Below are positions 1-64,000 of a stretch of 64,000 nucleotides of DNA, one piece after another. The position numbers and the translations under genes are program-made. Below the pieces are notes generated by a model. The model was not told the DNA's origin. It made no database searches and saw only the letters and a list, made by a program, of their open reading frames with translations. The first letter of the stretch is position 1. Each line of letters begins with the position of its first letter. The DNA comes from Alistipes sp. (GTDB taxonomy: Bacteria > Bacteroidota > Bacteroidia > Bacteroidales > Rikenellaceae), in contig JAJQED010000023.1 of NCBI GenBank assembly GCA_021201825.1, positions 62,001 through 126,000 of the forward strand, written 5' to 3'.

Positions 1-2562
1 TTCGTCCAGGATATAGAGCGTATTCCCGGTATCCGTGCGGGCCAGTTCGCTGGAGAGTTTGATCCTCTGGCTCTCGCCCCCCGAGAGGGTCGTACAGGGC
101 TGCCCGAGTTTCAGGTAACCGAGACCGACATCCTGGATGGCCTTGAGTTTCTGGTGTATCTTCGGGATGTTACCGAAAAATTCCACGGCCCTGTTGACCG
201 TCTTATCCAGCACTTCGTTAATGCTCTTGCCCTTGTATTTTACTTCGAGGGTTTCCCGGTTGTAACGGTTGCCGCCGCAGACCTTGCACCTTACGTAAAC
301 ATCGGGCAGGAAGTTCATTTCGATAGTCTGCACACCGGCACCCTTGCACTCCTCGCAACGGCCGCCCTTGACATTAAACGAGAACCTGCCCGCCTTGAAA
401 CCGCGTATCTGTGCGTCGGGGGTCATTTCATACAGCTTGCGTATATCCGAAAATACATTCGAATATGTCGCGGGATTACTGCGCGGGCTTCGGCCTATTG
501 GCGACTGGTCCACTACGACCAGCTTATCGATATTCTCCATCCCTTCGATGGAGGCATGGGCCAGCGGCCGGTCGTACGACCGGTACAGATGCCTGCTCAA
601 AGCAGGCCTAAGGGTATCGTTGACAAGGGTCGATTTGCCGCTGCCGCTCACCCCGGTAACGCATATAAGCTTACCCAGCGGGAATTCCGCCTTGACGTTC
701 TTAAGGTTATTGCCTTTGGCTCCCTTTACGACCAGCGATTTACCCGAGCCCGGGCGCCGTTTGGCCGGGACTTCGATCTTCCGTTTGCCGTTCAGGTAGT
801 CGGCAGTAACGGTGTCGGAAGCGGTTATCTCTTCCAGAGTTCCTTCGGCGACGATATACCCCCCTTTCATCCCCGCCCGGGGACCGACATCCACTATGTG
901 GTCCGCACTGCGGATCATATCCTCATCGTGTTCCACCACAATAACCGAGTTGCCGGCATCCCGCAGCTCCATCAGGGAGTTTATCAGCTTTCGGTTGTCC
1001 CGCTGGTGCAGCCCGATGCTCGGCTCGTCGAGGATATAAAGGACATTTACCAGTTTGGAACCTATCTGGGTCGCAAGCCGTATTCGCTGGCTCTCCCCAC
1101 CCGAAAGCGTCCGGCTGGCACGGCTCAACGACAGGTAACCCAACCCTACATCCACAAGGAACCCGAGTCGTTCCCGTATCTCTTTCAATATCTCCCGGGC
1201 GATACGGGCATCCCGTTCCGGCATCCGCTCCCCGAGACCCTCGCTCCAAGAGTAAAACTCCTCGATATCCATCGCCGATATCTCGGCAATGTTCTTCCCG
1301 TCGATGCGGAACTGGAGCGACTCGGACTTCAGGCGCGTACCCCCGCACAGTTCGCAGTCGCGCCGGAGCATGAACTGCTCCCGCCACTTGGAACCACGGG
1401 CCGAATCTTCCTCCTGCCGTTCGATATATTCGGCGATACCCTCCCAAACGACCATACGGGTACCCTCCGCGTAATTGAAAGCACGTGTATCGATAGCCAT
1501 AGCTTCCGGATCGCCGTAAAGAATGGCATTTAAACCCTGTTCGGGAATATCCCTGACGGGTGTGTCGATCGTAAAACCGTACCGCCGTCCGAGTGCTTCT
1601 ATCTGGGCGAACAGCATGCTGCCGCGATACTTGCCCAGGGGTTCTATTGCCCCCTCTTTTATCGTCTTGCGTTCGTTGGGAATTATCTTTTTAATGTCGA
1701 ATACCGCTTCGTCCCCCAGCCCGTTACAACGGGGACAGGCCCCCTGGGGGGAGTTGAACGAGAACGTATGGGGCGCCGGGTCGTTGAACGACACACCGGT
1801 GGTGGGGCACATCAGGTGCCGGGAATAGTACCTGGCTTCATCGGCCTGGTAATCGTACAGCATCATCGTCCCCTTGCCCTGCCGCATGGCCTCTTTGAGG
1901 CTTTTGGCCAGCCGGTCGCGCGCCTCGGCGTTAACAACAAGGCGGTCAATTACAAGTTCGATATTGTGTATCTTGTACCGGTCGAGCCTCATGCCGCTCT
2001 TTATCTCCTTTACCTCCCCGTCGATCCGGGCATGCAGGTAACCCTTTTTCAGGAACGACTCGAACAGCTCCCGGTAGTGACCCTTACGGCCCTGTATGAC
2101 AGGTGCCAGCAGGGCGACTTTTCGCCCGGTGAAACCCTCCAGGATCAGTTCGATGATCTGGTCGTCGGTATAATGCACCATCTCCTCGCCGGTCTGCGGG
2201 GAATAGGCTCGGGAAGCACGGGCGAAAAGCAGGCGAAGAAAGTCGTTAATCTCGGTTACCGTCCCTACGGTCGAGCGTGGGTTCTTATTGGTGGTCTTTT
2301 GTTCTATGGCGACGACAGGGCTAAGGCCGGTTATTTTGTCCACGTCCGGCCGCTCCATCGAGCCTACGAATTGCCGGGCATACGTAGACAGGGTCTCCAT
2401 ATACCTCCTCTGGCCCTCGGCATAAATGGTGTCGAATGCCAGCGAGGACTTCCCCGAGCCGGACAGCCCGGTCACAACGACCAGCTTGCGGCGGGGGATC
2501 TCCAGGTCTATATTTTTAAGGTTATGGACACGGGCGCCCAGTATCTTGATATCTTCTTTCAC
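1..2562 (-). CDS. uvrA: UvrA, excinuclease ABC subunit A (C-terminus cut off by window edge)
   Basis: DNA damage-recognition ATPase of nucleotide excision repair; it dimerises and loads UvrB at lesions. Translating the minus strand from a GTG at 2562 gives 854 uninterrupted codons to base 1. The first Walker A (GLSGSGKSS) lies near residue 35 and is followed by the UvrA-typical Y-A-E-G-Q-R-R-Y and a second one, GVSGSGKST, about two thirds along. ABC signatures LSGGESQRI occur twice. A zinc-finger pattern CEECKGAG...CKVCGG precedes the second signature. The last visible residues are the second Walker B (YILDE), so roughly 90 residues are missing. The family is about 940 residues, which fits. 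The next gene upstream is a lytic transglycosylase 46 bp away on the same strand. Confidence 0.97.
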
Positions 2563-2608
2563 TTATGAAATTATTTCGGAGAGGGTTAGTGGCAGGGCAA
2601 CCAGCCGG

Positions 2609-3493
2609 TCACGGCCTGCGGGTACGAAACCCGTCGCCGGGTATCTTTACTTTAAACGTTCTTCCCGATGGGTTATTGTATTCGTAATCCCTTATCCAAT
2701 GGTTCAACTGCCTAAGCATCTTATAGGTAGTGCCGTTCTCATGCGCTACGTCAGACCATACGATCTTCTTGTCCGACACCTCGACGGTCGTATAGTCGTC
2801 GAGCGGGCGGTAATACTCGTTTTGGGTAATTATGTAACCGTAGGTGAATGGGCTCTCGGTCAGGAGCTTGAGCGACAGTATGCGGAATACGTACCGCTGG
2901 GTCTCCTCCGGCAGGAAAACGTCGTAATAGTCATCCTCTCCCTGCGCTTCGAGGCGGCGGTTGAGCCCTGCGTTCCCGAGGTTGTATGCGGCAGCCGCCA
3001 GGGTCCATGAGCCGTAACGCTTGTAGGATTCCAGTAAGTATTTGCAGGCAGCCTCGGTCGACTTCTCGATATCGAACCGTTCGTCCACCCAGTTATCCAC
3101 CAACAGGCCGTATTGTTTGCCCGTCGCGGGCATTATCTGCCATAGCCCGGCCGCTCCGGCGGACGAGGTTATATTGGGGTTCAAGCCGCTCTCGGCCATA
3201 CACAGGTACTTGAAATCGTCCGGGATACCGTACTTATCCATAATGGGTTCGATAACCAGGAAATAGCGCCGGGTATTGAGCAGAGTAAGCGTGGTCCGGG
3301 AGTGCATATAAAGGGTGACCATCATCTCCCTCTGCAGGCTCTCGTAAACGTCGAAATATTCCAGTGGGACATTTTCGCCGGCGAACTCGAGCCGGTCGGG
3401 TATCTCGGGGAGGGCCAACTTTGCGAACATTCCCTGCCCACTTACGTTCAGGGCAAATGTTATAACCGCGAAAACGGTAGCTGTAAGTTTCAT
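2609..3493 (-). CDS. Exported lytic transglycosylase (MltD/SLT-type)
   Basis: Membrane or periplasmic enzyme that cleaves the MurNAc-GlcNAc glycosidic bond of peptidoglycan to 1,6-anhydro products. The 294-residue product begins with a signal peptide ending near ALNVSGQ (about residue 20). The SLT core starts around residue 80: the catalytic Glu101 sits in MAESGLNP, followed by [19 protein letters not shown] and [10 protein letters not shown], the family hallmarks. No LysM repeats follow, unlike E. coli MltD; the short C-terminal region is LysM-like only in its length. It lies 46 bp upstream of uvrA on the same strand and could be cotranscribed with it. The start follows from the signal peptide position. 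Confidence 0.9.
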
Positions 3494-3567
3494 AATATCC
3501 GGTCAAATTAAGCATGTAAAGTTAGCATACTTTGTTCCAAAACCACTGGTTTCACAACTAAATTGAG

Positions 3568-3575
3568 TAGCTTTG
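3568..3575 (+). promoter_or_regulatory. Candidate -7 box (TAGCTTTG) for the CvfB-like gene
   Basis: Exact match to the Bacteroidota -7 consensus TAnnTTTG. No clear TTG -33 element is at the usual distance. It lies inside the longest possible reading frame of the next gene, which argues for the downstream TTG start at 3611. Confidence 0.4.
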
Positions 3576-3610
3576 CCGGGAATTTGCATTGTATAATAGA
3601 AACGAACCAA

Positions 3611-4447
3611 TTGATACTTAACGGAACATACCATACGCTGACCGTATCGAGGATCTCGGACTTCGGCCTTTACCTTACCGACGGGGAGTCGGAGGTGCTA
3701 TTGCCGAACCGCTATGTCTCGCTCGAGGACAAAGTCGGGGACACCAAAGAGGTTTTCGTGTATAACGACTCCGAGGACCGGCCCGTCGCCACGACAGAGC
3801 GGCCCTATGCGGCCGTCGGGGAGGCCGATTATATGAAAGTCGTAGACAAGACCGTCCACGGGGCGTTCCTTGACTGGGGATTGACCGGCAAAGACCTGTT
3901 CCTTCCCAACCGTAACATGGTCGGCAAAGTCGAGCCGGGCCAGCGGTACGTGGTTTTCGTCTACCGGGACAAGCTCTCGGGCCGTGCAGTGGCCACTATG
4001 CTACTGCGGGAACATATTTCTAACGATACCGTCCCATATTCCAAAGGGGACAGGGTGAATATACTCGTAGCCCTGCGAACCGAGAAAGGCTACCGGGTTG
4101 TTATAGACAACCGGCACTGGGGAATGATTTACGACAACCAGCTGTTCTCTCCCCTCCGTTTGGGCGAACGCCGGGAAGCGTGGGTCCGTAAAATTACCGA
4201 GGATAACCGTATAGACCTCAGCCTCCAACAGGAGGGGTATGACGAGGTTCAAGCATCTGCGATGAGACTGGGCAAGTTGCTTCACCAGGCGGGCGGCTTC
4301 CTGCCCATTAACGACCGGAGCGAACCTGGGCTTGTGGCCGAGAAAACCGGGATGAGCAAAAAAGTCTTCAAACGTGCGGCGGGCTACCTGATGAAACGCG
4401 GTGCCGTGGCGATGGACGACCGGGGAATAAGCCTTACCGAAGAGTGA
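3611..4447 (+). CDS. S1-domain RNA-binding protein, CvfB-like
   Basis: Cytoplasmic RNA-binding protein of the CvfB/YitL family, with S1-like beta-barrel repeats followed by a winged helix. The product is 278 residues with the proposed TTG start at 3611. Visible S1-type segments are VSRISDFGLYLTDG (N-terminal), then DKTVHGAFLDWGLTGKDLFL, a canonical S1 motif, and a third near GERREAWVRKITEDNRIDLS. The C-terminus (LGKLLHQAGGFLPINDRS, then a helix ending KRAAGYLMKRGAV) matches the winged-helix end of CvfB. The frame is open back to a TTG at 3563, but family members start just before the N-G-x-Y segment and a -7 box overlaps the extra codons, so 3611 is preferred. Its stop overlaps the leader of the methyltransferase. 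Confidence 0.85.
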   Translation: MILNGTYHTLTVSRISDFGLYLTDGESEVLLPNRYVSLEDKVGDTKEVFVYNDSEDRPVATTERPYAAVGEADYMKVVDKTVHGAFLDWGLTGKDLFLPNRNMVGKVEPGQRYVVFVYRDKLSGRAVATMLLREHISNDTVPYSKGDRVNILVALRTEKGYRVVIDNRHWGMIYDNQLFSPLRLGERREAWVRKITEDNRIDLSLQQEGYDEVQASAMRLGKLLHQAGGFLPINDRSEPGLVAEKTGMSKKVFKRAAGYLMKRGAVAMDDRGISLTEE

Positions 4448-4455
4448 TACCGGCA

Positions 4456-5226
4456 ATGAAAAAGATCCAGAGCGCGGAAAGGGTGTCGCAGACGGACCTG
4501 TCTGATAATTTCGTCTACCAGCGTTCCCTGCTTGCATACCATGAGGCGGCTTCACGGATAGGCGGCCGGGTGCTGGAGATCGGCACGGGCAGCGGTTATG
4601 GCATATCGCTGGTTTCGCCCGGCTGCGAGTCTTACATCACTGTGGACAAGAACCGCCCAGCGATCGACCTCACGCCCTACCCCAACGTCGAATTCCGGCA
4701 GATGAGGGTCCCCCCGCTGGAGGGTTTCGAAACCGGTTCGTTCGATTTCGTTATCACGTTCCAGGTCATAGAACATATACGCCGGGACTTCCTGTTCCTG
4801 TCGGAAATCCACCGGGTATTAAGGCCGGGAGGGAAGCTTATTATTACTACCCCGAACAAAAGGATGTCCCTGACCCGCAACCCATGGCATGTCAGGGAAT
4901 ATACGGCAGACGAGTTCCAGAACCTGCTGTCATGTAATTTCAGTTCGGTTGAAGCCCTTGGGGTGTTCGGGCATGATAACGTTATGGAATATTACCGGCG
5001 CAATAAAGAGGCAGTCGAGAAGATAGCGCGGCTGGACCCGTTCGATCTGCAGCACCGGCTGCCCCGGTGGATGCTCCAGCTCCCTTACGACGTTATGAAC
5101 CGGGTAAACCGCCGGCGCCTGCTGGTCCGCAACCGGGAGCTGACCACCCATATCAAGATGAACGATTATTTTATCGCCCCGGCCGCCGACGAGTGTTTCG
5201 ACCTGTTCTATATCGCTGAAAAATAA
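4456..5226 (+). CDS. Class I SAM-dependent methyltransferase
   Basis: Probable small-molecule or lipid methyltransferase of the Methyltransf_11 type; the substrate is unknown. In 256 residues the SAM-binding glycine loop is VLEIGTGSGYGISL (motif I), then an acidic strand end (TVDKN), FDFVITFQVIEHI (motif post-I/IV with the E-H pair) and VLRPGGKLIITTPN (motif VI). The C-terminal 90 residues, rich in Arg and Tyr, form a variable substrate-binding part. A GTG at 4444 overlaps the upstream stop, but the ATG at 4456 is a more ordinary start. It is coupled to the CvfB-like gene and converges on the CDF exporter gene with only 9 bp between the stops. Confidence 0.88.
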   Translation: MKKIQSAERVSQTDLSDNFVYQRSLLAYHEAASRIGGRVLEIGTGSGYGISLVSPGCESYITVDKNRPAIDLTPYPNVEFRQMRVPPLEGFETGSFDFVITFQVIEHIRRDFLFLSEIHRVLRPGGKLIITTPNKRMSLTRNPWHVREYTADEFQNLLSCNFSSVEALGVFGHDNVMEYYRRNKEAVEKIARLDPFDLQHRLPRWMLQLPYDVMNRVNRRRLLVRNRELTTHIKMNDYFIAPAADECFDLFYIAEK

Positions 5227-5235
5227 CTTCCCTGA

Positions 5236-6180
5236 TTATTCCGGTCCGGTTTTCTCGAGGTGCTTCCTCTCTATCCCGTATATTTCCTCCTTGTGGCAGA
5301 CCCCGGCAGGCTCCACGTGAACCACGATATCGTAAACGTTATCCACACTATTGCGTATGCTCTGTTCCACGTTTTCGGCTATGGCATGAGCCTGGTCGAG
5401 GGTAATGCTACCGTCGGCCTCGATATCGAGCGAGATCATATAGAGGTTGCCGATCTGCCGAGACCGTACCCGGTGCGGATTAGAGGCCCCATCCACCCGT
5501 TCCACGGCCTCGAATATCTTATCGTAAACTTTAATATCCCGTACCCCGTCCATAAGTTCGGTATTGGAGTCGATAAATATCTGGATGGAGGTGCGGATGA
5601 TAAAGAAACTGATAAGCAGGCTGGTTACGGCATCCAGGATGGGAAGTCTCAGGATAAAGGTGAAGAAAAGGCCGAGCAATACGCCTGCCGAGATCAGCAC
5701 GTCGCTGCGCATATTTTTGGCATTGGCGATGAGCAGGCTGCTTTTTGCCCTGTTCCCTTGCCGGTACTGGTACAGGGAAAGTAGCAGCTTCCCGCCGATA
5801 GAGAAAACCGTTACCCAAATGGCCAGCATACCGGGCATCTGTCTCGGGCCGTCGGAGAAGATGCGCGCCAGGGAAGCTACGAGCATCTGTATCCCGGCAT
5901 AAAAGATCACCAGCGAGAGAACCATAGTGGCTATGCCCTCGGCTTTCTGGTAACTGTAAACATATTTGGGATTGGGCTTACGACGGATTATCCCGGCCGT
6001 GAACAGCATGACGACGGAGATGAGCACGTCCGTGGCCGAATCGATACCGTCCGAAAGGACGGCAAGGCTGCCCGAGAAGAATCCTGTAGCGATCTTCAGT
6101 CCCGACAATATGAAATTGCCGATAGTGCTGACCCATGAGGCCCTTACCAATATCTCGTTGCGTTTACCGTCCTGATCCAT
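5236..6180 (-). CDS. Cation diffusion facilitator (CDF) metal exporter
   Basis: Inner-membrane divalent-metal/proton antiporter of the CDF (FieF/MntE/YiiP) family, 314 residues from the ATG at 6180. About six membrane helices occupy the first 200 residues, then a cytoplasmic ferredoxin-like domain with VDNVYDIVVHVEP. The transport site is readable: the helix-2 pair Asp47/Asp51 (DSATD) and the helix-5 pair Asn156/Asp160 (NMRSD). Zinc exporters normally have His at the Asn position, so metal choice may differ (for example Mn or Fe); this is an inference. The frame is open to a TTG at 6199-6201, but a -7 box covers that TTG, so the ATG is chosen. Confidence 0.9.
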   Translation of the reverse strand: MDQDGKRNEILVRASWVSTIGNFILSGLKIATGFFSGSLAVLSDGIDSATDVLISVVMLFTAGIIRRKPNPKYVYSYQKAEGIATMVLSLVIFYAGIQMLVASLARIFSDGPRQMPGMLAIWVTVFSIGGKLLLSLYQYRQGNRAKSSLLIANAKNMRSDVLISAGVLLGLFFTFILRLPILDAVTSLLISFFIIRTSIQIFIDSNTELMDGVRDIKVYDKIFEAVERVDGASNPHRVRSRQIGNLYMISLDIEADGSITLDQAHAIAENVEQSIRNSVDNVYDIVVHVEPAGVCHKEEIYGIERKHLEKTGPE

Positions 6181-6198
6181 ACTATGCGCCGTATCAGG

Positions 6199-6206
6199 CA
6201 AATTTA
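6199..6206 (-). promoter_or_regulatory. -7 box (TAAATTTG) of the CDF exporter gene
   Basis: Exact TAnnTTTG match on the minus strand, 18 bp before the ATG at 6180. No convincing -33 TTG is seen at the expected spacing. Confidence 0.4.
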
Positions 6207-6232
6207 CTCAAATTACCCCGAACCGTAAAAAT

Positions 6233-6267
6233 AAAAAGTCCCACCGCGCCAGCGTATGGGACTTTTT
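6233..6267 (-). terminator. Terminator downstream of the small membrane protein gene
   Basis: Arms AAAAAGTCCCA (6233-6243) and TGGGACTTTTT (6257-6267) form an 11-bp stem with a 13-nt loop. The A/T-rich flanks let it work in either direction. It directly follows the stop of the gene at 6283-6510. Confidence 0.75.
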
Positions 6268-6282
6268 GACCTATCCGGCACC

Positions 6283-6510
6283 TTAGTCGTGGCCCTCGGT
6301 CTTTACGATCTTGTTGTAGATACCCATGATCAACAGGGGTGCGGCCCACTGGCCGATGAACAGGGCCGTTTTGCCTTTTTTGAGGCAGTGCAGGGTAAGC
6401 GACCCGGCCATTGCGGCAAGCGCGGCCGAAAGATAAATTATCGATGGTACGTCAGCAGTGTGTTTTTCGATCTCTTTTGTCAGTTTACCCTCGCGGTGGT
6501 GCTTTTTCAT
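6283..6510 (-). CDS. Small two-helix membrane protein, unknown function
   Basis: 75 residues, not recognised as a named family. The N-terminus is basic (MKKHHREGKLTKEIEKH). Two hydrophobic segments follow, about residues 23-43 (IIYLSAALAAMAGSLTLH) and 48-66 (TALFIGQWAAPLLIMGIYN), ending in the short polar tail KIVKTEGHD. This gives a hairpin topology with both ends probably cytoplasmic. Evidence that it is a real gene: a membrane-protein pattern, a perfect terminator right after the stop and no better overlapping frame. It stands alone between the CDF gene and the next hypothetical gene on the same strand. Confidence 0.65.
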   Translation of the reverse strand: MKKHHREGKLTKEIEKHTADVPSIIYLSAALAAMAGSLTLHCLKKGKTALFIGQWAAPLLIMGIYNKIVKTEGHD

Positions 6511-6609
6511 AATAACATTATTTTAACCGGTTAATACTATTTTTCGATCTGCGCCGGACTATCCGTGCGCCTTTACCGGCTATTTAATGCAACTATAATA
6601 CCAACCCCG

Positions 6610-7101
6610 TTACTGCGGAAACACTACGGGAAGGTCCGAACCGACGCTCGAGGCGGGAGAAATATTGATAATTTCGTCCACAATATAGCGCGAATAGCCG
6701 CGCCACGGCAGGGCTCCGAAGTATTCTTTATAGTGTAATTCCACGATCTGGCCACCGGCATGCATCAGTTTTTCGGCGACATCTTTTTTTGCCACCGAAA
6801 AAACGAACTGGTTGGATTGTATCCCCCCGGTCTGGTCCGACTGGAAGCCGCTCTGGATCAGTTTGCCCTCATAGGTTTTAAAGACAACTCCCTTGTAAAC
6901 CACATAGTTGAGCTGACCGGTCTTAACACCCTCTCCGAAAGGATAATAAAACCGGACCGCAAAGAAAATCCCCATCAGCAATACGACTATCACAATAGAA
7001 ATATTCCTCAGTCGGCGCCATTTACGTTTACGCTCGCCGCGCCGCTCGGCTTTGGCTTCTTCCCGGTTCCGTTCCGCTGTTTTCTTGTCGATTTCCGTCA
7101 T
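6610..7101 (-). CDS. Conserved single-pass membrane protein, unknown function
   Basis: 163 residues from the ATG at 7101. The first 33 residues are very basic (AERNREEAKAERRGERKRKW). One membrane helix follows (SIVIVVLLMGIFFAVRFYYP, about residues 35-55), then a soluble domain of roughly 110 residues placed outside the cytoplasm by the positive-inside rule. The segment EGVKTGQLNYVVYKGVVFKT and the following YEGKLIQSG resemble a conserved Bacteroidales family I know only as an uncharacterised protein, sometimes misnamed 6-phosphogluconate dehydrogenase; nothing here supports that enzyme. The frame extends upstream to 7128, but the ATG before TEIDKKTAE is the likelier start. Function unknown. 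Confidence 0.7.
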   Translation of the reverse strand: MTEIDKKTAERNREEAKAERRGERKRKWRRLRNISIVIVVLLMGIFFAVRFYYPFGEGVKTGQLNYVVYKGVVFKTYEGKLIQSGFQSDQTGGIQSNQFVFSVAKKDVAEKLMHAGGQIVELHYKEYFGALPWRGYSRYIVDEIINISPASSVGSDLPVVFPQ

Positions 7102-7236
7102 ATTTATAGTTTTACTGAATACCAGCAAACCCCGCGCCAGAGGGTTTCGGCCCGGGAATATCCTCTTTTCTCAGAAATGCGGCCGGCAGATTTCCGATGA
7201 GAGACATCCCGGTAATATTCGGTAAATACAAATAAA

Positions 7237-7263
7237 AGCACCGTATTCATGGAATACGGTGCT
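7237..7263 (-). terminator. Terminator after tRNA-Lys
   Basis: Perfect 12-bp stem AGCACCGTATTC (7237-7248) / GAATACGGTGCT (7252-7263) with a 3-nt loop. On the minus strand it is followed by TTTTATTTG, and on the plus strand by TTTTTGTTTTG, so it could act both ways. It lies 11 bp after the tRNA 3' end. Confidence 0.8.
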
Positions 7264-7273
7264 TTTTGTTTTG

Positions 7274-7346
7274 TGGATCCCGTGGGGTTCGAACCCACGA
7301 CCCCAACATTAAGAGTGTCGTGCTCTACCAGCTGAGCTAGAGATCC
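7274..7346 (-). tRNA. tRNA-Lys (anticodon CTT)
   Basis: The 73-nt minus-strand cloverleaf can be drawn completely: acceptor GGATCTC/GGGATCC with one T-G pair and discriminator A, D-arm GCTCAGCTGGTAGAGC, anticodon stem CGACA/TGTTG around loop CTCTTAA (anticodon CTT, Lys), and T-arm GTGGG-TTCGAAC-CCCAC. The 3' CCA is not encoded and must be added by CCA-transferase. A strong hairpin terminator follows. Confidence 0.97.
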
Positions 7347-7481
7347 GTTGGCGCATCCGCTTCCGCGGATGCAGGTGCAAAGATAATCCTTATGCGAAAA
7401 ATTACAAAATTATCCCGCGGAATTAATTAACAGCTTCCTGCGGGCCGGATATATTATACCGGGTTAAACCGGAGAATACCG

Positions 7482-8813
7482 CTATTCGTATTGCCCGCTG
7501 TGCAGGGCGGCCACTTCGCGCGGGGTCAAAAAGCGCCATGCCCCCCGTTTGAGGTTCTTCTTGGTAAGGCCGGCGAAATAAACCCTGTCGAGTTTATGGA
7601 CCTGGTATCCGAAATGTTCGAAAATACGCCGTACGATCCGGTTGCGGCCGGAATGTATCTCGATGCCGATCTCCCTCGGATCGTCGTTCACATAGTCTAT
7701 ATTATCGGCCCGTATAAACCCATCGTCGAGTTCTATTCCGGCCGCTATCGCGTCCCGGTCGGCCGGGGCCAGTCCCTTGTCGAGGGTAACCTGGTACACC
7801 TTTTTCTTTTCGTAGGACGGATGGGTCAGCTTGGTGGTCATTTCGCCGTCGTTGGTAATGAGCAGCACACCCATACTGTTTTTGTCGAGCCTGCCAACCG
7901 GGTACACCCGCTCCTTGACGGCATTCTTCAATATCTCCATTACCGTTTTTTCGGCATGGGGATCGTCGAGCGACGTAACATACCCTTTCGGTTTGTTCAT
8001 CACGATATATACCTTGTTCTCGCCCCGCACGATCGCTCCGTCATAACGTACCTCGTCCCCGGGCTGCACTTTTGAACCCAGTTCGGTGACCACGGCCCCG
8101 TTTATCGTGACCAGCCCCGCGGTGATCAGCTCGTCCGCCTCCCGGCGCGAGCATATTCCCGACATCGAGAGGTAACGGTTCAACCTTATTTCGGTTTGCT
8201 GGCGCTCACGGGGATATTTAGGGTAATTCTCGGGTGTGAACCGGGGTTTGGCATTACGGCCCGGACCTTTGCCACCCTGTTTCTGGAAGCCGGGTTTTCC
8301 CTGCCCCTGATACCGGCCGCCGGGCCGGGGGGCGGCCCCGTAACTTTTATTTTTATTGTATCCTCCCTCACGGTTTCGGCTGTCGCCATACCCACCCTGT
8401 TTGGACTGGGGCCGGTTGGGATCCCGTTCGTAATTCGACGGGCGGTAAGGTTTACGCTCGCCTGTCTTAGCGCCGTAACGGTCATTCCCATACCGTTCGT
8501 TTCCGTAACGGTCTCCGCGATTGGCGGAAGAGCCATAGCTGTTATCCCGGCGGGTGGGCTGCCCCCCGGTCCTAAGTTTATTATCCGGTGTGAAGTTGGG
8601 ATTGTACGAGCGCCTTTCACCCGTAGCAGGTGATCCGTACTCTTTTTTTTCGATACGCCCCGGTGCTTTTTCGACGCGAGTGATACGTTTTCGCTTATCT
8701 TTGCCGAACCTCGACAAGGCATCTTTTTTCCCGGAGTTCGTGTCTTCCCGACCGGAACCCTCAGCCGCCCCCTGGACGGTTTCCCCGCACCCTGCGGGAT
8801 CGTTTTCTTTCAT
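7482..8813 (-). CDS. rluB: RsuA/RluB-family 23S rRNA pseudouridine synthase with long basic N-terminal extension
   Basis: Isomerises uridine to pseudouridine in rRNA. The 443-residue product has a Gly/Asn/Arg/Tyr-rich low-complexity tail over residues 1-205 (for example RYGNERYGNDRYG), then an S4 RNA-binding domain (RLNRYLSMSGICSRREADEL, about 210-255) and the catalytic domain. The catalytic Asp310 lies in VGRLDKNSMGVLL, with NKPKGYVTS and RNRIVRRIFEHFGY as further family motifs. E. coli RluB has its extension at the C-terminus; N-terminal extensions of this kind are common in Bacteroidales. The exact target uridine cannot be told from sequence (RluB versus RluF or RsuA). It is transcribed divergently from the MalY-like gene. 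Confidence 0.92.
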   Translation of the reverse strand: MKENDPAGCGETVQGAAEGSGREDTNSGKKDALSRFGKDKRKRITRVEKAPGRIEKKEYGSPATGERRSYNPNFTPDNKLRTGGQPTRRDNSYGSSANRGDRYGNERYGNDRYGAKTGERKPYRPSNYERDPNRPQSKQGGYGDSRNREGGYNKNKSYGAAPRPGGRYQGQGKPGFQKQGGKGPGRNAKPRFTPENYPKYPRERQQTEIRLNRYLSMSGICSRREADELITAGLVTINGAVVTELGSKVQPGDEVRYDGAIVRGENKVYIVMNKPKGYVTSLDDPHAEKTVMEILKNAVKERVYPVGRLDKNSMGVLLITNDGEMTTKLTHPSYEKKKVYQVTLDKGLAPADRDAIAAGIELDDGFIRADNIDYVNDDPREIGIEIHSGRNRIVRRIFEHFGYQVHKLDRVYFAGLTKKNLKRGAWRFLTPREVAALHSGQYE

Positions 8814-8833
8814 CGTACATTAAGTGTTTGACC

Positions 8834-8865
8834 TTGAACAAAGGTATGATTATTTATTATATTTG
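8834..8865 (+). promoter_or_regulatory. Promoter of the MalY/PatB-like gene
   Basis: TTG at 8834-8836 and TATATTTG at 8858-8865, with a 21-bp spacer, match the Bacteroidota -33/-7 pattern. The promoter lies inside the long open frame upstream of 8905, which fixes the start at that ATG. Confidence 0.65.
8839..8846 (-). promoter_or_regulatory. -7 box (TACCTTTG) for rluB
   Basis: Exact TAnnTTTG match on the minus strand, 25 bp before the rluB ATG at 8813. It is interleaved with the divergent promoter at 8834-8865. Confidence 0.5.
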
Positions 8866-8904
8866 CGTCACGATTTAAGTTTGATAAATAGATTTAAAGG
8901 GCCG

Positions 8905-10083
8905 ATGGAATTCGATTTCGACAAAGTGGTGGACAGGCAGCATACTTCCTGTTACAAGTGGGACAAAAGGACCGAGCTTTTCGGCCGCAGCGACGTGATC
9001 CCGATGTGGGTCGCCGATATGGATTTCGAGGTGGCTCCATGTATCACCCGTGCCATTAAAAACCGTGCCGAACAGGCCGTATACGGTTACGATTTCAGGG
9101 ACGAGCGGTTTTTCGGTGCCGTGCGTAACTGGCTGGCGGCCCGCAGCGGCTGGCAAACCGAGGCCCAGTGGATGGTATATACTCCCGGCGTCGTTTCCGG
9201 CCTTGTTTTTTCCCAGCGGGCCTTTTCCAAAAAAGGGGAAAAAGTGGTGATCCAACCGCCCGTTTACCCTCCTTTCGCAGGCACGGTCCGTGAAAACGGC
9301 CGTGAGCTGGTGGAGAATCCCCTTGTGGTGCGGGACGGCAGATTCGAGATCGATTTCGACGACCTGGATGCCAAACTCGAGGGAGCCAGTATATTCCTGC
9401 TTTGTAACCCGCACAACCCCTCGGGCCGGGTATATACCCGTGCGGAACTGGAAAAGATCGCGGAACTGTGCATTAAGCACGACGTTGTGATCGTGGCCGA
9501 CGAGATCCATTCGGACTTGGTATTCAACGACCACAAACATATCCATATCGCCTCGCTCTCCCCACAGGTCGCCGCCCGTACGGTCACTCTGCTGGCCCCG
9601 AGCAAAACGTTCAACATCACCGGGCTGTGCACATCGGTAGCGATAATTTCCGACGAAAAGATGCGCAACCGGTTTGCCGCGATACTTGCCGCTACACATA
9701 CCATCGAAGGTAACACTTTCGGAAACGTGGCCCTTACGGCCGCCTATGAAGAGGGAGCCCCCTGGCTCGATGAGCTGCGCCCGTACATTTACGGCAATTA
9801 CGAACTCGTACGGGATTTCATAGCGGAAAACATTCCCTCCATTGGCACCTACCCGCTCGAGGGGACCTACCTGATGTGGCTGGACTTCTCGGCCTGGAAC
9901 ATGACCGGGGAGCAACTCCAGGAATTCCTCTCCCTCCAAGCCGGCCTCGGGCTCAACGACGGCCGCACATTCGGCCGCCAGGGTCTCCATCACGCCCGGA
10001 TGAACCTCGCTACCCGAAGACCCATGATCCGTCAGGCACTCGAACAACTCCACCGGGCATGTCTATCCCATAAACTGGTATAG
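8905..10083 (+). CDS. MalY/PatB-family PLP-dependent C-S lyase (cystathionine beta-lyase-like)
   Basis: Fold-type I PLP enzyme, 392 residues, likely cleaving C-S bonds of cystathionine or related cysteine conjugates to thiol, pyruvate and ammonia. Family signs in order are PMWVADMDFEVAP (residues 33-46), CNPHNPSGRVYTRAELEKIA (168-187), VADEIHSDLVF (198-208; Asp199 pairs with the PLP nitrogen) and the PLP lysine Lys234 in APSKTFNITG. Length equals the usual 390. The start at 8905 (MEFDFDKVVD) is set by the promoter at 8834-8865 and by family alignment. MalY members can also have regulatory roles; the true substrate is open. Confidence 0.9.
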   Translation: MEFDFDKVVDRQHTSCYKWDKRTELFGRSDVIPMWVADMDFEVAPCITRAIKNRAEQAVYGYDFRDERFFGAVRNWLAARSGWQTEAQWMVYTPGVVSGLVFSQRAFSKKGEKVVIQPPVYPPFAGTVRENGRELVENPLVVRDGRFEIDFDDLDAKLEGASIFLLCNPHNPSGRVYTRAELEKIAELCIKHDVVIVADEIHSDLVFNDHKHIHIASLSPQVAARTVTLLAPSKTFNITGLCTSVAIISDEKMRNRFAAILAATHTIEGNTFGNVALTAAYEEGAPWLDELRPYIYGNYELVRDFIAENIPSIGTYPLEGTYLMWLDFSAWNMTGEQLQEFLSLQAGLGLNDGRTFGRQGLHHARMNLATRRPMIRQALEQLHRACLSHKLV

Positions 10084-10159
10084 GAAAGTTTAATTTCTTT
10101 CTTCTATCTCCGTGCGCGACCGTCCGGGTAAACCCGAAAGTTCGCGGTTGCTGTCCAAA

Positions 10160-11455
10160 TCATACCGAGTTTTTGAGGACGGACCAGATTTTGTTTCGCA
10201 GTTGCGAATCAATAAGCCCGGTGTTCAGGCGTGTGGGGTGGACGCGGTTGCTGAGGAAGACCATGAATATATCTTTTCGGGGGTCTATCCATATCATTGT
10301 GCCGGTGTAGCCGGTATGGCCGAAACCGCCATGGAGGGATGAAGTGGAACCACGCTTGTCGAATCCCAGTCCACGGTAAATTCCCCGGGGTTCGAGCGGT
10401 GAGCTGGTAAAGAGTTTCACGGTTCGTTCCGATATTATGCGGCGGCCCCGGAACCTGCCGTCGTTCAGGAGCATTTCACAGAAAAGGGCCAGGTCATGGG
10501 CCGTGGAAAAGAGGCCGGCATTTCCCTCCACGTTGTCGTTCACGGCCGCCAGGTCGTCATGCACATATCCTACGATCTGCCCCCGGTCCATCAGGTAATC
10601 CATTTCCGTAGGTATGATCATTTCGGGTGAGGTCCAGCGCAGGGGGTTGTAGCCCGTGTTGTCCATGCCGAGTTCAGCGAAAAGGGCGTGGGTATACTCG
10701 TCGAACGGCTCCCCGGTCACGGCCTCCACGATCTGACGGAGGATAAGGAAATTGGTGTCGGAATAGTTGTACTTACCGCGCTGGTTTGCATTGTAAGACC
10801 GGATTATCCGGGCGATCACCAGCGAATCCACTTCGGGGTTTATGTAGGTCTGCTCCCCTGCCCTGCGGTAGCCCTCAACGGGCATCCGCGATACGTATTT
10901 GGGGTTCCCGACCGCTACGGCGCAACGGTAGGCGTTTTTGTCTACCGGATACGGGAACAGTTCCGCATTCTGTTTGTTGCTTATATATGAACCGCCGGCG
11001 GCATTGGAAAACAGGATGCTGTAAGCGGGGAAATAAGGCAGGCCCGAAGTATGTGTCAGCAATTGGCTAACGGTTATTCCCGCAACCGGCGAGCCGGCGT
11101 AAAACGGGATATAGTCGCCTACTGTACGGTTTGGGTCGATCGCCTGCTGGTCATACAGCCGCATAACGGCAAACGTTGTGGCCACCACTTTGGTAAGCGA
11201 TGCTATATCGTATACATGCCCGGGGGTCACCTCGACGGTTTTACTGTCGTCCCGGTAACCGTAACAGCGTTGGAATACGATCCCGTCGCTCGTTCCGATT
11301 GCCACGCTGGCACCCGGGTAGTACCCCTCGGCCAGCCCTTCGTGCATCAGGGCATCGATACGGTCGATCGCGGACCGGGGAATATCGCGGGCATTGACGG
11401 AAATGCTTCCCGCCAAAAAGAGCATGCATATTACTATCTGTCTAATCCAGACCAT
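10160..11455 (-). CDS. Exported serine hydrolase of the beta-lactamase/AmiE type
   Basis: 431 residues with a signal peptide (VICMLFLAGSISVNA). Penicillin-binding-protein/class C motifs are present: S86-L-T-K89 (IASLTKVV), a YSD triad (KYNYSDTNFLIL) and H-T-G (GFGHTGYTG). Sequence family alone allows esterase, carboxypeptidase or amidase. Context favours an AmiE-like N-acetylmuramoyl-L-alanine amidase, because B. subtilis carries amiE next to namZ and nagZ. Here the gene is third in an operon with namZ- and hexosaminidase-like genes, and its ATG overlaps the GH20 stop by 14 bp. It would act in the periplasm on MurNAc-peptides. Confidence 0.85.
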   Translation of the reverse strand: MVWIRQIVICMLFLAGSISVNARDIPRSAIDRIDALMHEGLAEGYYPGASVAIGTSDGIVFQRCYGYRDDSKTVEVTPGHVYDIASLTKVVATTFAVMRLYDQQAIDPNRTVGDYIPFYAGSPVAGITVSQLLTHTSGLPYFPAYSILFSNAAGGSYISNKQNAELFPYPVDKNAYRCAVAVGNPKYVSRMPVEGYRRAGEQTYINPEVDSLVIARIIRSYNANQRGKYNYSDTNFLILRQIVEAVTGEPFDEYTHALFAELGMDNTGYNPLRWTSPEMIIPTEMDYLMDRGQIVGYVHDDLAAVNDNVEGNAGLFSTAHDLALFCEMLLNDGRFRGRRIISERTVKLFTSSPLEPRGIYRGLGFDKRGSTSSLHGGFGHTGYTGTMIWIDPRKDIFMVFLSNRVHPTRLNTGLIDSQLRNKIWSVLKNSV

Positions 11456-14027
11456 TCGGTTTATGTTTCCTCGGTTTGATTTTAAGGTCCTGCAGGGCTA
11501 CCGCCGCTTCGGAATTTCCGTCACGGTCGGATACGATACGCAGGGCTTTGATCTTCCCCTCGGGGTAGACCGTAGCTCCTCCATGATCGAGTTCGGCCAC
11601 ATCCGTAAAATCGATACCGTCATCACTTATCTGCACCCTGCCCGACAGCACATTATACCGGGGCATGTATGAAAGGCCGGTCAGCACCTCTATGCTCTCG
11701 GCATCGACCGGTTCGGTAAAGGTAAATAAAAACCAGTCACCCTCCTTACATGTAGACGCTGTACGGGTATACGTTGTGAAGTTGTAATCCTCAAGGTTAC
11801 GGAACGGAAAATTCCGGCTGGCTTTGAGCGAACTGGTGAATTTAACTTCGGGCTGGATATAGGGTGATCTTGACAACTCCAGCACTATATCGGCCCCGAA
11901 CGGACCGCTGTTGGTAACGGTTACCGTAGCTTTGCCGTCGAGGTTGTCCTCCGTTACATACCACCGCATAAGGTGCAGGTCGTTCACGTTCTGCCCCCGT
12001 GCTACCAGCGTCTGTACCTGTTGTTTGTCCGTACCGGCAAATTCGAGCTTGTTTATGCGGAAATTTATACCTGCGGACCTCGCCCGGATATACCACAGCC
12101 CCGTATCGGCAACCGAGGTGAACTCCCCGAGGGGTATCTCTACGGATTGCTGTTTTTTAGGCTCGACACGGAAAGTATAGACGGCTTTAGGAGTAACGGT
12201 AGTACTTTTAAGCCTCCCACGGAAAGCGGCGAAACGATAATCCCACGGCTCCTCGGTTTTGATAGCTCCCGTCCAAAGTTCCGAATCGGGCGTCGGCTCG
12301 CTGCCGTCGGCGGTATACCTGACCGTGCCGCCTGCATAAGCGCCTACCTGCCGGATATATCCGTCCTTATAGTCTACTACCGGCGGCTCTACCCGGTAAT
12401 TCACCCCCATCGCATACAGCCTGTCCAGATGCGAACCGTTAAGTGAAGAATTGAACTCCTCCCAATTCCTGCGGGACTCTGACGTCCAACCCACTTCCGC
12501 CAAGGCTACCAAGCGCGGCCACAGCATATAATCGAAGTAGTCATGGTCCCGGCCGTGCGGCAGCAGAAGCTCCGAAAAGAAAGCCGCTTCCACGCCTTTG
12601 ACGTTTGCCCTTTGGTCCTCGTCGAAACCGTTGCGTTCCAGTCCGAAGTTATATATGCGCTCCATGGGAACTACTCCGGCCCATGTCTGCCCCAACTCCT
12701 CAGGGGCCTGTTTCATGTCGATATAGAAGTACTGTCCGGGCATCATGACCGTATGGTAGCCGTCCTCGGTGGCTTTCAGCCCGGTATCTATATTGCTCCA
12801 TGCATGGACTACAACGTCCGTGGCAAGGGTATCCCGTTTGATGGCTTCGTCCCACACCGCAGGAATTTTCCCGGCCGAGCGCAGTATGTCGCTCATGCGG
12901 TCGATGAAATAGTCCTCGAGCTGTGCGGCCTTCTTGTAGCCCTGCTCTTTCATCAGTTTCTTACATTCCGGACAGGCGTTCCATTGGCCGTGGTAAACCT
13001 CGTCGCCCCCGATATGGAAATACCTGGACGGAAATATTTCCGCAACCTCCCGGATTATCTTTCCGAGCATAATGTAATTCTGTTCCCGGGCCACACACCA
13101 GACATTGCGGCGGTCGTCCCCGGCCGTAATACCGGTATTGTAACGGTAATTGCACAAAATTTCCGGATGGACTTTAGCGGCCGCGCGGCTATGGCCCGGC
13201 AGGTCTATTTCCGGGATCACCTCGATGTTCCGGTCGGCGGCATACCTTACGATCTCGGCAAGTTCCGCTTTTGTATAATATCCCCCGTACTTTTCGTCCC
13301 ATTTACCGTAGATGGGTTTAACGGGGGAATCCCCACCCCGGAAGCCGCCCGTATGGGCCAACTCGGGGTAGCAGTCCAGTTCTATGCGCCACCCCTCGTC
13401 GTCGGCAAGGTGGAAATGGAGTTTATTGAGTTTATGCGCCGCCATAAGGTCGAGCAGACGCAACACGTTCTCCTTGGGCTGGAACGTACGGGCCACATCG
13501 AGCATCACGCCCCGGTATTCGAAAGTCGGATAGTCCTCTATGGTCTGCGCCGGAAGCCGGTATTCATGCTCTATTTCGATACCCCGGTAAACCGACGGCG
13601 GAAGAAGCTGCAGGAACGTATGGACGCCGTAGAGCATCCCCGCCCGGTCCCGGGCCTCGATCCGCAGGGTATCGGGCGAGATGTCTATGCGGTAACCCTC
13701 CCTGTGCCGGATTTGCGGATTTATCCGCAACTGGATCGTGTTCAAGACCTTTGGCAGAGGCTTGATCCAGAGCTCCGGATAAGCCCGCCGAACCCGGGAG
13801 GTTACCATATAAAACAGGTCGAAATCGACCTCCCCGTCCGTAATTACGCTGGTTCCGTCCGACACCGTGAAATGGCCCTCGTCGGCATATACCACGGAAA
13901 CCGGCTTAGGAAGTATTGCGGGGTAATTAAGGTTCGGCTCCCTTTCAACGTACCTTTCGGGGGCACCGAAAGCCGGGAAAAAGGGCACTAATAACAGGGC
14001 GTATAATATTGTATTTTTAATCTTCAT
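11442..14027 (-). CDS. Exported GH20 beta-N-acetylhexosaminidase with C-terminal chitobiase/discoidin-like domains
   Basis: Removes terminal beta-GlcNAc or GalNAc by substrate-assisted catalysis. 861 residues from the ATG at 14027 with a signal peptide (LYALLLVPFFPAFGA). Order: GH20b domain (ILPKPVSVVYADEGHF), TIM barrel starting YPTFEYRGVMLDVARTF, HFHLADDEGWRIEL, EVIPEIDLPGHSRAA, the catalytic Asp-Glu in HIGGDEVYHGQW, a chitobiase C-terminal piece (RYTADGSEPTPDSELW), then a beta-sandwich ending the protein. The start overlaps the namZ-like stop by 11 bp and the end overlaps the serine hydrolase start, showing translational coupling. In this context it may play the role that NagZ (GH3) has in Bacillus. 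Confidence 0.95.
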   Translation of the reverse strand: MKIKNTILYALLLVPFFPAFGAPERYVEREPNLNYPAILPKPVSVVYADEGHFTVSDGTSVITDGEVDFDLFYMVTSRVRRAYPELWIKPLPKVLNTIQLRINPQIRHREGYRIDISPDTLRIEARDRAGMLYGVHTFLQLLPPSVYRGIEIEHEYRLPAQTIEDYPTFEYRGVMLDVARTFQPKENVLRLLDLMAAHKLNKLHFHLADDEGWRIELDCYPELAHTGGFRGGDSPVKPIYGKWDEKYGGYYTKAELAEIVRYAADRNIEVIPEIDLPGHSRAAAKVHPEILCNYRYNTGITAGDDRRNVWCVAREQNYIMLGKIIREVAEIFPSRYFHIGGDEVYHGQWNACPECKKLMKEQGYKKAAQLEDYFIDRMSDILRSAGKIPAVWDEAIKRDTLATDVVVHAWSNIDTGLKATEDGYHTVMMPGQYFYIDMKQAPEELGQTWAGVVPMERIYNFGLERNGFDEDQRANVKGVEAAFFSELLLPHGRDHDYFDYMLWPRLVALAEVGWTSESRRNWEEFNSSLNGSHLDRLYAMGVNYRVEPPVVDYKDGYIRQVGAYAGGTVRYTADGSEPTPDSELWTGAIKTEEPWDYRFAAFRGRLKSTTVTPKAVYTFRVEPKKQQSVEIPLGEFTSVADTGLWYIRARSAGINFRINKLEFAGTDKQQVQTLVARGQNVNDLHLMRWYVTEDNLDGKATVTVTNSGPFGADIVLELSRSPYIQPEVKFTSSLKASRNFPFRNLEDYNFTTYTRTASTCKEGDWFLFTFTEPVDAESIEVLTGLSYMPRYNVLSGRVQISDDGIDFTDVAELDHGGATVYPEGKIKALRIVSDRDGNSEAAVALQDLKIKPRKHKPNGLD

Positions 14028-15279
14028 ATAACAGGTACGGCTTGCGCTGCTCTTTGAATAGCTCCACGTCTTCGGCCCACATGGCCCGTATCTCATCGGC
14101 CGTACAGCCGGCCACGATCATCTCCCTGACGTAGTCGACCCCCGCCAGCCTCTCAAGCGCATTGTTAAAGAAATTGGCCGGGCGCCCAAGGGCGTTATAG
14201 GCGTCGATAACGTAGGAAAGGTCAACTCCGCCCGCAATAACCTCATCATCCGACGGCCATGTGCGCAGGTCCACTCCATAGCAGAGTCTGCCGTTCAGCA
14301 GGGGGTCCTTGGCACCCTCCCGCGGACCGGGAGTGAAAGTAAAATCGTAACCTTTCATATCCGGATGGCCGTAAACCTGGAACGGGAAAGCGGTCCCGCG
14401 CCCGAGGCTTACCGGGGTGGGTTCGAAGAAACATATAGACGGATAAAGGTAAACCGAGCGCATATTGGGCAGGTTTGGGGACGGTTTCACCGGAAGTTCG
14501 TATCGGGTCGACCGGGTGTAATTCTTACAGGGTATCACCCTGAAATCATAATCCAGCCCCTCCCGGAACGCTCCCTCGCCGTAAAGGAACAGTGCCAGTT
14601 CACCAAGGGTCATCCCGTGGACCACCGGGATCGGGTGCATCCCGATGAACGACTTGTGTTTCATGTCGAGTGTAGGCCCGTCGACGTACATCCCGTTGGG
14701 ATTGGGACGGTCCAGGATGATCAGCGGCACTCCAGCCTCGGCACAGCTTTCGATAAGGTAGTGCATCGAAGAAAGGTAGGTATAGAACCTCAGACCGACA
14801 TCCTGGATATCGAACAGCATAACGTCTACAGCCGCAATCTCTTTAGGGTCCGGAATACGCGTAGATCCGTAGGCGGACAGGACCTTGATGCCGGTTGCAG
14901 GGTCGGTATATGTTTTGACATGTTCCCCGGCGTCGGCGTCCCCCCGGAACCCGTGTTCCGGCGCAATGATAAGACCTATATCTATACCGTGCGACAGCAG
15001 GGTATCCACCAGATGGGTGTCGCCTACCATAGCGGTATGGTTGCACATAATGCCCACCTTATATCCGCGCAGGACGGACAGGTAGTCGTTCATCAGCTCC
15101 GCAGCGGGAATGGGACGGGAGTCTTCTTCCATAACGTCTTCTTTCCCGGGTGATTCGGCCGGTTCCGCTACGGTTATATATTCTGCCGGGGCAGACCCTT
15201 TGGCCGCGATACATTTACCCGTATAGACCAATACAGCGATCAGGGCTAAAGTTATAAGTATGGATATCGTCTTTTTCAT
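14017..15279 (-). CDS. namZ: DUF1343/GH171 exo-beta-N-acetylmuramidase, NamZ-like
   Basis: NamZ enzymes release MurNAc from non-reducing ends of glycan strands. The 420-residue product starts at the ATG at 15279 and has an N-terminal signal/anchor helix (ISILITLALIAVLVYTG) followed by a low-complexity linker. The DUF1343 core shows GIMCNHTAMVGD, the conserved IIAPEHGFRGDADAGE, MLFDIQDVGLRFYTYLSS, LIILDRPNPNGMYVDGP and PNLPNMRSVYLYPSICFFE. The Glu in the EHGFRG segment is the likely catalytic acid by analogy with BsNamZ. It is first gene of a three-gene overlapping operon, with a -7 box 33 bp upstream. The leader could be a lipoprotein-like or simple anchor; no lipobox is visible. Confidence 0.88.
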   Translation of the reverse strand: MKKTISILITLALIAVLVYTGKCIAAKGSAPAEYITVAEPAESPGKEDVMEEDSRPIPAAELMNDYLSVLRGYKVGIMCNHTAMVGDTHLVDTLLSHGIDIGLIIAPEHGFRGDADAGEHVKTYTDPATGIKVLSAYGSTRIPDPKEIAAVDVMLFDIQDVGLRFYTYLSSMHYLIESCAEAGVPLIILDRPNPNGMYVDGPTLDMKHKSFIGMHPIPVVHGMTLGELALFLYGEGAFREGLDYDFRVIPCKNYTRSTRYELPVKPSPNLPNMRSVYLYPSICFFEPTPVSLGRGTAFPFQVYGHPDMKGYDFTFTPGPREGAKDPLLNGRLCYGVDLRTWPSDDEVIAGGVDLSYVIDAYNALGRPANFFNNALERLAGVDYVREMIVAGCTADEIRAMWAEDVELFKEQRKPYLLYED

Positions 15280-15311
15280 CTCGTTTTCGACATAATGCGG
15301 GGTAATCCGGG

Positions 15312-15319
15312 CAAATTTA
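15312..15319 (-). promoter_or_regulatory. -7 box (TAAATTTG) of the namZ-GH20-amiE-like operon
   Basis: Exact TAnnTTTG match on the minus strand, 32 bp upstream of the ATG at 15279. No obvious -33 element. Confidence 0.45.
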
Positions 15320-15417
15320 ATCAATTTGGCCCGAAAGCCGTAGTAATTCCGGACTTATGTTTGGCCGCCCGCTAAAGGTAAAACGGTCCTCAAGGGCGAA
15401 TCTTATATAAAAAAAAG

Positions 15418-15442
15418 AAAAGGCGTCATTACGACGCCTTTT
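15418..15442 (-). terminator. Terminator of hppA
   Basis: Stem AAAAGGCGTC (15418-15427) / GACGCCTTTT (15433-15442) with a 5-nt loop. On the minus strand it is followed by a T-rich run (TTCTTTTTTTT). It lies 18 bp after the hppA stop. Confidence 0.85.
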
Positions 15443-15460
15443 CCGGTAAATTTATACCGC

Positions 15461-17680
15461 TTAGAACAGGGAATAGGCGACGGTGAGCCCCGCCATCACT
15501 ATCGAGACCATACTCATCAGTTTAATAAGGATATTCAGTGACGGCCCGGAAGTATCCTTGAACGGGTCTCCAACGGTATCGCCCACAACGGTTGCCTTGT
15601 GGTTCTCGGAACCCTTACCGCCGAAATTACCCTCTTCGATATATTTTTTGGCATTGTCCCACGCGCCACCGGAATTTGCCATAAAAATGGCCAGCACGAA
15701 CCCTGCGCCCAATCCGCCGACAAGCAGGCCCATCACCCCGGCCACACCGAAGATAAGCCCCGTAATCACCGGGGCCAAGATAGCCAGGATGGACGGCAGC
15801 AGCATTTCACGCTGGGCCCCACGGGTCGAGATCTCGACACACCGGGCATAGTCCGGAGTTGCGTCACCCGTCAGGATTCCCTTGATCTCGCGGAACTGGC
15901 GGCGGACTTCATTCACCATGCTCTGGGCCGCCCTTCCCACGGCATTCATGGTAAGGCCGCAAAACAGGAATGCCATCATTGATCCGATAAATATGCCTAC
16001 CAGCACTTTGGGATTCATAAGCGTTACCTGGTAATAATCCATGAAATCCAGTATCCCTGCCTCCGTGACCAGTTTCTGGGTCCCGTCCGAAAGTTCAATA
16101 AATTTCTGACCGATATGTTCCAGCCCTATCTTGATCTCCTCGATATAAGAAGCCAGCAGGGCGAGCGCCGTAAGGGCGGCCGAGCCGATAGCGAAACCTT
16201 TGCCGGTTGCGGCCGTAGTATTCCCGAGGGCGTCCAGGGCGTCCGTACGTTTACGGACCTCCGGGTCAAGGCCGCTGATCTCGGCATTGCCCCCCGCATT
16301 GTCGGCGATGGGTCCGTAGGCATCCGTAGCAAGGGTTATCCCGAGTGTGGAGAGCATCCCCACGGCGGCGATCCCGATACCGTATAACCCGAGGCTGAGG
16401 TTCGCCGGGGCCAGCATATTGGCAACGTCGAAATTAATGGCACACAGGAACGACAGTATAATAGCCAGCCCGATGGTGAGCACCGGTATTGCCGTGGACA
16501 CCATGCCCAGGCCGATACCGGAAATGATCACCGTTGCCGGCCCGGTCTGGGAGCTCTCGGATACTTTCCGGGTCGGTTTATAGGAATGCGAAGTATAGTA
16601 TTCGGTTGCCTGCCCGATAATCACCCCGGCAACGAGCCCGGTGATCACGGAAAACGAAATGCCGAGCCAGTTCTGGACCTGCAGCAGGTAAAGGATAAGT
16701 ATGGCCGCCCCGGCAACGAGCACGGAACTTACATTGACACCCCGGCCCAACGACCCTAAAAGCTGTTTCATGTTGGCCCCCTCTTTGGTGCGAACCAGGA
16801 ATATACCGATTATGGAGAGCAGTATCCCCACCGCCGCAATGAGCATCGGGGCGAACACCGCCTTTATCTGCATCTCTTCCTGCCCCGAAATGGCGAAAGC
16901 GGCGGCCCCCAAAGCTGCCGTGGCAAGTATCGACCCGCAATAGCTTTCATACAGGTCGGCACCCATACCCGCAACGTCACCGACATTGTCTCCCACGTTG
17001 TCGGCAATGGTAGCCGGGTTCCGGGGATCGTCCTCGGGGATACCTGCCTCTACCTTACCCACAAGGTCGGCCCCCACGTCTGCAGCCTTGGTATAAATAC
17101 CGCCGCCTACCCTGGCGAACAGGGCCTGGGTGGATGCGCCCATACCGAAAGTAAGCATGGTAGTGGTCATTACTACCAGCTTCTGGGTCCCGGTAACATC
17201 GATGAAGTAATCGAGCAATATATACCACAAAGAGATATCGAGCAATCCGAGGCCCACAACCACAAGCCCCATCACGGCGCCGCTCCTGAAAGCGACTTTC
17301 AACCCCTTGTTCAGGGATTGCGCGGCGGCATTTGCGGTACGGGCCGAAGCGTAGGTAGCCGTTTTCATGCCGAAGAACCCGGCAAGCCCCGAGAAGAAAC
17401 CGCCGGTAATAAAAGCGAACGGCACCCATTTGTTCTGCACGCCAAGCCCGTAGGCAAGCAGTGCGAAAAAGAGGGCAAGGACTATGAATACGATCGCAAC
17501 TACCTTGTATTGCTGTTTTAGATAAGCCATCGCGCCCTTGCGGACATGCGAGGCGATCTCCTGCATTCGCGGGGTCCCCTCGCTCTCGGCTTTCATTTTT
17601 TTGTAGAAATACCATGCGAAAGCCAGCGCCACGACGGACGAGAAGGGCACCAGCCAGAAGATCAACGGTGTGTCGGCCAT
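15461..17680 (-). CDS. hppA: Membrane-bound, K+-dependent ion-pumping pyrophosphatase
   Basis: Hydrolyses pyrophosphate and pumps H+ and/or Na+ across the inner membrane. The 739-residue, roughly 16-helix product starts at ATG 17680. Signature segments are KAADVGADLVGKVEAGIPED and DNVGDNVGDVAGMGADLYES, and a C-terminal DTVGDPFKDTSGPSLNIL, which hold the PPi/Mg2+ Asp residues. The determinant loop reads GNTTAATGKGFAIGSAAL: Ala rather than Lys after GNTT, with Gly three positions later, the mark of the K+-requiring subfamily. Relatives in Bacteroides pump Na+ with H+, but the ion cannot be settled here. The frame opens upstream to 17767, but a -7 box (17775-17782) and homology favour 17680. Monocistronic. 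Confidence 0.95.
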   Translation of the reverse strand: MADTPLIFWLVPFSSVVALAFAWYFYKKMKAESEGTPRMQEIASHVRKGAMAYLKQQYKVVAIVFIVLALFFALLAYGLGVQNKWVPFAFITGGFFSGLAGFFGMKTATYASARTANAAAQSLNKGLKVAFRSGAVMGLVVVGLGLLDISLWYILLDYFIDVTGTQKLVVMTTTMLTFGMGASTQALFARVGGGIYTKAADVGADLVGKVEAGIPEDDPRNPATIADNVGDNVGDVAGMGADLYESYCGSILATAALGAAAFAISGQEEMQIKAVFAPMLIAAVGILLSIIGIFLVRTKEGANMKQLLGSLGRGVNVSSVLVAGAAILILYLLQVQNWLGISFSVITGLVAGVIIGQATEYYTSHSYKPTRKVSESSQTGPATVIISGIGLGMVSTAIPVLTIGLAIILSFLCAINFDVANMLAPANLSLGLYGIGIAAVGMLSTLGITLATDAYGPIADNAGGNAEISGLDPEVRKRTDALDALGNTTAATGKGFAIGSAALTALALLASYIEEIKIGLEHIGQKFIELSDGTQKLVTEAGILDFMDYYQVTLMNPKVLVGIFIGSMMAFLFCGLTMNAVGRAAQSMVNEVRRQFREIKGILTGDATPDYARCVEISTRGAQREMLLPSILAILAPVITGLIFGVAGVMGLLVGGLGAGFVLAIFMANSGGAWDNAKKYIEEGNFGGKGSENHKATVVGDTVGDPFKDTSGPSLNILIKLMSMVSIVMAGLTVAYSLF

Positions 17681-17774
17681 AATAGTTTTGAAGTTTATAG
17701 GTTTACATTCGGTTGGTTCATAGCAGTTTAAACGCCTCGCCCGCAATCCGGCCACCGCCGGGGACAAAACCCTA

Positions 17775-17782
17775 CAAAGTTA
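17775..17782 (-). promoter_or_regulatory. -7 box (TAACTTTG) for hppA
   Basis: Exact TAnnTTTG match on the minus strand. It implies a leader of about 90 nt before the hppA ATG at 17680. Confidence 0.4.
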
Positions 17783-17802
17783 TCATTTAAAATAAATTTA
17801 GC

Positions 17803-17810
17803 TAATTTTG
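17803..17810 (+). promoter_or_regulatory. -7 box (TAATTTTG) for the SpoU methyltransferase gene
   Basis: Exact TAnnTTTG match, 19 bp before the ATG at 17830. Divergent from the hppA box. Confidence 0.45.
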
Positions 17811-17829
17811 ACGCCCCTGCCATAAGGCC

Positions 17830-18366
17830 ATGAAAAAAAAATCATACGAAATACTCGCCCGGCCGACCCCGGAAGAATTCGCCGAAGCGGAAAAACTGCC
17901 CGTAACGGTTGTCCTGGACGGTATCAGGAGCCTCAATAACGTTGGGTCGGTGTTCCGCACCTGCGACGGCTTCGCCGTCGAGAAACTTTGTCTGTGCGGT
18001 ATCACGGCAACCCCTCCCGACCGGGAGATACACAAAACGGCCCTCGGTGCGGAAGATACGGTCCGTTGGGAATATTATACGGCCACTACGGATGCCGTGG
18101 TGCAACTACGGGCAAAAGGCTTCACGGTCATTGCGGTCGAGCAGGCGCAGGGGTCGGTCATGCTGAATGAATTCGGGATCGACCCGGACCGCAGGTATGC
18201 ATTGGTCCTGGGCAACGAGGTCTTCGGAGTCTCGGACGAATGCCTTGCGTTATGCGACGGAGCGGTCGAGATACCCCAGGCCGGTACTAAACACTCCCTC
18301 AATATCTCCGTTGCCGCCGGAGTCGTCCTTTGGCATTTTTTCCAGTCGCTCTACCTGCGCCGTTAG
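17830..18366 (+). CDS. SpoU/TrmH-family RNA 2'-O-ribose methyltransferase
   Basis: Transfers a methyl group from SAM to a ribose 2'-OH in tRNA or rRNA using the knotted SPOUT fold. At 178 residues it is a minimal catalytic domain without the N-terminal substrate-binding domain of RlmB. The three family motifs are complete: [20 protein letters not shown] (motif 1), [13 protein letters not shown] (motif 2) and [20 protein letters not shown] (motif 3). The target nucleotide cannot be predicted; length and motifs are closest to TrmH/TrmL-like proteins. Its own promoter lies upstream, and panB follows 86 bp later with a separate promoter. Confidence 0.9.
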
Positions 18367-18392
18367 CCGTCACAGGCCGGATTGGCCCGTGG

Positions 18393-18423
18393 TTTGGATA
18401 TTTTGGAAATCTGGCTACCTTTA
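18393..18423 (+). promoter_or_regulatory. Promoter of panB
   Basis: TTTG at 18393-18396 and TACCTTTA at 18416-18423 (one mismatch to TAnnTTTG) with a 19-bp spacer. It lies 30 bp before the panB ATG and inside the extended open frame, supporting the start at 18453. Confidence 0.5.
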
Positions 18424-18452
18424 GCGCCCGAACCTTATTATACGGACCGAAA

Positions 18453-19271
18453 ATGTCGACACAAACATCAAACCTGCGGCCGGTAACCACCTACCGCCTA
18501 TACGAAATGAAACAGCACGGCGAAAAGATCGCCATGCTGACCGCATACGATTACTCCACGGCCCGCATCCTCGATGCGGCAGGTATAGACGTGATCCTTG
18601 TCGGGGACTCGGCGGCCAACGTGATGGCCGGCTATGAGACCACGGTGCCCATTACCCTCGACAATATGATATACCATGCCAAATCGGTTACCCGCGCGGT
18701 TAAACGGGCGCTGGTGGTCGTGGACCTTCCGTTCGGCACCTACCAGGGCAATTCCAAGGAGGCACTGGCTTCGGCAATCCGGATCATGAAAGAGACCGAA
18801 GCGGACGCCGTAAAGATGGAGGGGGGCGAAGAGATACTCGAGTCGGTGAACCGGATTCTGTCTGCCGGCATTCCCGTAATGGGCCACCTGGGCCTCACAC
18901 CGCAATCCATCCATAAATTCGGCACTTACACCGTTCGGGCAAAAGAGGAGGAAGAAGCCGAAAAATTACTCCGGGACGCCCTGCTGCTCGAAAAGGCCGG
19001 GGTGTTCGGGATAGTTTTGGAAAAGATACCGGCTTCGCTCGGGGCAAGGGTTTCGAAAAGCCTCCGCATACCGACCATCGGCATCGGCGGCGGGAGCGGT
19101 ACGGACGGCCAGGTACTGGTCATTCACGACATGCTGGGGGTAACCAACGAATTCTCTCCCCGGTTCCTGCGCCGCTATGCCGATCTGCATGCGGTAATGA
19201 CCGGTGCGTTCGAGAATTATATCTCCGACGTGAAAAGCGGGAATTTCCCCAACGAGAAAGAGCAGTATTAA
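18453..19271 (+). CDS. panB: 3-methyl-2-oxobutanoate hydroxymethyltransferase
   Basis: First committed step of pantothenate synthesis: adds a hydroxymethyl group from 5,10-methylene-THF to 2-oxoisovalerate, giving ketopantoate. The 272-residue product from ATG 18453 has all PanB hallmarks: [37 protein letters not shown] (metal ligand Asp in GDS), [19 protein letters not shown] (the Glu near the substrate carboxylate), [12 protein letters not shown] and [18 protein letters not shown]. The usual length is 260-275. No other pan gene is adjacent, so it is a stand-alone unit ending in a strong terminator at 19292. Confidence 0.97.
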
Positions 19272-19291
19272 CCCGGACAATAAACCGTCTG

Positions 19292-19317
19292 AACGGCCGG
19301 CGTAATGCCGGCCGTTT
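19292..19317 (+). terminator. Terminator of panB
   Basis: Stem AACGGCCGGC (19292-19301) / GCCGGCCGTT (19307-19316) with a 5-nt loop, followed by only a short T run. It starts 21 bp after the panB stop. Confidence 0.75.
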
Positions 19318-19386
19318 CGGTATATTGCTGTCAGTGAACAATTTTTGATTTTATCCGGATCCGACTTGTTTAAATTTATTCCAATA

Positions 19387-19417
19387 TTGAAATTTTGGTT
19401 TATTTTTTGTATATTGG
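19387..19417 (+). promoter_or_regulatory. Candidate promoter of the small membrane protein at 19441
   Basis: TTG at 19387-19389 and TATATTGG at 19410-19417 (one mismatch to TAnnTTTG), 20-bp spacer, in a strongly AT-rich stretch. Confidence 0.4.
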
Positions 19418-19440
19418 GATAGAAACCAATACAAGCGATC

Positions 19441-19767
19441 ATGAGCGGAGTGGGTTCTACAATGAATATAGTGTCGCGGTTCCGGCAGAACCGGGGGCAA
19501 ATAGATAAAAGGCAGGATAAACGCCGTGGCCTGCGCGGTAAAATGATGACCGGAGGCAACTCCGGGAAAAGAGAAAACTACAAAGCCAACCTTTCGCCGG
19601 ACCTTATGGCCGCGACCATCTCGGAAATAAGTGAAAAGTATAAAAAGGATAGTAAGCGGAATGTTATGATCTCGGTTATTTCATTCCTGCTGGCAGGGGG
19701 AGCGGTGCTTTTGCTCTGGAAAAATTTTACGGCGATCCTGTTCGGATGGCTGTTCGGTATCCATTGA
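19441..19767 (+). CDS. Small membrane protein, unknown function
   Basis: 108 residues, not recognised. The first 70 residues are hydrophilic and very basic (FRQNRGQIDKRQDKRRGLRG), followed by a short amphipathic part (LSPDLMAATISEISEKYKK). A single hydrophobic segment spans about residues 75-105 and may be one long or two short helices (VMISVISFLLAGGAVLLLW, then ILFGWLFGIH). The ATG at 19441 fits the promoter at 19387-19417, but the second Met at 19462 (MNIVSRFRQN) is also possible. Its stop codon is immediately next to, and convergent with, the end of the broken PH-like gene. Confidence 0.6.
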   Translation: MSGVGSTMNIVSRFRQNRGQIDKRQDKRRGLRGKMMTGGNSGKRENYKANLSPDLMAATISEISEKYKKDSKRNVMISVISFLLAGGAVLLLWKNFTAILFGWLFGIH

Positions 19768-20268
19768 TCAGCGTTCCATAAGCTGTTTTAGGATTTCCCG
19801 TTCCCGCTCCGACTTCGGGGTGTATGATATCACATATTTGCGGCCGTCCCTCATCTCCAGGAATAGCATATTGCGCAGATGCCGGCTGTAAATACGGAAC
19901 CGGCCGTGTTCCACCGTTTCGAACACGCCTCAGTAACCCCGCAGGCCGCCTTTGCCCAAGAGTTTGCTGTTACGGTCCAGTTCCTGCTTTTTTATACGGT
20001 GGATATACTTTATATCTTCATGGTTTATCACCTTATTGCCGCAAAGGCGGCGGATAAGGAACGTGCCGTCCCACATCAGTATTTTGATGGGATAAGTGAA
20101 AATAATAAAAACAAGCAGGCACAACAGCGCGAACAGCGTTGCCACAATGGCGATCTTCTCCCAATCCGGCAGCTTCGGCTGCCCCAGTTGAAGCCCCATG
20201 ATCATAAAACCCGTTATGATGAGGAAACCCCCGATAACGGTTGCTAAAATTACCCCTTTACTCCTCAT
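19768..20268 (-). pseudogene. PH-domain-like membrane protein gene interrupted by an in-frame TGA
   Basis: The minus-strand frame from ATG 20268 gives two membrane helices (VIGGFLIITGFMIMGLQL and IVATLFALLCLLVFIIFTY) and then a bacterial PH-type beta domain, but stops at a TGA (19930-19932) after LLGKGGLRGY. The same frame then continues uninterrupted for 53 more codons (GVFETVEHGRFRIYSRHLRN and onward) to a TGA at 19768-19770. Related bPH domains read G-x-G-G-x-x-G-aromatic-x-G here, so a TGG to TGA change of a Trp codon explains the break. A sequencing error is the alternative. The intact length would be 166 residues. It lies 37 bp downstream of glgB on the same strand. Confidence 0.7.
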
Positions 20269-20305
20269 ATTACTGACCTGGCTAACCTGCCCACGGCGCT
20301 AAATC

Positions 20306-22351
20306 TCACTTGCCGAGTTTTTTATAAACTACAGCCGTCCGGCTGACGTTGTAAATATATATATAATGCTTCAATTCCCCGTCTTTATTTTTCACCGGGA
20401 AACTGAAATGCGGGGTCTTGTCCTCAATCCTGTCATATCCGCCGTACCGGGCCGAATCGCTGGAAAGGAGCACCCGGTAGCGGCCCGGCTCGGGGACCGG
20501 CACCATGTAATCCGGGATGCTGCTGGTGGGGCTCCAGTTCAGTACGAATACCAGCTCCCCATGCGAATATACCATTGTCTGGTTGGCCGTGTCCATCAAC
20601 AGGTTAAAGGGATAATTGTCCGCCAGGATGCCGTATTTACGGACCATTCGGACCATATCCCCGTCGAAATCGTTAAGGTACGAATACCGCAGGAACGGGT
20701 TGGACGACAGGCTCCATTGACGGCGGGCATACTGGTAGCTCCACCCGTTGCCCTCGCGCGGGAAATCGATCCATTCCGGATGTCCGAATTCGTTACCCAT
20801 AAAGTTCAGGTAACCCTGTCCCCCCATAGAGATGGTGGCCAGCCGTATCATTTTATGCAGGGCCATCCCCCGGTCGATCACCAGGTTCTGTGCCGCCCGG
20901 TTCATATCGGTATACATCGCTTTATCCATCATTCTAAAAGCGATGGTCTGGTCGCCCACCATGGCCTGGTCGTGCGACTCGGCATAAGCGATGGTCTTAA
21001 CGTAAGGCAAACGGTCCGTCATTATATTCCATATATCCCAGATATCCCATTTCTCGTCCGGTACGTCCTTGAGCATTTTGATCCAGAAGTCCGGTACGGC
21101 CATGCCGAGCCTGTAATCGAACCCGATGCCGCCATCTTCGACCGGGGAACACATGGTAGGCATCCCGCTAACGTCCTCGGCTATCGTAAGGGCCTTTGGC
21201 CGGAACTCATGGATAAGTGTATTGGCAAGGGTGAGGTACAATAAAGCATCCCTGTTCACTGTATCGTCGAAATACTTATGCCGGGCGTCGAACTCCGTAT
21301 AGCCGTGATGTTTATATATCATCGAAGTCACCCCGTCGAAACGGTAACCGTCGAAATGGAACTCATCCAACCAGTATTTGGCGTTGGAGAGCAGGAAATG
21401 CGTCACTTCGTCTTTCCCGTAATCGAACAGTTTGGAGTCCCAGTAAGGCTGGTAACCTTCCTCGCCCGGACGGGAGTATTGGTGGTCAGTGCCGTCCAGC
21501 TCGTTCAACCCCTCATTGAGGTTCTTCACGAAGTGGGCATGTACAATGTCCATAATAACCGCCAATCCCAGGCTATGGGCTTTTTTAACGAGGTATTTAA
21601 GGTCCTCCGGAGTACCGAAACGGGAAGAGGGTGCGAAGAAATTGGAAACGTGGTATCCGAAGCTCCCGTAATACGGGTGTTCGGCTACTGCCATAAGCTG
21701 GACCGTATTATATCCCTGCTTCTTTATCCGGGGTAGGATGTCACGGGCGAACTCGCGGTAAGTCCCTACCCTCGCTTCCTCGGTCGCCATACCTACATGA
21801 GCCTCATAGATGACCGGGTTGCCGATAGCGGATATATCGAAATCGTCCCCCGTCCAGTCGAACGTCTTGGGAGGATTCCAGAACTGCCCCGTAAAATTCT
21901 TGGTGTCGGGATGCTGCACCGCGCGGGTTATATACGCCGGGATTCGCTCGTGCCACCCGTTATCCCCGTGGACCAGAATTTTGACCAGCGATCCGTGGAC
22001 AAGTTTTTTTCCGTACATCGCATCCGGCAGGAAAACGCTCCACACCCCGTTCTCACCCCGAGTCAACGGTATCTCCTTTCGCTCCCATCCCGTAAGGTCC
22101 CCGAATAGGAACACCTCTTTGGCTCCCGGCAGCCACTCCCGGAACCACCACCCCTCGAGCAGCCCGTCCCGCTGGAAGCCGAAGTAACGGTAGCCGTTGG
22201 CATAGTCGGTGATCGAGCCGTTAAGCCGCCGTATCTCCGCCAGTTTTGCCCGGTACCTTTCATAGCGGGCCACGATTTCGGCCTCGCTCTCACGCAGCCA
22301 CGCATCACGGGCGATTATGGGTAAAGTCTCAGCTTGAGGTTTCATAAACAA
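20306..22351 (-). CDS. glgB: 1,4-alpha-glucan branching enzyme, eukaryote-like GH13_8 type
   Basis: Makes alpha-1,6 branches in glycogen. The 681-residue product has an N-terminal CBM48 (YRYFGFQRDGLLEGWWFREW... VFLFGDLTGWERK, about residues 50-140), the catalytic barrel and a C-terminal all-beta domain. Catalytic residues: nucleophile Asp in FDGYRFDGVTSMIYKHHG, acid/base Glu in TIAEDVSGMP and the third Asp in YAESHDQAMVGDQT. The wording of these motifs (VTSMIYKHHG, YAESHDQA) is that of animal/plant/fungal branching enzymes rather than of E. coli GlgB, and is found in many Bacteroidales. No other glycogen gene is adjacent. It ends 37 bp before the broken PH-like gene. Confidence 0.95.
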   Translation of the reverse strand: MFMKPQAETLPIIARDAWLRESEAEIVARYERYRAKLAEIRRLNGSITDYANGYRYFGFQRDGLLEGWWFREWLPGAKEVFLFGDLTGWERKEIPLTRGENGVWSVFLPDAMYGKKLVHGSLVKILVHGDNGWHERIPAYITRAVQHPDTKNFTGQFWNPPKTFDWTGDDFDISAIGNPVIYEAHVGMATEEARVGTYREFARDILPRIKKQGYNTVQLMAVAEHPYYGSFGYHVSNFFAPSSRFGTPEDLKYLVKKAHSLGLAVIMDIVHAHFVKNLNEGLNELDGTDHQYSRPGEEGYQPYWDSKLFDYGKDEVTHFLLSNAKYWLDEFHFDGYRFDGVTSMIYKHHGYTEFDARHKYFDDTVNRDALLYLTLANTLIHEFRPKALTIAEDVSGMPTMCSPVEDGGIGFDYRLGMAVPDFWIKMLKDVPDEKWDIWDIWNIMTDRLPYVKTIAYAESHDQAMVGDQTIAFRMMDKAMYTDMNRAAQNLVIDRGMALHKMIRLATISMGGQGYLNFMGNEFGHPEWIDFPREGNGWSYQYARRQWSLSSNPFLRYSYLNDFDGDMVRMVRKYGILADNYPFNLLMDTANQTMVYSHGELVFVLNWSPTSSIPDYMVPVPEPGRYRVLLSSDSARYGGYDRIEDKTPHFSFPVKNKDGELKHYIYIYNVSRTAVVYKKLGK

Positions 22352-22421
22352 TACGTTTTAGGCACGAAATAAAGGTAAATAAAATTACGGGGCCTGAAAA
22401 AAGTAATATGGAAAAATATCA

Positions 22422-22429
22422 TATCTTTG
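22422..22429 (+). promoter_or_regulatory. -7 box (TATCTTTG) of the peptide transporter gene
   Basis: Exact TAnnTTTG match, 37 bp before the ATG at 22467. No clear -33 TTG. Confidence 0.45.
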
Positions 22430-22466
22430 TGTTCGTCAAAAAAATAATAACCCAAAAGGTTCGAAT

Positions 22467-24164
22467 ATGTTTAAAAATCATCCAAAGGGACTTTTCGTAC
22501 TCGCGCTGGCCAATATGGGGGAACGCTTCGGCTACTATACCATGCTGGCCATTTTCGTTCTGTTCATGCAGGCGAAGTTCGGGTTCTCGTCCGACGCAAC
22601 AAGTACGATCTTCGGGGGATTCCTCGCCATGGTTTATTTTCTGCCGCTCTTCGGGGGCCTGCTGGCCGACAAGGTGCTGGGCTACGGGAAGACCATTTTC
22701 GTCGGTATCGTGGTAATGTTCGCAGGGTACTTCCTGCTGGCCATTCCCACCGGCACCAGTTTAATGGCCAAGATCGGCATGTTCGGCGCCCTGGCACTGA
22801 TCGCCCTGGGTACGGGGTGCTTCAAGGGTAACCTGCAGGCGCTCGTCGGCAACCTTTACGACGACCCCAAATACAGTGCGAAAAGGGACCTTGCGTTCAG
22901 CATATTCTATATGTGTATCAATATCGGCGCCTTTTTCGCACCTTCGGCGGCAGAGGCCGTATCAAACCATTTCCTGGCAAAGGACGGTTTCGAATACAAC
23001 GCGCAGATACCGCCCCTCGCCTTGCAATATGTAAATAACGAGGTAATGACCGAGGACGGCTTTGTGACCCTGACCGGGCTGGCCGAATCGCAGGGATATG
23101 CCGCTACGGACCTTGCAGGCTTCAGTGCAAATTACCTGGAATCGCTCAGCCAGTCTTACCATTACGGTTTCGGTGTAGCTTGTATCTCGCTTATATTCTC
23201 CATGCTGATCTTCTTAGGCTTCCGCAAGCTCTATGCCTCCGCCGACAAGACCGAGAAAGAGAAAGCCCGGGAGGCAGCCGCTTCCGGCAAGCCGTCGGAC
23301 CTCAAGGAACTCACCCCGGAACAAACCAAGGACCGGCTTATAGCCCTGGGCCTTGTGTTCACCGTGGTAATCTTCTTCTGGATGTCTTTCCACCAGAACG
23401 GCCTTACGATGACTTGGTTCGCCCGGGACTACACCGAATCCGCGGTGAGCGGCATTTCCCGGTTCTGGTTCTCACTGCTTACCCTACTTCCGTTCGTTGC
23501 CGTATTCTACGGCCTGCTGAACTTCATACAGGGTAATTCGGGTAAAACCAAACTGACTGGCCTTATCGTAGCCGCCGCAGGCGCGCTGCTGGTATGGGCG
23601 GCATACGCCAGCCTGCCGGAAACGATGCACATCACCCCGCAGATATTCCAGCAGTTCAACCCGTACTTTATAATCCTACTCACCCCGATCACGGTCGGCA
23701 TATTCTCATGGCTTGCCAAACGCGGCAAGGAACCGCTCGCCCCGCGCAAGATCGGTATCGGTATGATCATAGCGGCCCTCGGGTTCGTGGTGCTTATGAC
23801 CGGTTCTTTCGGACTGCCTACCCCGAAATCGCTCGAGGACGTGGGCGGTGTGAGTCCGACGCTCGTTTCGGCCAACTGGCTTATCAGCACTTATTTCGTT
23901 TTGACCATAGCCGAACTGTTCCTCTCGCCAATGGGTATTTCGTTCGTTTCGAAAGTGGCTCCGCCCAAATATAAGGGTATGGCACAGGGCGGATGGCTCG
24001 CGGCAACCGCCATCGGGAATTATCTTGTGGCGATCATAGGCTACCTCTGGGGCGGAATGCAGCTGTGGGTGCTTTGGGCAATCCTGGTCGGATGCTGCCT
24101 GTTGTCGGCAACGTTCCTGTTCTCGGTTATGAAACGCCTCGAAAAAACCACTTCCGAAGCCTGA
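22467..24164 (+). CDS. POT/PTR2-family proton-dependent oligopeptide transporter
   Basis: Inner-membrane H+-coupled uptake of di- and tripeptides (MFS superfamily). In 565 residues the proton-coupling signature E-x-x-E-R-F-x-Y-Y is replaced at its first position (ANMGERFGYYTMLAIF keeps GERFGYY). The second POT signature region (FSIFYMCINIGAFFAPSAAE) and about 14 hydrophobic helices follow, with a charged loop at EKEKAREAAASGKPSDLKEL in the middle. The absence of the first Glu is common in bacterial POTs described as MGERFGYY. Own promoter and terminator; transcribed alone. Peptide or peptidoglycan-peptide uptake is plausible. Confidence 0.9.
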   Translation: MFKNHPKGLFVLALANMGERFGYYTMLAIFVLFMQAKFGFSSDATSTIFGGFLAMVYFLPLFGGLLADKVLGYGKTIFVGIVVMFAGYFLLAIPTGTSLMAKIGMFGALALIALGTGCFKGNLQALVGNLYDDPKYSAKRDLAFSIFYMCINIGAFFAPSAAEAVSNHFLAKDGFEYNAQIPPLALQYVNNEVMTEDGFVTLTGLAESQGYAATDLAGFSANYLESLSQSYHYGFGVACISLIFSMLIFLGFRKLYASADKTEKEKAREAAASGKPSDLKELTPEQTKDRLIALGLVFTVVIFFWMSFHQNGLTMTWFARDYTESAVSGISRFWFSLLTLLPFVAVFYGLLNFIQGNSGKTKLTGLIVAAAGALLVWAAYASLPETMHITPQIFQQFNPYFIILLTPITVGIFSWLAKRGKEPLAPRKIGIGMIIAALGFVVLMTGSFGLPTPKSLEDVGGVSPTLVSANWLISTYFVLTIAELFLSPMGISFVSKVAPPKYKGMAQGGWLAATAIGNYLVAIIGYLWGGMQLWVLWAILVGCCLLSATFLFSVMKRLEKTTSEA

Positions 24165-24184
24165 CGCTAACTGATAGATATAAG

Positions 24185-24213
24185 AAAGCCGCCTGTCCAT
24201 GGCGGCTTTTTTA
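24185..24213 (+). terminator. Terminator of the peptide transporter gene
   Basis: Stem GCCGCC (24188-24193) / GGCGGC (24201-24206), extended by AAA/TTT pairs, 7-nt loop, followed by TTTTTTATT. It abuts the next promoter. Confidence 0.85.
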
Positions 24214-24214
24214 T

Positions 24215-24222
24215 TACCTTTG
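24215..24222 (+). promoter_or_regulatory. -7 box (TACCTTTG) of the MBL hydrolase-SDR operon
   Basis: Exact TAnnTTTG match, 23 bp before the ATG at 24246. It sits directly behind the T-tract of the upstream terminator, so the -33 region would lie within the hairpin. Confidence 0.45.
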
Positions 24223-24245
24223 GACGGTAAACCTATCCGATCGAT

Positions 24246-25016
24246 ATGGCATCCATCACATTCCTCGGAACCGGGACTTCACAAGGGGTACCGGTCATTT
24301 CCTGCCCGTGCCGGGTATGCGCGAGCGGGGACCCGCGGGACAAACGCCTGCGGTCTTCCGTGCTGGTCGAATCAGGCGGGGTTGTGATAGTGATCGACGC
24401 CGGTCCCGATTTCCGGCAGCAGATGCTCAGGGAGGACGTAAATCACCTCGACGCAATACTGCTGACCCACGAGCATAAGGACCATATCGGCGGGTTGGAC
24501 GACGTGAGGGCCTACAACTATACCAGCCGCAAACCGGTGGATATTTACGCCGCTGTGCGAGTGCAGCAGATAATAATGAAAGATTTCGATTATGCGTTCG
24601 GGGAGAACCGCTATCCGGGGGTACCCGATATGAACCTGCACACCATAGGTCCCGGGCGGCCCTTTACGGTCAAAGGCATCGAGGTTATTCCCGTCGAGGG
24701 GAGGCATTACCGCCTGCCGGTGCTGGGATTCCGCATCGGTGCGATGGCTTACCTTACGGACTTCAATTATATTGGCCCGGAGGAATCGGAGAAAATAAAA
24801 GGGGTGGATATCCTGGTAATCAACGCCCTGCGCAAAGAGCCGCATCTGTCCCATTTTACCCTGGAACAGGCTATCGGCGTTGGCCGGGCCGCCGGGGCCA
24901 AACAGGTATATTTCACCCATATTTCCCATCAGATGGGATTATACCGCGAAGAAGAGCCACTGTTGCCCGAGGGTTATCATTTGGCTTACGACGGGCTAAA
25001 GATCGAATATCAATAA
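24246..25016 (+). CDS. MBL-fold metal-dependent hydrolase (PhnP-like)
   Basis: Metallo-beta-lactamase-fold phosphodiesterase-type protein, 256 residues. The N-terminus ITFLGTGTSQGVPVISC is typical of the PhnP/RNase Z-like branch, and a Cys cluster C-P-C-R-V-C follows, like the structural zinc site of PhnP. The metal-binding motif is THEHKDHIGGLDDVRAYNY; further ligands are probably His in VEGRHYRLPVLGF, Asp in YLTDFNYIG and His in YFTHISHQMG. No phosphonate genes are near, so cyclic-phosphate hydrolysis is only the family expectation. It forms an operon with the SDR gene 11 bp downstream. Confidence 0.85.
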   Translation: MASITFLGTGTSQGVPVISCPCRVCASGDPRDKRLRSSVLVESGGVVIVIDAGPDFRQQMLREDVNHLDAILLTHEHKDHIGGLDDVRAYNYTSRKPVDIYAAVRVQQIIMKDFDYAFGENRYPGVPDMNLHTIGPGRPFTVKGIEVIPVEGRHYRLPVLGFRIGAMAYLTDFNYIGPEESEKIKGVDILVINALRKEPHLSHFTLEQAIGVGRAAGAKQVYFTHISHQMGLYREEEPLLPEGYHLAYDGLKIEYQ

Positions 25017-25027
25017 AACCAGAATAT

Positions 25028-25840
25028 ATGGATTTCAAAGGTAAAACGGTGGTCATCACCGGGGCTTCATCCGGGATAGGGCTTGCCCTGGCAAGGGAAT
25101 TTTCGGCCGCCGGTGCCAATATAGCCGCCGGTGCCCGAAGTGCCGAGAAACTGTCGGCCCTGCGGGACGAGATCACTTCGCGCGGAGGTCGGATGGAATA
25201 CCTTTCCACGGATGTCACCAAAATGGAGGATTGCAAGGCCCTCATAGAAATGGCAGCCCGTTCGTTCGGCGGCATAGACGTTATGATATGCAATGCCGGG
25301 ATCTCGATGCGGGCGCTGTTCGACGACCTGGACGTTGCCGTGCTGCACCGGCTAATGGATGTCAATTTCTGGGGAACGGTCTACTGCGCCAAGTACGCCC
25401 TGCCCTACCTGCAGGCTTCGCACGGATCGCTGGTGGGCGTCTCGTCCGTAGCCGGCATACACGGTTTACCGGGCAGGACCGGGTATTCCGCGTCGAAGTA
25501 TGCGATGACCGGGTTCCTCGAGACGGTGCGTATCGAGAACCTGAAGAAAGGGCTTCACGTAATGATCGCCTGCCCGGGATTCACCGCCTCCAACGTCCGG
25601 TTCTCCGCACTGACGGCCGACGGCACATCGCAGGGGGAAACCCCGCGGGACGAGGGAAAGATGATGACGGCCGAGGAGGCCGCGCGCCGCATCATGCGGG
25701 GCGTTGTAAAACGAAAGCGGTCGGTGCTGATGGATTTCAACGGGCGGGCCACTACCCTGCTCAAGAAATTCGCCCCCGGATTCCTCGACAAAATGTTCTA
25801 TGACCATATGGCCAAAGAGCCGGATTCGCCGTTGAAATAA
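25028..25840 (+). CDS. Short-chain dehydrogenase/reductase
   Basis: Classical SDR oxidoreductase, 270 residues. Cofactor motif TGASSGIG at residues 11-18, NAG at 89-91 (CNAGISMRA), active-site Ser139/Ser140, Tyr153 and Lys157 (YSASK). The Arg/Ala-Arg pattern after the second strand (GARSAEKL) suggests NADP(H). The C-terminal region (RGVVKRKRSVLMDFNGRAT, then a helix LLKKFAPGFLDKMFYDH) resembles the DHRS7-like membrane-associated group. The substrate is unknown. Second gene of the operon with the MBL hydrolase. Confidence 0.88.
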   Translation: MDFKGKTVVITGASSGIGLALAREFSAAGANIAAGARSAEKLSALRDEITSRGGRMEYLSTDVTKMEDCKALIEMAARSFGGIDVMICNAGISMRALFDDLDVAVLHRLMDVNFWGTVYCAKYALPYLQASHGSLVGVSSVAGIHGLPGRTGYSASKYAMTGFLETVRIENLKKGLHVMIACPGFTASNVRFSALTADGTSQGETPRDEGKMMTAEEAARRIMRGVVKRKRSVLMDFNGRATTLLKKFAPGFLDKMFYDHMAKEPDSPLK

Positions 25841-25861
25841 GACGGGAAATTCGTATCTTTC
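25832..25861 (+). promoter_or_regulatory. Candidate promoter of pheT-guaA
   Basis: TTG at 25832-25834 and TATCTTTC at 25854-25861 (last base mismatched) with a 19-bp spacer, 24 bp before the pheT ATG. Confidence 0.4.
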
Positions 25862-25885
25862 GCGGTATTTTAAAACCGGTTCAGG

Positions 25886-28348
25886 ATGATCATTTCACAT
25901 AAATGGCTTAGTAATTACATCAAAAGCGGGTTGACGCCCGAAGAGACGGCCGTAATACTCACGGATATAGGCCTGGAGGTCGATTCCATCGAGAAGCGGG
26001 AGTCGGTACGCGGGGGCTTGGCGGGGGTTGTAGTAGGCGAGGTTTTGACCTGCGACAAACACCCGGATGCGGACAAGCTCAAGGTAACCACGGTAGATAC
26101 CGGCGGGGCGGAGCCTCTGCAGATAGTCTGCGGGGCGCCGAACGTTGCCGCCGGGCAAAAAGTGTTGGTCGCTACTGTGAACACGACGCTCTATCCCAAA
26201 GGCGAAACGGAGGGTTTCAGGATCAAGAAAAGCAAGATAAGGGGCGTGGAGTCCCTCGGGATGATATGCGCAGAGGACGAGTTGGGTATCGGCGAGAGCC
26301 ACGACGGCATTATGGTACTGGATACCACTGCCGCGAACGGAACTCCCGCTTCGGCCGTACTCGAACTGAAAGACGACTATATAATCGAAATAGGCCTTAC
26401 TCCCAACCGGGCCGACGCGGCTTCGCATTACGGGGTAGCCCGCGACCTTGGGGCCTACCTTAAGGCCCACGGGCATCCGTGCGAGCTGACGCTGCCGCCG
26501 GTGGACGGTTTCGCCGTGGGGGAACCCGGCCGCGAAATAACGGTAGAGGTGCAGGACACAGAGGGCGCCCCGCGATATACCGGGGTTATCGTTACCGGAG
26601 TGAAAATAGCTCCGTCCCCGGAATGGATGCAGAACTGCCTGCGGGCAATCGGCATAAATCCCAAGAACAATGTGGTCGATATTACTAATTTCGTTCTGCA
26701 CGAGGTGGGTCAGCCCCTGCATGCTTTCGATGCGGATAAGATCAAAGGAGACCGGATCGTAGTGCGCACCACGCCGGAGGGTACCAAATTCGTTACGCTC
26801 GACGAGACGGAGCGGCAGTTGTCCGCAGAGGACCTGATGATCTGCAATGCCGAAGACCCGATGTGTATCGGGGGTGTTTTCGGGGGTCTGGATTCCGGGG
26901 TCAGCGACACGACCACGGATATTTTCCTCGAGAGCGCTTATTTCAATCCGAGGCGCGTGCGCAAGACTGCCCGCCGTCACGGGCTGAACACCGACAGTTC
27001 GTTCCGTTTCGAACGCGGGGCCGACCCCGAAATGGCAATATATGCCCTCAAAAGGGCGGCATTACTGATAAAGGAATACGCCGGCGGGAATATTTCGTCG
27101 GAAATAACCGACACGTATCCCAGCCCTGTAGAACCTTTCCGTTTCGGCCTGTCCCTGCCGTTCATGGAGAGGCTTATCGGCAAACAGATACCGGCCGACA
27201 CCGTAAGGGCCATCCTGTCCGCTCTGGAAGTGAAGATCGAAAGCGAGCAGGGCGATACGTGGAACGTTGCCGTTCCGCCTTTCCGTGTGGACGTACAAAG
27301 GCCCGCCGACCTTATTGAAGATATCCTCCGGATTTACGGATACAACAATATCGAAATTCCCCTGCACGTCAATTCCACCGTTACCTACAGCCCGTCCCCG
27401 GACGTGGACAAGCTGACAAATATGGTGGCGGATATGCTGAGCGCGCAGGGATTTGCCGAGGCGATTAGCAATTCGCTTACAAGGCTCTCATACTATGAGG
27501 GCAACGAAACCCTGCCGGAATCTCACTGTGTCCGGATACTCAATCCGCTCAGCGCCGACCTGGGTGTTATGCGCCAGACGCTTCTATACGGTATGCTCGA
27601 GGCCATAGAGCTCAATATCAACAGGCGGAACCAGGACCTTAAACTGTATGAATTCGGCAACTGTTACCGTTACGACGCGGCAAAAAAGGACGAGGGAGGC
27701 CTGGCGCCTTATACCGAGACCAAGACCCTCGCGGTATGCGTTACCGGTGCCCGGCACCAGCCGACCTGGAACGAATCGACCCGCCAGAGCGATTTCTTCA
27801 CCCTGCGGTCGACCGTCGAGACGATCCTGAAACGCTTCGGGCTGGACATTTACAAGCTGGAGAACACCACGCCCGGCAGCGGCCTGTTTGCCGATGCGAT
27901 ACAGGTGCACGTAAACGGGAAACCTCTGCTCACCATGGGTTCAGTCGACGGCGCCCTGCTCGAACGCTCCGGCATAGACCAACCGGTATATTATATGGAA
28001 ATGGACTTCGGGTTGCTGCTCAAAGCCACCCGTAAACATACGGTGCGGGTCGCGGAGCTCTCGAAATATCCCGAAGTAAGGCGGGACCTCGCCCTGCTGG
28101 TCGACAAGGATACTACTTTCGCCCAGCTGCGTGACGCAGCCCTCTCGGCGGAAAAGAAACTGCTGACAAGCGTATCCCTGTTCGACGTATACGAGGGCGA
28201 CAAGCTCCCGGCCGGCAAAAAATCCTACGCCCTGACGTTCATTATCGAAGATAAGACACGCACGCTCCAGGATAAGGATATAGACCGGATAATGAACAAT
28301 ATAATAGGCAAACTCGAAAGCATGTGCGGCGCACAGATAAGGTCATAG
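25886..28348 (+). CDS. pheT: Phenylalanine-tRNA ligase beta subunit
   Basis: Beta subunit of the (alpha-beta)2 PheRS; binds tRNA-Phe and edits Tyr-tRNA. The 820-residue length is standard. Domains in order are N-terminal [23 protein letters not shown] tRNA-binding fold ([20 protein letters not shown], about 45-155); B3/B4 editing domain; B5 domain ([16 protein letters not shown] follows it); catalytic-like core with [20 protein letters not shown]; and C-terminal anticodon-binding FDX-ACB domain ([20 protein letters not shown], about 730-820). pheS is not adjacent, as usual in Bacteroidales. guaA follows after 4 bp. Confidence 0.97.
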
Positions 28349-28352
28349 GCAG

Positions 28353-29879
28353 ATGGAAGAAAAAATACTGATACTCGATTTCGGGTCGCAATACACACAG
28401 CTTATCGCCCGCAGGGTGAGGGAGTTGAACGTCTATTGCGAAATCCACCCGTTCAACCACTATCCCGAACCGGACGCCTCGGTAAAAGGGGTGATACTTT
28501 CGGGCAGTCCGTTTTCGGTTAGGGACGAGAACGCTCCCCGGGTAGACCTTTCGGCCATTAAAGGTAAACTGCCCCTGCTGGGAGTGTGTTACGGTGCGCA
28601 GTACCTGTCGCATTATTACGGCGGGGAAGTCGCCCCGAGCAATACACGTGAGTACGGCCGTGCCATGTTGACCGTCGCCTGCGCGGACCCGTTGCTCAGT
28701 GACCTTACAACCAGCTCCCAGGTATGGATGTCCCACGGGGATACCATCGCACGGGTGCCTGACAACTATAAGATAATCGCGAGTACCTCGGATGTCCGGG
28801 TCGCCGCTTACCGTGTCGAGGGCGAAGATAGTTGGGGCATACAGTTCCACCCGGAGGTTTACCACTCCACCGAGGGGGGCAAACTGCTGAAAAATTTCGT
28901 GGTGGATATCTGCGGTTGTTCCCAAAGCTGGACCCCGGCTTCCTTTATCGAGGAGACCGTACGGAACCTGCGGGAACAGCTCGGTAGCGACAAAGTGGTG
29001 CTGGGCCTCTCCGGAGGGGTGGATTCTTCGGTTGCCGCCGTATTGCTCAACAAGGCCGTAGGTGCGAACCTTACGTGTATATTCGTCAATAACGGGCTGT
29101 TGAGAAAAGACGAATTCCAAAACGTACTGGAATCCTACAAAGGCATGGGTCTTAACGTGATCGGGGTGGACGCCACGGACAAGTTCCTTTCCGCCCTTAA
29201 AGGCGTTACCGACCCGGAACAGAAACGCAAGATCATAGGCGGAAAATTCATCGAGGTTTTCGACGAACAGGCCCACATGATACAGGATGTACGGTGGCTC
29301 GCACAGGGGACCATCTACCCGGACGTGATAGAGTCCGTATCGGTCAACGGCCCGTCGGCGACCATCAAGTCGCACCATAACGTGGGCGGCCTGCCCGAGA
29401 AGATGAACCTGAAAGTTGTCGAACCGCTACGCCTGTTATTCAAGGACGAAGTGAGGCGGGTCGGCAAAGCACTCGGGATAAACCCGGACCTGCTTGGTCG
29501 TCACCCGTTCCCGGGTCCCGGCCTGGGTATAAGGGTGCTTGGCGAAGTGACGGCGGAAAAAGTGCGCATCCTGCAGGAAGCCGACAAGATCTATACCGAC
29601 GCCCTGCGGCGGGATGGCCTGTACGACAAGGTATGGCAGGCCGGGGCGATACTGCTGCCGGTGCAGTCCGTAGGGGTGATGGGCGACGAGAGGACCTACG
29701 AAAACTGCGTTGCCCTGCGGGCCGTAATGTCCACGGACGGTATGACAGCCGACTGGGTACACCTGCCTTACGAATTCCTCGCCCAGGTATCGAACGACAT
29801 CATCAATAAGGTCAAAGGCATTAACAGGGTGGTTTACGACATCAGCTCCAAACCGCCCGCGACCATTGAGTGGGAATAG
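28353..29879 (+). CDS. guaA: GMP synthase (glutamine-hydrolysing)
   Basis: Converts XMP to GMP with ATP and glutamine. In 508 residues the N-terminal class I glutaminase has its nucleophile Cys79 in [10 protein letters not shown] and the His/Glu pair in [11 protein letters not shown]. The ATP-pyrophosphatase P-loop is [16 protein letters not shown], and the C-terminal dimerisation domain contains [16 protein letters not shown] and ends in the canonical KPPATIEWE. It follows pheT by 4 bp, so the two are surely cotranscribed, and ends in a palindromic terminator shared with the convergent GH20 gene. Confidence 0.98.
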
Positions 29880-29885
29880 ATAGAG

Positions 29886-29909
29886 AACAGCACCCTGCAG
29901 GGTGCTGTT
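29886..29909 (+). terminator. Terminator between guaA and the convergent GH20 gene
   Basis: Perfect 24-bp palindrome built on AACAGCACCCTG and its complement, followed on the plus strand by TCGTTT. It lies 6 bp after the guaA stop and 4 bp from the GH20 stop, so it is probably bidirectional. Confidence 0.75.
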
Positions 29910-29913
29910 TCGT

Positions 29914-31920
29914 TTACGGGCGGATTATAAGGTCGTAAAGTATAGCCGCTTCTTCCCCGTTACCCTCCCCCTTTACGGTAAGCCGTATCTTATGTATCGG
30001 GCTTTCGGGTATAAAGGTACCCGTGTAGCCGAAATTTTCATCTACCAATACGTAACCATACCCATCGTAACTCACCTCAAGCCGGGCAGGGGCCACTACG
30101 AACCGTGGTATGGCATTGTAACCGGTCTTTATGGTTACCGAGCCGCACCTGAGTGGTTCGGCGAAACGGTATTCGAACCAGTCGCCGTCCAGCGGGGTGC
30201 GGACCGTGCGGGCGAAAGTCCGGTCGTTTCCGTCAGACGCATTACCGTAGGGGTTGGAGGCAGTGCATGGGACGCTTCCCGTCACCGTATAGCGGGCTTT
30301 GATCCTGTCGGAGGGAACTCCCGGCACGGTCTTTATCCCGTCACGGCCCCTGTATCCGATACCGAGGGCCGAAAGCCGCGGCAGGTGCCACTCTTCCAGC
30401 CTACGGTTGAAATCGCTCCATTGACATTGCTCCGCCGGCGTCCATGCCCTCTCGGCAAGGGCACAAATCCGGGGGAACAGCTGGTAGTCCATCCACCAAT
30501 GGCCGTTCCACAGGTATGTCTCGGTCCAGAACGCCCCCTCGATCCCCAAAAGGTCGTCGCCCGCGTATCCTTTAGGTACGGGGTCATATGAGTATACTTT
30601 TTGCACGTCGAATATTCCACCCCATGCCAGCCCGTATTCGTTTGCGGACTGTTTCATGTCGAAATAACAGTATTGGGAGGGCATGGCCACCGTGCGGTAC
30701 CCCCTATCCAGCGCATCTGCAACTGACGCTTCGGTTTCCCATGCATAAACAATAGCCGAACCGTCAAGCCGGCTACCGTACACCGCTTCATTCCATACCC
30801 CCTGGTCCCGGCCGCGGTTGTGGAGCATCCTGCCGACCCGGTTCTCGAACCATGTGTTCAGACCCTCCGTATCGGCTATTCCTTCCCGTTCCATCAACGC
30901 ACGGCAGTGGGGACAGGCCTCCCATTGCTCGGGGGGCACTTCGTCGCCTCCGGTATGGATAATGGCACCGGGAAACAGGCCGCAAAGTTCGTCGATGATC
31001 TCTTCTATTATCCTGAAATTATTCTCTTTACCCGCACACCACACTTTCCGCATATCATAGCCCGCGACAGTGGAATCGACCGGGCCGTCACACAGTATTT
31101 CCGGATAGATACGCGCAAAAGTCCGGCTATGGCCCGGCAGGTCGAATTCCGGTATGACCTCGATGTTCAGGAACGAAGCGTAGGCAACTATATCCTTGAT
31201 CTCCTCCCGAGTATAATAACCGCCGTAAGCGTGTCCCCATTCCCCGTAAATATTGCGGACGGGAGAACCACCGCCCCTGAAGCCCCCTTCGGCCGCAAGT
31301 CGCGGATAGGATTCAAGCTCGATACGCCATCCCTCGTCATCGGTCAGGTGCCAGTGCAGGCGGTTCATCTTATGCAAGGCCATCTGTTCCAGGAGCCTCT
31401 TCACCCCGTCCGCATCCGTAAAGGTACGGGCTACGTCGAACGAAAAGCCCCGGTACCCGAACCGTGGCCAGTCCTTGACCCGGACACCCGGCAATGTGAA
31501 AACGGGGGATATCTCGCCGGCCATAAGCTCGACCGGAGCCAGCTGCAGCAGGGTTTGGATACCGTAGAAAACGCCGGCGCGGTCCGGTCCGCAAATAACG
31601 ACTGAATCGGCTGAAATATCCAGCATATATCCTTCCTGCGGGAGGCCGCATGCAGGATCTATACGTAAAACTACGGCATTCTCCCCATCCACAAAATTAA
31701 CCGGATTTGCAAGGGAACCCGTGCCGGTTTTGGCGGCAAGGTACTCCGCGAGTTCTTTCTCCTCACAGGAGCCGTATTTTATAACGGTGCCGGGGCCGAA
31801 GCTAAAACGGTCATCCGTTGCGACCATCTCGACCGGACGGGGGATAACGCCCGGGACCTGGGCCACGGACATCCGGCAGGATAATGCCGTCAACAGGAGG
31901 AAACACAGGGAAGTTTTCAT
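29914..31920 (-). CDS. Second exported GH20 beta-N-acetylhexosaminidase
   Basis: 668 residues with a signal peptide (LCFLLLTALSCRMSVAQ). GH20b domain (VIPRPVEMVATDDRFSFG), then the barrel from PRFGYRGFSFDVARTF, with HWHLTDDEGWRIELESYPRL, EVIPEFDLPGHSRTFARIYP and the catalytic Asp-Glu in HTGGDEVPPEQW. A C-terminal beta-sandwich follows (ASNPYGNASDGNDRTFARTV), a discoidin-like carbohydrate-binding fold. Compared with the GH20 at 11442 it lacks the chitobiase C-terminal piece and is about 190 residues shorter. It stands alone, convergent with guaA and divergent from mazG. The likely substrates are host or mucin glycans, or peptidoglycan GlcNAc; sequence cannot distinguish. Confidence 0.94.
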   Translation of the reverse strand: MKTSLCFLLLTALSCRMSVAQVPGVIPRPVEMVATDDRFSFGPGTVIKYGSCEEKELAEYLAAKTGTGSLANPVNFVDGENAVVLRIDPACGLPQEGYMLDISADSVVICGPDRAGVFYGIQTLLQLAPVELMAGEISPVFTLPGVRVKDWPRFGYRGFSFDVARTFTDADGVKRLLEQMALHKMNRLHWHLTDDEGWRIELESYPRLAAEGGFRGGGSPVRNIYGEWGHAYGGYYTREEIKDIVAYASFLNIEVIPEFDLPGHSRTFARIYPEILCDGPVDSTVAGYDMRKVWCAGKENNFRIIEEIIDELCGLFPGAIIHTGGDEVPPEQWEACPHCRALMEREGIADTEGLNTWFENRVGRMLHNRGRDQGVWNEAVYGSRLDGSAIVYAWETEASVADALDRGYRTVAMPSQYCYFDMKQSANEYGLAWGGIFDVQKVYSYDPVPKGYAGDDLLGIEGAFWTETYLWNGHWWMDYQLFPRICALAERAWTPAEQCQWSDFNRRLEEWHLPRLSALGIGYRGRDGIKTVPGVPSDRIKARYTVTGSVPCTASNPYGNASDGNDRTFARTVRTPLDGDWFEYRFAEPLRCGSVTIKTGYNAIPRFVVAPARLEVSYDGYGYVLVDENFGYTGTFIPESPIHKIRLTVKGEGNGEEAAILYDLIIRP

Positions 31921-31955
31921 GACTGGTAAAAATACATATTTAAGGCCGGAAATAT

Positions 31956-31963
31956 TAACTTTG
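31956..31963 (+). promoter_or_regulatory. -7 box (TAACTTTG) of mazG
   Basis: Exact TAnnTTTG match, 23 bp before the mazG ATG at 31987. Confidence 0.45.
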
Positions 31964-31986
31964 CGGATGTTTAAAATCCCCCTGTT

Positions 31987-32778
31987 ATGCCGGAAAGGAA
32001 AAAAGAAGCGTTCACAAGGTTACTCGATGTAATGGACGAACTGCGGGAAAAATGCCCGTGGGACCGTGAACAGACGATGGAATCCCTACGCAACTGCACT
32101 ATCGAGGAGACCTATGAACTGGTCGATGCCATCATGGAAATGGACTATGACGGTATCAAACAGGAGTTGGGAGACCTATTGCTGCATGTAGTTTTCTATG
32201 CGAAGATCGCCGACGAACAAAAGCGGTTCGACATCGCCGACGTTATCGATTTCCTGTGCGAAAAACTTATATACCGCCATCCTCATGTTTTCGGCACGGT
32301 GAATGCCGATAATTCCGGAGAGGTGAAATACAACTGGGAGCAGCTCAAACTCAAGGAAAAAAAGCGCAAAAAAGGGATACTTGGCGGCGTACCTAAGAGC
32401 CTGCCGGCCATGGTCAAGGCTTACAGGGTCGGCGAAAAGGCGGCGTCGGCCGGGTTCGACTGGGAAAAGAAAGAGGACGTTTGGGATAAGGTCCGGGAAG
32501 AGTTCGGGGAGACAGAACAGGAGATCCGCCGCATTACTGATACGGAAAGCAATAAGGCCCGGCTCGAAGAAGAATTCGGGGACCTGTTCTTCTCGCTGGT
32601 AAATGCGGCCCGGTTGTACGGGGTCGACCCGGAGATGGCCCTCGAAAGTTGCAACAAAAAGTTCATCGGCCGGTTTAACCATGTGGAACGACAGGCCGAA
32701 AAGGGCGGCAAGTCAGTAAAGGAATATTCCCTCCAGCAGCTGGAAAGCTGGTGGCAGGAGGCCAAGCAAACGGAATAA
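31987..32778 (+). CDS. mazG: Nucleoside triphosphate pyrophosphohydrolase MazG
   Basis: Hydrolyses non-canonical or excess NTPs to NMP and PPi. The 263 residues contain two tandem MazG folds. The first has CPWDREQTMESLRNCTIEET with the metal-binding E-x-x-E...D pattern continuing into LVDAIME and ELGDLLLHVVFYA; the second has REEFGETEQEIRR and LEEEFGDLFFSLVNAARL. The C-terminus LQQLESWWQEAK is typical. Length matches E. coli MazG (263). The gamma-carbonic-anhydrase-like gene starts 14 bp later, so the two are likely an operon. Confidence 0.95.
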   Translation: MPERKKEAFTRLLDVMDELREKCPWDREQTMESLRNCTIEETYELVDAIMEMDYDGIKQELGDLLLHVVFYAKIADEQKRFDIADVIDFLCEKLIYRHPHVFGTVNADNSGEVKYNWEQLKLKEKKRKKGILGGVPKSLPAMVKAYRVGEKAASAGFDWEKKEDVWDKVREEFGETEQEIRRITDTESNKARLEEEFGDLFFSLVNAARLYGVDPEMALESCNKKFIGRFNHVERQAEKGGKSVKEYSLQQLESWWQEAKQTE

Positions 32779-32792
32779 GAAAAATAACGGAT

Positions 32793-33308
32793 ATGGCACT
32801 TATAAAAAAAGTAAACGGCGTAGGGCCCCGGATCGGGGAGCGGGTATTCCTGGCCGAAAACGCCTCGATAATCGGTGACGTGAAGATCGGTGACGACTGC
32901 ACGGTTTGGTACAACGCGGTGATCCGTGGAGACGTTAACCCTATCGAGATCGGGGACCGGGTCAATATACAGGACGGAGCCGTACTTCATACGTTATATA
33001 AAAAGTCGGTAGTAAAGATCGGTAACGACGTTTCTATAGGACATAACGCCATTATCCACGGGGCTTGTATCGAGGACCGTTGCCTTATAGGCATGGGAGC
33101 TACTTTGTTGGACAATGTGTTGGTGCGCAGCGGGTGTATCGTCGCGGCCAATGCAATGGTGCTGGCGAACACTGAGCTTGAACCCAACAGTGTTTATGCC
33201 GGCATTCCCGCCCGAAAGGTAAAGGAGGTCACCCCGGAACAACGGACCGACATTATCGAACGCACGGCCCGGGATTATATAATGTATTCTTCCTGGATCG
33301 AGGAGTGA
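32793..33308 (+). CDS. Gamma-carbonic-anhydrase-like left-handed beta-helix protein
   Basis: 171 residues of hexapeptide repeats of the PaaY/YrdA/CaiE type. Repeat turns can be read through IIGDVKIGDDCTVWYNAVIRGD, with IGDRVNIQDGAVLH and IGNDVSIGHNAIIHG. The three metal-binding His are conserved (one in AVLHT, two in GHNAIIHG), as expected for a trimer with Zn or Fe at subunit interfaces. Family members are often isolated with mild or no anhydrase activity. The ATG at 32793 is chosen because upstream codons overlap mazG. The kinase operon with its operator begins immediately after the stop. Confidence 0.88.
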   Translation: MALIKKVNGVGPRIGERVFLAENASIIGDVKIGDDCTVWYNAVIRGDVNPIEIGDRVNIQDGAVLHTLYKKSVVKIGNDVSIGHNAIIHGACIEDRCLIGMGATLLDNVLVRSGCIVAANAMVLANTELEPNSVYAGIPARKVKEVTPEQRTDIIERTARDYIMYSSWIEE

Positions 33309-33317
33309 GCCTCCGGA

Positions 33318-33390
33318 GTCGGTTGACCCCCCAATTTTGCCGTTTCACCCGCCCTAACACCCAAACGCACAACAGTATGAGGTATATTTG
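33318..33390 (+). promoter_or_regulatory. Candidate LytTR operator and promoter of the kinase-regulator operon
   Basis: Two direct repeats, GTCGGTTGACC (33318-33328) and GCCGTTTCACC (33339-33349), repeat with a 21-bp period and a CCCCAATTTT spacer. Exactly 33 nt later lies TATATTTG (33383-33390), a consensus -7 box with no -33 TTG. Paired direct repeats on one helix face are the usual binding site of LytTR regulators. The same arrangement is found at 35306-35378. Confidence 0.7.
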
Positions 33391-33412
33391 CTCAGTTAAA
33401 CCCTTTGCAAAG

Positions 33413-34486
33413 ATGAACGGCATCAACAAATACCGGGCGGTGTTCATCAACCTGCTCACAGCTATCGGCATCAGCCTGATAGCCAATTTCAATTTCTTCC
33501 TGATACGGCTTATGCCCGAGCCTCCGGGTGGTTACAGGGGCTGGATGCGCCAGTTCATGGAATCGGATTTCATCCTTTGGATGAACTTCTTTTTCTACCT
33601 GCTGTTCGCCCTGATCATGCTCTCGATACTCACGAGCAGCATGCAGCGGAAAAAGATAAATTTTTTCTGGCGGGGGACCATTTGTATGGCCGTAGCGGTG
33701 GTTTTCTATTTCCTATCGCCGTCATTCCACCATAAGACCGGGGAGATATTCCTGCTTATTAACGGGCGCAACCTTTTCGACCCGTCGGTACTGACCAAAC
33801 TCTCTTTTACACTGATAATCACCTTACTCTACGGCAAGATATTCCAGCTGATCTACCAGAAACAGAGCGTACAGCTGGAGAACGAACTTCTTAAGAACGA
33901 GAACCTGCAGGCAACTTACAACACTCTTATCAACCAGATAAACCCCCACTTCTTTTTCAATTCGCTCAACTCCCTGTCGATGCTGGTCCGTGAGAAATAC
34001 AACGAACAGGCCCTGACATACATCGACAGGCTCTCGGAGACGTTCAGGTACATAATTCAAAACGGCCAGAGCGGAGGAACGACACTCGAAGAAGAATTGA
34101 AATTCGTGGACGCATACAAATATCTGCTGGAAGTCAGGTATGACGGTAAACTTTTCTTCGATATAGACGTCGCACCGGAATACCTCGGGTGGACTATGCC
34201 GTCCCTGACTATCCAACCTCTTATCGAAAATATTGTTAAGCACAATGTTATTACCCGCAAACAGCCCATGCGGGTCTCGATAAGTACCGACTCAGGATCG
34301 CTGTTGGTCAGAAATCCTGTATATCCCAAAATCCATGACGGGGACCCGACCGGGATCGGTCTGCAGAACCTTTCGCACCGTTATAAATTGTTGACCGGCC
34401 GGGATATAACCGTCACTAACGACGGGCAGAAGTTCACGGTAGAACTGCCGCTCACCGAACCGGAAAAAGAACTGGAACTGCAATGA
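33413..34486 (+). CDS. LytS/YehU-type sensor histidine kinase
   Basis: Membrane-bound sensor kinase of a LytTR two-component system, 357 residues from the ATG at 33413. Four hydrophobic helices lie in the first 170 residues (AVFINLLTAIGISLIANFNF, then FILWMNFFFYLLFALIMLSI, among others) with no large periplasmic sensor. A short coiled segment precedes the His_kinase domain, whose phosphorylated His is in NQINPHFFFNSLNSLS. The ATPase part shows QPLIENIVKHN (N box) and GIGLQNLSHRYKLL (G box). Frames extend upstream to 33305, but the -7 box at 33383-33390 makes those starts unlikely. The stop overlaps the regulator start (ATGA). Confidence 0.93.
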   Translation: MNGINKYRAVFINLLTAIGISLIANFNFFLIRLMPEPPGGYRGWMRQFMESDFILWMNFFFYLLFALIMLSILTSSMQRKKINFFWRGTICMAVAVVFYFLSPSFHHKTGEIFLLINGRNLFDPSVLTKLSFTLIITLLYGKIFQLIYQKQSVQLENELLKNENLQATYNTLINQINPHFFFNSLNSLSMLVREKYNEQALTYIDRLSETFRYIIQNGQSGGTTLEEELKFVDAYKYLLEVRYDGKLFFDIDVAPEYLGWTMPSLTIQPLIENIVKHNVITRKQPMRVSISTDSGSLLVRNPVYPKIHDGDPTGIGLQNLSHRYKLLTGRDITVTNDGQKFTVELPLTEPEKELELQ

Positions 34487-35271
34487 CGACAATATTACCG
34501 ACTGGAAACAGGATGAGGGTGTTAGTGGTCGAGGACGAGACCGCCGCTACGGTCAACCTGCTGTCGATGCTGAACGAAGTTTGCCCTGATTGCAAGATAA
34601 CGGGGACGCTTGAGAGTGTGTCGGAAACGGTTTGCTGGCTCGAGGGGAACGATCCGCCCGACCTTATCTTTATGGACATCCACCTTGCCGACGGGGATGC
34701 GTTCAGAATATTCGACAATATTGAAGTGACAGCTCCGGTAGTATTCACTACCGCCTACGACGAGTATGCCCTCGAGGCGTTCCGGGTAAACAGCATCGAT
34801 TACCTGCTGAAACCGATCAAACCGTCCGACCTAAAACGGGCCATCGACAAATTCGGCAGGCTAACCGGCTCGGCACGAAAAAATTATACCGGGCGCCTGA
34901 ATAATATGCGCGAATCCCGGCAACGGACGTTCCTGTTACAGCTCCGGGATAAGCTCGTGCCGGTTAAGGCCGAAGAGATAGCTTTTTTCCATACGGCGGA
35001 CGAGAAAGTCAAAGTCCACACCCTCAAAGGCGAAGCTTTCCCCTACGATAAATCCCTCGACACGGTAATGGCCCAACTGCCGGAAGAGCTTTTTTTCAGG
35101 GCTAACCGGCAGTACATAATATCGCGAAATGCGGTACGGGATATCTCCGTATGGTTCGGAAGCAGGTTGAATTTAAACCTGAAAGTGGAAGTTCCCGAGC
35201 GCATTATCATCAGTAAGGCCCGTGTGCCGGTCTTTAAAAAGTGGATCGGCGAGGGGACGGGCATAGAATAA
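34483..35271 (+). CDS. LytTR-family response regulator
   Basis: 262 residues. The receiver domain starts MRVLVVEDETAATVNL with the acidic pair, the phospho-acceptor Asp in LIFMDIHLADGD, Thr in FTTAYDEYALEAF and Lys in YLLKPIKPSDL. The C-terminal LytTR DNA-binding domain runs from about residue 150 (RTFLLQLRDKLVPVKAEEIAFF) through FRANRQYIISRNAVRDIS to the end. Such domains bind paired direct repeats. The ATG at 34483 overlaps the kinase TGA (ATGA), so expression is coupled; the second Met (34513) is a possible alternative. The likely targets are the two repeat sites at 33318 and 35306. Confidence 0.94.
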   Translation: MTTILPTGNRMRVLVVEDETAATVNLLSMLNEVCPDCKITGTLESVSETVCWLEGNDPPDLIFMDIHLADGDAFRIFDNIEVTAPVVFTTAYDEYALEAFRVNSIDYLLKPIKPSDLKRAIDKFGRLTGSARKNYTGRLNNMRESRQRTFLLQLRDKLVPVKAEEIAFFHTADEKVKVHTLKGEAFPYDKSLDTVMAQLPEELFFRANRQYIISRNAVRDISVWFGSRLNLNLKVEVPERIIISKARVPVFKKWIGEGTGIE

Positions 35272-35305
35272 CCGCGGTTTACCAATCCGCCCACCCCCGG
35301 CAGAG

Positions 35306-35378
35306 GCCGTTTCACCCCCCGGTTTTGCCGTTTCACCGGTTTTCGGGGAAAAACGCAGGCTAAAGGAGATTATATTTG
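35306..35378 (+). promoter_or_regulatory. Candidate LytTR operator and promoter of the Spy-like gene
   Basis: Two perfect direct repeats GCCGTTTCACC (35306-35316 and 35327-35337) with a 21-bp period and spacer CCCCGGTTTT, then exactly 33 nt to TATATTTG (35371-35378). The 32-bp block matches the one at 33318-33349 at 27 positions, and the distance to the -7 box is the same. No -33 TTG is visible, as expected for activator dependence. Confidence 0.75.
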
Positions 35379-35427
35379 CGTTAGTTAATCGACCGCAGTA
35401 AAATAACGGTCGAAAAAATTTTAGAAA

Positions 35428-35940
35428 ATGAACAGGAAAATCAAATCTATGCTTGCTACGGCAGCAATAATGGCCGCAGTGATCACGGTCAACGCACAAC
35501 CGCCGCACGAGGGGCAGCAAAGGCAGTCACCGGAAGAGAGGCAGCAGGCGATGGTCGAAAGGATGGCTGAAAAACTCGGACTTACCGAACAGCAACAGAA
35601 ACTGATAATCGAACTGCACAAGGAAATGACTCCCGAACGCGGAGAAAGGCCACCGAGGCCCGAGGGTCCAAAAGCCGAAAAACCCGATCGTTCTTCCAGA
35701 GAGGAGATGGAAAAACGCAGGGAGGAGATAAAAGCCGAGATGGAAGCCCGCATGGCCGACTTCGAAGCCAAGATGAAGAACATCCTCACCCCCGAGCAGT
35801 TCGAGCAGTGGAAAGAAGACAGGGGAAAAATGCAGGAACGCAGGCCCGAGGCCCGTCGAAACGACCGCAGGGGACCGCACGGCGAACCGCGCAAAGCCGC
35901 TCCGCACGAAAAGAAAGATAACGAAGAATACAAAGGCTAA
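35428..35940 (+). CDS. Spy/CpxP-like (LTXXQ) periplasmic protein
   Basis: 170 residues: a signal peptide ending at VITVNAQ (about residue 23) and a mature part that is almost all charged helix. Two LTxxQ-type motifs are visible, LGLTEQQQKLII (about 50) and ILTPEQFEQWKEDRGKM (about 120), the hallmark of the Spy/CpxP fold used by metal- and stress-responsive periplasmic chaperones. Linker and tail are rich in Pro/Arg/Glu (RPPRPEGPKAEKPDR; RRNDRRGPHGEP). It is the first gene behind the second LytTR-type operator. An imperfect terminator follows, then the barrel gene, so downstream read-through is likely partial. Confidence 0.8.
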   Translation: MNRKIKSMLATAAIMAAVITVNAQPPHEGQQRQSPEERQQAMVERMAEKLGLTEQQQKLIIELHKEMTPERGERPPRPEGPKAEKPDRSSREEMEKRREEIKAEMEARMADFEAKMKNILTPEQFEQWKEDRGKMQERRPEARRNDRRGPHGEPRKAAPHEKKDNEEYKG

Positions 35941-35968
35941 CCGATGCCACAGAAATGAGTATTCACCG

Positions 35969-36012
35969 GTATTGCCAGTAACGTCTGCACGCGTTACCGG
36001 CAATACTTTTTT
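35969..36012 (+). terminator. Terminator after the Spy-like gene
   Basis: Interrupted 14-bp stem: GTATTGCC-A-GTAACG (35969-35983) and CGTTAC-C-GGCAATAC (35992-36006), then TTTTTT (36007-36012). It lies between the Spy-like gene and the barrel gene, so it may act as an attenuator. Confidence 0.75.
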
Positions 36013-36062
36013 ATACCAACCCTACTTAAACCACAGAAGTACCCGCAAACCTATTGTAGTAA

Positions 36063-38936
36063 ATGAAAAAAATTATTCTAACCGCCTTTCTCGTGATCTG
36101 CACGGGAAGTTCCCTTTATGCACAAAAGGGAGCCATCCGGGCGACCCTGCTCGACAGGTCTACCGAAGAACCGATCGCCGGTGCGGTCGTATCCGTCCGC
36201 AGCCAGAGGGATACGACCCAGGTAAAATATTTCACATCGGTTTACCAGGGGGCCGTCACCATGGCCGACCTGGACTACGGGGACTATACCGTAACATTTA
36301 CATTCCTTGGCTATAAGGACGAAGTTAAGAACGTCAAGGTAAACAAGGCGAGCGTCAATCTCGGGAAGATATACATGGCCGAGAATGCAACCCTGATAGA
36401 TGCCGTGGTGACGGAGGCGCAGGCCATCCGTACGTCACAGCGCGGGGATACGGTCTCCTACAATGCGGACGCTTACAAAGTTGCCCGTGACGCTGATGCC
36501 GAGGCCCTCCTGTCGAAGATGCCGGGCATTACGGTGATCGACGGGGAGGTGGAAGCCCAGGGCGAGACCGTCGGGAAGATATTCGTGGACGGCCGTGAAT
36601 TTTTCGGTCAGGACGTAAGTACGGCGATCAAGACCCTGCCGGCCGAGATGGTAGCCAAAGTCGAAGTATACAATAAACTGAGCGACATGGCCGAGTTCTC
36701 CGGCGTGGACGATGGGGAAGGATTCAAGGCGATCAATATCGTTACCCATGCCGACAAGCGCAGCGCCAAGTTCGGGAAGATGTACGGGACGTGGGGTATC
36801 ACGGATAAATACGACGCCGGGGTCAATCTCAATATCTTCGGGGACCACAGGTTCACCATCCTCGGGATGGCAAACAATATAAACAAACAGAATTTCTCGG
36901 TGGAGGATATCCTGGGCGCGGTTTCGGGCGGTTCGGGCGGCATGTCCTCGCGCGGGGGCGGCAATATGCGGTTCGGCGGTAACGCCCGCAACTTTATGGT
37001 GGGCCAGCAGGACGGCGTATCGCAGGTGCAATCGCTCGGGTTGAACTACGGGGGTACATGGGCGAAAAAGATTGAGGTAGAGGGCAGCTACCTTTTCTCC
37101 AACTCGCGAAATAAATACTGGAGCGATACCGACCGGGAATATATAAACCAGTACGCGTGGCTCGACACATTGTCCTCGACCCGGTGGAGCAAGAACCAGG
37201 AACACCGGTTCAACCTGCGGATGGACTATAAGATCAGCGACAACCACCAGCTGATGATGCGTCCCTCGTTCAGCATACAAAGCTACCGCAACGAGAACCT
37301 TACCCATACCGACCGCTACGAACCCGACGGGGACGATTACGTACGGTACTATGACTATACCCTGTCCAACCTTGGAAAGAACTGGGGATATAACATCGGT
37401 AACTCGCTTACCTACCGTGTACGACTCGGGAAAGCCGGGAGGACCATCGTCACGGACCTTAGCGGGAATTATTCTAAAAACGACCGCGAAAGTTCCAGCA
37501 TAAACAATACCCTCTATGCCGACGGCCAAAGGGAAATAGTCCGGGATACTACTCTGAACTACTCAAAGAGCTACACCCTGCGCGGCAGCATAATGTATAC
37601 CGAGCCGATCACACAATTTTCCCAGCTTACGGCCCAATACCGCGCGGATTACCGCTATTCGGACGCTGACCGCCAGCGTTACAACTGGGACGATGCGCTG
37701 CAGGCGTACGAAGATTTTTACGACGTAGACTACTCCAATATTTACAACAGCGGTTACCTGACCCAGCGGGTAGGCCCCGGTTATAATTACCGGAAAGACA
37801 AAACGAGCGTCACCGTCAATGTGGAGTACCAGCGGTCGAACCTGCAAAGCGAGCAGGAATTCCCGGCCATCGGCGACCTGAAATACAACTTCGACAATAT
37901 TGTCTATTTCTCACGGTTGGAGCACTCGTTCAACCAGGAGAATACCCTGCGGGTTTTCGCCCGGTCGTCCACCTCCAATCCGTCCATATCGCAACTGCAG
38001 AACGTCTTCGACATTTCCAATATCCAGAACGTGACCGAGGGAAACCCGGACTTAAAGCCGAGCTACCAACACAGCCTCATGGCAAACTACAACCGATCGG
38101 TGGTATCGAAAGGGAGTACGTTCATGGTGATGGGTCATTTCACGGTCACGGACAATTACATCGGCGAGAGGGTCACCGTTTCCGACGGCACCAACGTACT
38201 GCTCCCGGACAATACATATCTCCAAATGGGCAGCCAGTATAAGACGTATGGAAATATGAGCGGATACTGGAACGCCATGCTGGGGATGAACTACGGCTTC
38301 CCGATCAATGCCCTGCGCAGTAACTTCAATGTGAATGTAAACGGGCGCGTTCTACAGGAACCGAGTATCCAGGACGGCCATAAAAATACGCTGTTCAGCC
38401 AATATTACAACGCCGGGATCGTGATCGGCAGTAATATAAGCGAGAACCTGGACTTCACGCTAATGTACAACGGAGGATACAGTTTTGCCAAGAACTCGAT
38501 CACTTCGAACAACGAGTCCGTTGTGCACTACGCTTCGATCCGTTTCAAATGGGTAACATGGGCCGATTTCACTTTCTCGGGCAACGGTTCGCTGTCGGTC
38601 AATAAAGGTATCACGCAGGATTATACGGACCGCAACTATATGCTCAACCTGGCCCTCGGCAAGAAGATATTCCGCAACCGCCGCGGCGAGATCACCCTCG
38701 GGATCAACGACGTTTTCAACCAGAAAACCGCATTCCGCCGCACGGTAACTACCAATTACATCGAGAATGTAAAGTATAACACCCTCGGCAGGTATTACGC
38801 GCTTCAGTTCGTATATAACCTGCGCGCATTCAAAGGCAGTCCCGGCAATGCCTCCGGCTCACCGGACAAGCTTCGCGGTCCCGGCGGACGGATGGGACCT
38901 CCCCCGGGAGGCGGCCCCCCTCCGGGAGGGTTTTAA
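36063..38936 (+). CDS. Outer-membrane beta-barrel protein with carboxypeptidase-like N-terminus (TonB-receptor-like)
   Basis: 957 residues with signal peptide (TAFLVICTGSSLYAQ). An N-terminal CarboxypepD-regulatory-like beta-sandwich follows (IRATLLDRSTEEPIAGAVVS... YTVTFTFLGYKDEVKNV, residues 25-100), then a plug-like region (GDTVSYNADAYKV, MPGITVIDGEVEAQGE, KIFVDGREFFGQD) and a long barrel of aromatic-ended strands of the OMP_b-brl_3 type. The tail is unusual: Gly/Pro-rich with repeats (PPPGGGPPPGGF) instead of the usual C-terminal aromatic strand. No SusD partner is present. It has no good promoter of its own and probably depends on transcription from the Spy-like gene. Substrate unknown. 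Confidence 0.88.
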   Translation: MKKIILTAFLVICTGSSLYAQKGAIRATLLDRSTEEPIAGAVVSVRSQRDTTQVKYFTSVYQGAVTMADLDYGDYTVTFTFLGYKDEVKNVKVNKASVNLGKIYMAENATLIDAVVTEAQAIRTSQRGDTVSYNADAYKVARDADAEALLSKMPGITVIDGEVEAQGETVGKIFVDGREFFGQDVSTAIKTLPAEMVAKVEVYNKLSDMAEFSGVDDGEGFKAINIVTHADKRSAKFGKMYGTWGITDKYDAGVNLNIFGDHRFTILGMANNINKQNFSVEDILGAVSGGSGGMSSRGGGNMRFGGNARNFMVGQQDGVSQVQSLGLNYGGTWAKKIEVEGSYLFSNSRNKYWSDTDREYINQYAWLDTLSSTRWSKNQEHRFNLRMDYKISDNHQLMMRPSFSIQSYRNENLTHTDRYEPDGDDYVRYYDYTLSNLGKNWGYNIGNSLTYRVRLGKAGRTIVTDLSGNYSKNDRESSSINNTLYADGQREIVRDTTLNYSKSYTLRGSIMYTEPITQFSQLTAQYRADYRYSDADRQRYNWDDALQAYEDFYDVDYSNIYNSGYLTQRVGPGYNYRKDKTSVTVNVEYQRSNLQSEQEFPAIGDLKYNFDNIVYFSRLEHSFNQENTLRVFARSSTSNPSISQLQNVFDISNIQNVTEGNPDLKPSYQHSLMANYNRSVVSKGSTFMVMGHFTVTDNYIGERVTVSDGTNVLLPDNTYLQMGSQYKTYGNMSGYWNAMLGMNYGFPINALRSNFNVNVNGRVLQEPSIQDGHKNTLFSQYYNAGIVIGSNISENLDFTLMYNGGYSFAKNSITSNNESVVHYASIRFKWVTWADFTFSGNGSLSVNKGITQDYTDRNYMLNLALGKKIFRNRRGEITLGINDVFNQKTAFRRTVTTNYIENVKYNTLGRYYALQFVYNLRAFKGSPGNASGSPDKLRGPGGRMGPPPGGGPPPGGF

Positions 38937-38981
38937 ATAACGAAAGAGGTGGGACCGTCGGTCCCACCTCTTTCGTTATTT
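38935..38981. terminator. Bidirectional terminator between the barrel gene and ABC permease gene
   Basis: Perfect 22-bp inverted repeat (38935-38956 and 38960-38981) with a 3-nt loop, beginning AAATAACGAAAGAGG. The barrel stop codon (38934-38936) lies at its edge. Flanking A/T runs on both sides serve both convergent genes. Confidence 0.9.
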
Positions 38982-39008
38982 ACGGTTCATCGATTTAAAA
39001 GAGCCGAA

Positions 39009-40202
39009 TCACCTGACGTCTTCCCGGTTCATAACGAGCCGGATACCGAGGCAGGCCAGGATAAGGTAAACGAAGCAGAGTATCCAAAGGGTAGTTACTT
39101 CGGGCCGGACCTCCGTCAGGCTGGCACCCATGGTCTGTACCCTAAGGAAACCCTCTACCCCGGAACTGCTGGGGAAGATCTTCCCGAAATTATAGAGCCA
39201 GCCGGGTATCGCCTCTTTCGGGACCGAAGCTCCGCTTATAAGCAGGAGCGGGATGGAGGTCCACAGGATATAGAGGATGGAACTCTCCCGAGAGCGGAAC
39301 AACGTGGAAACGGCGATCCCCATGAAAATACAGGCCAATACATACGGGACCAGGAACGAAAGTACGTTTACCAGCGAACCGTTCATAGGAAGGTGGAACA
39401 GCTTATAGTGGAACGTAAAGATATAGGACAGGGTTACGGCATAGATGGACAAATAGGCCGTAGCTTTGCCAAGTACGATCGGAATGGTCGAGAGCCGCTT
39501 TTCGCCGGGTGTACGGAGCTTACGGTATATGCCGAACTCGCGCCAGGTTCCCCCTATCATCCCGATACCCATAAGCAGGGTCTGCTGTATGATCACGATC
39601 AGTATGGCCGGCATCAGGAACGTACCATAGCCCAGATAGGGATTGTAAAGGTTCCGCAGGGTAAATTGGACCGGTGAAACCACCGCCTCGGCTTGCGGGG
39701 CATTTATGCCCTGTGCCAGCAACCGCGAAAATTCCACCTCGGTCCCCGTACCGGTCAGCCCGGCCACTACGTCCGAGAATACCTGCCGGTACATCAAAAA
39801 ATAACTGGCGTCTACATATACGCTCACTATGGCCGGAACCCCTTTTAACAGGTTGCGTTCGTAATCTTCCGGAATATAGACCACCCCGTATATCTTGCGG
39901 TCGAAGAACAGGTTCTCTGCCTCGGTCAGGTTTTCGGGATTATAGGTTACGTTAACGTTGGGGGCGGCATCGAACGTACGTATAAGCTGGCGGCTGGCCG
40001 GGGTCATGCTGTTGTCCACCACACCCACGGGAATGTCACGCAGTACCTCGTTCTTGTAAGCCAGCGAATAGACGGTCGCGTAAATGAGAATCGCGAATAT
40101 CATTATCAGCACGACACCGGCATCGGTGAATATATGCCCGTATTCCGCCCTGATAACCGAACCGAATTCCCTGAGTTTTATACCCAACCTCGTTCTGCGC
40201 AT
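39009..40202 (-). CDS. ABC-2-type exporter permease (second of pair)
   Basis: 397 residues from the ATG at 40202, whose codon overlaps the stop of the upstream permease by one base (TGATG). YhiI/YbhR-like architecture: one N-terminal helix (AGVVLIMIFAILIYATVYSL), a periplasmic loop of about 130 residues beginning DIPVGVVDNSMTPASRQLIR, then five C-terminal helices including LLMGIGMIGGTWREFGIYRK and ILYILWTSIPLLLISGASVPK. Likely forms a heterodimer with the upstream permease for export together with the HlyD and TolC proteins. No ATP-binding subunit is in the cluster. Confidence 0.9.
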   Translation of the reverse strand: MRRTRLGIKLREFGSVIRAEYGHIFTDAGVVLIMIFAILIYATVYSLAYKNEVLRDIPVGVVDNSMTPASRQLIRTFDAAPNVNVTYNPENLTEAENLFFDRKIYGVVYIPEDYERNLLKGVPAIVSVYVDASYFLMYRQVFSDVVAGLTGTGTEVEFSRLLAQGINAPQAEAVVSPVQFTLRNLYNPYLGYGTFLMPAILIVIIQQTLLMGIGMIGGTWREFGIYRKLRTPGEKRLSTIPIVLGKATAYLSIYAVTLSYIFTFHYKLFHLPMNGSLVNVLSFLVPYVLACIFMGIAVSTLFRSRESSILYILWTSIPLLLISGASVPKEAIPGWLYNFGKIFPSSSGVEGFLRVQTMGASLTEVRPEVTTLWILCFVYLILACLGIRLVMNREDVR

Positions 40203-41371
40203 CACAATTTCCCCCAATATTCGCTGTGTGTAGCGATCTTTTTAAGCCGAGGCAAACACAGCATCGGCAGTACGATGAACAGGCACAGCAGTCCCATATA
40301 GCGTATCGAATAGATGACCGGGGCTCCCCGCATGGCCTGGTCGATAAAAATATCGGTATAAAGCGTGAACGGGAAAATATAACTCAAGATGCGAAGCAGC
40401 GGGTCCATTGCCATACGGGGAAACGTGAGGCCGGAAAAAGTGAATGCCAGGACCGAATACCCGCCCCCGATCGAGAGGGACATACGCAGGTTGCTAAGCA
40501 CGGTGATGATAAGTATCCCGATGGACTGGTAAGCAAGGATGAACAGGAACGCGGCAACGGTAAGCACTACTATGCTTCCGTTCAACGGCACACCTATCCA
40601 TTTGTACATGATAGTGTTCATCAACAGCGCCATCCCGAACATTGCGGCGGTATACGGTAATAGTTTTCCGACAAGGGCGGCACCGGTGCTGCCTCCTGCC
40701 GTATTAAACCACTCCCCTGCCGAATAGTTCTTCAGCTCCGACCCGATGGAATAGACGGTAAGGACAAGTGAAAATATCATAAGCATCATCGGCAGGAAAC
40801 TTGGCAGCAGGTAGTATCCGTAGTTTACGTACGGGTTGAACAGTATGTGCCGGTCGAAATAGACCGGCAGGACCTGCGCCATGGCCTGCTTCTCGGACAG
40901 GCCGTTTTTCATCAGGACCTGCAGCTGGATCCCGGAAGAAAAAGTAGTTACCGTGGTCTGTATATCCTTGCTGAGCAATCCGTTTGCCGTAATGTTCAAG
41001 CCGCTGAGGTATGCCGCCACCGAAGTGCGCGTATTGCTCATGATGTCTTTTTCGAAATCCGTCGGGATGTAGACCACTCCCAGAACTTTGCCCTCCCTAA
41101 CCATACGCTCGCCCTCGGCCATATCGGGAACCTGGTAGGCGACAAGTGCCGACGGGGTTGCGTCGATCATGGAGATGACGGTCCGCGATGTAGGGGTCTT
41201 ATCCATATCCACCACCGCGATGGGAATATCGGTAGCTACCCCAGCGGAGAACAACACCGCGAAGAATGCGAAAGAGACGGCCGGAAGTATCACCATAAGG
41301 GCGATATAGACCGGATACCTGCATATCCGGCCCCATTCCCTGCGGAGAACCCTTATAGTTGCGTCGAACAT
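40202..41371 (-). CDS. ABC-2-type exporter permease (first of pair)
   Basis: 389 residues with the same plan as the next gene: N-terminal helix (VYIALMVILPAVSFAFFAVL), a periplasmic domain starting DIPIAVVDMDKTPTSRTVIS, then a membrane domain with LPSFLPMMLMIFSLVLTVYS and SNLRMSLSIGGGYSVLAFTF. The start at 41371 lies 15 bp after the HlyD gene stop. The two permeases resemble each other in order and loop motif (DIP-x-x-VVD), a duplicated pair as in YbhS-YbhR. Together with HlyD and TolC it should span the envelope. Substrate (drug, lipid or peptide) unknown. Confidence 0.9.
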   Translation of the reverse strand: MFDATIRVLRREWGRICRYPVYIALMVILPAVSFAFFAVLFSAGVATDIPIAVVDMDKTPTSRTVISMIDATPSALVAYQVPDMAEGERMVREGKVLGVVYIPTDFEKDIMSNTRTSVAAYLSGLNITANGLLSKDIQTTVTTFSSGIQLQVLMKNGLSEKQAMAQVLPVYFDRHILFNPYVNYGYYLLPSFLPMMLMIFSLVLTVYSIGSELKNYSAGEWFNTAGGSTGAALVGKLLPYTAAMFGMALLMNTIMYKWIGVPLNGSIVVLTVAAFLFILAYQSIGILIITVLSNLRMSLSIGGGYSVLAFTFSGLTFPRMAMDPLLRILSYIFPFTLYTDIFIDQAMRGAPVIYSIRYMGLLCLFIVLPMLCLPRLKKIATHSEYWGKL

Positions 41372-41386
41372 CCCGGCAGAATAACT

Positions 41387-42370
41387 TTAGAGGTCGTCCC
41401 AGTTGACCAGTGCCGACATTCCCGGGCGCAGGTCGGGTACATGGGATATCGGGCGCGCCTTTACGGCAAAGGTCTTTATGTCGAACCCGCCCTGGGTCCG
41501 CGTGGCCGACCATGTGGCAAAATCGGCCTGTGAGGCGATATGGTCCACATAGAATTCGACATCCCGGCCGAGAGCCGGCACATAAGCCAGGAACCTCATA
41601 TCCTTTTTTATACGGGGCATCAGGGTCTCCTTGATATTATAGGTAACCCACATATCCTCCATGTCGATAACCGTCACCACCGGATACCCCTGCCCTACAA
41701 GTTCGCCCTGTTCGGCAATAATGCTGGAGACCTCGCCGTCCACGGGGGAATAAATACGGTTATCGGCCTGGAGCGACTGGGCCTCGGCGACTACGGCGGC
41801 GGCCTGCCGTGTGAGCGCCATGGCGGCCGACTGGTCCTCCGGACGAGCCCCCTCAAGGGCGAGGCTGTATTGCGCCTTGGCGGCGTCGGCCGAAGCCTGG
41901 CTGACTTTCAGGGCGGTTGTCGCCTCGTCGAACTTCTGGGCCGAGATAACCCCGTCCCTGTATAGGTTCTCAGCCCTCTCGTAATTCTTACGGGCCAGGG
42001 CCAGTGCGGCCTCCGCCTGGCTGTAAAGGTCCCGTGAAGCCTGTATCTCCTGTATACGGGCCCCGGCATAGGCCTTAAGCTCCTGCGCGGCGGCGGCGGC
42101 CTGAGCCGCTTCGGCCTGCGCAACCTTTGCATCCACCTCGGGCGTACTCAGGATATACAGCAGGTCGCCCTTGCGGACCCGCTGACCTTCCCTTACCGCG
42201 AGCGAGTCGATACGGCCCGCCACCTTGGAGGAAGCCTTGTAGCTCGTGGCGTCGGTCTCTCCCTGGAGGATCGTCGGCGTGGGCCCGATTATAAACCAGC
42301 TAAGGATGGATATCAGCACCGCTATCCCGAGCAGTGCGCCTACAAGCCCTATAATATTACTCCTTTTCAT
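41387..42370 (-). CDS. HlyD/MFP-type periplasmic adaptor
   Basis: Joins inner-membrane pump and TolC-like channel. 327 residues: N-terminal membrane anchor (IIGLVGALLGIAVLISILSW), barrel-sandwich hybrid halves (ASSKVAGRIDSLAVREGQRV and IYSPVDGEVSSIIAEQGELV) around a long Ala-rich coiled-coil hairpin (from about residue 85 to 215), then a beta-barrel domain ending RPGMSALVNWDD. No lipobox, so it is anchored by a helix. It lies 28 bp after the TolC gene and 15 bp before the first permease, consistent with one operon. Confidence 0.92.
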   Translation of the reverse strand: MKRSNIIGLVGALLGIAVLISILSWFIIGPTPTILQGETDATSYKASSKVAGRIDSLAVREGQRVRKGDLLYILSTPEVDAKVAQAEAAQAAAAAQELKAYAGARIQEIQASRDLYSQAEAALALARKNYERAENLYRDGVISAQKFDEATTALKVSQASADAAKAQYSLALEGARPEDQSAAMALTRQAAAVVAEAQSLQADNRIYSPVDGEVSSIIAEQGELVGQGYPVVTVIDMEDMWVTYNIKETLMPRIKKDMRFLAYVPALGRDVEFYVDHIASQADFATWSATRTQGGFDIKTFAVKARPISHVPDLRPGMSALVNWDDL

Positions 42371-42398
42371 CCCTGTTATGTAGTTTTGTTCTTTTACA

Positions 42399-43823
42399 CT
42401 AATAAACTATCTGGACCGCATTCCCGCTGCGGGCATATCTCATGAAGTCCCCGCTCAACCCTGCCGCCTCGAGCAGTTTGGCAAGGGCCAGGTCATACTG
42501 GTAGGCCGTTTGCAACTTCTCGATGCGGTTGGCAGCGAGATTAAGTTCGGCATCTATAATATCCACCGACGTGGACACTCCCTCGCGGAACGAGATATTC
42601 ATAACGCGCAGGTACTCCGTTGCGAACTCGATGGACTTTTCGACCGCCGGCATACGCCCGGCATTATTCAGCAGTTCGTTATACAGCTTTTCGACCAGCA
42701 GGGCTATATCTTTCTCCGCCTTGACCTGCAGGGATTCAACGGACCGGACCGTATTTTTTGCAGAAGCCAGTTTGTGTTCCTTTTGAAGCCCGTCGAAGAT
42801 CTTGAAGCTGACCCCGGCTCCCACTACCCAATTCGGCATCCGTTTCGAGAGGTTGTATTTATAAAGATTGCCCCCGGCGATACCGGCCACCTGGGGATAG
42901 AATTCCGACCGGGCCAGCGTAACTCCCTGCACGGCCAACTGACGGCCCAATTCTACCTGTTGCAGCTGCGGATTGTTCTCCAGCGCCCATTCCCTGAACC
43001 GGTCCACCGACGGGATGTCCCTCAGGATGAACATGGCAGACACCGGCCGGAACGCAAGGTCCGAATTGAGCGTATTGCTTAAAGCACTGCGGGTGGTCGC
43101 GGCCTGAGACAGGGCATCCGTAAGGTCCCTCTCCGCTTCGTACAGTTTCACTTCGACATAGAGCCGTTCGCTCCGGGCGATGACCCCGTTCTGTTCCAAC
43201 GCCAGGGCATCGCTTAGGTGCTGCCGCATGGCATCAACTACCTGCTGCCTCACCTGTACGGCCTGTTCGGCGAGCAACAACCCGTAGTACCGCTCGACCA
43301 GCTCCGACATCAGTTCCCCTTCGATCTGTCTCCCTTTTTCGGAAACGTTCTCCTCGGCTATCCTTGCCGACCGGTTGGCAGCGTTTATTTTGCCGCCCGT
43401 AAAAACCGGGACGGTTATCGACGCGCCGACCGTAGCGAACTCCCTTGGGAGTATCGTAAAGCCGAACCTGTCGAGCAACCCGGTCGCCGCACCGGCTATA
43501 TCGTCCGGAATGGTAACTCCCATATCGCCCAACTCGTCGAAAATGCCGCCCGCCAGGTCACCCCCGGTAACCTCCCATGTTTTCTGCGTACGTACATAAG
43601 CGGCCGTCAATCCTATGCTCGGCGAGCGCAGGCCCATAGCGGCACGGCGTTCGTTAAGCGCCGACTGCTGTTCCCACTTGAGCGCTTCGAGCCGCGGACT
43701 GCCGCCAACGGCGATATCGAGGGCCTGCTCGAAAGTGACAGGCACCCCGTCACCACCCGTCTGGGCCACGGACGAGCCTGACAGCGAAAGGAGGAGAAAA
43801 GCCGGCAATAACATCTTTTTCAT
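42399..43823 (-). CDS. TolC-family outer-membrane channel (exporter operon)
   Basis: 474 residues with signal peptide (LLPAFLLLSLSGSSVAQ). Typical of OEP proteins, with two related halves: VTFEQALDIAVGGSPRLEAL starts the first and QAATTRSALSNTLNSDLAFR is near its end. Helical barrel segments and the ending QTAYQYDLALAKLLEAAGL follow. Trimeric channels of this family span outer membrane and periplasm. First gene of the set tolC-hlyD-permease-permease on the minus strand, 39 bp after the serB stop. Whether it shares the serB promoter is not clear from sequence. Confidence 0.92.
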   Translation of the reverse strand: MKKMLLPAFLLLSLSGSSVAQTGGDGVPVTFEQALDIAVGGSPRLEALKWEQQSALNERRAAMGLRSPSIGLTAAYVRTQKTWEVTGGDLAGGIFDELGDMGVTIPDDIAGAATGLLDRFGFTILPREFATVGASITVPVFTGGKINAANRSARIAEENVSEKGRQIEGELMSELVERYYGLLLAEQAVQVRQQVVDAMRQHLSDALALEQNGVIARSERLYVEVKLYEAERDLTDALSQAATTRSALSNTLNSDLAFRPVSAMFILRDIPSVDRFREWALENNPQLQQVELGRQLAVQGVTLARSEFYPQVAGIAGGNLYKYNLSKRMPNWVVGAGVSFKIFDGLQKEHKLASAKNTVRSVESLQVKAEKDIALLVEKLYNELLNNAGRMPAVEKSIEFATEYLRVMNISFREGVSTSVDIIDAELNLAANRIEKLQTAYQYDLALAKLLEAAGLSGDFMRYARSGNAVQIVY

Positions 43824-43862
43824 AAACCTATTTTTATTCAGCAGGGCTTAATTTTAATACCA

Positions 43863-45092
43863 TCAGTCTATATAGGAGTCTTTCAGGCCAAGGAAATAAA
43901 GTATCCCGTCCAGCCCTATGGTCGAAAGTGACTGCTTCGCATTCTCTTTGACCTTTGGCTTGGCATGGAAAGCGATCCCCAACCCGGCGATGCTGAGCAT
44001 GGGCAGGTCGTTGGCCCCGTCTCCCACGGCGATGGTCTGGCGGATATCGACGTTCTCCACCTGGGCCAACAGCCGCAACAGCTCCGCCTTACGCTTGCCG
44101 TCCACGATATCCCCTACATAATTGCCCGTAAGCCTGCCGTCCTCTATCTCCAACTCGTTTGCATAGACGTAATCGAACCCGTATTTCTGTTTCAGGTAAT
44201 TGCCGAAATATGTAAAGCCCCCGGATAGGATCGCGGTCTTAAGGCCGATACGCTTAAGCACGGTCATCAACCGGTCCAGCCCCTCGGTTATCGGCAGGTT
44301 CTCGGCTACCTCTTTCAGCTGGCTTTCCTCCAGCCCTTTTAGCCTCGAAACCCTGCGCCGGAAACTCTCGCTGAAATCTACCTCCCCACGCATGGCGGCC
44401 TCGGTTATGGCCCTGACCTCATCGCCCACGCCTGCGCGCTCGGCAAGCTCGTCAATTACCTCCGTCTCGATGAGGGTGGAATCCATATCGAAACATATCA
44501 ACCTGCGGGCACGCCGGTAAACGTCGTCGGCCTGCAGGGAAATATCCAACCCGAGGTTATTGGACAGCTCTATGAAATGCTTCTGCATCTCGAGCCTGTC
44601 CGCCGGGGTACCCCTGACCGAGAGTTCGATGCAAGACTTGAGCGCCCGGTCCTCCTTTTGCAGGGGAACCCGGCCCGTGAGCCTTAGGATCGAATCGATG
44701 TTCAACCCCTGGTCGTAAACTATTTTGGTAACACTCGAAATTTGCTTTGCCGTGAGCTGGCGCCCGAGCAGGGTTATGATATGCCTGTTGCGTCCCTGGA
44801 GCCCCACCCATTCTTCATATTCCTGAGGGGTGATCGGCGTGAACCGGATATTTATATCCAGCTCGTAAGCCCGGAACAGGAGGTCCTTAAGAATATCCCC
44901 GGACCGGTCGGACGTGGTACGGAACAGGATACCCAGAGATAAAGTCTGGTGTATGTTGGCCTGCCCGATATCCAGAATAAAGGCGTCGTACTGGGCCAGG
45001 ATATCTGTAAGAGCAGACGTTACACCCGGCTTGTCTGAGCCGGATATGTTTATCTGGATTACCTCTATCCCGGGACCGTGATGCATAGTCAT
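43863..45092 (-). CDS. serB: Phosphoserine phosphatase with N-terminal ACT-like domains
   Basis: Last step of serine synthesis, dephosphorylating L-phosphoserine; HAD superfamily. 409 residues. Residues 1-185 hold two ACT-like regulatory folds (QINISGSDKPGVTSALTDIL and HIITLLGRQLTAKQISSVTK). The HAD core follows with the DxDxT nucleophile in ICFDMDSTLIETEVIDELAE, Ser/Thr in AILSGGFTYFGNYLK, Lys in VDGKRKAELL and the acidic motif in VGDGANDLPMLS. The domain order equals that of mycobacterial SerB2-type enzymes. Starts at 45092 or 45086 are both possible. The exporter operon follows 39 bp downstream. Confidence 0.95.
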   Translation of the reverse strand: MTMHHGPGIEVIQINISGSDKPGVTSALTDILAQYDAFILDIGQANIHQTLSLGILFRTTSDRSGDILKDLLFRAYELDINIRFTPITPQEYEEWVGLQGRNRHIITLLGRQLTAKQISSVTKIVYDQGLNIDSILRLTGRVPLQKEDRALKSCIELSVRGTPADRLEMQKHFIELSNNLGLDISLQADDVYRRARRLICFDMDSTLIETEVIDELAERAGVGDEVRAITEAAMRGEVDFSESFRRRVSRLKGLEESQLKEVAENLPITEGLDRLMTVLKRIGLKTAILSGGFTYFGNYLKQKYGFDYVYANELEIEDGRLTGNYVGDIVDGKRKAELLRLLAQVENVDIRQTIAVGDGANDLPMLSIAGLGIAFHAKPKVKENAKQSLSTIGLDGILYFLGLKDSYID

Positions 45093-45224
45093 GTGTCAAA
45101 ATTATATACAAAGACTATCCCAAATTTTGAATGCCGTTAAAACTTATCAACAAACTACGACAAATTCCATTTCCGGAAATGCACCATTTTTGAGAACCGA
45201 TAACGGACAATTAAAATATAAGAG

Positions 45225-46112
45225 ATGCCGTTTTTGCAACTCCCCACAGTGGATACCGAGAAAATCCAGGACGCCGACAGCACCGTTCGGGCCAAGGTCG
45301 AGACCCAGATCGAGAACCTCTCGCACATGTCCCCGGAACAGATCGTCGAAAGCGTTACTAAATGGGTGATCGAAGTGGGACTGAAAATATTGCTCGCACT
45401 GGCGATCTGGTACGTGGGCCGGTGGCTTATACGCAAGGTACGCAAGCTAATGAACCGGGTATTCGAACGCAGGCATGTAGACCAGACCCTGCGCTCGTTC
45501 CTGGACAGCCTCGTATCAATAGTCCTGACCATCATACTTATCGTAATTACGATAGATATACTTGGCCTGAGCACAACCTCGTTCCTCGCACTGTTCGCTT
45601 CGGCCGGGTTGGCCCTGGGGGTTGCACTGAGTGGCACTTTGCAGAACTTCGCCGGCGGAGTGATGCTTTTACTGCTTAAGCCCTTTCGCATCGGGGACTA
45701 TATCGATGCACAGGGCAAAGCCGGCACGGTAAAGAACATCCAACTGTTCAACACTGTCATCACCACCCCGGACAACCAGACGGTGATAATCCCAAACGGC
45801 CCCCTTTCCACCGGGATAATAAACAACGCCTCGCGCGAACCCTACAAGCAGAGCACATGGAACATCGGGATAAAGCCGGACGCCGATTTCGGAAAACTTA
45901 AGCCCCTAATTACGAGCATACTAGATGCGGACAGCCGGATCGTCAAGGAGCGGGGATACAATATCGAGATCACCAAGATCACGGGGATGTCGGTCAAGGT
46001 ACTTGTGCAGGCATGGACCAAGGCCACGGACCAGCAGGCTGTGATCTGGAAAATAAACAGCGATATTTACAGCCGGCTGCCTCAGGAAGGTTTCGCCTTT
46101 ACTGATCCGTGA
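45225..46112 (+). CDS. MscS-type mechanosensitive channel (full-length)
   Basis: Inner-membrane channel that opens under tension to release solutes. 295 residues: a soluble N-terminus, three membrane helices (about residues 48-70, 90-115 and the pore helix), then the MscS beta domain and alpha/beta domain. The pore helix region reads FLALFASAGLALGVALSGTL and QNFAGGVMLLLLKPFRIGDY, typical of the TM3 Gly/Ala packing. The beta-domain motif TVKNIQLFNTVITTPDNQTV and IIPNGPLSTGIINN follows. It starts a run of three plus-strand genes, with 142 bp before the next one, which has its own -7 box. Confidence 0.93.
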   Translation: MPFLQLPTVDTEKIQDADSTVRAKVETQIENLSHMSPEQIVESVTKWVIEVGLKILLALAIWYVGRWLIRKVRKLMNRVFERRHVDQTLRSFLDSLVSIVLTIILIVITIDILGLSTTSFLALFASAGLALGVALSGTLQNFAGGVMLLLLKPFRIGDYIDAQGKAGTVKNIQLFNTVITTPDNQTVIIPNGPLSTGIINNASREPYKQSTWNIGIKPDADFGKLKPLITSILDADSRIVKERGYNIEITKITGMSVKVLVQAWTKATDQQAVIWKINSDIYSRLPQEGFAFTDP

Positions 46113-46209
46113 TATGGATCCGACGGCGAACGTTCCGGATGCCGGAAAGGATAATGTGCGGTCCGGAAAACTTACCCCGGGAGGTATCCTTTATTCGCCC
46201 GGCATTGCC

Positions 46210-46217
46210 TATCTTTG
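46210..46217 (+). promoter_or_regulatory. -7 box (TATCTTTG) of the gene at 46255
   Basis: Exact TAnnTTTG match, 37 bp before the ATG at 46255. Confidence 0.45.
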
Positions 46218-46254
46218 AACGGCAAAATGCGTTAACCGTTAAAAATGCGCGGCG

Positions 46255-47715
46255 ATGATAGAGATACAGGCTAAAAAACACGACAAATTCTCGCTCGAGT
46301 TCAAAGCGGGCTATATAGCCGGAAGCCAGCAATCGACCGACCGGTTTTCGCTGAACATGTGGATTTTCGTTCCCAACAGCCTTGATATAAACGCGGAAAC
46401 GTATCCCAAGAAGCAGTTCTACCGCGATATTAAATCTAAAGTACGACTGATCACCCCGGTGTTCCCGCTGGAGCGGATCGCCTCCCCCGACAGCGTTCCG
46501 ATAACGAACCTCGGGAATTCCCTGCGCACTTTCGCCACGGACCCCTCCCGCACCAATGCAGCGGACTATGAGTACGAGGTGAAGATGTTCATGGCGATAT
46601 ACCAGAGCTCGCTTCGGGACACCACCCAGGAACTGATATACGGCAGGCTCAATCCCGGGTTCGAGGCACAGGCCCGCGAATACCTTAATAATATAGGCAA
46701 CGTTACGGGGTCGTACCGGGCTTTGCGTACGTTGCTCGACGCCCCGGGCGTAAAACCAGAACGTTACAATTATTTCCTGTTCGGGGACGAGTTCATGAGC
46801 AATATCACCGAAGAGTACCTGCTCTTGCTCATGAAAAACCTGCTGCGGAACGAAGAACGGTTCAAAGGGTTGATAAAGGAGATAACTGCGGCCGTTAAAA
46901 AAGAAAGGGAATACAGCCGGGAGGCGGGCTATCCGGTGGTCCAGGCACATAGCCCGGACCGCAACCGGTCGCTGCTGTTCAGGCAGGGTGTCCTGCGGAA
47001 ATATATAGAGAGCGACCTTTCGCTAAAGGAGAACAAGAAGCGGGACGGGGTGGCCATGGAGCAGTTCTACCTTAGCCTTGCGGCCGGGGTCTCTATGATA
47101 TTCGCTACGGCCGTGGCATTCTCTTTCCAGCAGAAATACGGCAATTTCACCATGCCGCTGTTCGTGGCGCTGGTCGTCAGCTATATGCTCAAGGACCGCA
47201 TAAAAGAAACCATGCGGTACTACTTCGCCCACCGGCTCAAGGCGAAGTATTTCGACAACAAAACCAGCATAAGTATAAAGGAGGACCGTCCGTTCGGCTG
47301 GATACGGGAGGGGGTGGATTTCATCAGCGACGGGCAGGCTCCCCCGGAAGTTATGGAGCTGCGCAACCGTTCGCCACTGCTGCAGGCCGAGAACCGGATA
47401 AACGACGAGAAGATTATACTTTACCGCAAGATGGTGCAGCTCGACCCGCAAAAACTCCACGAGGAGAACCGGTACAGGATAGAGGGTATAAACGACATCA
47501 TGACGCTCTACCTGTCCACCTTTATCCGCAAGAGCCATACGGCCGAGGTGCCGATCTACACGCTCGATGAGAACGACAAGTTTAAAACGATCGTAGGGGA
47601 AAAAGTTTATTATCTTAATATAATACTGCAGTTGAAGCACGGGGAGCAGGAGGATTACAGACGGTACCGGGTAATATTTACCCGCAACGGCATCCGCACC
47701 ATATTGCCCCTTTAA
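46255..47715 (+). CDS. Unrecognised membrane protein between two MscS genes
   Basis: 486 residues, no family recognised. Residues 1-260 are soluble, beginning with a beta-like stretch (KFSLEFKAGYIAGSQQSTDR) and including a helical part (ITEEYLLLLMKNLLRNEERF). Two membrane helices lie at about residues 270-290 (LSLAAGVSMIFATAVAFSF) and 298-313 (MPLFVALVVSYML). A soluble C-terminal domain of about 170 residues follows (GWIREGVDFISDGQAPPEVM; YLNIILQLKHGEQEDYRRY). No signal peptide, so both ends are cytoplasmic. No enzyme motifs are seen. Its position between two mechanosensitive channels, 14 bp before the second, suggests a linked role such as regulation or sensing; this is an inference. Confidence 0.8.
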   Translation: MIEIQAKKHDKFSLEFKAGYIAGSQQSTDRFSLNMWIFVPNSLDINAETYPKKQFYRDIKSKVRLITPVFPLERIASPDSVPITNLGNSLRTFATDPSRTNAADYEYEVKMFMAIYQSSLRDTTQELIYGRLNPGFEAQAREYLNNIGNVTGSYRALRTLLDAPGVKPERYNYFLFGDEFMSNITEEYLLLLMKNLLRNEERFKGLIKEITAAVKKEREYSREAGYPVVQAHSPDRNRSLLFRQGVLRKYIESDLSLKENKKRDGVAMEQFYLSLAAGVSMIFATAVAFSFQQKYGNFTMPLFVALVVSYMLKDRIKETMRYYFAHRLKAKYFDNKTSISIKEDRPFGWIREGVDFISDGQAPPEVMELRNRSPLLQAENRINDEKIILYRKMVQLDPQKLHEENRYRIEGINDIMTLYLSTFIRKSHTAEVPIYTLDENDKFKTIVGEKVYYLNIILQLKHGEQEDYRRYRVIFTRNGIRTILPL

Positions 47716-47729
47716 AATTTTGAAACGCT

Positions 47730-48230
47730 ATGGATTACCAGAGTTATTTACCCCAGGTCATTGCTACGGTCGTAATCATAATCCTGTTATGGCTGTCCAA
47801 GACCGTAACCGGCAAGCTGGTCAACAAATACGGCTCCCTGCTCCAGAAATCCGAGATACGTCGCAAACAGACCAAACAGGTCATCGACATAATACTGAAC
47901 ATCGTTTGCATAATAGTGATCGCCGTAATATGGGGCGTGAAATCCAATAACCTGTGGGTGGCGATATCCTCGCTTCTGGCCATTCTCGGGGTGGCCCTTT
48001 TCGCCCAATGGTCCGTGCTGAGCAATGTAACGGCCGGGGTGATCATGTTCTTCGGGGCGCCTTACCGGATCGGCGACGAGATAACGATCATCGACAAGGA
48101 TACCCCGATAGATGCTACCATCGAACACATCCACGCTTTCTATACCCACATACGAACATCCGACCACCGGTTGATAGTAATACCTAACAACCTGTTCCTG
48201 CAGAAGATAGTATCGATTAAAAATCAGTAG
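47730..48230 (+). CDS. Short MscS-like channel lacking the C-terminal alpha/beta domain
   Basis: 166 residues. Three helices (about 8-25, 50-68 and 75-100) include the pore region ILGVALFAQWSVLSNVTAGV and IMFFGAPYRIGDE, then the beta domain (ITIIDKDTPIDATIEHIHAF, HIRTSDHRLIVIPNNL) and a stop at KIVSIKNQ. Full-size MscS continues for about 100 residues more. The loss is clean: the frame stops with TAG just after the beta domain and no downstream in-frame remnant is visible before the convergent gene 13 bp later. It could be a naturally minimal channel or a subunit. Cotranscribed with the unknown gene 14 bp upstream. Confidence 0.85.
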   Translation: MDYQSYLPQVIATVVIIILLWLSKTVTGKLVNKYGSLLQKSEIRRKQTKQVIDIILNIVCIIVIAVIWGVKSNNLWVAISSLLAILGVALFAQWSVLSNVTAGVIMFFGAPYRIGDEITIIDKDTPIDATIEHIHAFYTHIRTSDHRLIVIPNNLFLQKIVSIKNQ

Positions 48231-48243
48231 GCCCGCCCGCAGG

Positions 48244-49197
48244 TCAATACCCCTGCATAGCAAAGAAATTCTCGATCTGCCAGACCTGGTCCAGGTCTTT
48301 CAACAGGACTGTCTTGTCCCGGTCCAACAGGTAAAGCGAGGGTATTGCGCGCAAATCATAGGTCTGCTCGCGGCGGATTGACAACTCCTTATCGTAAGTC
48401 CGTATCCACTCGGACGGCATATCTTCATAGTGGCGGTGCCATGCGTCCAGGTCCTCGTCGGGATAGATGGCAAGTATCTTCAGTACACCCTGCCGTTGAA
48501 GTGGTATGAGCATATCGTTCGAGGCCTTTATATTAGTGGTTACCTCTTCGCAGTGTATACAGTCGGGGTTGTTAAAATAAAGCAGTATAAAATCCGCCTT
48601 AATATCGTGCAGCCGTAACCGGCGGCCGTTCGCTTCGGTCAGTACCAGGTCATTGGCCGTAGTTCCCATCCTGTTCTTATAGGCCGCGTTCAACCGTGCC
48701 TGCGGCCTTAACTTATCGAGCTCGTCTACCTTATCCGACGCTACGATACACTCCAAAACCAAAATATAAAGTTCTTCGCTCCGCATTGCCGAACCGTAGT
48801 CGTCGAGGTATTCTTCAAAAAGCCTTGTAAAGTAGTGGAATACCTGTGGAGTGGAAGCCGCTCTGTCGATGACCCCGGCAACGGACTCCCGGGCGGTCTG
48901 GGGCGGATTCATACCGACGATAGCAAGGTAATCGACGAATGCCTGTTCGGTGATCTCGGGTACCTCTACATAGAGCGTATCGGTAAAATCGAAGTTGTCC
49001 CAGTAATGCAGGGCGAGGTAACGCCCCACGTCTTCCGGGCTGGTCATCATGGCAGGAACGTCGGGGATCTTTATTTTTTCCGGTACCCTCACCGCCTGCT
49101 CCTGTATATTAACCGAAGAAGCCCTTTGGCCGCCAAGGCAACCGAAAAAAGAAAAAGCGGCCAATATTATAGCGTAATGGTATAAAATATTTTTCAT
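48244..49197 (-). CDS. DUF5106-type lipoprotein with thioredoxin-like domain
   Basis: 317 residues from the ATG at 49197. Lipoprotein signal IILAAFSFFGCLGGQ puts the lipidated Cys at about residue 20. Residues 60-185 are a helical DUF5106-like region (YLALHYWDNFDFTDTLYV, REELYILVLECIVASD type). A thioredoxin/AhpC-like fold follows with the redox pair in FNNPDCIHCEEVT (CIHC), then LKILAIYPDEDLDAWHRHY and the cis-Pro loop YDLRAIPSLYLLDRD. Such proteins are tethered to the membrane facing the periplasm and probably act as disulfide reductases or sensors. The frame opens upstream to 49299, but the promoter at 49240-49271 fixes the start. Confidence 0.85.
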   Translation of the reverse strand: MKNILYHYAIILAAFSFFGCLGGQRASSVNIQEQAVRVPEKIKIPDVPAMMTSPEDVGRYLALHYWDNFDFTDTLYVEVPEITEQAFVDYLAIVGMNPPQTARESVAGVIDRAASTPQVFHYFTRLFEEYLDDYGSAMRSEELYILVLECIVASDKVDELDKLRPQARLNAAYKNRMGTTANDLVLTEANGRRLRLHDIKADFILLYFNNPDCIHCEEVTTNIKASNDMLIPLQRQGVLKILAIYPDEDLDAWHRHYEDMPSEWIRTYDKELSIRREQTYDLRAIPSLYLLDRDKTVLLKDLDQVWQIENFFAMQGY

Positions 49198-49239
49198 GGC
49201 AGTAAAATATTTACCGGGACTTATCGTCTCTATTATTGG

Positions 49240-49271
49240 CAAATTTACCGATAAAAATTTTACCGGTGCAA
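49240..49271 (-). promoter_or_regulatory. Promoter of the DUF5106 lipoprotein gene
   Basis: On the minus strand TTG (49269-49271) and TAAATTTG (49240-49247) with a 21-bp spacer match the -33/-7 consensus. It lies 42 bp before the ATG at 49197. Confidence 0.6.
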
Positions 49272-49398
49272 CAAACGGGCCTTTATCCGCGTCTGACACC
49301 CTTTGGGCCGATATGGACGGTACAGGACAGGAAAATTAAAGAGCGGTTGGCTTAAATTTCTGAAATATTATGACAATTGGTAGAAAACCCGCAAAACG

Positions 49399-49440
49399 TG
49401 AAAACTTTTTTGGTTTCGAAAGTTTTCAGGTTTACCTTTG
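49399..49440 (+). promoter_or_regulatory. Promoter and putative TetR operator of the RND efflux operon
   Basis: Promoter: TTG at 49410-49412 and TACCTTTG at 49433-49440 with a 20-bp spacer. An inverted repeat TGAAAACTTT (49399-49408) / AAAGTTTTCA (49419-49428), 10-nt spacer, straddles the -33 element. Its position is right for repression by the TetR protein encoded directly downstream. Confidence 0.65.
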
Positions 49441-49457
49441 AGCCGATTTTAAAAACC

Positions 49458-50111
49458 ATGACTATGTCTTTACGGGAAAGGATAATCGCCGAGACCACCG
49501 ATATGTTCGTTACGTACGGGATAAAATCCATACGGATGGACGATATCGCCACGAACCTCGGAATGTCCAAAAGGACCATTTACGAAATTTTCGGGGACAA
49601 GGAAAACCTGCTTCTGGAATGTATGCGGTTCCATTTTGTTCGGATAAGCGATAAGAAGAGGCACCTTACGGAGGGGGTGAGCAACATTATCGATGAGGTG
49701 CTGATAATGCTCGAGGACTGGGATGCGGATATGGAGAATAACCACAAGATGTTCTCCAACCTCAAGAAATTCTATCCCAAGGTATATGAGACCATATCGA
49801 ACGAAGCCCATGAGCAGGGGTTTGCCGCACTGCGGGAGAAACTGAAAAAGGGTGTCGAGGACGGCTACCTGTTGGACAATATCAACTACGACCTTGCCAT
49901 CTCCGTTTTTTCGAACTCGATTTACGGGATCATGAGCAAACAGGACATGATCCTGCCCAAGAACGTTTCGGAAAGGGATGCTTTCAGGTACGTAATAACC
50001 TATTTTTTCCGTGGCATAGCCAAAGAGAAAGGGATAAAGATGATAGACGACTATATAGAAAAAGAGAAGAGCCAACATTTAAAAAGTAAAAATGATGAGC
50101 AGAATGTTTAA
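49458..50111 (+). CDS. TetR-family transcriptional regulator of the RND operon
   Basis: 217 residues from the ATG at 49458. N-terminal TetR HTH: LRERIIAETTDMFVTYGIKS, then IRMDDIATNLGMSKRTIYEI and FGDKENLLLECM (about residues 5-60). The C-terminal all-helical ligand/dimer part is variable. The start is placed after the promoter at 49410-49440; the frame upstream (to 49377) contains the promoter itself. It is first in the operon and overlaps the TolC start by 20 bp, so it is most likely the local autorepressor. The ligand is unknown; an effector pumped by the RND system is the usual model. Confidence 0.92.
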   Translation: MTMSLRERIIAETTDMFVTYGIKSIRMDDIATNLGMSKRTIYEIFGDKENLLLECMRFHFVRISDKKRHLTEGVSNIIDEVLIMLEDWDADMENNHKMFSNLKKFYPKVYETISNEAHEQGFAALREKLKKGVEDGYLLDNINYDLAISVFSNSIYGIMSKQDMILPKNVSERDAFRYVITYFFRGIAKEKGIKMIDDYIEKEKSQHLKSKNDEQNV

Positions 50112-51456
50112 ACTGGCAGCTACTACCCTGATCATTTCGGCATCCGTAGCCACGGTTGCACTCGCCCAGGACCCTTATGTTTACGGGAGTCCCCGGACGC
50201 TGGAACTGACCCTGGACCAGGCGATAGAAATAGCGTTGGATGAAAACCCGACCATCCAAATAGCGGAACTGGAGATCGAAAAGCAAACATACGTACGAAA
50301 GGAAACCATAGGCAACCACCTGCCGCAACTGAGCGTAGCCGGGCAATACAGCCGGGCCATAAAGAAGAGCGATATGGGTGGCGGGGTCTCTTTCGACCCG
50401 GACAATACGGTAACTGTGGTGACGAGCCTGAACGTACCCCTGTTCGCACCGACCATATACAAGACCCTCAAACTCAACGAGGAGCAAATGAGGGCGGCTG
50501 TGGAAGACGCACGGGGTTCGCGAATCACGCTTGCCAACGCGGTCAAGAAAGCGTATTACAACATTTTGCTTGCCCAGGAATCGCTGGACGTTCTGCGCGT
50601 CAGCGAGGCCAACCTGCAGAGTACCGTGGACGAGACCAAACTGAAATTCGACAACGGGCTGGCCTCGGAGTACGATTATATTACCGCCGACGTACAGCTC
50701 AGCAACCTCAAACCGTCGATAATCCAGACCGAGACCTCTATTGAGATCGCGAAAAAACTGCTCAAAATGTATATGGGCATCCCATTGGATTTCGAAATTG
50801 TGGTTGTCGGGGACCTCAATACCCTGAGCGAAGAGGACCACACTATGGCCTATAACTATTACGGGGAGAATATTTCGGAGAACAGCGAATTGCGCTCGAT
50901 GGATATCCAGGTAGAAGTGCTCAAGCGCCAGCTGGAGGTGTCCAAGATGTCCCGGATGCCGTCGCTGGCCGCATTCGGCACCTACAACCTCACCGGAAGG
51001 GACCCGGTCAGCCTGGGTAGTTTGACCGGTGGCACATCCTCGGGTTCGGACAATTTCTTCTGGAACCACCCGGTTTCGGTCGGGCTGACACTATCCATTC
51101 CGATCTTCTCCGGCCTGACCAATAAGAACAGGGAAAAACAGATAAAATACAGCATCTCCCAGACCCGCCTGCAGAGGGATTACCTGGAAGAAACTACCAA
51201 GGTCGAGGTGAGCACCGCCCTGAACGAGATCATAACCGCCGAGGCGACAATGATCGCCAATAAGGCCACGATCCAGCAGGCACAAAAAGGTTACGATATC
51301 AGCCGCACCCGGTACGACAACGGAGTGGGCACCATGCTCGAGGTCAATTCGGCGGAAGTAGCCCTTACCCAGGCCCGGTTGAACTACAACCAGGCGGTTT
51401 ACGATTACCTCTCGGCACAGGCCGACTACGAGAGGATCATTGGCATAGATTACTAA
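50092..51456 (+). CDS. TolC-family outer-membrane channel (RND operon)
   Basis: 454 residues with signal peptide (LIISASVATVALAQ). OEP architecture: ELTLDQAIEIALDENPTIQI starts the first half, AVKKAYYNILLAQESLDVLR a helix of the barrel, and QGYDISRTRYDNGV-type and ARLNYNQAVYDYLSAQADYE the end. It has distinct sequence from the TolC gene at 42399. The start ATG overlaps the last 20 bp of the TetR gene, and the MFP gene follows 30 bp later. Confidence 0.93.
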   Translation: MMSRMFKLAATTLIISASVATVALAQDPYVYGSPRTLELTLDQAIEIALDENPTIQIAELEIEKQTYVRKETIGNHLPQLSVAGQYSRAIKKSDMGGGVSFDPDNTVTVVTSLNVPLFAPTIYKTLKLNEEQMRAAVEDARGSRITLANAVKKAYYNILLAQESLDVLRVSEANLQSTVDETKLKFDNGLASEYDYITADVQLSNLKPSIIQTETSIEIAKKLLKMYMGIPLDFEIVVVGDLNTLSEEDHTMAYNYYGENISENSELRSMDIQVEVLKRQLEVSKMSRMPSLAAFGTYNLTGRDPVSLGSLTGGTSSGSDNFFWNHPVSVGLTLSIPIFSGLTNKNREKQIKYSISQTRLQRDYLEETTKVEVSTALNEIITAEATMIANKATIQQAQKGYDISRTRYDNGVGTMLEVNSAEVALTQARLNYNQAVYDYLSAQADYERIIGIDY

Positions 51457-51486
51457 CGGATGGTAAAATAGATTAAGAAAAAAACG

Positions 51487-52509
51487 ATGAAAAGAAAGTT
51501 ATTTTTCGCCCCGGTTTTGTTTTTGGCCGCAGTAGCCACAACGGGCTGCATTGCAAAGAAAACGGTAGAGACCGTAGAAGAAGATCCCAAGGTCCTGGTG
51601 AAAACCCAAAGGACCACGTACGAAGTGATAGACAATACCCAGGAGTTCACGAGTACCATCCACGGATACAAGGAAAATAATATCGCACCGTCGCTCTCGA
51701 TGGTGAGGATAGACAATATCTATGTGGACGTAGGCGACAATGTGCGCAGGGGGCAGCTGCTAGCCAAGATGGACCCTACCAATTACAACCAGAGCAATAT
51801 CCAGCTGACCAACCTCGAAGCGGACTACAACAGGATCAAGGCCGTTTATGAAGCCGGCGGTATCTCCAAGCAGGAACTCGACCAGATCGAGACCTCGCTT
51901 GCGGTACAGCGTGAACAAACGGATAACCTCAAGGAGAACATAGAGCTTCGCAGCCCCATCGACGGGGTTGTTACGGCCCGCAATTTCGACCCGGGAGACC
52001 TTTATATGGGAACACCGATCCTGCAGGTAATGCAGATCAACACACTCAAAGTAACCGTAGCCATATCGGAGCAGTTCTTCCCGTACGTCAAAATGAACAT
52101 GCCTGCAGATATCCGGGTTGATATGTACCCGGACAAGGTTTTCGAGGGCAAGGTATCGCTTATATACCCGGCGATCGACGCCGCGACCCGCACTTTCAAC
52201 GTCGAGATCACGATCCCGAACCAGAACCGTGAACTGCGCCCGGGTATGTTCTCCCGGACTACGCTGCATTTCGGGACGATGGACGCCCTGATGGTAGAAG
52301 ACATAGCAGTACAGAAACAGGTCGGATCGAACGATAAATACCTGTTCGTTGTAAAAGACGGAGTCGCCGAACGCCGGGAAGTAGTGACCGGGCGGCAACT
52401 CGGTAACAGGATACAGATAACCAGCGGTGTGAACGAGGGAGACGAAGTGATTATCGCCGGTATATCCAAACTGAACAACGGGACCGAAATTGAGATAGTA
52501 AACGATTAA
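51487..52509 (+). CDS. RND membrane-fusion lipoprotein
   Basis: 340 residues. Lipoprotein signal LFLAAVATTGC with the lipidated Cys21. Domains in order: barrel-sandwich part (IAPSLSMVRIDNIYVDVGDN, LLAKMDPTNYNQSN), an alpha-hairpin (QLTNLEADYNRIKAVYEAGG), lipoyl-like return (IELRSPIDGVVTARNFDPGD), beta-barrel (ITIPNQNRELRPGMFSRTTL) and a membrane-proximal domain (GVNEGDEVIIAGISKLNNG). Such adaptors dock between RND pump and TolC. Flanked by those genes on either side, 30 and 12 bp apart. Confidence 0.94.
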   Translation: MKRKLFFAPVLFLAAVATTGCIAKKTVETVEEDPKVLVKTQRTTYEVIDNTQEFTSTIHGYKENNIAPSLSMVRIDNIYVDVGDNVRRGQLLAKMDPTNYNQSNIQLTNLEADYNRIKAVYEAGGISKQELDQIETSLAVQREQTDNLKENIELRSPIDGVVTARNFDPGDLYMGTPILQVMQINTLKVTVAISEQFFPYVKMNMPADIRVDMYPDKVFEGKVSLIYPAIDAATRTFNVEITIPNQNRELRPGMFSRTTLHFGTMDALMVEDIAVQKQVGSNDKYLFVVKDGVAERREVVTGRQLGNRIQITSGVNEGDEVIIAGISKLNNGTEIEIVND

Positions 52510-52521
52510 TCTACCGTTAGT

Positions 52522-55500
52522 ATGAAAATTTACGAAGCGTCGGTCCGAAAACCGATCTCCACAATACTCATATTCGTCGGGGTAATGATATTCGGGTTAT
52601 TCTCCCTGAATAACCTCGCCGTGGATATGTACCCCGACCTGGACTACCCGGCAATCTCCGTGATCACCTACTATGACGGGGCCAATGCCTCCGAGGTAGA
52701 AACGAACGTAACCCGTATCTTGGAGGATAACCTCAATACGGTAAATAACCTCAAAAAACTGACATCGACCTCGAGGGATAATATCTCGCTGATCACGGCA
52801 GAAATGGAATGGGGCTCCGACCTGAACGAGGCGGCTAACGATATCAGGGACGTGGTGGGACGTGTACAGTCCTACCTTCCCGACGATGTCGACACGCCGG
52901 TGATCTTCAAGTTCAGCAGCTCGATGATACCGGTACTTGTCCTTTCCGCCACGGCAGACGAGAGCTACTCGGGCCTCTATAAGATCCTGGACGACAGGCT
53001 GGTGAACGTACTTAACCGTGTTGACGGCGTAGGTGCCGTATCCCTTTCGGGAGAGCCTACCCGCGAAGTACAGGTAAATGTAGACCCGCAGAAGCTGGAC
53101 GCCTATGGCCTCTCGGTGGAACAGATCGGAAGCGTAATAGCGGCCGAGAACAGCAACATTCCGAGCGGTACCCTCGACATAGGTACCAATACCTATAATA
53201 TCAAGACGGATGTCGAATTCAAAGACAGCGAGGAAATAGGTAAGATAGTCCTCGGAAGTTATGAGGGCCGCACCATTCTGCTCGAAGACGTTGCCGAGGT
53301 AAAGGACACCCTGGAAAAGGCCACGATGGAAGTATTGATCAACGGCCGACGGGGGGTGATCGTCGTTGTGCAGAAACAGTCGGGGGCAAATACGGTAGCG
53401 ATCGTAAACAAAGTAATGGATATGCTTCCCGGCATCGAGAGCAACCTGCCGCCCGATATCGATATCGACCTGATCATGGACGGTTCGGAGTCGATCGTGG
53501 ACAGTATAAATTCGCTGTCCCAGACGGTCATGTACGCCTTTATTTTCGTGATAATTGTCGTCCTGTTCTTCCTCGGGCGATGGCGGGCCACGTTTATTAT
53601 CGTACTTACGATCCCCGTCTCGCTCGTCGTCTCGTTCATCTACCTTTATGCTACGGGCAGTACACTGAACATCATTTCGCTTAGTTCGCTCTCCATTGCC
53701 ATCGGGATGGTAGTCGACGACGCCATCGTGGTGCTCGAGAACATCACTACACATATCGAGCGAGGCAGCAGCCCGAAAGAAGCGGCCATTTACGCTACCA
53801 ATGAAGTTTGGCTGGCGGTAATCGCCACGACACTCACGGTGGTAGCCGTGTTCCTGCCGCTGACGATGCTTTCAGGTATGGCAGGTATCCTTTTCAGGGA
53901 ATTGGGTTGGATCGTAACGCTCGTTGTTTGCGTATCGACCATTGCCGCCATTACCCTTACCCCGATGCTCTCTTCGCTCATGCTTCGCAGCGACGGCGGT
54001 ATCCACAACTACAAAGGACTCGGGATCATATTCAAACCTATCGACAAGTTCCTGAACAACCTCGATATCTGGTACGCCAATTTGCTTACCTGGGCCGTAC
54101 GCCACCGCACGGTTGTAATCGTGGGGGCATTGGGTATCTTCCTGTCGAGCCTGCTGCTGCTCCGCACGGTGCCTACCGAATTCTTCCCGCCGTCGGATAA
54201 CGCCATAATCAACGCGGAAGTGCAGCTGCAACAGAATATCGGTGTTGAATATACTACCCGCATCGGTGAACAGATACGGAAGATAATCAACGAGAAATAC
54301 CCGGAGATCAGGCTCTTGTCCGCCCAGTCGGGTACAACCTCGAACAGCAACAACACGTTCGCCGCGATGCAGAATACGGGGTCTTATATAGTGAGTTTCC
54401 GTATGAGGCTTCCACGGGCGAGCCAGCGCGACCGCACCATATTCCAGATCAGCGAGTTGCTCAGGCAGGACCTGGAGCAGATCCCGGAGATCAGGGAATT
54501 CAAGGTCGAGCCGGGCGGTTCGACGGGCGGCAGCGCCTCGTCGGCGAGTTATATAGAACTCAAGGTCTTCGGGCACGACTTTGACGTAACGAACGACATC
54601 GCGAACGACCTCAAGGACAAACTTTGGGCAGTGGAGGGTACGCGTGACGTATATCTCTCCAGGGATGATATGCAGCCCGAATTCAACGTGGTCGTGGACC
54701 GTGACAAACTGGCCTTTTACGGCCTCAACAGTGCGACGGTCGGGCAGGCGGTAAGGAACCGCGTGAACGGGCTTACGGCGTCGCTGTTCCGTGAGGACGG
54801 CGAGGAGTACGATATCCGCGTGAGGTATGCCGAGGAACACCGTACCTCCATCGAGGATATCGAGAACATCACTATAATAAACTCCCTCGGCCAGGGCATC
54901 AAACTGAGGGATGTGGCTACCATACAGGAACAGTTCGCCCCCCCGGCCATCGAACGTGAGAACAGGCAGAGGAAAGTATCGGTCATGGCTTCACTGGCGG
55001 ACGGCGTGCCGCTCGGTACGGTAGTGGAAGAGGTGAACCAGATCGTGGACGATTACCCGCTGCCCGATAACATATTCATAGAAGTCGGGGGTACGGTAGA
55101 GGACCAGGCCGAATCGTTCGGTGACCTCGGGACGCTGTTAATCCTTATCATTCTGCTGGTATACATTGTGATGGCAACACAGTTCGAATCGCTTCTGATG
55201 CCTTTCATCATAATGTTCTCGCTTCCGTTCGCGTTCACCGGGGTGTTCCTCGCCCTGTGGCTGACGGGTACGCCGCTGTCGCTTATCGCATTGATCGGGG
55301 CCATAATGCTCGTGGGTATCGTGGTGAAGAACGGTATCGTGCTTGTAGACTATATCAACCTGCTGCGGGAGAGGGGCGGCGCCATCAACCAATCGGTAAT
55401 CGCAGCTGGGAAAAGCCGTTTACGTCCGGTACTTATGACCTCGATCACCACTATCCTGGGTATGTTCCCGATGGCCCTGGGAGCCGGTGAGGGATCCGAG

Positions 55501-55683
55501 ATATGGCAGCCGATGGGTATTGCCGTTATCGGGGGTCTTACGTTCTCGACTTTCCTTACGCTGATCGTCGTCCCCGTAGTATACTCGATCTTCGGTGCGA
55601 GAAGCCTTAAAAAAGAGAAAAGGAACGTGGAAAGGCATATCGAGGAAGATAACGACAACCTGTTACAAACAGCCAACTGCTAA
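52522..55683 (+). CDS. RND (AcrB/MdtB-like HAE1) efflux pump
   Basis: Proton-driven inner-membrane multidrug transporter, 1053 residues, normal for the family. N-terminal ISTILIFVGVMIFGLFSLNN helix, porter domains (YPAISVITYYDGANASEVET; QSYLPDDVDTPVIFKF) and the proton-relay Asp pair in SIAIGMVVDDAIVVLENITT (TM4). A second half repeats the plan, with VGIVVKNGIVLVDYINLLRE, LRPVLMTSITTILGMFPMA and GIAVIGGLTFSTFLTLIVVP. The last helix ends in a polar tail. Part of the TetR-TolC-MFP-RND-PG0541 operon; substrate unknown. Confidence 0.96.
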   Translation: MKIYEASVRKPISTILIFVGVMIFGLFSLNNLAVDMYPDLDYPAISVITYYDGANASEVETNVTRILEDNLNTVNNLKKLTSTSRDNISLITAEMEWGSDLNEAANDIRDVVGRVQSYLPDDVDTPVIFKFSSSMIPVLVLSATADESYSGLYKILDDRLVNVLNRVDGVGAVSLSGEPTREVQVNVDPQKLDAYGLSVEQIGSVIAAENSNIPSGTLDIGTNTYNIKTDVEFKDSEEIGKIVLGSYEGRTILLEDVAEVKDTLEKATMEVLINGRRGVIVVVQKQSGANTVAIVNKVMDMLPGIESNLPPDIDIDLIMDGSESIVDSINSLSQTVMYAFIFVIIVVLFFLGRWRATFIIVLTIPVSLVVSFIYLYATGSTLNIISLSSLSIAIGMVVDDAIVVLENITTHIERGSSPKEAAIYATNEVWLAVIATTLTVVAVFLPLTMLSGMAGILFRELGWIVTLVVCVSTIAAITLTPMLSSLMLRSDGGIHNYKGLGIIFKPIDKFLNNLDIWYANLLTWAVRHRTVVIVGALGIFLSSLLLLRTVPTEFFPPSDNAIINAEVQLQQNIGVEYTTRIGEQIRKIINEKYPEIRLLSAQSGTTSNSNNTFAAMQNTGSYIVSFRMRLPRASQRDRTIFQISELLRQDLEQIPEIREFKVEPGGSTGGSASSASYIELKVFGHDFDVTNDIANDLKDKLWAVEGTRDVYLSRDDMQPEFNVVVDRDKLAFYGLNSATVGQAVRNRVNGLTASLFREDGEEYDIRVRYAEEHRTSIEDIENITIINSLGQGIKLRDVATIQEQFAPPAIERENRQRKVSVMASLADGVPLGTVVEEVNQIVDDYPLPDNIFIEVGGTVEDQAESFGDLGTLLILIILLVYIVMATQFESLLMPFIIMFSLPFAFTGVFLALWLTGTPLSLIALIGAIMLVGIVVKNGIVLVDYINLLRERGGAINQSVIAAGKSRLRPVLMTSITTILGMFPMALGAGEGSEIWQPMGIAVIGGLTFSTFLTLIVVPVVYSIFGARSLKKEKRNVERHIEEDNDNLLQTANC

Positions 55684-55736
55684 AACCATCCCCGCCGGGA
55701 GGGAGACCTCTTCCGGCGGGGAATAAATAAAGAGCG

Positions 55737-56030
55737 ATGAAAGCGTTATTCATATCATACAACCAGGCGCTGAACGAGCGCATCAACCAAGTGCTGGATA
55801 AACACTTTATCCGGGGCTATACCAAATGGCCGCTTACGCACGGACGCGGCAGCGTTGACGGCGAACCCCACATGGGCACCCATGCCTGGCCCGCCATGAA
55901 CGCAACGATACTGGCCGTTGTCGATGACCAGAAAGTAAAACCCGTGCTCGAAGAGCTGCGCAGGATCGACGACCAGGCCAAACAGCACGGACTGAGGGCA
56001 TTTGTCTGGGATATCGTGGACCAGATGTGA
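55737..56030 (+). CDS. PG0541-family transporter-associated small protein
   Basis: 97 residues, no signal peptide or helix, so cytoplasmic. It matches my recollection of the small conserved Bacteroidales proteins found after RND genes (PG0541 type): MKALFISYNQALNERINQVL, then FIRGYTKWPLTHGRGSVDGE and GTHAWPAMNATILAVVDD. The overall length and the alternating beta/alpha pattern suggest a ferredoxin-like (P-II/DUF-like) fold; residues TVVDDQKVKPVLEELRRI fit. The function is not established; it may regulate the pump. It starts 53 bp after the RND stop. Confidence 0.8.
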   Translation: MKALFISYNQALNERINQVLDKHFIRGYTKWPLTHGRGSVDGEPHMGTHAWPAMNATILAVVDDQKVKPVLEELRRIDDQAKQHGLRAFVWDIVDQM

Positions 56031-56199
56031 TCAATACCACACCGCTAATTCCGTTGCGGCAACCAGTGAATGAGATTTCCATTCCGAGCTTATCCCGACG
56101 GGCTTGATCCGATCCCGATCTTCATGATGAGAGAATCGACTTGATGGAATAATACAGTTACAGTTTTCCGGGAAGTAGTACGGAACTTAAAGGTATAAC

Positions 56200-56235
56200 A
56201 ACACGAAGAGCAACCCGCGGGTTGCTCTTCGTGTT
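56200..56235. terminator. Bidirectional terminator between RND operon and repeat-protein gene
   Basis: Perfect 36-bp palindrome centred at 56217/56218: left arm AACACGAAGAGCAACCCG, right arm its exact complement. No T-run follows, but it lies between two convergent genes. The 170 bp before it hold no gene I can support. Confidence 0.7.
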
Positions 56236-56253
56236 ATGTTCTGATAATTGTAT

Positions 56254-57159
56254 TTACCACTGGCGGCGGTAATCGTCCTGCCGCTGATAATTGGTGTTTC
56301 GATTATCTTGCTGCCGTTGACGGTAATCATCCCGGTTCGTATTATTACGGTATCGCATCCATGTATCGTAGTCCATCATCCCCTCGGGCATCTGGTTATT
56401 ATTGTAATAATTTCGGTTGGAGGGAATGGAAGAGAGGCCGTTGCGGCTGCTGTTATTATAAGTATTGCGGTAATTGCGGTTTTCCCGGTAATTTACGTCA
56501 TCATAACCCGTGTAATTTTGACGGGTGGTATTATATCCGGCATTTTGATTGTTTCGGAATATACCGCGCTCGGTATTTTGCACACGCGAATCACTGTTTT
56601 GCCGATTACCGTAACGGTCTACGGAATTGTTAACATAACCATTGCGGGCCTGACGGCGCATATTTCGCGTGGTACGTTTGTCATAAGAGCCCCTATTATA
56701 AGATCCCCGATCGGAATAATCTCCGTAGGTATTGCGGCCGTTCTCATAAATATTGTTGATGTATTGGTCGTTATCCGTGTCGTAATAACGCTGTGAGCCG
56801 GTACGGGTGGTGTTGTAACGGCTGTCCCCGGCCCTATTGCTATAATTCTCGTTATAATACCGGGTATTTACAGTGCCGCCATAACCCGACCTGTTATTAT
56901 AATAGTTGGTATTGCTGTACCCTTTACGGGCGTTTCGCCGCATCTGGCGTCGAGTACGCTTATCGTAACGGTAGTCGTCGTAACGGGCCGTATTATTTCG
57001 ATAAGAGTTGTCGTAATTACTATTATAAGGCGTCTGGTAACGTTCAGCCTCGTAATCGTAACTGTTGGAACGGCTATTGTCATATCGGTTTTGCGCATAT
57101 GCTCCCGTGGTCGCCATAATGCCAAGCATGACCAGTCCCGTTATTGCCTTTTTATTCAT
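56254..57159 (-). CDS. Exported Asn/Tyr/Arg-rich low-complexity protein with internal repeat
   Basis: 301 residues. A clean signal peptide (KKAITGLVMLGIMATTGAYAQ) is followed by a mature part rich in Asn, Tyr, Arg, Asp and Ser with almost no hydrophobic residues, so probably disordered. Two copies of a basic module are visible: YDKRTRRQMRRNARKGY (residues 65-81) and YDKRTTRNMRRQARNGY (159-175), 94 residues apart. No enzyme or binding motif is recognised. A run of 15 A directly precedes the ATG. It may bind nucleic acid, peptidoglycan or another polyanion through the basic modules; that is an inference. Convergent with the RND operon. Confidence 0.75.
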   Translation of the reverse strand: MNKKAITGLVMLGIMATTGAYAQNRYDNSRSNSYDYEAERYQTPYNSNYDNSYRNNTARYDDYRYDKRTRRQMRRNARKGYSNTNYYNNRSGYGGTVNTRYYNENYSNRAGDSRYNTTRTGSQRYYDTDNDQYINNIYENGRNTYGDYSDRGSYNRGSYDKRTTRNMRRQARNGYVNNSVDRYGNRQNSDSRVQNTERGIFRNNQNAGYNTTRQNYTGYDDVNYRENRNYRNTYNNSSRNGLSSIPSNRNYYNNNQMPEGMMDYDTWMRYRNNTNRDDYRQRQQDNRNTNYQRQDDYRRQW

Positions 57160-57367
57160 TTTTTTTTTTTTTTTGAAATTAATATTAATACAATAGTCCG
57201 TCCAAAAGCCGGGCCATAGATGCCATTTTGATGTCTTTTTGTATTACTACAATGGAATTACTAATAAATCAGCGCAATCATAAGGAATACGATAGCTCTT
57301 ATTTACAAATAGTTATATACTATGCTTTTCGGCAACCAATCCAATAACAAAGGAAACGAAAATAAAG

Positions 57368-57398
57368 CAGGGGGATAAACCGCCGGCTTATCCCCCTG
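57368..57398 (-). terminator. Terminator of tilS
   Basis: Arms CAGGGGGATAA (57368-57378) and TTATCCCCCTG (57388-57398), 11-bp stem and 9-nt loop, then CTTTATTTTCG on the minus strand. It lies 20 bp after the tilS stop. Confidence 0.85.
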
Positions 57399-57418
57399 GT
57401 GTTTTCCCGTGCATAAGA

Positions 57419-58765
57419 TCACATTGTTTCCTTGATGATCTTCAGTACGTTCTCGGTATCTTCGGTGATGCGGTAACGGTCGTCGATACGGCGGCCGGCT
57501 ACCCATACGATATCTTCGCCGCTAAGGATGACGAACTGGCGGTTCTTTTCGGCCATGGGAACTTTACAGTCAACAAGATAGTCGCTCACCTTTTTGCGGC
57601 CGCTCATCCCGAACGGGATGAAACTGTCCCCGTCCCGCCACTTTCGCGCATGGAGCGGGAACTGCAATTTGTCAGCATCGAGTAGGGCGATATTGGCCGG
57701 GACGTCGAGGGTCTTTATATTGTCAATATCGGTGAACCGGAAAAAGAAAACCGAATTCCCGCAATAGGCCTTAATCATTTCCTTGGAAATATCCACTCCG
57801 CAGGTATCCTCATCCTTTACCGGTGCAAACATTATCCTACCCCTGTCGGTGTAAGCCACGTAATCCTTTGAATAAAACCGCTTACCGGTTTCTCCCTTTT
57901 CGAGTGCATGGCACAATCCGTCGACAACGTCGCCCTTGAATCCGTATTTGTTCAGCAACTCATAGACCACGAAGTTACGGGGAAAGGAGCCGTCGATATC
58001 GGCCGGGTCGATGACAATGAGGCCGTCCACATGCTGCTCCACCCTGTCCCTTATCAGTTCCACGGCCCTGTTTATAAACAACTGTGCGTCCGTCAAACGC
58101 TGGACGTTCGCCGCCATTAGCTCTGTGAACTGCGGGGTGATCTCCTTGATACGGGGTATCAGGCCCAGCCGTATCTTATTTCGCAGGTATTTTGTGGAGC
58201 GGTTCGACGAATCCTCCCTGTAGGGTATTTCTTTGAGGGCGGCATAATCGGCTATCTCCTTTCGTGACGCGAAGATCAGCGGGCGCACTACCCTGCCGTT
58301 AACAACACTGATCCCCGTAAGGCCTTTCAGTCCGGTACCGCGAATCAGGTTTATGAAGAACGTTTCGATCGAATCGTCGGCATGGTGTGCAATAGCTATA
58401 ACCGTGTATCCGTGGTTTGTACACAACTGCGCGAACCAGTCATAGCGTAACCGGCGAGCGGCGATCTGGACCGATTCGCCGGTCCGCTCCATTTCACCGG
58501 CGGTGTCGAACCTGACATTATAATGCTCCAGACCGAGTTTTTCGGCCTGCCGGCATACCAGTTCCTCATCCTCGACGGCTTCTTCTCCCCGAAGCTGGAA
58601 ATTGCAGTGTGCTACACCGCAATTATACCCGGCCTCCACCATAAGGGACATCAACACCATAGAGTCGACCCCGCCGCTAACGGCCAACAACACCTTATCC
58701 TGCCGGTCCATAAGCCCGTTTTCGGTGATGTATTTCCTGAACCTGTAAAGTAAATTCGATTCCAC
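57419..58765 (-). CDS. tilS: tRNA(Ile)-lysidine synthase
   Basis: Essential enzyme that converts C34 of tRNA-Ile(CAU) to lysidine using ATP, changing codon reading from AUG to AUA. 448 residues. PP-loop SGGVDSMVLMSLM at residues 30-42, followed by the family's VAHCNFQLRGEEAVEDEELV, YDWFAQLCTNHGYTVIAIAHHADDSIETFFINLIRG and a C-terminal TilS domain (FPLHARKWRDGDSFIPFGMSGRKKVSDYLVD). It lies 12 bp downstream of murB on the same strand. Confidence 0.97.
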   Translation of the reverse strand: MESNLLYRFRKYITENGLMDRQDKVLLAVSGGVDSMVLMSLMVEAGYNCGVAHCNFQLRGEEAVEDEELVCRQAEKLGLEHYNVRFDTAGEMERTGESVQIAARRLRYDWFAQLCTNHGYTVIAIAHHADDSIETFFINLIRGTGLKGLTGISVVNGRVVRPLIFASRKEIADYAALKEIPYREDSSNRSTKYLRNKIRLGLIPRIKEITPQFTELMAANVQRLTDAQLFINRAVELIRDRVEQHVDGLIVIDPADIDGSFPRNFVVYELLNKYGFKGDVVDGLCHALEKGETGKRFYSKDYVAYTDRGRIMFAPVKDEDTCGVDISKEMIKAYCGNSVFFFRFTDIDNIKTLDVPANIALLDADKLQFPLHARKWRDGDSFIPFGMSGRKKVSDYLVDCKVPMAEKNRQFVILSGEDIVWVAGRRIDDRYRITEDTENVLKIIKETM

Positions 58766-58777
58766 TCTCCCGGTATT

Positions 58778-59791
58778 TTAATAAACGTTGACTTCCGATT
58801 CCAGCCGGACCCCGAACCGGCCAAATACCGCTTCTTTCACGGCATCGGCAAGGGCAAGGATATCCCTGCCGGTGGCCCCGCCGAGGTTTACCAGCACGAG
58901 CGCCTGCCTGTCATGGACCGCCGCCGGCCCCAGGCTTCGGCCTTTCCAGCCGGCCTTGTCGATCAACCAGCCTGCGGCAAGTTTTACAAGGCCGGGCTCC
59001 GTGGAGGGATATACCGGCATTTCCGGATATTCCTTTTTGAGGGTGGCGGCGATCTTTTCATCAACCACGGGGTTTTTGAAAAAACTCCCGGCGTTGCCCA
59101 ACTCCGCAGGCTCCGGAAGCTTACTCTTTCGGATAGCGGTGACCGCCTGCCGGATATTTACCAGTGTAGGGCCGCCGAGCGCTTCGACAGAATCCCGCAG
59201 GTCTCCGTAACCCAGCTTCGGGGAGGGAACGGTCGAAAGCCGGAAATTTACGGCCGTGATAATTGCCTTACCCCTAAGAGTCGTTTTGAAAATACTGCTC
59301 CGGTACCCGAAGCCGCAATGTTCCGCCGCAAGAACCATTCTGGAAGCATTACCCACGCAGAATAACTCTACCGACTCGATAATGTCCTTAGCCTCCGATC
59401 CGTAAGCACCTATATTCTGCACGGGGCTTGCGCCGACATACCCGGGAATGTACGACAGGTTCTCGGCACCCCAGTAACCGTTGTCCACACAATATTCTAC
59501 GAACCGGTCCCACTCCACCCCGGCATCTGCCCGCACTAGCACCGTGTCACCCCCCTTACCTGAAACCTCGATATTGCCCGGGGCCGGGTGCAGCAGCACA
59601 CCGTCGTAATCCCCGGTAAACAGGATATTGCTTCCCCCGGAAAGGACGTCCCACTTGCCGTCGAAGACCCCCTCCCGATGAAGCTGCTCGAGGTCTTCCC
59701 GGTTTTGGAACGTATAGAGACACCGGCAAGTGGCCTCGATGCCGAAAGTATTGTGATTTTTAAGGCGCGCGCCCTCTTTTTTCTCCACCAT
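58778..59791 (-). CDS. murB: UDP-N-acetylenolpyruvoylglucosamine reductase
   Basis: FAD enzyme that reduces UDP-GlcNAc-enolpyruvate to UDP-MurNAc in peptidoglycan synthesis. 337 residues from ATG 59791. N-terminal KNHNTFGIEATCRCLYTF, FAD-binding WDVLSGGSNILFTGDYDG and LSYIPGYVGASPVQNIGAYG, the proton-donating Ser in LGNAGSFFKNP, LAAGWLIDKAGWKG and the C-terminal Glu in RLESEVNVY. Size and C-terminal residues point to the E. coli-like type I MurB. Upstream frames reach 59854 but begin without homology. Operon with tilS. Confidence 0.97.
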   Translation of the reverse strand: MVEKKEGARLKNHNTFGIEATCRCLYTFQNREDLEQLHREGVFDGKWDVLSGGSNILFTGDYDGVLLHPAPGNIEVSGKGGDTVLVRADAGVEWDRFVEYCVDNGYWGAENLSYIPGYVGASPVQNIGAYGSEAKDIIESVELFCVGNASRMVLAAEHCGFGYRSSIFKTTLRGKAIITAVNFRLSTVPSPKLGYGDLRDSVEALGGPTLVNIRQAVTAIRKSKLPEPAELGNAGSFFKNPVVDEKIAATLKKEYPEMPVYPSTEPGLVKLAAGWLIDKAGWKGRSLGPAAVHDRQALVLVNLGGATGRDILALADAVKEAVFGRFGVRLESEVNVY

Positions 59792-59895
59792 AACGTATGC
59801 AAAGATATCGTTTTCGCATGAGATTGGGCTTTTTTTCGTATAGTTTGGGCGCAACCAGTCAAAAACTATCCGGAGGAACTTCTAAGACGGGAGTT

Positions 59896-59911
59896 TTTGT
59901 AAATTTACAAA
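59896..59911. repeat. 16-bp perfect palindrome in the murB/DUF4301 intergenic region
   Basis: TTTGTAAATTTACAAA reads the same on both strands. It lies 105 bp upstream of murB and 34 bp before the -33 element of the DUF4301 promoter. It could be a regulator site or chance in an AT-rich stretch. Confidence 0.35.
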
Positions 59912-59944
59912 GGAAACTTTAAGGAAATTTTAATACTGAGCGGA

Positions 59945-59975
59945 TTGGTAATTCCGGTTAAAACCCTTAACTTTA
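59945..59975 (+). promoter_or_regulatory. Promoter of the DUF4301 gene
   Basis: TTGG at 59945-59948 and TAACTTTA at 59968-59975 (one mismatch to TAnnTTTG), about 19-bp spacer, 45 bp before the ATG at 60021. Confidence 0.5.
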
Positions 59976-60020
59976 TAAGGTTTTTGTCGAATTGACAAGT
60001 GGGTTAAAATCAAAGGAATA

Positions 60021-61475
60021 ATGCGGGCAATGGAATTCAGCGAAAAGGACAGGCAGCAAATTTCGGAACACGGGCTGACCGTTGAAAAAATAAAAGAGCA
60101 GATACAGAACTTTACCAACGGCTTCGAGCCGCTGCCGGTAGAGAGTGCTGCGGGTGTCGGAAACGGCATTCTGGTTTTCAATGCAGACCAGGCCCGGGAA
60201 TATGCCGCCCTATATGACAATGAGGCGCAGAGATTGTCCATCGTAAAGTTCGTCCCGGCATCCGGGGCGGCGACAAGGATGTTCAAGGACTTGTTTTCTT
60301 TTGTCAACGAGGGCAAGGAGAATGACGTCGCCCGCAAAACCGTGGAATCTATCAGGGATTTCGCGTTCTATCCTGCCTTACCCGACGGCACGGATAAACA
60401 GGACGCCAAAGGGATAGCCAGGGCCGTTCTCGACTACGGGGCCACCCTGCCCAAGGGGCTGATTTATTTCCACTCATATCCTGACGGGCCGCGTACTGCT
60501 TTCGAGGAACATTTTGCCGAGGGAGCCATGTATGCCCGCAGCGGCAATGTGGTTCGGCTCCATTTCACTATATCTGAGGAACACCGCAACGGTTTCGAAA
60601 AACTGGCCCGTGAAGCCGCCGCTAAGTTCGGCGAAATGTACGGGGTTACTTATGAAATCTCATTCTCGGTCCAGGACAGCGGCACGGACACAATTGCCGT
60701 GACCCCGGAAAACGAACCGTTCCGCAACGAGGACGGGACACTGCTTTTCCGTCCGGCGGGCCACGGGGCTTTGATCGGCAATCTGGACCGTATAGATGCG
60801 GATATCATTTTTATCAAGAATATCGATAACGTGGCGCCGGACAGGTTGAAAGGCGACACGGTGACCTATAAGAAACTTATAGCAGGGGTGCTCCTTGAAT
60901 TAAGGAACAAAAGGGACGAACTGGCAGCGGCGATCGCCGCCGATTCGATAGACCTCGGCGAAGCGGCAGGTATAATCGAACGGGATTTTTTTGTGCGATT
61001 ACCGAAGAATTTCGAAGATTCCGGCACGGACGATAAAAAAACATTCCTTTCCCGGGTTTTGGACCGCCCTATACGGGTTTGCGGCATGGTTCGCAACGAG
61101 GGGGAGCCGGGCGGCGGACCGTTCTGGGTGAGCAACCCGAACGGGAGTACATCTTTGCAGATCGCCGAACCATCGCAGGTGGCACCGGAAAAGGCGCATC
61201 TTTTAAAAGAGGGCACCCATTTCAATCCGGTGGATATCGTTTGTTATGTGCGAGATACGGCCGGAAATAAATACGACCTGACGCAGTTTGTCGACCCCTC
61301 TACCGGTTTTATATCGGAGAAATCCAAGGACGGCAAAAAACTTAAGGCACAGGAGTTGCCCGGCTTGTGGAACGGCGCCATGGCCGACTGGACGACGGTA
61401 TTCGTCGAAGTCCCGGTTTCCACGTTCTCCCCGGTAAAGGAAGTTACGGACCTACTCCGGCCGCAACACCGTTGA
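60021..61475 (+). CDS. DUF4301 family protein, nucleotidyltransferase-like motif
   Basis: 484 residues, no signal peptide, cytoplasmic. Belongs to DUF4301 as I recall it, with no established function. The segment KFVPASGAATRMFKDLFSF (about residue 78) has the look of the sugar nucleotidyltransferase loop (G-x-G-T-R-x-x-P-x-x-K in spirit), and later FRPAGHGALIGNLDRI and IIFIKNIDNVAPDR resemble the UDP-sugar pyrophosphorylase active-site strand. A start at 60030 is also possible. The V-type ATPase operon begins 67 bp downstream with no clear promoter between, so cotranscription is possible. The catalytic role is an inference. Confidence 0.75.
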   Translation: MRAMEFSEKDRQQISEHGLTVEKIKEQIQNFTNGFEPLPVESAAGVGNGILVFNADQAREYAALYDNEAQRLSIVKFVPASGAATRMFKDLFSFVNEGKENDVARKTVESIRDFAFYPALPDGTDKQDAKGIARAVLDYGATLPKGLIYFHSYPDGPRTAFEEHFAEGAMYARSGNVVRLHFTISEEHRNGFEKLAREAAAKFGEMYGVTYEISFSVQDSGTDTIAVTPENEPFRNEDGTLLFRPAGHGALIGNLDRIDADIIFIKNIDNVAPDRLKGDTVTYKKLIAGVLLELRNKRDELAAAIAADSIDLGEAAGIIERDFFVRLPKNFEDSGTDDKKTFLSRVLDRPIRVCGMVRNEGEPGGGPFWVSNPNGSTSLQIAEPSQVAPEKAHLLKEGTHFNPVDIVCYVRDTAGNKYDLTQFVDPSTGFISEKSKDGKKLKAQELPGLWNGAMADWTTVFVEVPVSTFSPVKEVTDLLRPQHR

Positions 61476-61542
61476 GAGACCGGAGCTGGAAGCAAACCGC
61501 CAGATAAAGACTAAAACAAGAAAAATAAAATATATACCGATC

Positions 61543-62163
61543 ATGGAAAACAAGCTGCAGGAACTGACACAGAAGCTCTATGACGAGGGGCTCGCTAAAG
61601 GGAGGGAGCAGGCCGAGAATATGCTTACGGAGGCCAAATCACAGGCGGAGAAGATAATTTCGGAGGCCAATTATGAAGCGGAACGAATCCGTAAAGAGGC
61701 CGAGCGCCAGGCCGAGGACCTGCATAAGAATACCCTTACCGAGCTGTCGCTTGCGGGCAAACAGGCCGTAGCCAAACTCAAGGACGCCATCACCGAGCTA
61801 ATTATCGACAAATCGCTGGGCAATGACATCAAACAGGCCAACCTGGATGCGCAATTCGTACGCGAGATCCTAACTACGGTCGCTTCCAACTGGACAAGCG
61901 GTGCGGCAGACGTGTCGTTGGTAGCTTTGCTCCCGGAATCGGAGAAAGCAAAACTGGACCAGGCGCTTGGCAAATCGGCCAAAGAACTGATGGACAAAGG
62001 GCTGGAGATCAAATTCTCGGACGGGGTGGAAAGCGGATTTAAGATAGGTCCTAAAAACGGGGGGTATTATATCAGCTTCACGGACGAGAGTTACGAGGCG
62101 CTGCTTAAAGAGTACCTCCGCCCGAAAGCCAAAGAGATACTGTTCGCACCGGAGGAAAAGTAA
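61543..62163 (+). CDS. atpE: V-type ATPase subunit E
   Basis: Peripheral stalk subunit of the V/A-type ATPase. 206 residues with the typical N-terminal long helix (RAEQAENMLTEAKSQAEKI-type pattern, with ERIRKEAERQAEDLHKN) and a globular C-terminal domain (GLEIKFSDGVESGFKIGPKN; YYISFTDESYEALLKEYL). Identity is supported strongly by the neighbour gene for subunit A downstream. The next gene starts 2 bp after its stop. Confidence 0.9.
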   Translation: MENKLQELTQKLYDEGLAKGREQAENMLTEAKSQAEKIISEANYEAERIRKEAERQAEDLHKNTLTELSLAGKQAVAKLKDAITELIIDKSLGNDIKQANLDAQFVREILTTVASNWTSGAADVSLVALLPESEKAKLDQALGKSAKELMDKGLEIKFSDGVESGFKIGPKNGGYYISFTDESYEALLKEYLRPKAKEILFAPEEK

Positions 62164-62165
62164 CC

Positions 62166-63002
62166 ATGGCCAGGAACTATTATACGCTGGTCGCCGGGTT
62201 GCAGCAGTTCGCGCTCGATTCCGATAAAAAAGGATTCAGCGCCTGCGACATCATCGCCCAGATACGGCCCGAGCTTAACGAGCGGGACCGGGGCTACCTG
62301 GGCCTGTTCTATGATTTCTACGATATCGAGAATATCATAAACATCAAGGCCGGGCGCGGACAATACAACGAGTTGGGTAATTACACCCGGGCCGAGCTGG
62401 AGGAATTTATGCGGGACCCGTCCGGGCTGCCGGTCTTTATAGGCCGTGTGATAGCGGCTTATGCGGACCCGGATAATCCGGAATTCGACTGGATAGACCC
62501 CGAAGTGAGTTTCGAGAGGGCTCTGTTCATTTCGTATTATGACCAGTGCGCCCGCAGCGGCAACAGGTTCATCCGCGAATGGTACGAGTTCGACCGCAAC
62601 CTGCGTAACGTGATCGCTGCCTATTCCGCCCGCAAGGCTTCGCTTCCGATCGGGGAGCAACTGGTAGGCACCGGCTATGTGAGGGATAACCTGGCGCGGA
62701 GTTCCGCCGCCGATTTCGGCCTGCGTGGCGAACTGGACTATATAGACGAGTTGATAGACGCCCTTTCGGACGAGGATAACCTGCTGGAAAAAGAGCGGAA
62801 GATCGATATGATCCGCTGGCGTGAGTCGGACCAGTTGACCCCGTTCGACTATTTCGACATGAACGCCATACTGGCCTACCTCGTTAAGATCAATATAGTA
62901 CACCGCTGGGTGACGCTCGACGAGGGATACGGCCGAGAGATGTTCCAGAAACTCATGGCCGCGCTGGACGGCAAGCAGCTTATCGGGAGCCAGTCCTCCT
63001 GA
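62166..63002 (+). CDS. DUF2764 protein of the V-type ATPase operon
   Basis: 278 residues. DUF2764 proteins occur in the V-type ATPase operons of Bacteroidetes and some others, between E and A; a role like subunit C (rotor collar) is often suggested but is not proven to my knowledge. The product starts RNYYTLVAGLQQFALDSDKK, is soluble and mostly helical (LEEFMRDPSGLPVFIGRVI; AILAYLVKINIVHRWVTLDE), with no membrane segment. It is 2 bp downstream of subunit E and 42 bp before subunit A. Confidence 0.85.
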   Translation: MARNYYTLVAGLQQFALDSDKKGFSACDIIAQIRPELNERDRGYLGLFYDFYDIENIINIKAGRGQYNELGNYTRAELEEFMRDPSGLPVFIGRVIAAYADPDNPEFDWIDPEVSFERALFISYYDQCARSGNRFIREWYEFDRNLRNVIAAYSARKASLPIGEQLVGTGYVRDNLARSSAADFGLRGELDYIDELIDALSDEDNLLEKERKIDMIRWRESDQLTPFDYFDMNAILAYLVKINIVHRWVTLDEGYGREMFQKLMAALDGKQLIGSQSS

Positions 63003-63044
63003 GGGCATAAAGTAAAACCGGAATAAAAAGTAAAACTTAATAAT

Positions 63045-64000
63045 ATGAAGACTACGGGTCAAGTATCTGGTATAATTGCCAATATCGTGGTTGTCAAGGC
63101 GGACGGGCCGGTATCCCAGAATGAGATATGCTATGTCCACATGGGCGACGTGAAGATGATGGCCGAGGTGATAAAAGTGGTCGGGGACGACGCTTACGTT
63201 CAGGTGTTCGACTCGACACGGGGCCTTACGACGGGTAATAAAGTGGAATTCGAGGGGCATATGCTCGAGGTTACGCTCGCTCCCGGCATACTTTCACGCA
63301 GTTACGACGGGCTGCAGAACGACCTGGCTAAAATGGACGGGCTGTTCATCGAAAGGGGGACCCGAACCGAGCCTATGGATTTCGACCGGCAGTGGGAGTT
63401 CACCCCTATTGCCAAACCGGGCGATACGGTTACGGGCGGAGACTGGCTCGGCGAGGTCAAGGAGCAATGGATCGCACATAAGATCATGGTACCTTTCACT
63501 ATGGAAGGCAGCTATACGGTAAAAAGCGTTGCGGAGGCAGGGAGTTATGTTATCACCGATACCGTCGCGGTCGTCACCGACCGAAACGGGAAAGACTACG
63601 AGATCACGATGGTCCAGAAATGGCCGGTTAAGATACCCATCCGCAATTACAGGGAGAAACCGCGCCCTTATAAGATAATGGAGACGGGTGTGAGGGCTAT
63701 CGACACTTTCAACCCGCTGGCCGAGGGCGGTACCGGGTTTATCCCGGGACCTTTCGGGGCGGGAAAGACAGTACTTCAACATGCCATCTCGAAGCAAGCC
63801 GAGGCCGATATTATAATCTTCGTTGCCTGCGGCGAACGCGCCAACGAGGTGGTGGAAGTTTTCACCGAATTCCCGGAGTTGGAAGACCCGCGCACCGGTC
63901 ATAAGCTGATGGAGCGGACCACTATCATCTGTAATACTTCCAACATGCCCGTAGCGGCACGTGAAGCGTCGGTTTATACGGGAATGACCATCGGTGAGTA
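63045..64000 (+). CDS. atpA: V-type ATPase catalytic subunit A (C-terminus beyond window)
   Basis: Catalytic ATP-hydrolysing subunit of the V/A-ATPase. 318 complete codons are visible from ATG 63045 to the window end; the full protein is about 580 residues. N-terminal beta-barrel (TGQVSGIIANIVVVKADGP), bulge domain (GRTPEP-like region: GLFIERGTRTEPMDFDRQW), ATP P-loop GPFGAGKTV, and ACGERANEVVEVFTEFPEL. These are diagnostic of A rather than B subunit. Third gene of the operon after E and DUF2764. Confidence 0.96.
   Translation, partial: MKTTGQVSGIIANIVVVKADGPVSQNEICYVHMGDVKMMAEVIKVVGDDAYVQVFDSTRGLTTGNKVEFEGHMLEVTLAPGILSRSYDGLQNDLAKMDGLFIERGTRTEPMDFDRQWEFTPIAKPGDTVTGGDWLGEVKEQWIAHKIMVPFTMEGSYTVKSVAEAGSYVITDTVAVVTDRNGKDYEITMVQKWPVKIPIRNYREKPRPYKIMETGVRAIDTFNPLAEGGTGFIPGPFGAGKTVLQHAISKQAEADIIIFVACGERANEVVEVFTEFPELEDPRTGHKLMERTTIICNTSNMPVAAREASVYTGMTIGE

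Follow-up and report, generated by a model that had tools for sequence, protein, structure and literature searches.

Direct-repeat operators of a putative LytTR two-component system linked to envelope genes in Alistipes and other Rikenellaceae

Introduction

Few described operators of LytTR regulators were found for the Bacteroidota, and the nearest published site found in the phylum is that of the LytTR Regulatory System (LRS)-like operons of Bacteroides. There, 11-bp direct repeats (TCCGGTATTCA-11 bp-ACCGGAAATCA) lie upstream of TAnnTTTG promoters in B. thetaiotaomicron and B. ovatus, and autoactivation is presumed (PMC6193735). According to the same source, HdrR and LRS are further LytTR regulators whose direct-repeat binding sites lie ahead of weak promoters. 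A more distant parallel is AgrA of Staphylococcus aureus, a response regulator with receiver (REC) and LytTR domains, which binds two direct repeats at agr P2/P3 and activates the weak promoters downstream of them (PMC4227749).

In Escherichia coli, spy, the gene for a periplasmic protein of the Spy family, is under two-component control by CpxAR and BaeSR (cited in PMC13114119), and in Phocaeicola vulgatus CirYZ offers an example of a Spy-like gene as a stress target in gut Bacteroidales (PMC13114119). Both P. vulgatus spy genes reside in sigma/anti-sigma operons, the only form of control described for spy genes of gut Bacteroidales (PMC13114119), so that control by a LytTR regulator would represent a separate wiring.

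Herein we analyse a locus from an Alistipes sp. genome in which a kinase gene and a Spy-like gene are each preceded by a block of direct repeats, with a LytTR regulator encoded in between. The term window denotes the whole stretch of DNA that was analysed, which is 64 kb in length. The kinase/REC-LytTR pair of the window distinguishes it from the LRS-like operons, whose products are an NfeD/DUF2154 membrane protein and a LytTR regulator that itself spans the membrane (PMC6193735); AgrA differs in its use of peptide quorum sensing, sigma-A promoters and other targets.

Gene content of the locus

The features of the locus are as follows, all on the forward strand.

31987..33308: genes for a MazG-like and a hexapeptide (LbH) protein; upstream, syntenic, and not proposed targets
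33318..33349: putative operator 1; half-sites 33318-33328 (GTCGGTTGACC) and 33339-33349 (GCCGTTTCACC), period 21
33383..33390: -7 element of the kinase promoter, TATATTTG, 33 nt past operator 1
33413..34486: sensor histidine kinase (Pfam His_kinase PF06580, E 4.8e-21)
34483..35271: response regulator, REC + LytTR (Pfam LytTR 7.8e-18, Response_reg 6.3e-13)
35306..35337: putative operator 2; half-sites 35306-35316 and 35327-35337, both GCCGTTTCACC, period 21
35371..35378: -7 promoter element of the Spy/outer-membrane protein unit, TATATTTG, 33 nt past operator 2
35428..35940: Spy/CpxP-like exported protein (DUF4890 2.8e-12, LTXXQ 3.1e-06, both over the Pfam cut-off)
36063..38936: outer-membrane beta-barrel protein (OMP), CarboxypepD_reg + OMP_b-brl_3 (Pfam 2.6e-21)

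The kinase has approximately four transmembrane helices by hydropathy and no large extracytoplasmic domain, and its motifs are intact, with an NPHF H box as well as N and G boxes; the H-box motif points to His179 as the phosphoacceptor. In the response regulator, both the REC and LytTR domains score above the Pfam cut-off, with Asp65 as the probable site of phosphorylation, and the statement in the initial annotation that a LytTR protein is encoded between the two repeat blocks is thereby borne out. Orthologues of this regulator occur in 82 of 120 family genomes. Membership of the LRS class was considered and rejected, as the partner is a His_kinase rather than a membrane inhibitor protein, and the regulator possesses a REC domain.

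The Spy-like protein contains two LTxxQ motifs and reaches 28.3 bits for LTXXQ against a Pfam cut-off of 24.3. It is a relative of enterobacterial Spy and not an orthologue, since the NCBIfam Spy equivalog returns 31.9 bits against a cut-off of 174. A profile of 35 proteins encoded at this position in relatives (Spy-slot proteins) has the Spy chaperone as its best match among solved structures (4e-06), with CpxP at 0.011-0.017, and 23 of the 35 match DUF4890. Single-sequence AlphaFold models were poor for the Spy-like protein (pLDDT 63, pTM 0.28), and the model of the OMP was likewise poor (pLDDT 45.8). The family profile of this latter protein, which has a Gly/Pro-rich C-terminus, matches the TonB-linked receptor 9gbc (1.4e-09) over the N-terminal 250 residues, and an orthologue or paralogue of it is found downstream of the operator in relatives. 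The MazG-like/LbH gene order is kept in L008-L014 and most family loci, the closest named relatives at the locus are Alistipes MAGs, and PADLOC returned nothing meaningful.

Two repeat blocks with fixed promoter geometry

The coordinates of the blocks, the 21-bp period, the 33-nt gap to TATATTTG and the 27/32 identity between blocks 2 kb apart were all exact on recheck. Each block had also been described as two 11-bp direct repeats, which is accurate on the Spy side, where the halves of operator 2 form a perfect repeat (11/11), and holds more loosely on the kinase side, where the halves of operator 1 (GTCGGTTGACC and GCCGTTTCACC) are degenerate (8/11 identical). When both strands of the window were scanned without bias for any pair of 11-mers at least 8/11 identical, with a period of 21 and lying 32-33 nt before TAnnTTTG, only operators 1 and 2 emerged, against a chance expectation of 0.015 per mononucleotide shuffle of one strand. 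Across the whole genome (G000, 2.84 Mb), the repeat pair with up to three mismatches occurs exactly twice, both times at this locus; the reversed pattern gave 0 matches in the same genome.

Conservation was evaluated in 57 Rikenellaceae loci that have an orthologous LytTR regulator no more than 1.5 kb away from the OMP gene. An operator with TAnnTTTG is present upstream of the OMP transcription unit in 44 of these, and there are 48 operator-plus-promoter sites in total, compared with 0 in either the reversed or the reverse-complement control; with the matrix used, which was built from the first sites (28 seed half-sites, partly of the same clade), no recognisable operator was found in 13/57. 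Operator 2 retains its position just past the stop codon of the regulator in most relatives. In 221 loci (1.77 Mb), 141 distinct half-site pairs have a period of 21 and 41 a period of 42, and all other periods from 12 to 63 have at most 10 pairs each. For 69 of the 105 last half-site pairs, TAnnTTTG starts 32 or 33 nt downstream, and for none does it lie in the 90 nt upstream. Alignment of the sites gives a half-site consensus of G[TCG]CG[TG]TTCACC, commonly with a third, weaker half-site a further 21 bp upstream. The TAnnTTTG columns of the resulting logo were required by the scan and so are not independent, the independent evidence being the period and distance scan of the 221 loci.

The possibility that the two blocks reflect chance or a recent local duplication devoid of function draws on their 27/32 identity, but this identity ends at the half-sites and spacer, and dozens of loci, against 0 control matches, share the geometry despite spacers that have diverged. 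Duplication without function is already refuted by these comparative data, and we consider that the explanation can safely be set aside.

The initial annotation had further noted that the promoters lack -33 elements. This stands: no TTTG/TTG is recognisable in either 33-nt gap of the window, and no such box is conserved in 46 aligned relatives, the logo of which holds zero information at that position. Herein lies a difference from the LRS-like operons, for which a -33-like element and a period of 22 are listed; the distance from repeat to -7 box, about 34 nt by the table of that paper, is by comparison similar (PMC6193735).

A probable activator of promoters that lack a -33 box

Based on their conservation, their linkage to the regulator, their constant spacing relative to the -7 box and the lack of a -33 box, both blocks are putative operators of the LytTR regulator encoded between them. 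The comparative data support this reading, and the initial interpretation as a whole in part. An activator that contacts polymerase would need an arrangement of this kind, in which 32-33 nt separate the proximal half-site from the -7 box and a -33 box is missing. Our main interpretation, to which we assign a probability of roughly 80 %, is that the kinase and LytTR regulator form a two-component system that activates envelope-maintenance promoters lacking a -33 box. The membrane kinase, with little extracytoplasmic sequence, would sense a condition of the cell envelope and phosphorylate the regulator, which would then bind direct half-sites of the form G[TC]CG[TG]TTCACC, two or often three in number, set 21 bp, or two helical turns, apart. 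The gap of 32-33 nt between the proximal half-site and TAnnTTTG, the -7 box of Bacteroidota, would let the bound regulator stand in for the absent -33 contact in recruiting RNA polymerase. Within the genome, candidate targets comprise the operon of kinase and regulator, which would give positive feedback, the Spy/CpxP-like and OMP genes, and a TolC-HlyD-MacB export operon considered below.

Some LytTR proteins repress, and the geometry alone would be compatible with regulator dimers beside the promoter that block RNA polymerase until a signal relieves them. We regard this as very improbable, however, because the sites stop 32-33 nt short of the -7 box, outside the core promoter, because a promoter with no conserved -33 element should be weak when unaided, and because spacing locked to 32/33 nt is typical of polymerase contact.

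Association of the operator with the regulator

Of the 27 sites that carry 0-1 mismatch in the 120 family genomes, 16 fall within 6 kb of an orthologue of the regulator, compared with about 0.6 % by chance; the orthologue is present in 38/40 genomes with sites (0-2 mismatches) and in 44/80 others, counts that are uncorrected for relatedness and incompleteness. Furthermore, G001, a member of the genus, has neither a match to the regulator nor sites. The location of the operator also shifts with the target, such that where the OMP gene directly follows the regulator gene, the operator is often upstream of the kinase instead.

Real operators could nevertheless be bound by a different regulator, such as a LytTR paralogue or an OmpR-type protein near the efflux operon. 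The genome has LytTR (PF04397) hits at five places, the efflux operon adjoins an OmpR-type kinase/regulator pair, and the same motif also lies next to a distant LytTR pair in L131. Set against this are the clustering of strong sites at orthologues of the regulator and their co-occurrence with it, the absence of both from G001, and the fact that no such sites were found at the other LytTR-family hits of the genome, whilst OmpR-type sites would not be expected to track a LytTR gene. We thus view binding by another regulator as improbable, and favour the LytTR protein of the locus.

With regard to L131 (G044), the region in question (L131:3045-3850) encodes a different LytTR kinase/regulator pair, the regulator being 37 % identical, and the operator of the same type lies after the stop codon of the regulator, with 33-nt spacing, before a small possible lipoprotein. 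Specificity may be shared between LytTR paralogues in such a case.

Autoregulation and the conserved target

That the locus is autoregulated had been proposed from the two blocks, and a search of relatives for the motif, found upstream of most Spy/OMP units as given above, did not extend this to the kinase, upstream of which an operator is present in only 9/64 loci. The kinase gene is preceded by a counterpart of operator 1 in L135, L163, L126, L167, L173, L176, L185 and L197. The nine loci comprise those of the window's genus (the window, L135 and L163) plus six in which the OMP gene starts about 110 nt or less after the regulator, and in these six no separate OMP promoter was seen. Autoregulation therefore fits the window's genus and loci where kinase, regulator and OMP form one operon, but is not a conserved feature. 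With an operator in so few loci, kinase-upstream autoregulation is, on comparative grounds, lineage-specific, and positive feedback is likely in the window's genus and optional elsewhere. The conserved target is the OMP-containing unit, in which a Spy/CpxP-like (DUF4890) gene usually comes first, and the rule that fits the data places a predicted operator upstream of this unit, with the Spy-like gene first when present.

Separately, L188, L198 and L199 harbour a gene of 302 aa between regulator and OMP, the product of which in L198 matches phosphodiesterase/alkaline-phosphatase families; no kinase was found adjoining the regulator in these three loci.

Further putative members of the regulon

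A degenerate search of the window's own genome returned a third operator, located elsewhere (C33).

C33:225424-225516, reverse strand: third operator; half-sites TCCGGTTCACC, GCCGATTGGCG and ACCGGTTGGTA, with TAAATTTG at 32 nt
L256:4918-9399 (own genome, C33), reverse strand: TolC-HlyD-ABC-MacB operon, preceded by the three-half-site third operator

The pattern used was loose, with 4 matches versus 4 in the control, such that the score alone is weak; support comes instead from the orthologous efflux operons of G002 and G004, in which three half-sites and TAAATTTG are again in this position, with diverged spacers. The third operator immediately precedes a TolC-family gene, with genes for an HlyD-family protein, an ABC ATPase and a MacB permease next in order. 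As the operon is just downstream of the OmpR-type kinase/regulator pair, it may be doubly controlled. In relatives, unlinked operators precede DUF4890/Spy-like genes (L130, L148 and L132) and an RND pump (L118), and in G006 a second, unlinked target unit (L147:2247-5990) consists of an operator, a 185-aa secreted protein and a 1004-aa OMP_b-brl_3 protein. The content originally assigned to the locus, namely sensor, regulator, Spy-like protein and outer-membrane barrel, agrees with Pfam, but falls short of the full regulon: as predicted from the shared operator, this is larger than the locus and includes the efflux operon.

The regulon would probably serve envelope protection or maintenance, with the Spy-like protein acting as a chaperone or metal binder; a role in envelope stress is suggested by the target families only. 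Pump genes are also part of the CpxAR/BaeSR regulon, although those systems use OmpR-type regulators and classical kinases, and their DNA site is unrelated to the LytTR operator described here. It is conceivable, at a little under even odds, that this is a Rikenellaceae-wide envelope-stress regulon under one LytTR system, in place of Cpx/Bae, which switches on an outer-membrane barrel, tripartite efflux pumps and Spy-like proteins, some of the latter with Cys repeats reminiscent of metallothionein, from promoters where two or three half-sites take the place of the -33 element.

Several proteins in the Spy slot deserve separate mention, as they carry long tandem repeats rich in Cys and Lys.

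L120:3870-4805, Cys/Lys-repeat Spy-slot protein
L121:4198-5010, Cys/Lys-repeat Spy-slot protein
L123:3982-4701, Cys/Lys-repeat Spy-slot protein
L125:4075-4830, Cys/Lys-repeat Spy-slot protein

In these four, which have a lipobox-like signal, an N-terminal helix is followed by an inserted Cys/Lys array (KKAECNKADCKKDC...) and then by a C-terminal LTPEQ helix; they may represent a periplasmic metallothionein-like variant of Spy. Together with the Cys/His-rich tails of many other Spy-slot proteins, the matches of 3/35 to Metal_resist, and the presence of the same operator at RND and TolC/HlyD pumps, they raise the alternative that the Spy-slot protein is mainly a periplasmic metal binder and the regulon one of metal homeostasis or detoxification rather than general envelope stress, which would be compatible with the operator mechanism. 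We deem this rather unlikely, in that the window's own Spy-like protein has no Cys and no His-rich tail, the DUF4890 family that predominates is functionally uncharacterised, and the Spy-slot profile best matches a chaperone. Envelope maintenance remains the preferred reading.

Relation to published work and reach beyond the family

A LytTR two-component system with a direct-repeat operator is of an already known kind. The regulon itself is apparently undescribed, as no description was found in the papers searched, which covered LytTR in connection with Bacteroides, Alistipes, Porphyromonas, Spy or DUF4890. The site G[TC]CG[TG]TTCACC, with its 21-bp period and 32/33 nt to TAnnTTTG, is predictive, allowing regulons to be read from sequence, and bears on promoter activation without a -33 box as well as on the envelope-stress response in gut relatives of Alistipes.

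Under a strict pattern, sites occur in 69/120 family genomes, with few in the reversed control. The same pattern at the level of the order yields mostly AT-rich, chance-like matches, few of which adjoin a kinase/LytTR pair (L226, L231 and L224), and distant loci (n=73) gave 11 real matches versus 1 in the control. Beyond the family, conservation is accordingly claimed at low frequency and for the predicted geometry only. One Flavobacteriaceae LytTR locus, L074, holds three operators of the same geometry (L074:4328-4480 and 10033-10090), two of which are divergent and precede the kinase region, with the third 4 kb downstream.
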